Of a stretch of DNA of 31,616 nt, positions 1-31,616 are shown in pieces. The DNA is from a virus. Position numbers and translations under genes: made by a program. The stretch is taken from IMG/VR virus record IMGVR_UViG_3300003690_000048, positions 1 to 31,616 of that record. The stretch is one strand, 5' to 3'. Every line of letters starts with the position of its first letter. Position 1 is the first letter of the stretch. The notes under the pieces are model-generated. The model worked only from the letters and a program-made list of their open reading frames with translations. It had not been told where the DNA came from and made no database searches.

Positions 1-91
1 GAGGACGGCCACCAACGAGATGTCCGCTCAGACCTTCTTGAGTGGTCTATAGTCTCGGTTCCTAGCGACCCCGACGCTGTGAGGGCTGTCC
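1..91. repeat. Left copy of 91-bp terminal direct repeat
   Basis: These bases are identical to 31526-31616, and the reading frame of the prohead protease continues in phase from one copy into the other. This shows that the contig is circular (or circularly permuted) with a unit length of 31,525 bp. The repeat lies inside a coding region, and 91 is an odd, k-mer-like length. I therefore read it as assembler overlap rather than a biological terminal repeat or att site. Confidence 0.95.
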
Positions 92-372
92 ACTCTCGCG
101 TTATGGAGACCCTGCTGACCGAGTCGGTATCTGACGCGGACGTCTGGGCTGGATACCGACAGGAAGAAGACGAAGAAGCTCCAACAGAGGAAACGTCTAG
201 GCCGTGTTGGGATGCAGGCAACCCTGATTGCTCCATCCGGCAGCTACTAGACGCGGCAGCCGAGGAGGAGCCAGCAGCCGAGGAAGAGCCAGAGCCAGAG
301 GAAGCATCAGCCGACGAAGAGCGGCTGCTATCAATCGTACAGGGCATTAGCCAAAAGCTGAGAGGTGCATAG
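1..372 (+). CDS. Prohead protease, C-terminal part (gene spans the contig junction)
   Basis: This is the C-terminal end of an HK97-type (S78 family) prohead maturation protease. The frame is open from base 1 and joins the frame at 31526-31616. The first residues (SDLLEWSIVSVPSDPDAVRA) are the usual end of the protease core, where EWS-V-P-P is typical of the family. The remaining 100 or so residues form an acidic tail rich in Glu, Pro and Ala, including runs such as AAEEEPAAEEEPEPEE. Such tails often act as scaffold or are removed during maturation. The stop lies 2 nt before the MCP start, the usual protease-then-capsid order. The N-terminal half, at 31092 onward, is disrupted by a tandem duplication described there. 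Confidence 0.85.
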   Translation, partial: EDGHQRDVRSDLLEWSIVSVPSDPDAVRAVHSRVMETLLTESVSDADVWAGYRQEEDEEAPTEETSRPCWDAGNPDCSIRQLLDAAAEEEPAAEEEPEPEEASADEERLLSIVQGISQKLRGA

Positions 373-373
373 C

Positions 374-1795
374 ATGTCGAATGAACTGGAGCGGATTGGC
401 AGAGAACTGGGTGAGATTAACCAGTTCGTTAGCGACCGGTTTGACCCGGTCACCGAGCAGGTAGACCTCCAAGCGGAGGAAATAGACAAGCTCAAACAGG
501 GCATCTCTGAGGTTCAGGAGACCCAGCGCGAGGCTAAGCGGGCGCAAGTCCGAGCCAGCGCAGGGGACGACGAGCTTCGGGTACAGGACGGCCCCTACGC
601 CGGAATGGACGCTGTTGACCTTGCCCTGATGCGGGGCATCGCCGACGGTAATCGCCAGTGGAGCGAGAAGATTGCTGATGCCACGGGGCAGCTTGTAGAA
701 GGGGCGTCTGGCAGGGTCTCCCCGGCCGTCGAGGAGAAGTTTGCGCGGCACCCATACGCAAAGCCGATGCTCCGAGAATACTCTCGAGCCATCGACTCCC
801 AGACCCGCGCCCTGACATCGACAGGCTCGGCCACTGGGGACGAGCTGGTCCCGACCCTAGAGGCTTCGGCCCTCTGGATGGACGTGAATCTACAGACGCA
901 GGTGGCCCCGCTCATTCCAACGATAGCGATGCCCTCCAACCCATTCGACATCCCGACGCAGTTGGGTGATGTTAGTTGGTATCCAGGGACTGAGAACACC
1001 ACGGCGACGGAGTCCACCCCAGCGACAGCGAAGAAGACCCTCACCGCCTACGAGTTGGTGAGCCAGGTGTCCTTCTCCTTCTCGATTGAAGAGGACAGCA
1101 TCATTGCCCTCCTCCCAGAGATTAGGTCGGGGCTGGTGCGGAACGCAGCCGAGGTTCTGGACGACGTGATTTTGAACGCGGACACGACAGCGGCGAACAG
1201 CATCAACGCGGACGGCGCGACCATCGCAACCAGCACGGCGAACAAGGCGCAGTGGCTCATCGGCTACGACGGCCTTCGGCACGCCTGCCTGATTGACAAT
1301 ACGAGTATGGCGAACAATCACAACGCGGCGGTCAGCGATGACATGTTCAACGAGATAAGGTCGAAGTTGGACAAGTACGGCACCCGACCAAGCGAATTGG
1401 TCTGGATTATGGATGTCAACACCTTCATAAGGTCGCAGGGCATCTCGAACTTCAGGACGATGGACAAGCTTGGCCCGAACGCGACCATCCTCACCGGCCA
1501 GCTTGGGGCGGTCAGTGGCATCCCAGTCATAGCTTCCGAGTTGATGCGGCTGGCAGACACCGACGGCAAGATTACCTCCGCTGGTAACAGCGCGGACACC
1601 GGCTCTCTCCTCATAGTGAATAAGGGTCAGTGGTTCCAGGGGTTCAGGCGCGATATGAGCGTGGACGTATTCAGAGACACCCAGAAGCGCTCCAACATCG
1701 TCACGATATCCTTCCGGCACGCCATGACGCAGAGAGCGACCCTATCAGCGCAGAACCACACGGCTCTCCAGTATGACATCACCGGCGTCAGCTAG
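374..1795 (+). CDS. Major capsid protein, HK97 fold
   Basis: About 473 residues, forming the shell of the head. Residues 1-75 are predicted coiled coil, rich in Glu, Gln and Arg (NELERIGRELGEINQF and following), like the delta/scaffold domain of HK97 gp5, which the prohead protease removes. From about residue 140 (STGSATGDELVPTLEASALW) the sequence follows the phage capsid family pattern: N-arm, E-loop region (TAYELVSQVSFSFSIEEDS) and P-domain helix (VRNAAEVLDDVILNAD). I chose ATG 374 over GTG 365 because it follows the protease stop with a purine-rich stretch (agagg) at normal spacing. Context is canonical: protease upstream, small head proteins downstream. Confidence 0.93.
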   Translation: MSNELERIGRELGEINQFVSDRFDPVTEQVDLQAEEIDKLKQGISEVQETQREAKRAQVRASAGDDELRVQDGPYAGMDAVDLALMRGIADGNRQWSEKIADATGQLVEGASGRVSPAVEEKFARHPYAKPMLREYSRAIDSQTRALTSTGSATGDELVPTLEASALWMDVNLQTQVAPLIPTIAMPSNPFDIPTQLGDVSWYPGTENTTATESTPATAKKTLTAYELVSQVSFSFSIEEDSIIALLPEIRSGLVRNAAEVLDDVILNADTTAANSINADGATIATSTANKAQWLIGYDGLRHACLIDNTSMANNHNAAVSDDMFNEIRSKLDKYGTRPSELVWIMDVNTFIRSQGISNFRTMDKLGPNATILTGQLGAVSGIPVIASELMRLADTDGKITSAGNSADTGSLLIVNKGQWFQGFRRDMSVDVFRDTQKRSNIVTISFRHAMTQRATLSAQNHTALQYDITGVS

Positions 1796-1816
1796 GGCTG
1801 ACGGCTAGCAGCAGGT

Positions 1817-1847
1817 AGGGCGGGGCGTCTTAGAGGCGTCCCGCCCT
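1817..1847 (+). promoter_or_regulatory. Stable hairpin after the capsid gene, no U-tract
   Basis: agggcggggcgtc (1817-1829) pairs with ggcgtcccgccct (1835-1847) around a 5-nt loop (ttaga). This gives a 13-bp GC-rich stem with two G-T wobbles. No run of T follows, so it is not a classical intrinsic terminator. It sits in the only gap of the local head operon, directly after the MCP. It may protect the 3' end of capsid mRNA or reduce readthrough to downstream genes. The structure is seen; the role is inferred. Confidence 0.6.
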
Positions 1848-1858
1848 GTGGGGAGTCT

Positions 1859-2056
1859 ATGAGCAAAATTCGCAACATAACGACGGACGACCTGGGCTAC
1901 CGGGGGCAGGTGTTCCCGGCGGGCGAGGCTGTAGAGGTATCAGCGGCCCAGGCCAGGGCGATGGCCGAGGCTATGCCGGACAGGTTCCGATTGGCCCGCA
2001 ACTCCTCCAACCGCTCGATGGCTGACAAGCAGACAGAGAACAGGGCGGCGGAATAA
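1859..2056 (+). CDS. Small head-region protein of unknown function
   Basis: 65 residues, not recognised. The N-terminal half (DDLGYRGQVFPAGEAVEVSA) reads like the short beta-rich proteins often found just after MCP genes, followed by an Ala/Met-rich helix and a charged tail. The ATG lies 11 nt after the post-capsid hairpin, with a weak ggggag ribosome site. The stop overlaps the next start (taATGg), so it is translationally coupled to the decoration-like gene. A minor head or connector role is likely by position only. Confidence 0.6.
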   Translation: MSKIRNITTDDLGYRGQVFPAGEAVEVSAAQARAMAEAMPDRFRLARNSSNRSMADKQTENRAAE

Positions 2057-2331
2057 TGGCTCTGATAGGCACCATCACCGTGACCTCGGCAGGGACCGCA
2101 GTGCAGAGTGGCACGTCTGGCACTGTCCGAGGCATCATGTGGAGGGCACGGGCTGACAACACGGGCATAGTCTATGTGGGCTATAGCACGGTTAGCAGCA
2201 GCAACGGGGTTGCTGTTAGTCCGGGTGACGCCTTCACCGTATTATTCGATGGATACGAAAGACTTGAAAGCTGGTACGCCGACGCAGCTACTAACTCGGA
2301 CAAGGTGGACTTCGTAGCGGACAACAGTTAG
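2056..2331 (+). CDS. Decoration-like head protein, paralogue 1
   Basis: 91 residues, all short beta strands and turns rich in Thr, Ser, Gly and Val (TITVTSAGTAVQSGTSGTV). The end, WYADAATNSDKVDFVADN, matches the end of the next gene (WLDTTSNGDKADFFAQ), so the two are tandem paralogues. Small beta-rich proteins in this place, between the capsid and connector genes, are commonly capsid decoration or head-fibre base proteins. I did not identify a named family. Start at 2056 overlaps the preceding stop. Confidence 0.65.
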   Translation: MALIGTITVTSAGTAVQSGTSGTVRGIMWRARADNTGIVYVGYSTVSSSNGVAVSPGDAFTVLFDGYERLESWYADAATNSDKVDFVADNS

Positions 2332-2356
2332 GGCGGTGGTGGATGGAGGATAGAAG

Positions 2357-2668
2357 ATGGCAACGACTCATTTACCGACCCATGCTATTGGGTTCGCGAC
2401 GGTTGCGGCAGCAGGAACCCCGGTAAGACTTCATGCGACATCTATCAGGGCGCGGCGGGTTGTCATCTACGCTCAGAAGGCCAACAGCGGACAGATAATT
2501 GTCGGTGGCTCCAGTGACTTCAACGCTGGGGCTGGTGTTGGTTCGGGGCTGGACAGTGGCGAATCAATCACGCTGGAGACTGAAAAGAACTTCCTCGATT
2601 TATATGACATTTGGCTCGATACGACCAGCAATGGCGACAAGGCTGACTTCTTCGCCCAGAAGGTTTAG
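2357..2668 (+). CDS. Decoration-like head protein, paralogue 2
   Basis: 103 residues, beta-rich. It shares with its upstream neighbour the central pattern of a Val-rich strand, then a Gly/Ser stretch, then an acidic GESITLE-type strand, and the C-terminal TSNGDKADFFAQ motif. A good Shine-Dalgarno (ggagga, 2345-2350) precedes ATG 2357. The pair probably arose by duplication and may form a mixed decoration lattice or a fibre adaptor. That is inference from position and fold type; no catalytic residues are visible. Confidence 0.65.
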   Translation: MATTHLPTHAIGFATVAAAGTPVRLHATSIRARRVVIYAQKANSGQIIVGGSSDFNAGAGVGSGLDSGESITLETEKNFLDLYDIWLDTTSNGDKADFFAQKV

Positions 2669-2671
2669 CGC

Positions 2672-5626
2672 ATGTCTAGGAATGCGACCTTCCGAGGCGC
2701 TAATCTTCAGTATGTAGCGGCACCCAAGAGCTTGACGGGACTGTCGGATGTGACGGTGGCGTCCGCTGCCAATCTTGACCGGCTCCAGTATTCCACCAGT
2801 GCGGGCAAATGGGTCGACGTTGCAGCCCTGACCACGCCTCAAATTGAGGACTCCAGCGCCGACCATCAGTACATTTTCGCAGTCTCCGAGCTAGCGGCAG
2901 ACCGCACCATTACGCTGCCCCTCCTGACTGGCAATGACACGTTTGTGTTCGCCAGCTTTGCGGCTACCCTCGCCAACAAGACCCTCACGAGCGCAGTCCT
3001 CAACACTGGCGTGTCCGGCTCTGCCGTCCTCGACCAGGATGACATGTCGGGCAACTCGGCCACCCAGCTTGCCACCCAGCAGAGCATCAAGGCATACGTG
3101 GACGCCCAGGTGGCGACAGAGGACACCCTGGCCGAGCTTAACGACACGACCATCTCCGGGCCAGCTAGCAACGATGTCCTCCAGTACTCCGGCAGCGCAT
3201 GGGTGGATAGAACCTATGCTGAGGCTGGCCTCGTCTCTCTGACAGGCTCTGAGACCCTTACAAACAAGACTCTGACGGCTCCCACCATAAACGGCGGGAC
3301 TGCCACGGCGCTCACCGACCTCGATATGACGAGCGGTAGCAAGACTATCTTTGACACAATCGGGAGCAACACCCTGACTATTGGTGCGTCGGGGACGACG
3401 GTTACTATCCCTGGAAACCTGACGGTCACAGGGTCACATACGACAGTTAGCACGACCAACCTGCTGGTAACCGACAAGCTCATCACGCTAAACGACGGCG
3501 GCTCCGCGTCTAGTGGCACCGCCGTCGGGATAGAGGTCGAAGAAGATAGCGCGGTGACGGGCTATTTCAAGACGGCAGCCGACAGGGCAGGGTGGGAACT
3601 CAAGGCTCCCGGCACAGCAGGAGTTCTGAGCATCGACCCCAGTGCCAACTCCAACACTCTCGCCTTTGGTGGGTCAGGGAAGACTCTGACCATCTCAGAG
3701 ACCGCGACCATCGACCAAGACCTAGCTACTACGGCCAACGTAACCCACGCCAATCTGACAGCTACTGGGAACGTGAGCTTAGGCAACGCTGCCTCGGATA
3801 CTGTGACCATCACAGGCACCATCCTTGGGGCCAGTCCGTTGGTCTTCGAGGGTGGCACCGCCAACGGGTACGAGACGACGTTAGCCATCACCGACCCCAC
3901 GGCCGACAGGACGTGGACTCTGCCGTCCGCTACGGACACCTTCGTCGGCCTGGCAACTGCTGACACCCTGAGCAACAAGACCCTGGCCTCGCCGGTAATA
4001 ACCACCGGCGACATCAACACCCCTGACATAGATGGCGGGACAGTTGACGCCATCACGAGCCTGACCATTGCCAACAACGTGGACGTTGGGAGCTACACCG
4101 TAAGAGCGTCGGGATTCCTGGCTGACGGGCTGACCTCTGGGCAGGTGGTCTACACAGGCACTAATGGCGTCCTCTCCTCCGAGGCTGCGCTGGCCTACAA
4201 CGCTAGCACCAACATCCTGACGGCTGGCGAGGTCAGTATGACCACGCTGGACATTGGAGGGACTAACGTCACCTCCACCGCAGCAGAGCTAAACATCCTT
4301 GACGGGGTTACCTCTACGGCGGCTGAACTGAATATCCTCGATGGAGTCACCAGCACAGCGGCAGAGCTAAATATAGTGGACGGGGTCACCAGCACAGCCG
4401 CCGAGCTAAATCTTGTGGACGGCTCCTCTGCTAATACGGTGGTCAACTCCAAGGCGGTAATTTATGGAAGCTCCGGAGAGCTTGCAGGGACGCTCTCTAC
4501 GGTGGCACAGGGCAGCGTGACGAGCCTTGGAACCTTGACCGCTCTGACTGGCGGGACTGGTGACCTTATCTGGGACACTGACACCCTTGTGGTTGATTCC
4601 TCGACTGACAGAGTCGGCATTGGTACGACTACCCCAGTTTCACCCCTTCATGTTCGGACAGGCACAACGTCCTACTCCGGCAGTTGGAGTACATACCAGT
4701 TGGTACTAGAAGGAGATGCCAGCACCTACATTCAATTCCTTAGCACAGGGTCTACCCAACTCAGGTTTGGAGATGTAGCCGACACAAACCAGATGGGATT
4801 TGTTGTCACCCACACGGGCAATGCTAATTCCCTTGCGTGGCATATTGGAGGGGATACTAAGTTCCTTATCGATGGTACTGGCACTGTCTATATCGGGGAC
4901 ACCGAAAACGACCAGATGACCACGGGGCTGACTGTAAAGCAAGCGGCAGGAGTTAATGACCAGGCCATCGCGCTCAAGAGTGTCGATGTCGGCCACGCGA
5001 TGACGAACTTCGTCGAGGCCGACACATATCTGCGAATACAAAAAGCGCAGGGTTCGAGCGGTGGAGTTTTGTTCGAGGGCTTCAAGGACGCGGGTGGTGA
5101 TGCCGGGTTGGCCTTGAATTTCAGCGGGACGCTGGGAGAAGCAGCCGATACGTCAGATACCACGTCGAGTACCGCTGTAATCCGATTCATGGCCCGGGTC
5201 ACCGACGGGAGCGACTCCGCTGAGGCCCTGGCGGCTGGGGGTAACCTGTTCGCCATCACAGATGCTGGCACTGTGAGGTTGCTGGTCAAGGGCAATGGCG
5301 ACCTTCACGCCACAAATATCACGTCGGGTGGCGGGGACATGGACGCGGTGGCCCTGGACCGGGAGGACGACGTAGGACTCATCCGGGCCTTTGAACGCCA
5401 CCAGCACGACGACGTAGGCGTCCTGATGACGCGCTGGGACGAGGCCGTCAAGGCCAACGAGGAAGACCTTCGCCGGGTCGGCGTGCTGACCGGGGATTTC
5501 TATTCGCTACAACGGATGGATAGCTTGCTGGGTGGTGGCATCTGGCAACTGCACATCCAGTTGGCGCAGGCCCAGGAACGGCTGGCTGAGACCGAGCGAA
5601 AACTGATGGCATTGGAGGCAGCATGA
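2672..5626 (+). CDS. Large fibre-like structural protein
   Basis: 984 residues of repetitive beta-rich sequence typical of phage fibres. It contains recurring LTNKTLT(S/A)P motifs (for example near 2970, 3260 and 3970), a DNVLQYSGSAWV-type motif near 3170, four tandem 13-residue repeats VTSTAAELNILDG (4268-4423), and a VGIGTTTPVSPLHV motif near 4612, common before trimeric fibre tips. The last 90 residues form a coiled coil (AQAQERLAETERKLMALEAA) rather than an obvious intramolecular chaperone. It probably binds a host surface or extends from the head. Its place between capsid/decoration genes and connector genes, not after the tape measure, is unusual and argues for a head fibre as much as a tail fibre. 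A short coiled-coil gene follows with an ATGA overlap. Confidence 0.8.
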   Translation: MSRNATFRGANLQYVAAPKSLTGLSDVTVASAANLDRLQYSTSAGKWVDVAALTTPQIEDSSADHQYIFAVSELAADRTITLPLLTGNDTFVFASFAATLANKTLTSAVLNTGVSGSAVLDQDDMSGNSATQLATQQSIKAYVDAQVATEDTLAELNDTTISGPASNDVLQYSGSAWVDRTYAEAGLVSLTGSETLTNKTLTAPTINGGTATALTDLDMTSGSKTIFDTIGSNTLTIGASGTTVTIPGNLTVTGSHTTVSTTNLLVTDKLITLNDGGSASSGTAVGIEVEEDSAVTGYFKTAADRAGWELKAPGTAGVLSIDPSANSNTLAFGGSGKTLTISETATIDQDLATTANVTHANLTATGNVSLGNAASDTVTITGTILGASPLVFEGGTANGYETTLAITDPTADRTWTLPSATDTFVGLATADTLSNKTLASPVITTGDINTPDIDGGTVDAITSLTIANNVDVGSYTVRASGFLADGLTSGQVVYTGTNGVLSSEAALAYNASTNILTAGEVSMTTLDIGGTNVTSTAAELNILDGVTSTAAELNILDGVTSTAAELNIVDGVTSTAAELNLVDGSSANTVVNSKAVIYGSSGELAGTLSTVAQGSVTSLGTLTALTGGTGDLIWDTDTLVVDSSTDRVGIGTTTPVSPLHVRTGTTSYSGSWSTYQLVLEGDASTYIQFLSTGSTQLRFGDVADTNQMGFVVTHTGNANSLAWHIGGDTKFLIDGTGTVYIGDTENDQMTTGLTVKQAAGVNDQAIALKSVDVGHAMTNFVEADTYLRIQKAQGSSGGVLFEGFKDAGGDAGLALNFSGTLGEAADTSDTTSSTAVIRFMARVTDGSDSAEALAAGGNLFAITDAGTVRLLVKGNGDLHATNITSGGGDMDAVALDREDDVGLIRAFERHQHDDVGVLMTRWDEAVKANEEDLRRVGVLTGDFYSLQRMDSLLGGGIWQLHIQLAQAQERLAETERKLMALEAA
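4268..4423 (+). repeat. Four tandem 39-bp coding repeats (13 aa each)
   Basis: Units start at 4268, 4307, 4346 and 4385 and each encode V-T-S-T-A-A-E-L-N-(I/L)-(L/V)-D-G. The protein repeat is nearly perfect while the DNA varies at third positions, for example acctccaccgca against acctctacggcg. The repeat is therefore held at protein level rather than being a fresh duplication. This AAELN-LDG motif recurs in many phage fibre proteins. Confidence 0.9.
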
Positions 5627-5826
5627 CGACCAACGGGGCCACCGAAGTCCAGATTACCAACGAGCATTTGCAGGAGCTATTCCGCCGTCTCCCGGCTGCC
5701 TCGGAGGTGATGCGTACAATCCTGCTGGAATGGGAGAACAAGCTCTTAAAACAGCGTCTAGAGGCCTTAGAAGCGACTCCAGGGCCATCGGTAACGTCTG
5801 CAACGGCTACCACAAGCTCGAAGTGA
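5623..5826 (+). CDS. Short coiled-coil protein after the fibre gene
   Basis: 67 residues: an amphipathic helix-rich middle (EHLQELFRRLPAASEVMR, then WENKLLKQRLEALEA) and a Thr/Ser-rich tail. Its ATG overlaps the fibre stop (gcATGAcg). I do not recognise a family. The coiled coil and coupling to the fibre suggest a fibre-assembly or connector accessory role, which is inference. Its stop overlaps the GTG start of the connector gene. Confidence 0.55.
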   Translation: MTTNGATEVQITNEHLQELFRRLPAASEVMRTILLEWENKLLKQRLEALEATPGPSVTSATATTSSK

Positions 5827-6659
5827 ACGCCTACGTCACGGTTGACTTGCTGAAATCTAGCAGCGTCCTCAATGTCACAGGCAGCGGGGACGATACCAGG
5901 CTGCGCCTATTAGCGGAGTCTCAGAGCCGGGTGGTGGATAGACTCACCAACCGGCAATTCTACTCTCTGACGGCGACCAGAACCTTTGACGTGACTGATA
6001 CCGAGCGAGTACTACTACCAGACCTTGCAGCTATCACCAGCCTCAAGACCGATGACAACATAGACAGGACGTTTGAAACGACGTGGGCCACCACCGACTA
6101 CAGGCTGCGCCCTTCTAATTCTGACCCGGCCAGCAGGGAGAACTCGAACTCTCGGCCCTATACCTCGGTTATCGTGGACAGTAACGGCACGAGGTCGTTC
6201 ACCCTGGGCGATGAGACTGCCCAGGTAGTGGGCGAATGGGGCTGGTGGCTACATAAGGGGACAGCTACCGAAACAGCAGACGCCATATCATCAACAACGG
6301 CCAAGACCTTCAGCGTCTCAGCCCGCACCGATGTTGAGGCTGGGCATACCATCCTCGTGGACTCCGAACAGATGTATGTGCAGTCATATTCGGGCAATAC
6401 ATTGACCGTAATTAGAAGCGTCAACGGCACGAGCGCGGCAACCCACAGTTCCGGGGCCGCAATTAGCCTCTATGAGTATCCTGAGCCTGTTAGAGAGGCC
6501 GTCATCATCCAGGCCGCCCGAATGTGGAAGCGCAAGGACTCCAGCTATGCCAACGCTCTTGGCCTAGAGGGTGGCCTAATGGAGATATTCAGGGGCATCG
6601 ACCAGGATGTGAAGCAGGCGCTTAACCCCTACCGCAAGATGGCGATAGGCGTGGTGTAA
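5823..6659 (+). CDS. Head-tail connector (gp6/adaptor-like)
   Basis: About 278 residues from GTG 5823, which overlaps the preceding stop (GTGA). The N-terminal part has the adaptor pattern: a V-D-L-L-K start, then LLAESQSRVVDRLTNRQFY, then a strand leading to VLLPDLAAITSLKTDD, as in HK97 gp6-like head-tail connectors that sit under the portal. The C-terminal helix EPVREAVIIQAARMWKRKDS is also typical. An insert near residues 160-220 (SARTDVEAGHTILVDSEQMY) is a small beta domain often seen in this family. The longer open frame back to 5730 lacks a convincing ribosome site and lies inside the previous gene. Confidence 0.75.
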   Translation: MNAYVTVDLLKSSSVLNVTGSGDDTRLRLLAESQSRVVDRLTNRQFYSLTATRTFDVTDTERVLLPDLAAITSLKTDDNIDRTFETTWATTDYRLRPSNSDPASRENSNSRPYTSVIVDSNGTRSFTLGDETAQVVGEWGWWLHKGTATETADAISSTTAKTFSVSARTDVEAGHTILVDSEQMYVQSYSGNTLTVIRSVNGTSAATHSSGAAISLYEYPEPVREAVIIQAARMWKRKDSSYANALGLEGGLMEIFRGIDQDVKQALNPYRKMAIGVV

Positions 6660-7078
6660 TGGCGAATGAGATTGCAAATGCGAAAGACGGATTGCTTACA
6701 AGGCTGGCGACCATATCAGCCATCAGGGCTACGTTCGACTACCCGCCTGACGGCCTCAATGAGTTCCCGGCGGCAGTTGTGCGGTTCGAGGGGCGCGACG
6801 TGGGACAGCAAACTATGGGGGCCACGACGTTCGTGGGTACGTTCGTCATGACCTTGCTCATATCGAGCGCAGCAACCAAACAAGCCTTCGACGAACTCGA
6901 TGCCTACATGGAACCGGCAGGAACCAACAGCGTCGAGGCGGCGATTAACGGAGACAACACCTGGGGCAGCACTGTAGATGACGGCAGGCTGGTCGGCATC
7001 TCTGCGGTAGGATTCCGAGAGATAGGAGGGGGCAGGTACGTGGCGGCAGATTTCGCCTTCACCTGCCTGGTGAGTTAA
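6659..7078 (+). CDS. Tail completion / terminator-like protein
   Basis: 139 residues. It starts with a helical segment (NAKDGLLTRLATISAIRATF), followed by a strand series (PAAVVRFEGRD, FVGTFVMTLLISSA) and a long loop before GRYVAADFAFTCLVS. This alpha-then-beta arrangement, with an internal LDAYMEPAGTNSVEAAI segment, fits phage tail terminator or minor tail (gpU-like) proteins that cap the tail tube at the neck. Position between connector and tail tube agrees. ATG overlaps the previous stop (taATGg) and the stop overlaps the next ATG. Confidence 0.6.
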   Translation: MANEIANAKDGLLTRLATISAIRATFDYPPDGLNEFPAAVVRFEGRDVGQQTMGATTFVGTFVMTLLISSAATKQAFDELDAYMEPAGTNSVEAAINGDNTWGSTVDDGRLVGISAVGFREIGGGRYVAADFAFTCLVS

Positions 7079-7812
7079 TGGCAAAATTCGACAGCAGTAA
7101 TTCTAAGCTCTATCTGAATCAGTTCGACCTGACGACTTACACCACCGACCTCTCTGTCGGGGGTGGCAGAGCCGTCAACGATGTGACCACATTCGGCTCC
7201 TCTGGCTCCACGTTCCACCCCGGCAACCAGGCCGAGACACTGTCCTGGTCGGGCTTCTATGACACCACTGCGACCTCCGGCCCCGATGTGGTGCTGGGGA
7301 CATTGAGGACTACCTCCACCGCAGCCGTGGTCTCCTACTGGCCCGCAGGTGACACCAGGGAGTATACGGGGCGAGGAGTGCCGGAGGGATGGGTCAATAC
7401 CTACGAGACAGCTTCGTCAGTCGGGAGCGTAGTGACAGCAACGTCCAGCATAGACGCCGGTCAGACCTACAGGATTAAAGCGGCTGCTGCCTATGCCACG
7501 ATAACAGCGTCCACCTCTACGACTTATATTGATGACGGCGCACCCAGTACGGCTGGCGGGTCGTGGATTTACCACATCTTCGCGCTGAGTGCCGTCGGCG
7601 GCAACGCCCGATGGTTGCTAAACCTTCAGCACGCCACCTCAAGCGGTGGGACATATTCAGACGTTTCGTCCGCTACGGTCACCGCATCCGACGGTGTCGG
7701 AGCCGCGCACACCACCTTCACGGGGACATTGAATCAGTTCGTCAAGTCCAGGGTGGTGTTGGATGCAAGCAGCGGGTCGTTAACGTATGGGATTTCGTAT
7801 ACCAGATTGTAG
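7078..7812 (+). CDS. Major tail tube protein, long paralogue with C-terminal domain
   Basis: 244 residues. Residues 1-130 are the tube domain: KFDSSNSKLYLNQFDLT, then FGSSGSTFHPGNQ, then FYDTTATSGPDVVLGTLRT, shared with the next gene. Residues about 130-244 are an extra beta domain (WIYHIFALSAVGGNARWLLN to SRVVLDASSGSLTYGISY) of the kind often appended to tube proteins and exposed on the tail surface. Having one tube protein with and one without the appendage suggests either a mixed tube or a programmed ratio of bare to decorated subunits. Assignment as tube rests on family pattern and place before the chaperone genes. Confidence 0.75.
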   Translation: MAKFDSSNSKLYLNQFDLTTYTTDLSVGGGRAVNDVTTFGSSGSTFHPGNQAETLSWSGFYDTTATSGPDVVLGTLRTTSTAAVVSYWPAGDTREYTGRGVPEGWVNTYETASSVGSVVTATSSIDAGQTYRIKAAAAYATITASTSTTYIDDGAPSTAGGSWIYHIFALSAVGGNARWLLNLQHATSSGGTYSDVSSATVTASDGVGAAHTTFTGTLNQFVKSRVVLDASSGSLTYGISYTRL

Positions 7813-7821
7813 GAGACTGAT

Positions 7822-8244
7822 ATGCCAAAGTTTGACAGCAGCACGAGCGTATTCAAGATAGACGACAGCGGTGGAACCCTCAGAGATATATCGGCCTATC
7901 TCACCGATGTTGGGGGACTGCCAGGGCCGAGGAATCTCAACGAGATAACGGCGCTAGGGGACTCTGGCTCTAAGTTCCACCCTGGACTCCAGAACTCCAC
8001 GCCTTCCATTAGCGGCCATTACGACACGACGGCAACGAGTGGCCCCGATGTGGTGCTGGGAGGACTCCGAACCCATACTGCGGCCATCTCGTTTGAGTAT
8101 TACCCGCAGGGGACGAGTGCGGGCTTCAAGTACACCGGGGATGTGTGGGTGACTGACTACACCATAAGCTCCACCGTTGGGAGCCACGTCACGTTCTCCG
8201 CATCTCTACAGGTGGAAGGCACTGTCACAAGGGCTAGCGTCTAA
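7822..8244 (+). CDS. Major tail tube protein, short paralogue
   Basis: 140 residues. Shares PKFDSS at the start, GDSGSKFHPGLQ and YDTTATSGPDVVLGGLRT with the preceding gene, and lacks the C-terminal appendage. It has its own ribosome site (aggag, 7812-7816). Tail tube proteins assemble as hexameric rings around the tape measure. The stop overlaps the gpG start (taATGc), so the tube and chaperone are coupled. One of the two paralogues is presumably the main tube subunit; sequence alone does not say which. Confidence 0.75.
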   Translation: MPKFDSSTSVFKIDDSGGTLRDISAYLTDVGGLPGPRNLNEITALGDSGSKFHPGLQNSTPSISGHYDTTATSGPDVVLGGLRTHTAAISFEYYPQGTSAGFKYTGDVWVTDYTISSTVGSHVTFSASLQVEGTVTRASV

Positions 8245-8630
8245 TGCCCAGTGAGATAATCCGGCTCGACCTCCCTTCGGGCAACTGGTGGGAGGTCGAG
8301 GTACAGCCGCGCTGGGGCGAGATGATGCACATACGGCGGGAGATGGTGCGTATCACGGAGTCTGAAGGGGAGGACGAGGAAGCTCTAACGGCCATAATGG
8401 CCGCTCTAACTCGTGCCTGGAGCTATCAGAACGGAGCTGGCCCTCTGGAGATATCCATCGACGCCGTCAATGACATGGATTTAGGGGATGCCGCCGAGGT
8501 GATGCACCTCGTCAGCGAACGTGTCCTCCCTTTATTGGCGGCAGTGGGCGACAGAGAGCCGCCGAAGGTCTCGCCGCCTCTCTCGCCCGCAAAGAAATCG
8601 GCCCGGAGTGGCAAGAGTCGCAAATCCTAG
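8244..8630 (+). CDS. Tail assembly chaperone, gpG-like (unshifted product)
   Basis: 128 residues, with an N-terminal strand pair (IRLDLPSGNWWEVEVQPRW), an acidic helix, then ISIDAVNDMDLGDAAEVMHL. This is the usual pattern of gpG/TAC proteins, which bind the tape measure during tail assembly. After the slippery site at 8528 the zero frame ends in a basic Pro/Ser/Lys tail (SPAKKSARSGKSRKS) with no conserved look. The -1 frame continues into a better conserved domain. Place between the tube and the tape measure supports the call. Confidence 0.8.
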   Translation: MPSEIIRLDLPSGNWWEVEVQPRWGEMMHIRREMVRITESEGEDEEALTAIMAALTRAWSYQNGAGPLEISIDAVNDMDLGDAAEVMHLVSERVLPLLAAVGDREPPKVSPPLSPAKKSARSGKSRKS

Positions 8631-8755
8631 CGGAGACCCACTGGACGTGGCAGCAGTTACAGGACACACCCGCCCATGTAGTGGACAGGCTGATGCTGTA
8701 CCTGGCTGTACGAGGCACCGTCGAGTCTGGTGGAGATATGAGCTTCGATGCCTGA
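8244..8755 (+). CDS. Tail assembly chaperone, gpGT-like (-1 frameshift product)
   Basis: Joined product: zero frame from 8244 to the slippery heptamer at 8528-8534, then the -1 frame from 8534 to the tga at 8753-8755. The -1 frame is open throughout and reads ASLARKEIGPEWQES, then ETHWTWQQLQDTPAHVVDRL, then MLYLAVRG. This is the typical end of tail chaperone GT proteins (W-W-L---P---V). No start codon with a ribosome site introduces this segment on its own, which supports frameshifting. It overlaps the next gene by 8 nt. The mechanism is known for many siphoviruses; here the site and frames are seen and the efficiency is unknown. Confidence 0.8.
8528..8534 (+). promoter_or_regulatory. Programmed -1 frameshift site CCCTTTA
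   Basis: The zero frame reads ctC CCT TTA, a perfect X XXY YYZ heptamer. After slipping, both tRNAs can re-pair as CCC and TTT. It lies about 100 nt before the zero-frame stop of gpG, at the point where the -1 frame opens into the conserved T domain. No competing slippery site gives an equally good frame join. Confidence 0.8.
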
Positions 8756-9242
8756 AGAAGCCATCGAGGGGCTGGATAAGCTCACCAAGAAGCGCCTCAA
8801 CGATAACAAATGGATGGCAGATGCCATAGAGAGGGCGCTACGCCAGAGCGGCCTCGCCGTACAGGCCGAGGCTGTCATTCTGGCCCCCATCAATACGGGC
8901 GCACTGCGTCAGAGTATTACCACGGTGGTCGATGAGCGGCCACCGTTTCCTTTGTGGGTAGAGGTCGGGCCTTCGGTGAACTATGGTCGGTATGTGGAGT
9001 TCGGGCGCAAGCCTGGGAAGATGCCCCCGGTCTCAGCCCTGGAGCCGTGGGTGCGTACCAAACTCAAGCCGAAGAATCCCCGGGCCGTGGCGTTCCTGAT
9101 AGCTCGGAAGATAGCGCGGGAGGGCGTCGCAGCGCAGCCGTTCTTGCAGCCAGCATTCAAGAAGGCCGAGCCAGCGATTAAGGGGATACTGAATCGCCTC
9201 GGCATTGACCTCTGGAAGGCTTGGAAGAAGAAGATACCATGA
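8748..9242 (+). CDS. HK97 gp10-like minor tail component
   Basis: 164 residues. The pattern RQSGLAVQAEAVILAPINTG, then LRQSIT, then VNYGRYVEFGRKP, ending AAQPFLQPAFKKAEPAIKGI, is that of HK97 gp10-like tail completion proteins (A-P-TG-L--SI, Y---VEFGT, PFL-PA). In most phages this gene precedes the tube gene; here it follows the chaperones and precedes the tape measure. Start 8748 overlaps the end of gpGT, and the stop overlaps the tape measure ATG. Confidence 0.8.
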   Translation: MPEEAIEGLDKLTKKRLNDNKWMADAIERALRQSGLAVQAEAVILAPINTGALRQSITTVVDERPPFPLWVEVGPSVNYGRYVEFGRKPGKMPPVSALEPWVRTKLKPKNPRAVAFLIARKIAREGVAAQPFLQPAFKKAEPAIKGILNRLGIDLWKAWKKKIP

Positions 9243-11110
9243 CCACACAAGACCTGACGATTAAGCTTAAACTCAAGGACGACGCATCTAAGGGTATGGG
9301 CAAGGCGTCAAAGAATATCAAGGGCCACGCTGGGAAAATCAAGGCCAACCTCAGCAAAATTGGCACCGTCGGCGGGGGTGCGCTGATGATAGCATCGGCA
9401 GCCGCCCTCAAGCTCGGTGACACCTTCAAAGAGGCCGAGAACATCATCGCAGCCGGTACTGGGGCCACCGGTGAGGACTTGGAAGACCTCAAGGATTCCT
9501 TTCATGACGTGTTTACTGAGGTCCCAGACGACGCTGCTACCGTAGCCAGTGCCATTGCCGACGTAAATACGGCGTTCGGCTTCACAGGCGACGAACTGGA
9601 GAGGGTGGCCGAGCTAGCTCTTGGCGCTGGCAGGGCGATGGGCGAGGACATGGCGGGGCTGATAGCGTCCACGGCTGACGCTCTCATCGCATTCGACTCG
9701 CCGATGACGGATGCCGAGTCGTTGATGGACAAGTTGACTGTCGCGTCCCAGGCGTCCGGCACCTCAATGAAGGAAATCGCCGACAAGGTCGTGAAGTTTG
9801 GCCCGCAGCTAAATGCTATGGGCATTCCTCTGGATGAGTCTATCGCCCTGATTGCCAACATGGAAGCAAAGGGAATCAACGCTGGGAAGATGATGCCGGG
9901 GTTGAGCGGGGCGATGAAGAAGCTGGCCGATGAAGGGGTCACCGACATCTCAGGAGCGTTACAAGATGCGATAACAGCCATTGGAGAGACTGAGGACGAC
10001 ACCGAAGCTCTAGCGAAGGCGATGGAGGTCTTCGGAGCGGGCGCAGGTGTGCAATTTAAGGACGCCATCGACAAGGGTGCCTTCTCCATTGATGGCCCCG
10101 GCGGCTTGATGGAAGCACTCGCGAATTCCGACGGAGCATTAGGCGACCTAACAGAAAGCACCTTAACGTCGGCTGATAAGTTCGACATCATGAAAAATAA
10201 GGTGATGGATGCTGCGGCCCCCATCGGGGACTTCGCTGCTAAGGCCGGGCCGATGCTGATGATACTCCCGACCCTCACCACCATGACCGCAGCGCTATCT
10301 GGCGCGAAGGTGTTCTCGACTGCCGTGACATGGTTGCAGACTGCTGCTATGGCGGCATTAAATGTTGCGATGGGGCCGATTGGGCTGATTATCCTCGGAA
10401 TCGCCCTGGCTATCGCAGGCGTGATTTTGGTGTTCAAGAACTGGGACAAAATCATGGCAGTGTTCCAGAAGGCGTGGGACAAGTTCAAGAAAGGCATTCA
10501 GTGGCTGAGGGACAAATGGAAGGGAATATGGGACAAGGTCAAAAATGCCTTCCAGACGGTTGTCGATAAAGTCAAATCATTGTTTGATAGTAAATTGGGC
10601 TGGCTCCTGCCGGGTGGGGCGCTGCTGAAGGCGTTGTTTTTCTTGCGAGATAACTGGAAGACAATCTGGAACGGCATGAAGAACGTCGTTAAGGCGATTG
10701 CCAATCCGATTATCGGCGTCATCAATGCCGTAATCGGCGGCATCAACACCCTATTTGCTGCCCTCCGCAAAATCTCGGTGGGCTGGAAAGAGAAGAAGCT
10801 GCTGGGGAAGGTTGTCTTCCCAGGGTGGAAGCTCTCGCCGTTTAAAGGACTGCCAGACATCCCGAAGATTCCGGCAATGGCCGAGGGCGGAATTGTTACC
10901 AGCCCCACCCTGGCGATGGTGGGAGAGCGTGGCCCCGAAGCCGTCATCCCGCTCGGTAGGGGCGGAGCTGGCCTGGGAGTGACGGTCAACATTAACTTCC
11001 CCACGCGAGGGACAGTGCTGCTAGGCGACGACATGGCAGCGCGGAAGCTGGCCCAGGCGCTGACGCCTCTAATTAGACAGGCTCTCCGGGGCCAGCCGGG
11101 ATTCGCGTAA
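9239..11110 (+). CDS. Tape measure protein
   Basis: About 623 residues from ATG 9239 (ATGA overlap with the previous stop; the TTG at 9221 is less likely). The TMP core motif is present: TFKEAENIIAAGTGATGEDL, then a series of A-AIADVNTAFGFTGDELERV and PMTDAESLMDKLTVASQASG. A hydrophobic double span follows around residues 337-400 (GPIGLIILGIALAIAGVILV), as usual for tape measures that may enter the host membrane. The C-terminal MAEGGIVTSPTLAMVGERGP motif is also typical of phage tape measures. At the usual 0.15 nm per residue the tail would be near 90 nm. This implies a siphovirus with a short to medium tail. Confidence 0.93.
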   Translation: MTTQDLTIKLKLKDDASKGMGKASKNIKGHAGKIKANLSKIGTVGGGALMIASAAALKLGDTFKEAENIIAAGTGATGEDLEDLKDSFHDVFTEVPDDAATVASAIADVNTAFGFTGDELERVAELALGAGRAMGEDMAGLIASTADALIAFDSPMTDAESLMDKLTVASQASGTSMKEIADKVVKFGPQLNAMGIPLDESIALIANMEAKGINAGKMMPGLSGAMKKLADEGVTDISGALQDAITAIGETEDDTEALAKAMEVFGAGAGVQFKDAIDKGAFSIDGPGGLMEALANSDGALGDLTESTLTSADKFDIMKNKVMDAAAPIGDFAAKAGPMLMILPTLTTMTAALSGAKVFSTAVTWLQTAAMAALNVAMGPIGLIILGIALAIAGVILVFKNWDKIMAVFQKAWDKFKKGIQWLRDKWKGIWDKVKNAFQTVVDKVKSLFDSKLGWLLPGGALLKALFFLRDNWKTIWNGMKNVVKAIANPIIGVINAVIGGINTLFAALRKISVGWKEKKLLGKVVFPGWKLSPFKGLPDIPKIPAMAEGGIVTSPTLAMVGERGPEAVIPLGRGGAGLGVTVNINFPTRGTVLLGDDMAARKLAQALTPLIRQALRGQPGFA

Positions 11111-13770
11111 TGGCAAAGCCCAAGTACCGTGTAAGAGTCGATTGGAATCATGGCGGGCTGGGAGACCAGGACACCGCTATGGATTTCTCAACGGCGATTG
11201 ACGACATTACCAGCGACGTAAGGGTTATGGGGTATGACCATGTCCGTGACCTGTCCAGCGAGTTGATAGAGTCGGGGATTCTGTCCCTTGAACTCAATAA
11301 TACTGACCACAAATACAGCCCGACCAACATCACCGGAGGTTCGGCCAGCCCCCTGATTGCTAGTGGGGCGACCCTTGTACTCCCAGGCAAGCCCATCTGG
11401 GTGCAGATGTTCTACCCCTACGATGCCTTCACCGGCTCCCAGGCTAACCTCGACACCCACACCCCTGATGAGGATTCCGCGTGGGCATGGGTCGATAGCA
11501 CGTATGAGTTCGAGCTAGACGGCTCTGGAAATGCTCGCATCGCGAATTCCACCAGTGACAGCCAGACGGCGGGCCCGCGGTACTCCTACATGGAGTACGG
11601 TGATAAAAACGCATCCCTCCATGCTCGTATCACGACCCCTAGCGCTTATCTAGTGAGCTTCGCAAATAATCGGGCGTCATATTTCGGGTTCCTAATCCGC
11701 TGGACGGACGCTAACAACTATCAGGCCGTGGGGTTCGATGTATCCAACTCCACCCGCAGGGGCAGGGTGTCACTGTTTACATACAGCACTAACCGCACGG
11801 TCACGGGCAACGGGTCGTCTTCCACCAATAACTACACCTGCCCCGACTCCAGCCTGTACACGGTTGACCAGTACGTGATGATAGAGCATGAGCTACACCG
11901 CATCACCGCCATCCCTAACAGCACGACCATCACCTGTAACAGGGGCCAGCTTAGTACTCAGGCCACCGCTCATACAGGGACACTCGCAGCCCCCATAGTG
12001 CAGATGTCGCGCCTAACGGTACGAACGTCGTCTACGGTTGGCGCAGGCAGTGCGTTGTGGAGTGTGAGCGAGACTCACGACATTCAGGTCCATCTCCGAG
12101 ACGAGTATATCGACGTGACCTTCGACGGGTCGCATTGCTCTCCTGGCGATTCTGGGGATGTGTTCTCAGTTGGGAGTAAGACCTTTGCAGTAGCCGAGGG
12201 GGTTGAGCCGGTGACCTCCCATACATTCGTCGCAGAGGCCGGGGCCAGCGTCGGCACCAAACACGGCCTCTGGCGTCAAGACCGGGCTAAACGTGGCTCA
12301 GACTATGGGGATACTCCGGCAGAGTCGTCCCTTGATGCAGTCGAGTTGTACGAAGAGTTCGGGGGATACCGCAGCTTGTTTTTCGGGTATCTGTCGTCCA
12401 TCACGCCAGACCCTGACCCCCAGAACCAATACTGCTACATTGAAGCCTACGACGAGTTCGAGACGGCCAAACGCGCCCATATCCGGTATTCGGTGGTGTC
12501 GGGAGATGCCTGGGGTGTGCGGCGGAAGGAGCTTCACACTCCCCTGCTGGAGTTAATGGGCCACGCAAAGCAGTTTGTGTATGGCTGGACAGCCTTCACG
12601 AACTACCGGGCGCACAATCTCATCATGGAGCCATTCACGGCTGTCGCTGGGCCAGCGGCAGACATCGAAGTGGACGGACAGCCCGCCAACAAAAAAATCG
12701 ACGACAATCTTTTGAACGTCTTATGGCAGGCACAGGTGGAGGAAGACGGATTCATCTATATGGACGGGGAGGGCTTCCTGCGGCTGGAGAGCCGAGTTCA
12801 TCGCACTGGTGCCGGAACCGGCCATACACCCAATACGTGGCCCATCATAACCCCGTCAGGCCAGGCTCACTCGGCCACGCATGACTCTCTGACAAGTCAT
12901 ACGCATGTCTTATATGGGCGGGACGCGGCGGCCACATATAAAAACACCTACGACGGCACGAATCCTGCGTATTCCTTCCTGAGCTACGAGGACGGCCACC
13001 AGAATATCGAGAACCGGCTGACGATGGTCGTGCAGGGTGCTGTTATAGCTGTAGTATATGCCACAAAGATTTGGAATTCCTCCCAGGCTGACGGCGATGA
13101 GAGGATTGAAGTAGGGGCAGGGGCGACAATCACCATTATCTGTGACCTTGGCTCCTCGTATACCACCGCCTCAGCGGTGCAAACTCCCTCAGTTACGAAT
13201 ACCTACCTGGCGGCTTATCCTGCCAGAGACGCCAGCGGGACGGCTGCGACCAATAGCGAGATAGTTGCCACAGCGGTGAGGGCGTTGGGCGACCCGAATT
13301 ATTCCGCGTTCAAGTTCACCCTTGCCAACACGACTGGCAGCACGCTATACGTGACGAAGTTCGACTTGTACACCCCGACTAGCTCCCCCGGCGGCAGTCA
13401 CGTTGGAGCCTACAAGCTCGGGGAGAAGGTCGCTGTGGAGTCCCTGGACGCTACCAGCATCACGGCCTATGGGGAGCGTCGGAAGGAGTTGAAGAGTCTA
13501 TTCCTAACCAACTCCGAGACGGCCCAGCTTGCATTGGCTAATCGCCTTGCGCGGAAGAAGGACCCAAAGACCGTCATGACTCTCACGCTCCTGGGGGGCG
13601 ATAAGGCGACGCTCCACCATATGATTACCCGTCGTCTGTCAGACCGGGTGAAGGTTACGAATTCCGACCTCAATATGACCGATAAGGAGATGTACGTCGA
13701 GGGGGAGACCTGGGACATCTCCGAGGGTGGCACTGTGATAGAGCAACAACTACTCCTTCGGGCTGTCTAA
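11110..13770 (+). CDS. Large tail hub / receptor-type minor tail protein
   Basis: 886 residues, directly after the tape measure (taATGg overlap), where distal tail and hub proteins are found. The start (VRVDWNHGGLGDQDTAMDFS) and ILSLELNNTDHKYSPTNI resemble the N-terminal domain of phage minor tail proteins, in which FDDITSDV-type strands are followed by LNN-D--YSP. Residues about 110-400 look like an inserted concanavalin-type beta-sandwich (FGFLIRWTDANNYQAVGFDV), which could bind sugar. The C-terminal third (ANRLARKKDPKTVMTLTLLG, then RLSDRVKVTNSD) matches the end of hub-type tail proteins. This single gene may replace separate Dit and Tal proteins. Confidence 0.75.
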   Translation: MAKPKYRVRVDWNHGGLGDQDTAMDFSTAIDDITSDVRVMGYDHVRDLSSELIESGILSLELNNTDHKYSPTNITGGSASPLIASGATLVLPGKPIWVQMFYPYDAFTGSQANLDTHTPDEDSAWAWVDSTYEFELDGSGNARIANSTSDSQTAGPRYSYMEYGDKNASLHARITTPSAYLVSFANNRASYFGFLIRWTDANNYQAVGFDVSNSTRRGRVSLFTYSTNRTVTGNGSSSTNNYTCPDSSLYTVDQYVMIEHELHRITAIPNSTTITCNRGQLSTQATAHTGTLAAPIVQMSRLTVRTSSTVGAGSALWSVSETHDIQVHLRDEYIDVTFDGSHCSPGDSGDVFSVGSKTFAVAEGVEPVTSHTFVAEAGASVGTKHGLWRQDRAKRGSDYGDTPAESSLDAVELYEEFGGYRSLFFGYLSSITPDPDPQNQYCYIEAYDEFETAKRAHIRYSVVSGDAWGVRRKELHTPLLELMGHAKQFVYGWTAFTNYRAHNLIMEPFTAVAGPAADIEVDGQPANKKIDDNLLNVLWQAQVEEDGFIYMDGEGFLRLESRVHRTGAGTGHTPNTWPIITPSGQAHSATHDSLTSHTHVLYGRDAAATYKNTYDGTNPAYSFLSYEDGHQNIENRLTMVVQGAVIAVVYATKIWNSSQADGDERIEVGAGATITIICDLGSSYTTASAVQTPSVTNTYLAAYPARDASGTAATNSEIVATAVRALGDPNYSAFKFTLANTTGSTLYVTKFDLYTPTSSPGGSHVGAYKLGEKVAVESLDATSITAYGERRKELKSLFLTNSETAQLALANRLARKKDPKTVMTLTLLGGDKATLHHMITRRLSDRVKVTNSDLNMTDKEMYVEGETWDISEGGTVIEQQLLLRAV

Positions 13771-13949
13771 TGGAGAAGGAGAGGTACGAGCAGTTGCGGG
13801 AGATACTTGCCCTACGGGTACTGCCGGAACTCAAGGAGATTCGACGGCGACAGGTCGTACTCCAGGCCACTGTCTGGATAGGTATGGCCTGCCTATTGAG
13901 CGGGATGGTGGTAATATTGGGGCTGATAGGGATGTTGGGTGTCAGATAA
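13770..13949 (+). CDS. Small coiled-coil plus membrane protein
   Basis: 59 residues: MEKERYEQLREILALRVLPE, then a basic IRRRQVV stretch, then one hydrophobic span at residues 32-57 ending GMLGVR. ATG 13770 overlaps the tail gene stop. The shape (short coiled coil, then a C-terminal anchor) resembles haemolysin XhlA-like or spanin-like lysis accessory proteins, but I see no firm family match. It is the first of six short open frames after the tail genes, most of which have membrane segments. Confidence 0.55.
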   Translation: MEKERYEQLREILALRVLPELKEIRRRQVVLQATVWIGMACLLSGMVVILGLIGMLGVR

Positions 13950-14214
13950 ATTAGCAAAGGAGGTGTCAAGCGGGAGCCGCAAGAACGGCAAAGAATCAGT
14001 TACGTTGTCAGGACGCGAACTGATTCAACTAGTTGTTTTCACGCCCGTGGTTTTCACCTGGTTGTTCCTGGCTGCGCGTATAATATGGTCAGCGAGTAGC
14101 AACCCAGAGACCCTGGACAACATCGAGGGGCTGTTGACTGCCCTGGCCGTCATAACTATCCCTGTGAGCCACGGCTTGTCTAAGATATTTGAGGGTGATA
14201 AAAGTGACAAATGA
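13939..14214 (+). CDS. Two-span membrane protein, holin candidate
   Basis: 91 residues from GTG 13939. A Ser/Lys-rich N-terminus is followed by two hydrophobic spans, about residues 28-50 (LVVFTPVVFTWLFLAA) and 62-80 (GLLTALAVITIPVSHGL), and a charged end (KIFEGDKSDK). Two spans, a charged tail, small size and the position after the tail module all fit a class II holin. No recognisable endolysin lies beside it, so the assignment is an inference. Confidence 0.5.
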   Translation: MSDKLAKEVSSGSRKNGKESVTLSGRELIQLVVFTPVVFTWLFLAARIIWSASSNPETLDNIEGLLTALAVITIPVSHGLSKIFEGDKSDK

Positions 14215-15134
14215 AGAAAATTAAGCTCGTAGTCAAAGAGCGTCAGATTAGTTTTCCCAGGTTGCCGTTTGTCGGCATCACGCTGCCCCTGCATCTGGCG
14301 TTCCGGCTCCCGACGCTCCAGGGGCTGTCCTTTGGCGGCAACGCCAAGGCGATGATTGCCCTCACGATGGCTGTGTCTGTGCTGGTCATCTCAGGGGCAG
14401 TGTATTTCGCCATCAAGGGCATATCCCCGGCTCCCATCTGGCCGCAGAGCGCCAGCTATGACGCAGCGGTGGCCCAGGGTCTAGGCCAGGAACAGATAGG
14501 CGTCGGCATGGAGATACCAGACGATGTCCAGACGGGCACGATGACGCTGGAACTCATAATTTCCTCGGCCAGGATTTCGTCCATTGAGTTCAGTGATATG
14601 TCTATCGGCAAGGCGTCCGGCCTGACGGACGCCATCAACATCAGTTCGAGCGCCGGGAACATCCTATGCGAGACGCTACTACTGGAGGACGTTGAGGCCA
14701 CCGATTTCACCCTCGCAACCTCCACGGCCTATGCTCTGACAGTCTCGACGACAACGGCAGACGGCCTCAGCATCAACCCCACTCTATCGAGTGACCCTAT
14801 CCAGTATGCGTTCGGTAGCACCCGTGGCGCATTGAGTGTTCCGGCTGTTAGCGGTGGCACGTTTGACAGGATATTGATTTCATCAGCCGCAACGTCTACC
14901 GTCGGCCTTATATCGTTCAAAAGGGTCAAGGCTTACGGTGCAGGGATTACCATCAGCGGCATCCAGTGCGGGGAGATTATCATCAGAGGGACGGCTGTCG
15001 GGGAGAGCATCTATGGGGACGGGACGGGCATTGATAGCGCCAGCTTTAAGATTGGCGGTAGCGGTGTCGGGACGGTTAAAGTCCAGTCCAGTTCGCTCAT
15101 CGGTAACGTGGAACGTCCTGTGAGCGTCAAGTGA
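14211..15134 (+). CDS. Membrane-anchored beta-repeat protein, unknown
   Basis: 307 residues. A basic, Leu/Pro-rich N-terminus is followed by one membrane span at residues 47-68 (MIALTMAVSVLVISGAVYFA), then about 235 residues of Ser/Thr/Gly/Ile-rich short strands (SSARISSIEFSDMS, GAGITISGIQCGEIIIRGT). The latter look like a solenoid or beta-helix. No lysozyme, amidase or protease motif is visible. Topology suggests an inner-membrane anchor with an exported beta domain, or a virion protein with a hydrophobic anchor. It could belong to lysis or to tail-associated surface structures. ATGA overlap at its start, GTGA at its end. Confidence 0.55.
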   Translation: MKKIKLVVKERQISFPRLPFVGITLPLHLAFRLPTLQGLSFGGNAKAMIALTMAVSVLVISGAVYFAIKGISPAPIWPQSASYDAAVAQGLGQEQIGVGMEIPDDVQTGTMTLELIISSARISSIEFSDMSIGKASGLTDAINISSSAGNILCETLLLEDVEATDFTLATSTAYALTVSTTTADGLSINPTLSSDPIQYAFGSTRGALSVPAVSGGTFDRILISSAATSTVGLISFKRVKAYGAGITISGIQCGEIIIRGTAVGESIYGDGTGIDSASFKIGGSGVGTVKVQSSSLIGNVERPVSVK

Positions 15135-15283
15135 AGGCTAACCACATAGCCTTCAGAATGGAGCGGGTTGCACTGAGCCAGTGGTTCTGGCGTGGGGTGG
15201 CCTCTACAGCTATCCTCGCCGTCTGTGTGGCTGTTGCCAAGCGGTATGTAGACGGGAAGTATGACAGCGGGGAGTGGCCTTGA
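15131..15283 (+). CDS. Small single-span membrane protein
   Basis: 50 residues from GTG 15131, which overlaps the preceding stop (GTGA). Sequence begins MKANHIAFRMERVALSQWFW, with one hydrophobic span at about residues 22-38 (VASTAILAVCVAVA), then a charged end (KRYVDGKYDSGEWP). The stop overlaps the next ATG (tgATGg). Coupling on both sides and position in the membrane-protein cluster support translation. A lysis or superinfection role is possible but unproven. Confidence 0.5.
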   Translation: MKANHIAFRMERVALSQWFWRGVASTAILAVCVAVAKRYVDGKYDSGEWP

Positions 15284-15456
15284 TGGAACACTTGAAGGAC
15301 TTCATTGGGAAAATTCGGCCCCAGGTGTTTCTCAGCTTGTGCATATTGGGCGTGATTGCCTACATTGGCGTTCAGGCAGACCTGACTGAAGTCACGGTTG
15401 GCTGTTTGGCCGGGATAATCGCCCTTGCCAAAGACGTAATGCAGGCCGATGCTTAA
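15283..15456 (+). CDS. Small two-span membrane protein, holin-like
   Basis: 57 residues from ATG 15283 with a ribosome site (gggga) 8 nt upstream. An amphipathic N-terminus (EHLKDFIGKIRPQ) precedes spans at about 16-32 (VFLSLCILGVIAYIGV) and 37-51 (TVGCLAGIIALAKDV). The size and the two spans joined by a short turn (QADLTE) fit a small holin. It is an alternative holin candidate to the 13939 gene. Confidence 0.5.
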   Translation: MEHLKDFIGKIRPQVFLSLCILGVIAYIGVQADLTEVTVGCLAGIIALAKDVMQADA

Positions 15457-15532
15457 CCGCGTTGCCCAGGTGGCGACCATAGGCATCTGCCTGGGCGTCT
15501 GGGCGACGTTTTGGCTGGTGCTGCGTGGTTAA
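15449..15532 (+). CDS. 27-residue hydrophobic peptide
   Basis: Short open frame ATG 15449 to taa 15532, encoding MLNRVAQVATIGICLGVWAT and seven more residues, with one potential membrane span. It overlaps both neighbours by 8 nt, as do its larger neighbours. It resembles other tiny membrane peptides in phage lysis regions. Translation is not proven, and no strong ribosome site is seen. Confidence 0.3.
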   Translation: MLNRVAQVATIGICLGVWATFWLVLRG

Positions 15533-15713
15533 CCTGCTGGCCTGGGTTCGCTCCCGGCTCTCGCCCACGGTGGCCGGGGTCTGGTGTGTCCACTGCCGTG
15601 GCCGCCGTACTGTCCGGCAGGTCGAGATTGTCCCAGGCCGTACCGGCAATCGCATGGTGGGGGAGTGCCATGAGTGCGGCGGCAAAACGTCGAAGTTCGT
15701 CGTCTCCGCATAG
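15525..15713 (+). CDS. Zinc-ribbon protein, DUF5679-like
   Basis: 62 residues from GTG 15525. Two knuckles are visible: CVHCRGRRTVRQVEIVPG and GECHECGGKTSKF. These are joined by GRTGNRMV, which matches the small DUF5679-type pattern (C-x2-C-x-K/R-R, then NGR, then G-C-x2-CG). It probably binds zinc and perhaps nucleic acid. The first residues (LLAWVRSRLSP) could be a short amphipathic anchor. Family function is unknown. Confidence 0.55.
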   Translation: MVNLLAWVRSRLSPTVAGVWCVHCRGRRTVRQVEIVPGRTGNRMVGECHECGGKTSKFVVSA

Positions 15714-15879
15714 CGACGGCCGAAACCCCAGGCCGGTGGAGATGCCCCCGGCCTCGTGGGGCCTCTGCCGCATCCATCGTTGCTGGGTGGTCGGCGACCT
15801 CGGAGATGGCCTATGTGTAGAGCATTGGGATAAGGGCGTGGGCAGACGTGACAGGGATGGGGCGGAAGCAGTAGAATAA
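15670..15879 (+). CDS. Possible small Cys/His protein at the end of the late operon
   Basis: Possible 69-residue product from ATG 15670 (ggggag ribosome site 5 nt upstream), overlapping the zinc-ribbon gene by 44 nt in another frame. The N-terminus is low-complexity (AAAKRRSSSSPHSDGR). The second half has LCRIHRC, then GDLGDGLCVEHWDKG, a plausible C-x2-H...C-x2-H metal site. The second half looks protein-like, while the first may be fortuitous. Last open frame before the terminator at 15986. Confidence 0.35.
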   Translation: MSAAAKRRSSSSPHSDGRNPRPVEMPPASWGLCRIHRCWVVGDLGDGLCVEHWDKGVGRRDRDGAEAVE

Positions 15880-15898
15880 ACCAGTCCTCCTTCTTCCT

Positions 15899-15962
15899 GG
15901 GCCGTCGGCGGATTCTCCTTTTCCACTGACGGCCCTCTCTATGCTCCACCATGCTCCACCAT
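15899..15962 (+). repeat. Hairpin and short tandem repeat in the 15.9-kb gap
   Basis: gggccgtc (15899-15906) can pair with gacggccc (15928-15935) across a 21-nt loop. Immediately after, atgctccacc is repeated at 15941-15950 and 15951-15960. These lie between the last late gene and the terminator at 15986. No coding frame is supported here. Confidence 0.5.
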
Positions 15963-15985
15963 TTGTCATATTGAGACACGCCTTT

Positions 15986-16008
15986 TGTGGCATTGCCACA
16001 CCTTTTTT
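15986..16008 (+). terminator. Intrinsic terminator at the end of the late operon
   Basis: tgtggc (15986-15991) pairs with gccaca (15995-16000) around a 3-nt loop, followed by cc and six T residues (16003-16008). The stem is short but compact and the T-run is good. It separates the tail/membrane-protein operon from the promoter at 16182. Confidence 0.6.
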
Positions 16009-16029
16009 CGTATCTGTGTCTCCTAAATT

Positions 16030-16066
16030 CCCCCCAAATACCCCCTAAACTCGCCCCCTCCTTCCC
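16030..16066 (-). other. G-quadruplex-capable G-runs on the minus strand
   Basis: The + strand has C-runs of 6 (16030-16035), 5 (16041-16045), 5 (16054-16058) and 3 (16064-16066) separated by 5-8 nt. On the minus strand this is four G-runs with loops short enough for a quadruplex. The stretch is the main non-coding gap of the genome, so an origin or regulatory role is possible. Only the sequence pattern is seen. Confidence 0.4.
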
Positions 16067-16181
16067 AAGGCATCCACGCTCCCGCAAGGCGCTCAAACAA
16101 GGCGACCCTCGAGCATCTTGTGAGTTCCAGGGAGCCGTCGACGGCCTGCCGGAACCTGTACTGAGATGAGTATAAAACCAC

Positions 16182-16210
16182 TTGACACATGTATGGTACT
16201 TTAGTACCAT
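16182..16210 (+). promoter_or_regulatory. Promoter with overlapping palindromic operator
   Basis: TTGACA (16182-16187) is a perfect -35 box. A 17-nt spacer leads to taccat (16205-16210) as a weaker -10. A perfect inverted repeat, atggtact-tt-agtaccat (16193-16210), covers the spacer and the -10, so a dimeric repressor bound there would block RNA polymerase. It lies 47 nt before the ATG at 16257 and just after the late terminator, as expected for the main early or accessory promoter. The cognate repressor is not obvious; the HTH protein at 20892 is one candidate. Confidence 0.65.
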
Positions 16211-16227
16211 GTCCCTATCAGGGTTGT

Positions 16228-16256
16228 GACCTACCACAGACGAGAAGGAGACGAGG
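16228..16256 (+). promoter_or_regulatory. Leader copy 1 (gacctacca ... ggaga) before the 16257 gene
   Basis: gacctacca at 16228-16236 is followed by agacgagaaggagacgagg and the ATG. The same layout recurs at 16575 before the GHKL gene, with the same distance to the start codon to within 1 nt. It contains the ribosome site (aaggag) and probably acts as a shared translational or RNA-binding leader. Confidence 0.5.
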
Positions 16257-16499
16257 ATGAAGTGGAACTACAAGAAGGTTAATGAGCATCAGAAATTCCT
16301 TCCAGACAACTTTGGCCCTATCGCATACATGCTCTGTGAGCAGCTGGTAGGCCAGTCAGATGATGACGTCAAGGTCTGTGAAGAGGTTGCTGCTATTGAA
16401 GTTGATGCTCCAAGTGGCAAGAGTTCAATGTACTGCAAGACCCATGCTAATGAGAGACTCCTTGGACTGCCACCAATGTTCTCTCAGGCCACTTCTTAG
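16257..16499 (+). CDS. Small protein, first gene of the CpG-poor cassette
   Basis: 80 residues, not recognised. It begins KWNYKKVNEHQKFLPDNFGP, with a central acidic part (VGQSDDDVKVCEEVAAIEVD) and a C-terminal MYCKTHANERLLGLPP. Three Cys and several His could bind metal. Ribosome site gaaggag precedes ATG 16257. It is the first gene after the operator-bearing promoter and shares a repeated leader with the GHKL-zincin gene, so the two are probably co-regulated partners. CpG is almost absent from its second half. Confidence 0.6.
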   Translation: MKWNYKKVNEHQKFLPDNFGPIAYMLCEQLVGQSDDDVKVCEEVAAIEVDAPSGKSSMYCKTHANERLLGLPPMFSQATS

Positions 16500-16511
16500 T
16501 TGGCACTCACT

Positions 16512-16561
16512 AGAGCCACCAACTCACAAGGTTGATGGCTCTGTTGGTCTGTCAACAGACC
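16512..16561 (+). promoter_or_regulatory. Two hairpins between cassette genes
   Basis: agagccaccaac (16512-16523) pairs with gttgatggctct (16531-16542) with one mismatch. ggtctgt (16546-16552) pairs perfectly with acagacc (16555-16561). The first hairpin shares its gagccaccaa arm with the hairpin after the GHKL gene at 18191. No T-run follows, so these may be attenuators or RNA processing sites rather than full terminators. Confidence 0.5.
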
Positions 16562-16574
16562 TTAATAGGGTGAT

Positions 16575-16604
16575 GACCTACCATCAAGAGAGAAGGAGAA
16601 GAGG
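16575..16604 (+). promoter_or_regulatory. Leader copy 2 before the GHKL-zincin gene
   Basis: gacctacca (16575-16583) followed by tcaagagagaaggagaagagg and ATG. It is a diverged copy of the 16228 leader, with the same order of elements and nearly the same spacing. A duplicated leader in front of both genes points to a common control or a shared modular origin. Confidence 0.5.
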
Positions 16605-18110
16605 ATGAAGGCAAGGTTTGAAGTAAGTACAGAAGGGATGAAGGGATTGCATGATGGAAGGCCTCTCTGGTCTTTGGTAAAGGAGTTGGTTGCCAATGCA
16701 TGGGATGAGGAGACCACCATATGCAAGGTGACCATCAAGGGTGAGGAAGACGTTTATGCTGATGGAGTGGTCAAGAGCATCATCAAGGTGGCTGTTGAGG
16801 ATGATGGTGCTGGCTTCAAGGACATTGCTGATGCCTTCACCTTGATGGCTCCCACATCCAAGAGGCAAGAGGTAGGGGTCAGGGGAAGATTCAACATAGG
16901 AGAGAAGGAAATCCTCTCAGTGGCTCTTGAAGGCAAGGTTGAGACTGTTGGCACTACCATTGATTTTCCAAGAGAGGGTGGCAGAGTGGTCACCAAGAAC
17001 AAGAGGAAGAAGGGGACCATAGTCTCAGCCATTGTTGAGAGGCCACTCAGTGAGGTTGGAGAGACTGAGAAGGCTCTTGGTGAGTTCCTGCCACCAAGCC
17101 ATATCACCTACTCCATCAATGGCAAGGTGGTTGAGCCAAGGAAGAAGGTGGGAGTGGCTGAGGGCATTCTTCACACAGTGCTGGCAACTGGTATTGGTCA
17201 GCCTCTCAGGTACTCCTACAGGAAGACCAAGATAGACATCTATGAGCCTCACAATGGAGAAGGCCATATCTATGAGATGGGCATCACCATTCAGCCCCTT
17301 GATATGCCTTATGACGTAGATGTCCAGCAGAAGGTTCCCATGCCCCCAAACAGGGACACAGTGACAGCAAGATACCTCCAAGATGTCTATTCCCATGTCC
17401 TCTCAGTGGTGGCTGATGGCCTTGACCAGTCAGAAGCATCAGAGAGTTGGGTTCAGATGGCAGTTGAGGATGAGGACACCCCTGATGATGTGGTTGAGCA
17501 GGTCATGAAGGCCAAACTGGGAGAGAATGCAGTCCTCTGGTCAAATGATGTTCAAGCCAATGAGATGGCTCACGCCTCTGGCATGGACTTGATTAAGCCA
17601 AGGACTCTCTCAAAGGTTGAGAGGGAGAGGTTCAAGGCTGTTGGCCTACTCACTGCCAAGGATGGGTATGGGGTCATGACTGGTGACAGAGGTGAACTGA
17701 AGGTCTTGGATGGTAAGAACATCACTCTTGAGATGCACCTTGTGGGGGACTATGCTGAGTGGCTCTGTGAGCAACTCCTTGGCTTCAGATGCACAATCAG
17801 ATTCATCAGGATGAAGGGACTGTCAGGAGAGCATCAGAGGCTGGCTCAGTATGGTCACAGGACTCTAGACTTCGTGGTGGACAATCTGGGGGAGGACTGG
17901 TTCAAGATGGAGAATGACTCTCCTTCATGGGAACAGACCTCTCTCATCCTCCATGAGTTGGCTCATGAGGGAGAGGTTGACCACCTCCCCCATACTGGTG
18001 ATTACGTCCATAGGATTGCAGACCTTGGAGCCAGAGCCACCCACCTTGCCATCAGCAAGGGTTGGTGGACTGGCGCTAGCCCTTGCACTCTGCCACAGAT
18101 AAGTAGCTAG
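16605..18110 (+). CDS. GHKL (HSP90-like) ATPase fused to a C-terminal HExxH zincin
   Basis: 501 residues. N-terminal GHKL ATP-binding fold: N-box LVKELVANAWDE (E27, N31), G1 motif EDDGAG (D66-G70), G2-like GVRGRFNIGEKE (about 91-101) and GTTI near 116. The middle, residues 150-330, is a probable transducer-like domain. The end carries SLILHELAHEGEVDHLPHTG (H450, E451, H454, with H460, H463 and H469 near). This fits a SprT/WLM-type zincin in which HExxH is followed by H-x3-F/Y and a helix. Phage GHKL proteins are sometimes called rIIA-like; the metalloprotease end suggests ATP-controlled proteolysis. CpG is nearly absent in this gene. Start has a strong agaaggag site. The motifs are clear; the function is inferred. 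Confidence 0.75.
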   Translation: MKARFEVSTEGMKGLHDGRPLWSLVKELVANAWDEETTICKVTIKGEEDVYADGVVKSIIKVAVEDDGAGFKDIADAFTLMAPTSKRQEVGVRGRFNIGEKEILSVALEGKVETVGTTIDFPREGGRVVTKNKRKKGTIVSAIVERPLSEVGETEKALGEFLPPSHITYSINGKVVEPRKKVGVAEGILHTVLATGIGQPLRYSYRKTKIDIYEPHNGEGHIYEMGITIQPLDMPYDVDVQQKVPMPPNRDTVTARYLQDVYSHVLSVVADGLDQSEASESWVQMAVEDEDTPDDVVEQVMKAKLGENAVLWSNDVQANEMAHASGMDLIKPRTLSKVERERFKAVGLLTAKDGYGVMTGDRGELKVLDGKNITLEMHLVGDYAEWLCEQLLGFRCTIRFIRMKGLSGEHQRLAQYGHRTLDFVVDNLGEDWFKMENDSPSWEQTSLILHELAHEGEVDHLPHTGDYVHRIADLGARATHLAISKGWWTGASPCTLPQISS

Positions 18111-18187
18111 ACCAACCAAACAAGTAGAGAGGAGAGCCTATATCAGAGACTGATTTCAGTTGTGACTTACATAGTCTCAGAGACCAT

Positions 18188-18237
18188 CTTGAGCCACCAA
18201 GATTGATTGGTGGCTCAGTTGGTTTTGGTGGCTCAAG
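18188..18237 (+). promoter_or_regulatory. Mutually exclusive hairpins after the GHKL gene
   Basis: The arm cttgagccaccaa (18188-18200) can pair with either of two targets. One is ttggtggctc (18207-18216), a 10-bp stem with a 6-nt loop. The other is ttggtggctcaag (18225-18237), a perfect 13-bp stem. The two right arms are direct repeats of ttggtggctca. Only one hairpin can form at a time, as in attenuators or antiterminators. No T-run is present. It lies in the gap between the CpG-poor cassette and the next gene. Confidence 0.6.
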
Positions 18238-18267
18238 ATAGCCTCTGAGAGAGGAAGGAGAGACCTT

Positions 18268-18498
18268 ATGGATAGGAAGGTGGTGTCTTGCCCAGTGGAA
18301 GGGGCATGGCTGGTCAACGAGGGCGCCCCTGCTTTCGGCAAGACCTTGGCTTCTGGTGTTGCTGTCTATTTCCACTGGGGGAGAGGTGGATGGTGGGAGT
18401 GTGAGAGGTGCGGGGCTTTCGTCAACAATATGAGAGCGCCCTGTGAGCATGTCAGGGCAGTCGAATCCTATGAGGTGAAAAAGGCAGACTCATGGTGA
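18268..18498 (+). CDS. Small zinc-binding protein (SWIM-like pattern)
   Basis: 76 residues. WECERCGAFVNNMRAPCEHV gives C-x2-C...C-x-H, the spacing of SWIM-type zinc fingers, which bind DNA or protein. The N-terminal half (SCPVEGAWLVNEGAPAFGKT) has no recognised motif. Strong ribosome site (gaaggaga) before ATG 18268. CpG content is normal again here, so the gene is outside the depleted cassette. The stop overlaps the next ATG. Confidence 0.6.
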   Translation: MDRKVVSCPVEGAWLVNEGAPAFGKTLASGVAVYFHWGRGGWWECERCGAFVNNMRAPCEHVRAVESYEVKKADSW

Positions 18499-19313
18499 GG
18501 GATGAGTTCGTGGCGGACCTTGAACATCTCCAGACAATGATGGAGAACCCGGAGCCTCTGGACCCAGAACTGCAAGACTGTCTGGACAGAGAGGTTGAGG
18601 GGATGCTGAAGCACCATCTGGTAACTATGCCTTATTTCAGCACAGTCCACGCATCCATCGCCAATGAGCAACTCAGAGCCAAGAAGGAGATGCTGGCGAA
18701 GGCGGATGCGGAGAGGGATTGGTCACAGGCCATCATGCTACATGAGCGCCATGCGAGGCTCCTGGCCTTCGTTGAGAGGGCTATCAACATGGAACCCAAA
18801 GATTACTGGCATCTGTTGGGGAGTGTCTGGATTGACGCAGAGTTCCCGTCGACGGACCGGTCCCTTTGGCTCGAGTTGTTCAAGGCTCCACGTAATGAGC
18901 GTGAGCATCTGATGTCAGAAGAGGAGAGAACCGCACTTGCTGCGATGCCACAGGAACTGGTCATCTACAGAGGAACAAATGGCTCATATGCGAGTCTTCA
19001 GGGGATGAGCTGGACCCTGTCGAGGAAGACTGCCGAGTGGTTCATGCGGAGATATAGCCGCCAATACCGCGACGGGCTAGTTGCAGAATGTGAGACTTGC
19101 GGGTGGCTGCAAGCACACCCTGAGCCACCTACAGCGGGGCTAAATGAGACTATGATGGACCGCCATCAGAGGCGCACTCACCTGAATGTTCCACTCATCG
19201 GGATGGGTAAGTGTGCGAAGTCCAAGGTCCTGGCCTACTTCACCGAAAGGGGCGAGGATGAGATAGTCATCGACCCCAAGGATATCAGGGACATCAGGGA
19301 GACTCGGTTGTGA
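18492..19313 (+). CDS. Putative ADP-ribosyltransferase-like protein with zinc-finger insert
   Basis: 273 residues. Residues 1-150 are mostly helical. From 156 the order LVIYRGTNG (R160), GMSWTLSRKTAEWFMRRY (S173), KVLAYFTERGEDEIVI (E255, E257) matches the R-S-E pattern of ADP-ribosyltransferases. This YRG / SWT / AYF-RGE-E combination recurs in uncharacterised phage proteins. Between S and E lies an insert with CETCGW (C200, C203) and DRHQRRTH (H225, H230), which looks like a C2H2-type zinc finger. A role in modifying a host or phage target is inferred; no target is evident. It is coupled to the methyltransferase by GTGA overlap. Confidence is fair for the fold and low for the activity. Confidence 0.55.
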   Translation: MVRDEFVADLEHLQTMMENPEPLDPELQDCLDREVEGMLKHHLVTMPYFSTVHASIANEQLRAKKEMLAKADAERDWSQAIMLHERHARLLAFVERAINMEPKDYWHLLGSVWIDAEFPSTDRSLWLELFKAPRNEREHLMSEEERTALAAMPQELVIYRGTNGSYASLQGMSWTLSRKTAEWFMRRYSRQYRDGLVAECETCGWLQAHPEPPTAGLNETMMDRHQRRTHLNVPLIGMGKCAKSKVLAYFTERGEDEIVIDPKDIRDIRETRL

Positions 19314-20695
19314 GCCAAGGAGTAGACAGCCATGTGGGTACACGTCCCGAAGAGTATACATCCATCTCCCTCTGTAGCGGATATGGGGGCATTGAAATTG
19401 CCCTCCGACAAGCTATCAGAACTCGAACGCTTTGCTATGTGGAAATCGGAGTCGAGGTCTGCGAAATCCTGGTCAACCTTATGGAACAAGAACTCATCGA
19501 TGAGGCGCCTATCTGGACTGACCTCACCAACTTCCCTGTTGACCTCTTCCGTGACCGCGTGGACATCGTCCAGGGCGGCTTCCCTTGTCAGCCATTTTCA
19601 GTTGCAGGACTCCAGAAGGGGACAGAAGACCCCAGAAATCTCTGGCCCTCAGTCAGTAGGGTCATACGAGGCATTAGGCCATCAGTCGTCTTTCTTGAAA
19701 ATGTCCCTGGAATCCTCCCCTACTACTTCGAGACCATCCGGCCCGAACTGGTCCAGATGGGTTATGTGGTTACGGAGGGTCTATTCTCAGCGGGAGTCGA
19801 TGGCGGCGCTCCGCAGAGACGCCAGAGGCTCTTCATCCTGGCCTACTCCGAGGGGACGAGACTACAAAGGCGAGGGATACCACGACACCTTACCGACTAC
19901 CTCGATGAACTGGCCCTCTTCTCAGACAATGGACACCTTGGCTCCCCGATCGGAAGAGGCCAACCAGGAGAGGTTCACGACGGGGGCGAGGAGGGGGAGA
20001 ACGGCGCCGGACAACCTGAGAGAGTTCGTTCAGCCAGAGATGCATCCCAGCAAGTGGCCCACACCGAGGGCAGGGATGTCGGTAAGCCCATCATCCAAGG
20101 AAGCGATGGAAGAGAAGCCGGGGTTCCTTCGGCTGGAGAGGGAGACGGATGCTTTTGCAGAGAGGATGGAGAAAGCACAGGGTTGGCCGACACCGAATGC
20201 GGGGCCACAGAACGATGCGGATACGAAATGGAAGGAACGCCGCCAGCGAATCAAGGAACGGGGCATCAACGGCAACGGATTCGGCCTGACACTGGGGATG
20301 GCGGCGACGAACTGGCCCACGCCTTCATCAGCAATGACAGCCGGATATTCAGAGAAGGAGAACTGTGTGAGTCACACGAAGGCGGGTCACGTTGGGAACG
20401 AAATGCTCAGACAGGCAGTAGACAACCTACCGAACTCCCACTCTTCCCGCCTGGACCCAATGACGCAAGAGGATGGGAGTGGGTCCTCTCAAGATGGCCC
20501 CAGCTCAGTCCAACCTACTGCAAGGAAGGACACGACGTGCAGCCCGACCTGTCGGCGGCTCCGAGTCGAGTTTGCGGAATGGCTGATGGGTCTATGTCCG
20601 GGGTGGACAAACGCCTCAGAGCCGTTGGGAATGGCGTCGTACCAATCACATGCGCTCTCGCTTTCCATACGCTTGGCAGAGGAAGGATTTTTTGA
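19310..20695 (+). CDS. DNA (cytosine-5) methyltransferase
   Basis: 461 residues from GTG 19310; GTG 19334 with a better ribosome site (aaggag) is an alternative start. Motif I ISLCSGYGGIEIAL (18-31), motif IV GGFPCQPFSVAG with catalytic C93, motif VI ENVPG (130), motif VIII GGAPQRRQRLFILA (165-178) and motif X KRLRAVGNGVVPITCA (434-449) are all present. So the enzyme should be active, methylating C5 of cytosine in an unknown site. Between VIII and X lies a long Gly/Glu-rich variable region (residues 180-380), with LADTE- and VAHTE-type repeats. These are exactly the overlapping-frame counterparts of WPTP repeats. Phage solo methyltransferases usually protect phage DNA from host restriction. 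Confidence 0.9.
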   Translation: MSQGVDSHVGTRPEEYTSISLCSGYGGIEIALRQAIRTRTLCYVEIGVEVCEILVNLMEQELIDEAPIWTDLTNFPVDLFRDRVDIVQGGFPCQPFSVAGLQKGTEDPRNLWPSVSRVIRGIRPSVVFLENVPGILPYYFETIRPELVQMGYVVTEGLFSAGVDGGAPQRRQRLFILAYSEGTRLQRRGIPRHLTDYLDELALFSDNGHLGSPIGRGQPGEVHDGGEEGENGAGQPERVRSARDASQQVAHTEGRDVGKPIIQGSDGREAGVPSAGEGDGCFCREDGESTGLADTECGATERCGYEMEGTPPANQGTGHQRQRIRPDTGDGGDELAHAFISNDSRIFREGELCESHEGGSRWERNAQTGSRQPTELPLFPPGPNDARGWEWVLSRWPQLSPTYCKEGHDVQPDLSAAPSRVCGMADGSMSGVDKRLRAVGNGVVPITCALAFHTLGRGRIF

Positions 20696-20714
20696 TGACA
20701 CTCCAATGGCCTGA
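19332..20714 (+). CDS. Overlapping-frame WPTP-repeat protein within the methyltransferase gene
   Basis: 460 codons open in the +1 frame over almost the whole methyltransferase gene. ATG 19332 has an ideal ribosome site (aaggag, 9 nt upstream) and overlaps the alternative methyltransferase start as ATGTG. The product resembles a known uncharacterised phage protein type: WVMWLRRVYSQRESMAALRR, SSSWPTPRGRDYKG, three more WPTP motifs (residues 242, 285, 328), GINGNGFGL, and FAEWLMGLCPGWTN near the end. That WLMG-GW ending occurs as the C-terminus of other phage cytosine methyltransferases. It may be a second expressed protein, a frameshift-accessible alternative C-terminus, or a relic. Recognition is from family pattern; expression is unproven. 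Confidence 0.45.
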   Translation: MWVHVPKSIHPSPSVADMGALKLPSDKLSELERFAMWKSESRSAKSWSTLWNKNSSMRRLSGLTSPTSLLTSSVTAWTSSRAASLVSHFQLQDSRRGQKTPEISGPQSVGSYEALGHQSSFLKMSLESSPTTSRPSGPNWSRWVMWLRRVYSQRESMAALRRDARGSSSWPTPRGRDYKGEGYHDTLPTTSMNWPSSQTMDTLAPRSEEANQERFTTGARRGRTAPDNLREFVQPEMHPSKWPTPRAGMSVSPSSKEAMEEKPGFLRLERETDAFAERMEKAQGWPTPNAGPQNDADTKWKERRQRIKERGINGNGFGLTLGMAATNWPTPSSAMTAGYSEKENCVSHTKAGHVGNEMLRQAVDNLPNSHSSRLDPMTQEDGSGSSQDGPSSVQPTARKDTTCSPTCRRLRVEFAEWLMGLCPGWTNASEPLGMASYQSHALSLSIRLAEEGFFDDTPMA

Positions 20715-20892
20715 AGAAGTGGTCCTCTGGAAGGGACACAGGGAGGGGCAAGCACAGAAGAAGAGCCGTCGGAAGAAGCAGAGAGGCAAGCGCAACGGCC
20801 AGCAGGTCAGGCTGGAGAGAAGTGCTGCTGCCGACTATGCGGCGATGGTCGACTATATGAAGGTAATCAGACAGAAGGGAGGTGATGCCTGA
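20695..20892 (+). CDS. Small basic protein
   Basis: 65 residues from ATG 20695 (tgATGa overlap with the methyltransferase stop; ribosome site aggaagga at 20680). The product starts MTLQWPEEVVLWKGHREG. A very basic stretch (KKSRRKKQRGKRNGQQVR) follows, then a helix (ADYAAMVDYMKVIRQKG). The basic stretch suggests nucleic-acid binding. No family recognised. A longer in-frame start at 20650 lies inside the methyltransferase gene and is less likely. Confidence 0.6.
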   Translation: MTLQWPEEVVLWKGHREGQAQKKSRRKKQRGKRNGQQVRLERSAAADYAAMVDYMKVIRQKGGDA

Positions 20893-21116
20893 TGCCGTTC
20901 GGTAAATGGGGGACGGTTCAAGAAGCAGCTGACCATTTCCACTTGAGCCGCCAACGGATACATGAGCTCAGGAAGAAGGGAGTCCTCGGTGAGTGCGTCC
21001 GAATGGATTTCCCTGGCGGTGCAGCATGGATGATTCCGTACCCATTCGATAGGGAGGAACTACCTGTCGGGAGACCTAAAAAGAAGGAGCGAGGACCATG
21101 CGAATCAAGACACTAG
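20892..21116 (+). CDS. Small winged/helix-turn-helix DNA-binding protein
   Basis: 74 residues. GTVQEAADHFHLSRQRIHEL is a MerR/excisionase-type helix-turn-helix (T-x-EAA-x-x-x-x-S-R-x-x-I-x-L), followed by RKKGVLGECVRM, a wing strand and AAWMIPYPFDRE, and a basic tail (GRPKKKERG). Such proteins act as excisionases, replication initiator helpers or repressors. With no integrase in the window, a regulatory role is more likely. Excellent ribosome site (gggaggtgat). It overlaps the next gene by 19 nt. Confidence 0.65.
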   Translation: MPFGKWGTVQEAADHFHLSRQRIHELRKKGVLGECVRMDFPGGAAWMIPYPFDREELPVGRPKKKERGPCESRH

Positions 21117-21607
21117 AAGAGGCAGTTGATTTTACCTTCGACGAACTCGTCGAAGAGCTGGAGTCGGTGCGGCTGAAGTTGAAGCACCTGGATGAGGCCC
21201 GGTGGATGCTGGAGCGCCGGGTCATCGAGCTGATGGAGGAGAGAGGGGCGACCGTAGCAGATACTGAGGGCTATATGGTCAAGGTGACCACCTCGGTCTC
21301 ATATGACTACACCATCCTGGCGAGGCTTCGGGAGATAACAGACCCGGAACTCCTCAAGGACTGTTATGAACCGGCAGGGGAGAAGCTGGTGAAGACTCCT
21401 GAGAAGTGGAACATGACGAAGGCCAAGAAGCTCCAGGCATTAGGAAATGAGTTTAGAGATATTGTCGATGATGCAAGGATTTCAGGGAGGCCGCGGCTGA
21501 GCATAGAGAATAAGGGCGAGCGACGCCACTCAGACCTTGACACGATTGACCACGACCATGACAGGGGCCTGAGAGGCCTCACAGACTCGTTTGAAAGGAG
21601 GAGGTGA
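21098..21607 (+). CDS. Coiled-coil early protein of unknown function
   Basis: 169 residues. Residues 1-50 are helical and charged (FDELVEELESVRLKLKHLDE, then RWMLERRVIELMEERGA). A middle domain has GYMVKVTTSVSYDYTILARL, and a C-terminal part starts KWNMTKAKKLQALGNEFRDI. The layout (charged helices followed by a small strand-rich domain with KCYEP-like DCYEPAGEKLV) is reminiscent of small phage proteins near recombination genes. I cannot name it. Coupled to the next gene by tgATGg. Confidence 0.55.
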   Translation: MRIKTLEEAVDFTFDELVEELESVRLKLKHLDEARWMLERRVIELMEERGATVADTEGYMVKVTTSVSYDYTILARLREITDPELLKDCYEPAGEKLVKTPEKWNMTKAKKLQALGNEFRDIVDDARISGRPRLSIENKGERRHSDLDTIDHDHDRGLRGLTDSFERRR

Positions 21608-21816
21608 TGGTTACGGTCATGCTAGTGGCAGAGGATACTGGAGAGGAGACGCCTTGTGGTGAGGTTGGGCCAGATGATGCCTGGTGGTCTGTGCCGCTCC
21701 CGCTATGCCCGTCCTGTCAGGGCATAGTGGTGTGGGCAGAGGCGGGTCAGGTGCCAGGAACCAGGAGATGCGCTGAGTGTAAGCGGTTCTACCGGCTGCG
21801 GACGAGAATGTCATAG
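21607..21816 (+). CDS. Zinc-ribbon protein
   Basis: 69 residues from ATG 21607 (ribosome site ggaggagg immediately upstream; the GTG at 21604 lies within that site). LCPSCQGIVVWAEAG and RRCAECKRFYRL form two C-x2-C knuckles separated by about 20 residues, a zinc ribbon. The N-terminal 30 residues are acidic (VAEDTGEETPCGEVGPDDAW). Probably binds nucleic acid or an RNA polymerase/replication partner; not assigned to a named family. Confidence 0.55.
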   Translation: MVTVMLVAEDTGEETPCGEVGPDDAWWSVPLPLCPSCQGIVVWAEAGQVPGTRRCAECKRFYRLRTRMS

Positions 21817-21839
21817 ATTAGCAAACAGGGAGGACTCAG

Positions 21840-22760
21840 ATGATTCAGATTGTACCAGGGGAGAACGTGCAGACCCAAGTTCAGGTGCTGAAGGTCAATT
21901 CGAATAGCTATGGCGTGTCACTCGACCTAGATATACCGGCGATGGGTAAGAAGGAGTTCAAATTCGTCGATTGGCGGCAGAAGGGGCCTGCGCCGGAGAC
22001 CGGGGCGAGACTGCTGGCGACGCTACGCCACAAGAGGCGCTCTGATTACTGGATGAAGCAGGGGTCGTTCTCGGACAACGAGAGCGCCGAGGTCACGGGG
22101 GAAGAGAAGCCCTGGCAGCTCGACTGGGAGTGCCTGGAGGTCGAGCCTCTGACGGCCTCGACTCCAACCGTCGACGGCTCGAGGAACGGGGCCACTGTCT
22201 TCGTCGACGGGAACATGCGTTACCGCATCGACCAGGAGACCATCAACGACCGAGAAGCCATCAGGATGGTCTTGACTCACGGCGCCGCGGAAGGTGGGAA
22301 CATCTACAAGGACATGGCGGTGGTCCTGGTCGAAGCTGAGCCTGTCGCCAGTTGGTTGAACAACAGACTCGCAGTCCGTCTCGGTGGGGGCATGGTGGCT
22401 GATGCCCAGTACCTGGGTGCGGTAGTCACTAAGGTCGAGGTAGAGAAGGGGATAGGAAGCCCTGAAAAGAATGCCGAAAAGGCCGAAAAGAGTCACGAAC
22501 TACGCACCGAAGGCAACCCTGACATACCTGACATACCAGAGCCTCACAGCAGCCAGATTCGGGGACTCAAGAACAGAGCTGGCCTTGGGGAATGGGTTGG
22601 GAGTATGGGGTGGGCCAGAGACGAGGTCCTGGTTCTTCTCAAGAAGGCTGGCTACGACGACTCGAAGGCTTATCTCGCCAAGAAGGGCAACACAGTGCAG
22701 GGCCTCGCTGAGTTCCTGATGTACGAACTCGGCGGCTTGAAGGAAGAACCCCAATGGTAG
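21840..22760 (+). CDS. Early protein with N-terminal beta domain and C-terminal helical domain; possible replication accessory
   Basis: 306 residues. Residues 1-105 alternate strands in an OB-like fashion (VQVLKVNSNSYGVSLDLDIP, then ARLLATLRHKRRSDYWMKQG). A middle acidic and helical part contains INDREAIRMVLTHGAAEGGN and DMAVVLVEAEPVASWLNNRL. After a low-complexity linker (PEKNAEKAEKSHELRTEGNP) comes a short SAP/UBA-like helical domain (WARDEVLVLLKKAGYDDSKA). It precedes the RepA-like ATPase in the same operon, so a single-strand binding or loader role is possible. No catalytic motif seen. Confidence 0.5.
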   Translation: MIQIVPGENVQTQVQVLKVNSNSYGVSLDLDIPAMGKKEFKFVDWRQKGPAPETGARLLATLRHKRRSDYWMKQGSFSDNESAEVTGEEKPWQLDWECLEVEPLTASTPTVDGSRNGATVFVDGNMRYRIDQETINDREAIRMVLTHGAAEGGNIYKDMAVVLVEAEPVASWLNNRLAVRLGGGMVADAQYLGAVVTKVEVEKGIGSPEKNAEKAEKSHELRTEGNPDIPDIPEPHSSQIRGLKNRAGLGEWVGSMGWARDEVLVLLKKAGYDDSKAYLAKKGNTVQGLAEFLMYELGGLKEEPQW

Positions 22761-23059
22761 GAAGCAGAACGGGCGACCTTCATTGCTCTGAGTCCTACTG
22801 TAACCTGCACGACTACCTTATCAACACGAGGGGTATCTGTCTCAGGAGAGACGCACTTGAACGCTCAGAAGTCATGGGGAGAAGGCTCGGGGCCTTCTCC
22901 CTTACCGACAGAGCCGGAGGTGGCTCTCAAAGAGACGACCCTGACCTCGAGGAGCATATCAAGACGATTGTGAGGCAAGAGATTCGGCAGGCTATCAGTG
23001 AGCGGTACCCGCCTTCAGCGCCGAAGACCCGTCAGAGGAAGGGGGGGACGCCGCTATGA
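22754..23059 (+). CDS. Hypothetical protein preceding the RepA-like ATPase
   Basis: 101 residues. Cys and His residues near the start (HCSESYCNLHDYL, then CLRRDALE) might bind metal. The second half is helical and charged (LEEHIKTIVRQEIRQAISER) with a basic, Pro-rich end. ATG overlaps the previous stop (ATGGTAG) and the stop overlaps the ATPase start. Not recognised. Confidence 0.5.
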   Translation: MVGSRTGDLHCSESYCNLHDYLINTRGICLRRDALERSEVMGRRLGAFSLTDRAGGGSQRDDPDLEEHIKTIVRQEIRQAISERYPPSAPKTRQRKGGTPL

Positions 23060-24345
23060 CGAACACCTCGACACTTTCAGTGCCTACCCTGTCCATGAAG
23101 GGGATGACCTACTTCGTGAGATGGGAAGAAGGCACAGAGATGAAATTCTCTAGGCTCTACGAACATCGGGATAAAAACGTGGACGCTTTCGTGACGATTC
23201 TAGACTATAACGAATTGGCCGGGGCGTTGCTGTTAGGGCCTTTCAGGACATCCATATCGAAGACCTGGCGCTCTGTTATCTCAGAGCTGAACGATATATC
23301 AGAGAGGGGGGACTGGAGACAGAGGCTGACCCAGGCGTCCGCACTGGTCCAAGACGCCTATGCCGCGGGACAGCCAGCAGTTCCGCTCGGACTCATAGAA
23401 CCGCCGCCGCCAGCCAGGGAACTCATCCAGAATGTCCTATGGGAAGGAACTCCCGTAATCATATTCGGCCCTCCCGGCATAGGTAAGTCTCTGTTCGGGC
23501 TGAACCTCATAACAGCGACCCATCTGGGCAGGCCCTTCACCAACCTGGCGGCAGCGCAAAAAAACTCAATGTGGCTCGACTGGGAGACCAACCAGAGCCT
23601 CGCCCACTGGCGCAACAAGGAGATACTGGACTCCCTCGGCGTGAATTCGGGGGAGTGGCCCGACCCGGACAGGCCGCGGTTACAGAGGTCAGGGCTGGTC
23701 TATTACAAGCAGATGGTGGGGCCTCTTGCTGACAGCATAGAGAGCCTGTCGGAAGAAATAGCAGCTTTTAACGTGGGGGTCGTTCTGGTAGATAGCGCCA
23801 ACCCTGCCTGCGGCGGGGAGGCTGAGTCAGGGCAGGCCACAGAGACCTTCTATGCCGCTCTCAGGGCCTTGAAGGCTGATGAAGACCCTCTCTCGGTGAT
23901 AATCATCGCCCACATGACCAAGGCGTCACAGGACGCCGGGAAGACGAATTACTCGACGCCCTTCGGGTCCGTCTTCTGGACTGCGAGGGCACGAGATACC
24001 TATGAGCTGAAGGCGTCCAAGAAGAAGAATTCAAACTATGCCGACCTGATGCTCCATCACCGCAAGACTAACATGGGGCCGGAGAGAGACCCACTGGCAT
24101 TCCGTATGTCATGGGGACCTGCCAACATAGAGACCCTGGATGTCAGGGCAAATGCGGAACTGGTGGCGGGACTGCCCTACGGGGACAGGGTCCACATACT
24201 CATCGAGGAGCATGGCCCGCTCGGAACCGAGGAGCTTGCAGACCTGATGGACCTCAACAAGAGGACGCTGGCATCGACACTGTCAAGGGACGACCGCTTC
24301 TCAGCGGTCAACGGCAAGTGGGAACCCTCAGAGGGAGACTGGTGA
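23056..24345 (+). CDS. RepA-like RecA-fold ATPase (AAA_25 type) with C-terminal wHTH
   Basis: 429 residues. Walker A VIIFGPPGIGKSLFG (G138-S145); a MWLDWETNQ strand-acid motif at 172-179, typical of RepA/AAA_25 proteins; Walker B VVLVDSANPACGGEAE (242-256); and a sensor-like VIIIAHMTKA (281-290). This family includes plasmid RepA helicases and phage replication ATPases that act as hexamers on single-stranded DNA. Residues 375-429 (GPLGTEELADLMDLNKRTLA) look like a winged helix for DNA recognition. It is the only replication motor in the genome, so the phage probably recruits the host polymerase and primase. Confidence 0.8.
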   Translation: MTNTSTLSVPTLSMKGMTYFVRWEEGTEMKFSRLYEHRDKNVDAFVTILDYNELAGALLLGPFRTSISKTWRSVISELNDISERGDWRQRLTQASALVQDAYAAGQPAVPLGLIEPPPPARELIQNVLWEGTPVIIFGPPGIGKSLFGLNLITATHLGRPFTNLAAAQKNSMWLDWETNQSLAHWRNKEILDSLGVNSGEWPDPDRPRLQRSGLVYYKQMVGPLADSIESLSEEIAAFNVGVVLVDSANPACGGEAESGQATETFYAALRALKADEDPLSVIIIAHMTKASQDAGKTNYSTPFGSVFWTARARDTYELKASKKKNSNYADLMLHHRKTNMGPERDPLAFRMSWGPANIETLDVRANAELVAGLPYGDRVHILIEEHGPLGTEELADLMDLNKRTLASTLSRDDRFSAVNGKWEPSEGDW

Positions 24346-24349
24346 ACGA

Positions 24350-24700
24350 ATGAAGAGGGAGCCACTCTATACAGAGACGGGACGTGTCGGCGCCGTCCTG
24401 GAGGACACGACTGTCACCAAGTGGAGACCGACTGAGGCCCAGCACATGCTGAAGCATCCCGCAGCCCTCAAGGGGTGGGCCTTCGATAAGGTAATCATCG
24501 AGCAAGCTGTCAGTCTGGGAGCCACTGATATCCATATCTGGGCAAGGGATACCGACAACCACTATAGAATCAGTATGGAAGACTTCATGGGGAAGAAGAT
24601 ATTGCTCGACCGGCGACACGGTAAGCAGTATCTCCTCCCTCTGAGGTACTGGAACCCGCAGGAGGTCGACCCGGAGCCACCCCAGGCGAGGCTGTTTTGA
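24350..24700 (+). CDS. Hypothetical protein
   Basis: 116 residues. It has a beta start (YTETGRVGAVLEDTTVTKWR), a helix (TEAQHMLKHPAALKGWAFDK) and a VIIEQAVSLGATDIHIWARD segment. The last resembles a strand-helix-strand pattern found in small phage proteins. The C-terminus (YLLPLRYWNPQEVDPEPP) is Pro-rich. No family recognised. Placed 4 nt after the ATPase stop, so probably co-translated with it. Confidence 0.5.
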   Translation: MKREPLYTETGRVGAVLEDTTVTKWRPTEAQHMLKHPAALKGWAFDKVIIEQAVSLGATDIHIWARDTDNHYRISMEDFMGKKILLDRRHGKQYLLPLRYWNPQEVDPEPPQARLF

Positions 24701-24732
24701 GCTTATGAGACTATACGGGAACGGAGGAAATA

Positions 24733-25056
24733 ATGGTCAGAAACTACGCGGCGACGAAAAAACAAAAGGAGCAGATTTTACTCTGCGAGATTAGGCTGTT
24801 GCACTACATCGAATGCGGGTGCATTCCTGCCTTGAAAATGGCAGAGCTGCGGGCCGTCCTAACGGAGCGCCAGCTCCAGGTGATAACGCTCAGATGGGGC
24901 CTAGATGATGGCACGCCAAAGACTCTGACACGAGCAGGGGAAGCGTTAGGAGTCACCCGGGAACGCATACGCCAGATTGAAGCGATGGCCATCCGTGCCC
25001 TAAGCGCTTCGGAGTTTTTTAGGAAACAGAAAGACACTGATGGGGTCTACCTCTAA
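24733..25056 (+). CDS. Sigma-70 region 4-like transcription regulator
   Basis: 107 residues. LTERQLQVITLRWGLDDGTP, then LTRAGEALGVTRERIRQIEA, is a clear sigma-70 region 4.2 with the RERIRQIE recognition helix that contacts the -35 element. Regions 1-3 are absent; the first 45 residues are helical with no sigma region 2. It may be a late-gene activator that binds promoter DNA and RNA polymerase. This fits its place before the terminase and late genes. Good ribosome site (ggagg). Confidence 0.75.
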   Translation: MVRNYAATKKQKEQILLCEIRLLHYIECGCIPALKMAELRAVLTERQLQVITLRWGLDDGTPKTLTRAGEALGVTRERIRQIEAMAIRALSASEFFRKQKDTDGVYL

Positions 25057-25065
25057 AGCCATCTG

Positions 25066-25100
25066 GTTAACAGTTAACGCCCTCCCAGTTAACAGTTGAC
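25066..25100. repeat. GTTAAC repeats in the intergenic region
   Basis: gttaac occurs at 25066 and 25073, again at 25088, then as gttgac at 25095. The pair unit gttaac-a-gtt(a/g)ac is therefore repeated with a 22-bp period, about two helical turns. Each gttaac is itself a palindrome. This pattern suits an operator or iteron bound by a dimer on one face of the DNA. Confidence 0.55.
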
Positions 25101-25130
25101 AGCTATAGGGAACTATAAGACTTAGTAGCC

Positions 25131-25166
25131 TCTACTACCCAGCCCCTTTAGGGGGCTGGTAGTAGA
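25131..25166 (+). promoter_or_regulatory. Long hairpin upstream of rusA-like gene
   Basis: tctactacc(c)agcccc (25131-25146) pairs with ggggctggtagtaga (25152-25166) with one bulged C and a short loop. No T-run follows. The right arm extends into a direct repeat, tagtagaagag, at 25160 and 25176, next to the ribosome site of the resolvase gene. Possible attenuator or protein-binding RNA; role inferred. Confidence 0.55.
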
Positions 25167-25186
25167 AGAGAGGAGTAGTAGAAGAG

Positions 25187-25600
25187 GTGTTGACATTGCA
25201 GTCAGTGACGATTGAGGTAATGCCGGATGCTCGACTCAGCAAGAATCGGCTGAGGTCCACGCACTGGCAGACCCTGAGTAAGCTGTCGAAGAAGGCGAGA
25301 GAGGATGGGTTCATCTTGTCCCTGGCAGAGAAGCCTGATGGTTGGGAGACTCCAGCAAGAGCGACTGTAGAGGTCACCCAATACCATGCTCGTACCCCAT
25401 TAGACTATGAGGGCTTGGCGTGTCAGGCAGCGGCCTATCTTGACGGCATGGTCGATGCTGGAATTCTCCAAGATGACTCACCTGACGTGGTGGTAAGGTA
25501 TGCTATGAGCCATGAGAAGGTCGGCACGGTAGCGGAGAACCGGGTGACCATCAAGGTGACCCGGGTCGATGAGCATAAAGGATATGAGCATGGGAACTAA
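25187..25600 (+). CDS. RusA-like Holliday junction resolvase
   Basis: 137 residues from GTG 25187 (aggag 12 nt upstream). Pattern SKNRLRSTHWQTLSKLSKKA, then an ATVEVTQYHARTPLDYEGLA core, then YLDGMVDAGILQDDSPDVVV. The D-x-x-x-x-x-(A)-x-LDGM-DAGI-DD arrangement is that of RusA endonucleases, where the Asp residues bind Mg2+ at the junction. In phages it resolves branched DNA before packaging, which fits its place directly before the terminase. The first Asp is in LDYEG rather than the usual DxDN, a moderate deviation. Confidence 0.75.
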   Translation: MLTLQSVTIEVMPDARLSKNRLRSTHWQTLSKLSKKAREDGFILSLAEKPDGWETPARATVEVTQYHARTPLDYEGLACQAAAYLDGMVDAGILQDDSPDVVVRYAMSHEKVGTVAENRVTIKVTRVDEHKGYEHGN

Positions 25601-26141
25601 GAAGCAGCCGACCAGGTCATATCCACTGAAGGCAATGAGAATTGCGGCAGAGACTCGGCGGTATGAGATGCTCGAGTTGGTCAAGGCTGGCTATACCGAG
25701 CGGCAGATTGCAGAGAGGATGGGGGTCGCCCGGTCTCTGGTTCATGTCGATATCAAGAGGGTCCTGGGGGAACTGGCGAGGCTTTCAACCCACACCGCGG
25801 ACAATGTGCGCTCAGTCCAGATGGAGAGGTACACAGCTCTCCTGGCTAAGTGGTGGCCTCTTGCACTCGAGGGGGATGAGGCTGCGACCGTGATGGCTCT
25901 GAAGATTATGTCAAGGATTGATGCGGTCAACGGCATCATCCCAGACAGGCCACTGATAGACATGTCGGTAACTCAGACTATCCAGGTCGGTGAAGGCATG
26001 GGGCTGATGGAGCTAGCGAGGCATATAGCGAATGGCAACGGCTACAACGGAACTGGTGGAATTAGCCCAGAGGATAGCGGCCAGCCCCACGCTCTTCCTA
26101 ACGGACGCGCTGGGGGCGAGACCGTACCCGAAGCAGACTGA
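25590..26141 (+). CDS. Terminase small subunit
   Basis: 183 residues from ATG 25590, chosen over ATGs at 25569 and 25584 because the aaagga site (25577-25582) is best spaced for it. LVKAGYTERQIAERMGVARS is a helix-turn-helix for binding the packaging site, followed by helical oligomerisation segments (QMERYTALLAKWWPLALEGD, VMALKIMSRIDAVNGI) and a flexible tail. The length and HTH fit TerS proteins. It overlaps the resolvase by 11 nt and the large subunit by 110 nt. Confidence 0.75.
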   Translation: MGTKKQPTRSYPLKAMRIAAETRRYEMLELVKAGYTERQIAERMGVARSLVHVDIKRVLGELARLSTHTADNVRSVQMERYTALLAKWWPLALEGDEAATVMALKIMSRIDAVNGIIPDRPLIDMSVTQTIQVGEGMGLMELARHIANGNGYNGTGGISPEDSGQPHALPNGRAGGETVPEAD

Positions 26142-27366
26142 GATAGCCGAGGCCGTCGGGTCATCCCGGCGTGTCTCTGTCGTAGGCTGTAACGGCTCAG
26201 GTAAGGACTGGCTGGCCGCTCGTATGGCCCTCTGGTGGGTCACGGCGCACTACCCAGCCAAGGTGGTCATCACCGGGCCGACCTACCGACAGGTCGATGA
26301 TGTGATATTCAACGAGCTACGGGCTGCGTACCGCTCTGCCCCGGCCATCCTGGGCGGGCGGCTCTTCGAGGCTCCGAGGTGGGAGCTAGACGAGACCACG
26401 TTCATCGTGGGCTTCTCGACTGACCGACCCTGGAACCTTCAGGGCTTCCACTCGCCGAGCCTTATGGTCATCGTCACCGAGGCTCACGCTATGGACGAGG
26501 ACAGCATCAACGCGCTGTACCGGCTCAACCCTGACACCCTGCTGATGGTGGGCAACCCGTTCGCCACCACTGGCCCGTTCTACGCATCGCACCACCAGAA
26601 CCGGGAGAACTGGACGACCTTCAGCATCAGTGCCTTCGATACCCCGAACCTCATAGAGGGGCGCACAGTGGTCAGGGGCATGGTGACGGCAGAGGACGTG
26701 GCAGACCGGGCAGCGGAGTGGGGGGTGGACTCTCCCATGTACATCGGCGCGGTGCTGGGTGAGTTCCCAGAGGAGCTTGACGACGCCCTGCTGCCGCTCT
26801 GGTTGGCACGGGAGTCGATGGAGCGAGAGGTTGAGGCAGAGGGCGAGGTGGTGATAGGCTGCGACGTGGCCCGGTTCGGCAAGGATAAGACCGTGGTGGC
26901 GAGGCGTCAGGGCAACATGGCCGAAGTGGTCTATCGGGTGCAGGGTAAAGACCTGATGGCTATCGCTGGGTGGCTGGGTCGGTACTGCGAGGACAACAAG
27001 GTGGACACCCTGGTGGTGGACGACACTGGTCTCGGTGGAGGAGTTACCGACAGGCTCCGAGAGGTGGGGCTGAACGGCACGAAGCTCGTGGCCTTCAAGG
27101 GTGGCGAGAAGGCGCGGCAGGAGAAGCGGTTCGCGAACAGGGTGACCGAGTCCTGGTGGATGGTCAGGGAGTGGGTGATAGCGGGTGGCAAGCTGCCGAA
27201 CGACCCGGCCCTGGTTGGACAGCTAACCTCTCGTCGTTATAGCATCCAGTCGGACAAACGGCTGATGCTGGAATCTAAGGACAAGATGTCTAAGTCTCCC
27301 GACGAAGCCGACGCCCTAGCTATGACGTTCGGTGGTCGGAGAGGGGAGCTAAAGGTATGGGTGTGA
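26032..27366 (+). CDS. Terminase large subunit
   Basis: 444 residues. ATPase domain: Walker A VVGCNGSGKDWLAAR (51-65), Walker B LMVIVTEAHAM (144-154), motif III-like LLMVGNPFATTGPFY (170-184). RNase H-like nuclease: VVIGCDVARFGKDKT (D278), TLVVDDTGLGGGVTD (D330/D331), and SPDEADALAMTFGG near the end. All the acidic residues expected for Mg2+ are present. It pumps DNA into the prohead and cuts it. The start must lie upstream of SPTLFLTDAL, so the 110-nt overlap with TerS is real; GTG 26056 is the only other early start. Confidence 0.93.
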   Translation: MATATTELVELAQRIAASPTLFLTDALGARPYPKQTEIAEAVGSSRRVSVVGCNGSGKDWLAARMALWWVTAHYPAKVVITGPTYRQVDDVIFNELRAAYRSAPAILGGRLFEAPRWELDETTFIVGFSTDRPWNLQGFHSPSLMVIVTEAHAMDEDSINALYRLNPDTLLMVGNPFATTGPFYASHHQNRENWTTFSISAFDTPNLIEGRTVVRGMVTAEDVADRAAEWGVDSPMYIGAVLGEFPEELDDALLPLWLARESMEREVEAEGEVVIGCDVARFGKDKTVVARRQGNMAEVVYRVQGKDLMAIAGWLGRYCEDNKVDTLVVDDTGLGGGVTDRLREVGLNGTKLVAFKGGEKARQEKRFANRVTESWWMVREWVIAGGKLPNDPALVGQLTSRRYSIQSDKRLMLESKDKMSKSPDEADALAMTFGGRRGELKVWV

Positions 27367-28100
27367 GAACTAACCTTTCAGGCGCTTGGGGTGCCCTTCG
27401 GGGCCGGGAGCGGGCCAACCCTGTCGGCGGTCAGCTATTCGATAAGCTCTCGAAGTCGTGGGGCATCGGGGACGCCTGGGCGAAGCCCTCATATGGCAAC
27501 TATTACGCGCAGTCTGTCAGTGTGTACGCGGCCATCAAGCTCAGGCAGGAAGCCATTGCCAGGGTGCCGCTGTTCGTCTACCGGGAGACCGAGGACGGGC
27601 TTGAGAAGGTCGAGCCTGACCACCCTCTCCAGGCCGTGCTTGACCGGGTCAACCGGTGGTGGACTCGTGGCGACCTCTGGCGGGCTACCGAGACCTATCT
27701 GTCGCTCTGGGGTACAGCCTATTGGTCGATAGTTCGAGAGGGTAGCGTTATCACAGAGATATGGCCCTTGCGTCCTGACAAGATGAAGATATTACCTGAC
27801 GCCCAGGACTACATCAAGGGGTTCGTCTACGGCACCGGCAACGACAGGCGGGCGTTTGCCCCCGACGAGATTATCTGGTTCCGATATTTCAATCCCTTGG
27901 ACGAGCTATCCGGCCTGTCGCCTATCGCTCCGGTGGCCCTGTCGGTAGACATGGGCGTCGATGCCCTACAGACCAACCGCTCGGCCCTCGCCAACGACGC
28001 GACACCGGGCATGATTATCAGCGTGAGCGACAGTCCCACAGATGAGGAGGTGATGGTCGCTACGCTGGCCCGAAGGCCGCACGACGCCCTGCCATACTGA
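27357..28100 (+). CDS. Portal protein, N-terminal part (reading frame broken)
   Basis: 247 residues. YYAQSVSVYAAIKLRQEAIA, then VPLFVYRE, HPLQAVLDRVN, TYLSLWGTAYWSIVREG, then IIWFRYFNPLDELSGLSPIA is the HK97-type portal pattern. After SDSPTDEEV the frame runs into ATLARRPHDALPY and a stop. The -1 frame instead reads RYAGPKAARRPAILSEGM, the conserved portal sequence that should follow. About 10-15 expected residues between DEEV and RYAG are also missing. This indicates a small out-of-frame deletion near 28050-28060 rather than a single slip. ATG 27357 overlaps the TerL end by 10 nt. Confidence 0.85.
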   Translation: MGVRTNLSGAWGALRGRERANPVGGQLFDKLSKSWGIGDAWAKPSYGNYYAQSVSVYAAIKLRQEAIARVPLFVYRETEDGLEKVEPDHPLQAVLDRVNRWWTRGDLWRATETYLSLWGTAYWSIVREGSVITEIWPLRPDKMKILPDAQDYIKGFVYGTGNDRRAFAPDEIIWFRYFNPLDELSGLSPIAPVALSVDMGVDALQTNRSALANDATPGMIISVSDSPTDEEVMVATLARRPHDALPY

Positions 28101-28108
28101 GCGAGGGC

Positions 28109-30223
28109 ATGACAGCCAGCAACCTTGGCTTCTCCCCCAAGGACATGATGGCCTTGGAGTCTATGCGCTGGAGTAACGAAGATGTGGCGCGGGTGTTCAA
28201 CGTGCCGACCCCCATGCTCCACGATTTATCCAGGGCCACCTACGCCAACATCATGACGGCCCGGAAGAGCTTTTGGGAAGATTGTATTGGCCCCCAGTTG
28301 GCGTTCTATGAGGAAGAGCTAACCGAACTGTTATTGCCGTTGTATGGCGAGGAGGGGCTGGTGGTGCGCTTCGACACCTCTGGCGTCCAGGCACTACAAG
28401 AGGACGAGGACGCTAAGGCTACTCGTCGGGACACGTACATTAAGTCGGGCGTTCTGACCGTCAATGAGGTCAGAGGCGAGATGGGTCTGGAGCCTACTGA
28501 CAACGTAATCAGTTACCCGACCCTTGCTGCTATCGGTGCCGGTGTCCTGACCATCAACGAGGTCCGTAGCGGCCTGGGCATGGAGCCTGTGGAGTGGGGT
28601 GATAAGCCGCCCGCTCCGTCTGGGCCACCAGCGATGGCGATGTCAGAGGAGGTGGCGAGTACTCGCAGCCCTTTAGCACCGAGGGTGGTGGAGACCTCCG
28701 ACAGCGAGGAAACCCTACCGCTCCCTTTAGCAGCAGAGGACTGGGAAGCCTATGGACGGGCGATAGACACCGAGCAAAGACGGAAGGGCAAGAGGCTCGA
28801 AGCCGAGTTCCGTAAGGACTTGTCTTCGGCCATACGGGAGTTCGAGAAGCAGGAGAGTCCAGAGAGAGCGCCGGGGACTAATGGCGCTGTGGCAGCGGTG
28901 GCTGTGAGGGCCGCACCGGTACTGGAGAGCGTTACTTGGCATCCGCAGTTCACGGAGTTAATTAAGACCGCTTTGACAAAGGGAGTCCTGGGCGGTGCCG
29001 AGACCATGCGGGACAAGTTTAAGCTAGGCACGAGCTTTGATATAACTGCGCCCCACGTCACCAAGTGGATAGAGACCCGTTCAAAATGGTGGGCCAAGAC
29101 CGTCGGAGACGGCACAGAGAAGAAGGTTCTCCAGATAGTGTCGGACGGGAGAAGGGACGGCGTGGGGCCGTTCGAGATTGCCAAGAACCTGAGAGGATAC
29201 CGGGAGTTCGCCACGACGGCACGGTCTGAGCGGGTAGCTCGGACGGAGATGACCGTGGCCCAGAACCAGGGCAACCTCCAGCAATTCCGACAGGCGGGCG
29301 TTGAGGGGAAGCGGTGGTGGTCGGCAGAGGATGAGAGGACGAGAGAGACACACCTGGACGCACACGGCCAAGTGCGGGCGCTCTCAGAGCTATTCCAGGT
29401 TGGCCTTGACGCGATGGACGGGCCAGGGCAAGGCTCAGACCCGGCAGAGAATATCAACTGCCGGTGCGTAGTCATCCCGCCACCGAGAGGCTACAGGCCA
29501 GGGGACATCCCCAAAGAGCAAGCAGGGAAGATTCCCTCGGCAGAGAAGGGGGTCATCCACCTCACAGACAAGGGGGACATCGACATCGCCAAGTTTGAAC
29601 CGGCGGTCAAGCGGGCGTCAGGAATAAGGAACGCACCCGTCGAGGTTGCCCAGAACGCCACCACCCAGACCATCCAGAGCTTGCGCCCAAACGTCGCCAG
29701 GAAGCTCATTAAGATGTTGGGCCAAGCCAAGAGGCGAACCACCGTGGTCAAAGAGAATAGTCGCCACCTGAAGATGGACAGCGGCGACATTGCTGCGGGT
29801 GTATATAAGCATCGCCAAGATGCGGTCTGGGTTAGCGATTACCATTCATTCTACGCAACCCACCACGAACTCGGCCACCAGCTTACGGCTAGAGCAGGAC
29901 GCCTGAATGAAGTCCTTGGCCGGAAGGTAGCATCAGAGTTTGCGGCAGAGGTTCAGGCTAGGTGGGAGGTGATAAAGAGACTGCCGTATGGGGGGACGGT
30001 CACTGAATATTCAAGAGATAGCATTCGGGAATACATGGCCGAGGCATTCAAGTACGCAATCATTGACCCGAAAAAACTAGGAGAGAAAGACCCAATCATG
30101 CTGAAGATAATGAGGAAGTACTTCGTCAAGGACACCCCGGCGAAGTTCGTGGAAGTCCCCAACTTCACCGGCCCCATCCGAGCATTACTGGCGAAGTTAC
30201 TGAGGCGGGAGGTCTTGGCATGA
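28109..30223 (+). CDS. Portal C-terminal part fused to MuF domain and HExxH zincin effector
   Basis: 704 residues from ATG 28109; the frame is open from 28046 and continues the portal (RYAGPKAARRPAILSEGM). Residues 1-165 end the portal (FSPKDMMALESMRWSNEDVA), with a repeated motif GVLT(V/I)NEVR at 114 and 145. Residues about 230-460 are the MuF/SPP1 gp7-like head morphogenesis domain: ARSERVARTEMTVAQNQGNL, WWSAEDERTRETHLDAHGQ, and ENINCRCVV near 447-455. Residues 540-660 hold a gluzincin: THHELGHQLTAR (H586, E587, H590) and SIREYMAEAFKYA (E645 as probable third ligand). MuF proteins with C-terminal toxin domains are a known polymorphic toxin class; fusion to the portal would place the effector inside the virion. 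A gene for a candidate immunity partner follows. Confidence 0.8.
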   Translation: MTASNLGFSPKDMMALESMRWSNEDVARVFNVPTPMLHDLSRATYANIMTARKSFWEDCIGPQLAFYEEELTELLLPLYGEEGLVVRFDTSGVQALQEDEDAKATRRDTYIKSGVLTVNEVRGEMGLEPTDNVISYPTLAAIGAGVLTINEVRSGLGMEPVEWGDKPPAPSGPPAMAMSEEVASTRSPLAPRVVETSDSEETLPLPLAAEDWEAYGRAIDTEQRRKGKRLEAEFRKDLSSAIREFEKQESPERAPGTNGAVAAVAVRAAPVLESVTWHPQFTELIKTALTKGVLGGAETMRDKFKLGTSFDITAPHVTKWIETRSKWWAKTVGDGTEKKVLQIVSDGRRDGVGPFEIAKNLRGYREFATTARSERVARTEMTVAQNQGNLQQFRQAGVEGKRWWSAEDERTRETHLDAHGQVRALSELFQVGLDAMDGPGQGSDPAENINCRCVVIPPPRGYRPGDIPKEQAGKIPSAEKGVIHLTDKGDIDIAKFEPAVKRASGIRNAPVEVAQNATTQTIQSLRPNVARKLIKMLGQAKRRTTVVKENSRHLKMDSGDIAAGVYKHRQDAVWVSDYHSFYATHHELGHQLTARAGRLNEVLGRKVASEFAAEVQARWEVIKRLPYGGTVTEYSRDSIREYMAEAFKYAIIDPKKLGEKDPIMLKIMRKYFVKDTPAKFVEVPNFTGPIRALLAKLLRREVLA

Positions 30224-30534
30224 CCGAATATATGATTCGCAAATCAGGCGACGGCGATGACATTCTAACTATTGGCTCTCTAGAGTGGAGTCCAGCCGAC
30301 TGGGGCTATATGACGAGCGACCCAGTGGTCGAGAATCTGTTGAGTGTCGTCAAGGAGAACAAAGAGGTGGAAGGGATGGTCTCTGTGCTTGAGGGTGATA
30401 TTCAATATAGCTTTGTTCCTCGGATATTCGCCGAGGACGACGATGCCTTTGTGGGTCAGTTGGGCGACTACTTAGGAAGGGTGCATGAGCTAGTGGGAGA
30501 GCCATCGGTCTGGCTCAAGGAGGTTGCAGGTTGA
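30220..30534 (+). CDS. Acidic protein after the zincin; candidate immunity or chaperone
   Basis: 104 residues, with about 21 acidic and 7 basic ones. Begins TEYMIRKSGDGDDILTIGSL and ends VGQLGDYLGRVHELVGEPSV. No named family recognised. Its ATGA overlap with the zincin gene and its acidity are what an inhibitor of a basic, zinc-dependent effector domain would show. A head-assembly role is the alternative. The link to the zincin is inference from gene order alone. Confidence 0.55.
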   Translation: MTEYMIRKSGDGDDILTIGSLEWSPADWGYMTSDPVVENLLSVVKENKEVEGMVSVLEGDIQYSFVPRIFAEDDDAFVGQLGDYLGRVHELVGEPSVWLKEVAG

Positions 30535-30731
30535 GCAAAGAGCGCACCGTACCGACCCACCCCGTTTATTGTTCGTGCTGCCCAGGCAACCCCGTGGTCA
30601 TGGCTGAGAAGCTGGGTGACCACCTGCTGGAGATACAGTCGAGGAAGCATGGCCGCACTCATGTCGCTGTCGTTCTTCTTGACAGGACTACAGCCGAGGA
30701 AGTAGACTCCAAGACTGACACAACTGAATAG
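30531..30731 (+). CDS. Small Com-like zinc-knuckle protein
   Basis: 66 residues from TTG 30531 (aaggagg 6 nt upstream; overlaps the previous stop). YCSCCPGNPVVMAEKLGDHL, then LLEIQSRKHGRTH, resembles the CxxC-...-LLE-K-R-HG pattern of small Mu Com-like or zinc-ribbon proteins found beside head genes, though the second knuckle has lost its Cys pair. The C-terminal part is acidic. Last gene before the terminator at 30780. Confidence 0.5.
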   Translation: MSKERTVPTHPVYCSCCPGNPVVMAEKLGDHLLEIQSRKHGRTHVAVVLLDRTTAEEVDSKTDTTE

Positions 30732-30740
30732 TCCCAAGCG

Positions 30741-30786
30741 CGCCCTTTAGTCGCCCACGTCCCAGAGACGCCCTTTAGTCGTCCAC
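30741..30786 (+). repeat. Direct repeat of an 18-bp motif before the terminator
   Basis: cgccctttagtcgcccac (30741-30758) and cgccctttagtcgtccac (30769-30786) differ at one position and are 28 bp apart. The second copy runs into the left arm of the terminator. It may be an operator or the trace of a duplicated terminator arm. Confidence 0.6.
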
Positions 30787-30808
30787 CATTTACCGGTGGA
30801 CGTTTTTT
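30780..30808 (+). terminator. Strong intrinsic terminator
   Basis: cgtccacc (30780-30787) pairs perfectly with ggtggacg (30795-30802) around a 7-nt loop (atttacc), followed by six T residues (30803-30808) and attta. An 8-bp GC-rich stem plus T-run is a classic Rho-independent terminator. It separates packaging/portal genes from the protease-capsid genes. Confidence 0.85.
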
Positions 30809-30812
30809 ATTT

Positions 30813-31238
30813 ATGCCATACCCGAACGAACATGCCTGTAGAATCCGAGACCCTGGCGACTTTCGGAAGGGGTCATTCAGGCGGGTGAGGCGTAAGTCAG
30901 GCGCAAGGCCGCTGGACGCCATCATGGGCCGACTGGCCGAGGACGGCGCTGCGATGGTGCTTCAGTCCTACCGCTATCCCAGCGAGGACTGGACATCGTC
31001 CCAGGCTCGGCGTCACTGCCGAGACCACGAGGGCGCACTGTTCGAGCAGTCGAAACGGACCACAGATTGTGAACCATGTCAGGAGGAGTCTATGGCCGAA
31101 GAGCTAGTCCATAGCCGTGAGGTTGTCCTTGAGCGTCGAGAATCGACGACAGAAGGGGCCTACCGCATAGCCGTGAGGTTGTCCTTGAGCGTCGAGAATC
31201 GACGACAGAAGGGGCCTACCGAGCAACCATATTCGTGA
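30813..31238 (+). CDS. YPNEHACR-domain protein in frame with the prohead protease start (frame broken)
   Basis: From ATG 30813, MPYPNEHACRIRDPGDFRKG, then LDAIMGRLAEDGAAMVLQSY and SSQARRHCRDHEGALFEQ, is a domain often found in phage head genes, alone or fused to the protease (YPNEHACR ... F-GS-RR ... I-GR ... A-RYP---W---A--HC). It is in frame with ATG 31092, where the prohead protease proper begins (MAEELVHSREVVLERRES) behind a strong ribosome site (aggaggag, 31081-31088). So the protease may be made both as a fusion and from the internal start. The frame is lost in the second copy of the 56-bp duplication and ends at 31238. ATG 30813 lies only 4 nt after the terminator T-run and has no ribosome site. 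Confidence 0.7.
   Translation: MPYPNEHACRIRDPGDFRKGSFRRVRRKSGARPLDAIMGRLAEDGAAMVLQSYRYPSEDWTSSQARRHCRDHEGALFEQSKRTTDCEPCQEESMAEELVHSREVVLERRESTTEGAYRIAVRLSLSVENRRQKGPTEQPYS
31110..31221 (+). repeat. Exact 56-bp tandem duplication inside the prohead protease
   Basis: 31110-31165 and 31166-31221 are identical. 56 is not a multiple of 3, so the second copy is read out of frame. Removing one copy restores GAYRATIFVNERARQG and an open frame across the junction to 372. The zero divergence means the duplication is very recent or an assembly artefact. Confidence 0.95.
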
Positions 31239-31616
31239 ACGAGCGGGCGAGGCAGGGGCCAGACCTCGACATCGCAGGGCTACAGCTAGAGAACTATATG
31301 AGAAATCCTGTCGTCCTCTGGAGCCATGATATGAGTGGCAAGACGGAGAGCGCAGGTCTGCCCATCGGCAGGACTAACCGTATGACCAACACGGACGGCA
31401 AGATTGAGGTGGACTTCGAGTTCCTAGCCGAAGACCCCTTTGCTGACCGTGTCCGTAACGCCTGGGACAAGGGATTCCTAAAGGCTGCATCGGTCTCCTG
31501 GCTCCCTTTGGAGTCTGAGGAGAGCGAGGACGGCCACCAACGAGATGTCCGCTCAGACCTTCTTGAGTGGTCTATAGTCTCGGTTCCTAGCGACCCCGAC
31601 GCTGTGAGGGCTGTCC
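31208..31616 (+). CDS. Prohead protease, N-terminal half after the duplication
   Basis: In this frame the sequence reads YRATIFVNERARQGPDLDI, then NPVVLWSHDMSGKTESAGLP (catalytic His in WSHD), then FLKAASVSWLPLES (catalytic Ser region, KAASVSW). This is the S78-type prohead protease that cleaves the capsid delta domain. The frame continues through the contig junction to 372. It has no start of its own before GTG 31235, which would delete the first conserved strand, so it depends on the start at 31092 and on one 56-bp copy being absent. Confidence 0.8.
31526..31616. repeat. Right copy of 91-bp terminal direct repeat
   Basis: Identical to 1-91 and in the same coding phase, so the two ends are one locus. 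It marks contig circularity rather than a second gene copy. Confidence 0.95.

Follow-up and report, generated by a model that had tools for sequence, protein, structure and literature searches.

To our knowledge, all known ATP-dependent proteases use AAA+ motors, and in FtsH and others an ATPase and a zinc protease lie in one chain. GHKL ATPases are clamps or switches that act on DNA, kinases or clients, while Wss1 and Spartan of eukaryotes digest proteins that are crosslinked or bound to DNA. In the MORC and paraMORC proteins of restriction systems the part that comes after the GHKL-S5 module varies, TIR and nuclease domains being among those found there (Iyer et al. 2008, PMC2292703), and the rIIA proteins also have variable C-termini (PMC7824862). 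The text of Iyer et al. makes no mention of a peptidase or protease. Neither a description nor the biochemistry of a GHKL ATPase fused to a zincin was found in the literature searched, that of non-subscription journals, an absence which is weak evidence.

The window, that is, the whole stretch of DNA analysed here, is a virus record of 31,616 nucleotides from IMG/VR, and its gene at 16605-18110 encodes a protein of 501 aa in which these two kinds of domain appear to be joined. The parts of this protein are as follows.

16605-18110, plus strand: the predicted GHKL-S5-zincin protein, 501 aa (exact open frame; alignment and structure model)
16605-17084, plus strand: GHKL ATPase domain, residues ~1-160 (Pfam, sacsin and MutL profile matches, Foldseek)
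16683-16697, plus strand: N-box E27...N31, both residues invariant (alignment)
16800-16814, plus strand: D66-x-x-x-G70 (DDGAG), with D66 and G70 invariant and G68 variable (alignment)
16881-16907, plus strand: ATP-lid motif RGRFNIGEK, residues 93-101 (alignment)
17097-17474, plus strand: S5/transducer-type middle domain, residues ~165-290 (AlphaFold secondary structure; Foldseek to TRAP1, MORC, MutL and GyrB)
17328-17354, plus strand: Q242-KVP-...-R250 motif, with Q242 and R250 invariant, a candidate phosphate-sensing loop (alignment)
17718-18059, plus strand: putative C-terminal zincin domain, residues ~372-485 (profile, isolated-domain model, Foldseek)
17952-17966, plus strand: HELAH, residues 450-454 (alignment)
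17991-17993, plus strand: H463, conserved candidate for the third zinc ligand (alignment; in Wss1 and proabylysin the third His lines up with it)

The N-terminus is, to judge from motifs and model, a GHKL (Bergerat) ATPase domain, as the first-pass annotation had proposed from E27/N31 and DDGAG in calling it HSP90-like. E27 and N31 sit in ELVANAWD and are unchanged in 107 of 107 aligned relatives; the DxGxG box and the glycine-rich lid are also present, and D66, G70, G94, G99 and K101 are invariant in the alignment while the middle Gly68 varies. With the 501-aa protein alone as query, the Pfam scores for HATPase_c_3 (E=1e-4) and for HATPase_c (0.0024) stay below the curated cut-off; in the family, 79 members of 97 match the former model and 64 the latter. 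In the query and the 97 family members, Pfam matches are HATPase domains only and include no AAA+ domain, and those of the query fall in the ATPase half only. Sacsin and MutL profiles match the GHKL domain, and no named family in PADLOC, PHROGs or NCBIfam matched apart from models of sacsin-like or generic GHKL type. An AlphaFold2 model built from 91 alignment rows (pLDDT 92.2, pTM 0.80) matches TRAP1 (2e-12), MORC3 (1e-8), MutL (3e-8), GyrB (1e-7) and also topoisomerase VI in a Foldseek search of the PDB, and the predicted fold of the ATPase part is given with confidence.

Between the ATPase and the zincin-like part lies a domain of S5 type, which is an addition to the earlier account. In Foldseek, fragments of MutL, MORC, GyrB and TRAP1 that comprise GHKL and S5, transducer or middle domains match the model; by sequence the S5-type domain reached no significance. 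The Q242/R250 motif may be equivalent to the catalytic loop of Hsp90 and GyrB, and a sequence comparison of the two was not significant against shuffles.

The C-terminus is strongly suggested by its sequence, and moderately by its fold, to be a small zincin. HExxH arises in 4.2% of shuffles of the 501-aa protein, so in one sequence alone the motif is unremarkable. Chance is ruled out by its invariance: HExxH together with a third His in the H463 column is kept in 106 of 107 aligned relatives from genomes and viral contigs, the exception (L028) being an open frame without an intact C-terminus. In the genome-derived set the corresponding count is 37 of 38, the exception being one that lacks an intact C-terminus; since this set was fetched with the seeds RGRF and QKVP only, while HExxH was among the seeds for the viral set, the count of 37 is unbiased with respect to the motif. 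Two His residues, H460 and H463, follow HELAH, and H463 is the conserved candidate for the third ligand because in the close relatives L003, L012 and also L002 the sole nearby downstream His is that of PH[TS]G. The homologues thus keep H/E/H plus the third His, and HELAH with a downstream His, read from the single sequence as a zincin, is borne out by this conservation and by the profile of the C-terminus. In that profile HExxH proteases rank first, with weak scores for myroilysin (3e-4), proabylysin (0.0065) and Wss1 (0.0078); all three align at HExxH, and two of them, proabylysin and Wss1, also at the third His. The curated Pfam cut-offs of WLM and YgjP-like were not reached by any member, the best being E 0.005 and 0.0036, respectively.

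As to structure, the expectation of the first-pass annotation stands in part: the isolated C-terminus is modelled (pLDDT 88) as a small zincin-like domain, but the fold match is weak, the best Foldseek values being 0.11 for selecase and 0.21 for PprI, with HtpX lower and none below 0.001. All three are zinc peptidases. The loop of the metal site is modelled at moderate confidence only (block means 74-82). It is very unlikely that the zincin lacks catalytic activity and is instead a binding module, stabilised by metal, in an rIIA-like ATPase; the weak fold match and the rIIA proteins, which share the ATPase part and vary in their C-terminal domains (PMC7824862), speak for such a role, but the invariance of HExxH extends beyond the His ligands to the catalytic Glu, which disfavours a merely structural zinc site.

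The joining of GHKL and HExxH domains in one protein, which the first-pass annotation had noticed in this phage, recurs in 117 distinct relatives of the same architecture with identity down to ~25%, and every intact one examined keeps both sites. By tblastn and pattern searches of IMG/VR, full-length relatives with 91% (L001), 63%, 49% and lower identity were found; at least 184 IMG/VR stretches encode a relative, of which the best 80 of 184 were kept. Genomes of widely differing bacteria and archaea contribute 44 contigs that encode relatives, and other full-length ones are encoded on a 485-kb metagenomic phage and six plasmids. The fusion is therefore neither due to chance nor limited to this phage, and an artefactual join of two genes is ruled out by the full-length homologues in phages, plasmids, bacteria and archaea. 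In the 118-sequence alignment the conserved positions lie in three blocks, GHKL (E27, N31, D34, D66, G70, K86, R93-G-R95, G99 and K101), middle domain (E224, G226, Q242, P245 and R250) and zincin (H450, E451, H454 and H463). The ATPase and zincin residues are invariant at ~25-30% identity, and both predicted active sites are under strong constraint in the family.

Among deposited phage records, only 1 of 50,697, itself metagenomic, encodes a relative, and two further family members used as query gave the same outcome; this near-absence in cultured phages would explain why the family seems undescribed. Cultured carriers are Picosynechococcus PCC 7002 (plasmid pAQ6), Methylibium PM1, Bosea and Rhodovastum. 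The distribution of the family is patchy. Its tree has a mixed, predominantly viral branch, in which at least 10 switches between virus and cell are forced, and apart from it a deep cellular branch with ten rows from cyanobacteria and two from alphaproteobacteria.

Compared with the described systems, the protein agrees with each in part. The Hsp90 family (TRAP1, HtpG) provides the top Foldseek matches over the GHKL and middle domains; membership was rejected, as the C-terminal dimerisation domain is missing and a zincin-like domain stands after residue ~365 instead. MutL was likewise rejected: the alignment to E. coli MutL covers no more than ~50 N-terminal columns, and the C-terminus is zincin-like, without a dimerisation or endonuclease domain. 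T4 rIIA and rIIA-like proteins share the GHKL + S5 module and are, as here, phage accessory ATPases, and Foldseek among viral models found many RIIA proteins, including KVP40 RIIA, besides an unnamed viral protein of 30% identity. T4 rIIA, however, has 725 aa, another C-terminus and no HExxH; its profile match is limited to the GHKL domain with no full-length match, the family matched no PHROG that is named rIIA, and membership was rejected. MORC and paraMORC proteins also continue from GHKL-S5 into an output domain and are mobile and linked to conflict, whereas the phages here are without a conserved helicase/restriction operon; the SF2-helicase restriction operon is absent from the window, and only single cellular members adjoin ResIII/DEAD helicases. 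Wss1/WLM proteins and minigluzincins (proabylysin and selecase) share HExxH-x(4-8)-H followed by Tyr/Phe, profile-aligned with the phage protein, which differs by being fused to a GHKL ATPase and falling below the Pfam cut-offs named above. FtsH membership was rejected on the HATPase domains that Pfam shows in place of AAA+, and the difference from FtsH and other ATP-dependent proteases is that of a GHKL as against an AAA+ ATPase.

These resemblances raise an alternative, which we consider unlikely, that the protein is a nucleoprotein protease whose MutL/MORC-like clamp would close on DNA while a WLM-like zincin digests DNA-bound or crosslinked proteins, thereby clearing phage DNA of crosslinks or of bound host proteins. 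The Wss1-like C-terminus with its aligned HExxH and third His, the likeness of the ATPase part to MutL, MORC and topoisomerases, which act on DNA, and a gene position beside DNA-modification and early DNA-metabolism genes all agree with it. But the ATPase part is as near to TRAP1 (Hsp90) and rIIA, neither of which is known to us as a DNA clamp, no DNA-binding motif was identified in the protein, and replication genes are not a fixed neighbour in other phages.

The gene is the second of a two-gene cassette, whose further features are as follows.

16182-16210, plus strand: predicted promoter, TTGACA-17 nt-TACCAT, ahead of the cassette (consensus scan)
16193-16210, plus strand: operator-like perfect inverted repeat ATGGTACT-TT-AGTACCAT, overlapping the -10 (sole exact match in the window)
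16257-16499, plus strand: first cassette gene, 80 aa (open frame; 96% DNA identity to L001)
16513-16541, plus strand: hairpin GAGCCACCAAC-(7)-GTTGATGGCTC between the two cassette genes (sequence)
16574-16604, plus strand: leader TGACCTACCA...GAGAAGGAGAAGAGG, including a ribosome-binding site (found ahead of 16257 as well)
18189-18218, plus strand: 12-pair stem resembling a terminator, downstream of the gene (hairpin and T-rich tail recur in L001)

In the consensus scan the number of promoter sites in the region was not above chance; the -35 is identical in L001. There the repeat reads ATACTACT-AA-AGTAGTAT, so that both arms have changed together with pairing kept and the -35 unchanged, and this is good evidence that the palindrome over the -10 is a repressor site. 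The leader common to both cassette genes is TGACCTACCA...GAGAAGGAGA, a similar hairpin lies between the two genes in L001, and the 80-aa product has no Pfam match. G + C is 0.513 in the gene and 0.506 in the cassette (16257-18110) as against 0.573 in the window, and GC3 of the gene is 0.58 as against 0.65-0.79 for most other genes, a nearby methyltransferase gene (0.56) being the exception. A separately promoted cassette of distinct composition had been suggested at first reading, and the low GC and GC3 and a predicted promoter and terminator recognisable in L001 agree with this; own promoter, own terminator and differing composition together make up what looks like the anatomy of a moron-like accessory gene.

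Downstream, the 273-aa gene at 18492-19313 (phrog_4776, function unknown) has no Pfam match and is missing at the same place in L001, and in L002, L098, L108 and L110 a relative of it is found close to the GHKL-zincin gene; its product holds a stretch YRG...S.T....A..F, which we take to be reminiscent of ADP-ribosyltransferases. The following cytosine methyltransferase gene has a second frame, B (19332-20714, 460 aa), fully open over its whole length beside frame A (19310-20695), and frame B is also open over the matching L001 stretch. Frame A holds the usual catalytic motifs and GNGVVP, and its LADT is encoded by the same DNA as the WPTP of frame B; frame B carries WPTP repeats and EFAEWLMGLCPGWT, resembling methyltransferase C-terminal sequence, and weakly matches Synechococcus phage DNA within or beside a methyltransferase gene. 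Dual coding or a frameshift-derived recognition region is possible. Further along, ORF 28109-30223 is the C-terminal half of a portal protein fused to a Mu F-like head protein and ends in HHELGHQL, possibly a second zincin in the same phage; the portal frame breaks between ORF 27357-28100 and this ORF (28100-28109), by sequencing error or real frameshift. An exact 91-base terminal repeat (1-91 and 31526-31616) is consistent with a circular or complete genome of ~31.5 kb.

A comparison of neighbours by Pfam and PHROG summaries gave no conserved partner gene in phages, where the genes around it have early or accessory functions (Mom-like modification, superinfection exclusion, integrases/resolvases, helicases and DUF932). 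In L071, a 481-aa protein encoded two genes downstream (9768-11213) has no Pfam match and holds GQFGSGNK, resembling another GHKL lid; its gene is also near the family gene in L063, L064 and L065, and it is possibly a second GHKL ATPase paired with the family protein.

Bacterial immune systems typically include CHAT, TIR and cyclic-nucleotide genes, and because such genes adjoin the family in cells a conflict role is likely, with partners that vary. In the cellular branch the neighbours are a diadenylate-cyclase-like gene (DAC) together with one for a CHAT-TPR protein on Picosynechococcus plasmids, and elsewhere a TIR or TIR-TPR protein (L042 and L044) or an Mrr/ResIII protein (L048). Another cellular member, on a Rhodovastum plasmid, has SIR2-HerA on one side and a DEAD-box helicase on the other. 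Together with the moron-like anatomy, these neighbours of the deep cyanobacterial and alphaproteobacterial branch (DAC, CHAT-TPR, TIR-TPR and restriction) and the nearby SIR2-HerA favour a defence or abortive-infection protein of cells and temperate phages, in which the ATPase would sense infection and the zincin would cleave and so activate CHAT/TIR effectors, stand-alone versions being carried by phages against rivals. This is improbable in that specific form, for the partners vary by lineage and are absent from phages, the PADLOC matches are weak and confined to the ATPase part, and of 292 cyanobacterial genomes just 3 have the gene. For a link of the phage copies to defence or exclusion, the methyltransferase gene close by and the cyanobacterial effector genes are context only. 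The counter-defence suggested in the first-pass annotation is only one conflict role among several that may apply; since the cellular branch adjoins defence-type genes, defence or superinfection exclusion is just as possible.

The reading that we put forward, and hold as evenly balanced between right and wrong, is a GHKL-S5 ATP clamp with a small C-terminal zinc protease, repressibly expressed from an accessory cassette and acting in phage-host or phage-phage conflict. ATP would bind the GHKL pocket (E27, N31, D66 and the RGRFNIGEK lid) and the lid would close; the S5 domain (Q242 and R250) may sense the phosphate and pass closure on, and this would probably happen in a homodimer like those of Hsp90, MutL and MORC. 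Once closed, the clamp would present the target that it has captured to the zincin (H450, E451, H454 and H463) for cleavage, whereby a host defence component may be cleaved or a competing phage sensed and excluded. With somewhat more doubt, the family may be a new class of ATP-dependent protease with a GHKL clamp and not an AAA+ ring, one that is common among uncultivated phages and also occurs at cyanobacterial loci with CHAT/TIR immune-type genes. Because cultured carriers exist, the family can be tested now, and if it works as the anatomy suggests, the GHKL-zincin fusion would couple ATP and proteolysis in a different way and provide a testable model of rIIA-like GHKL proteins in phage conflict.
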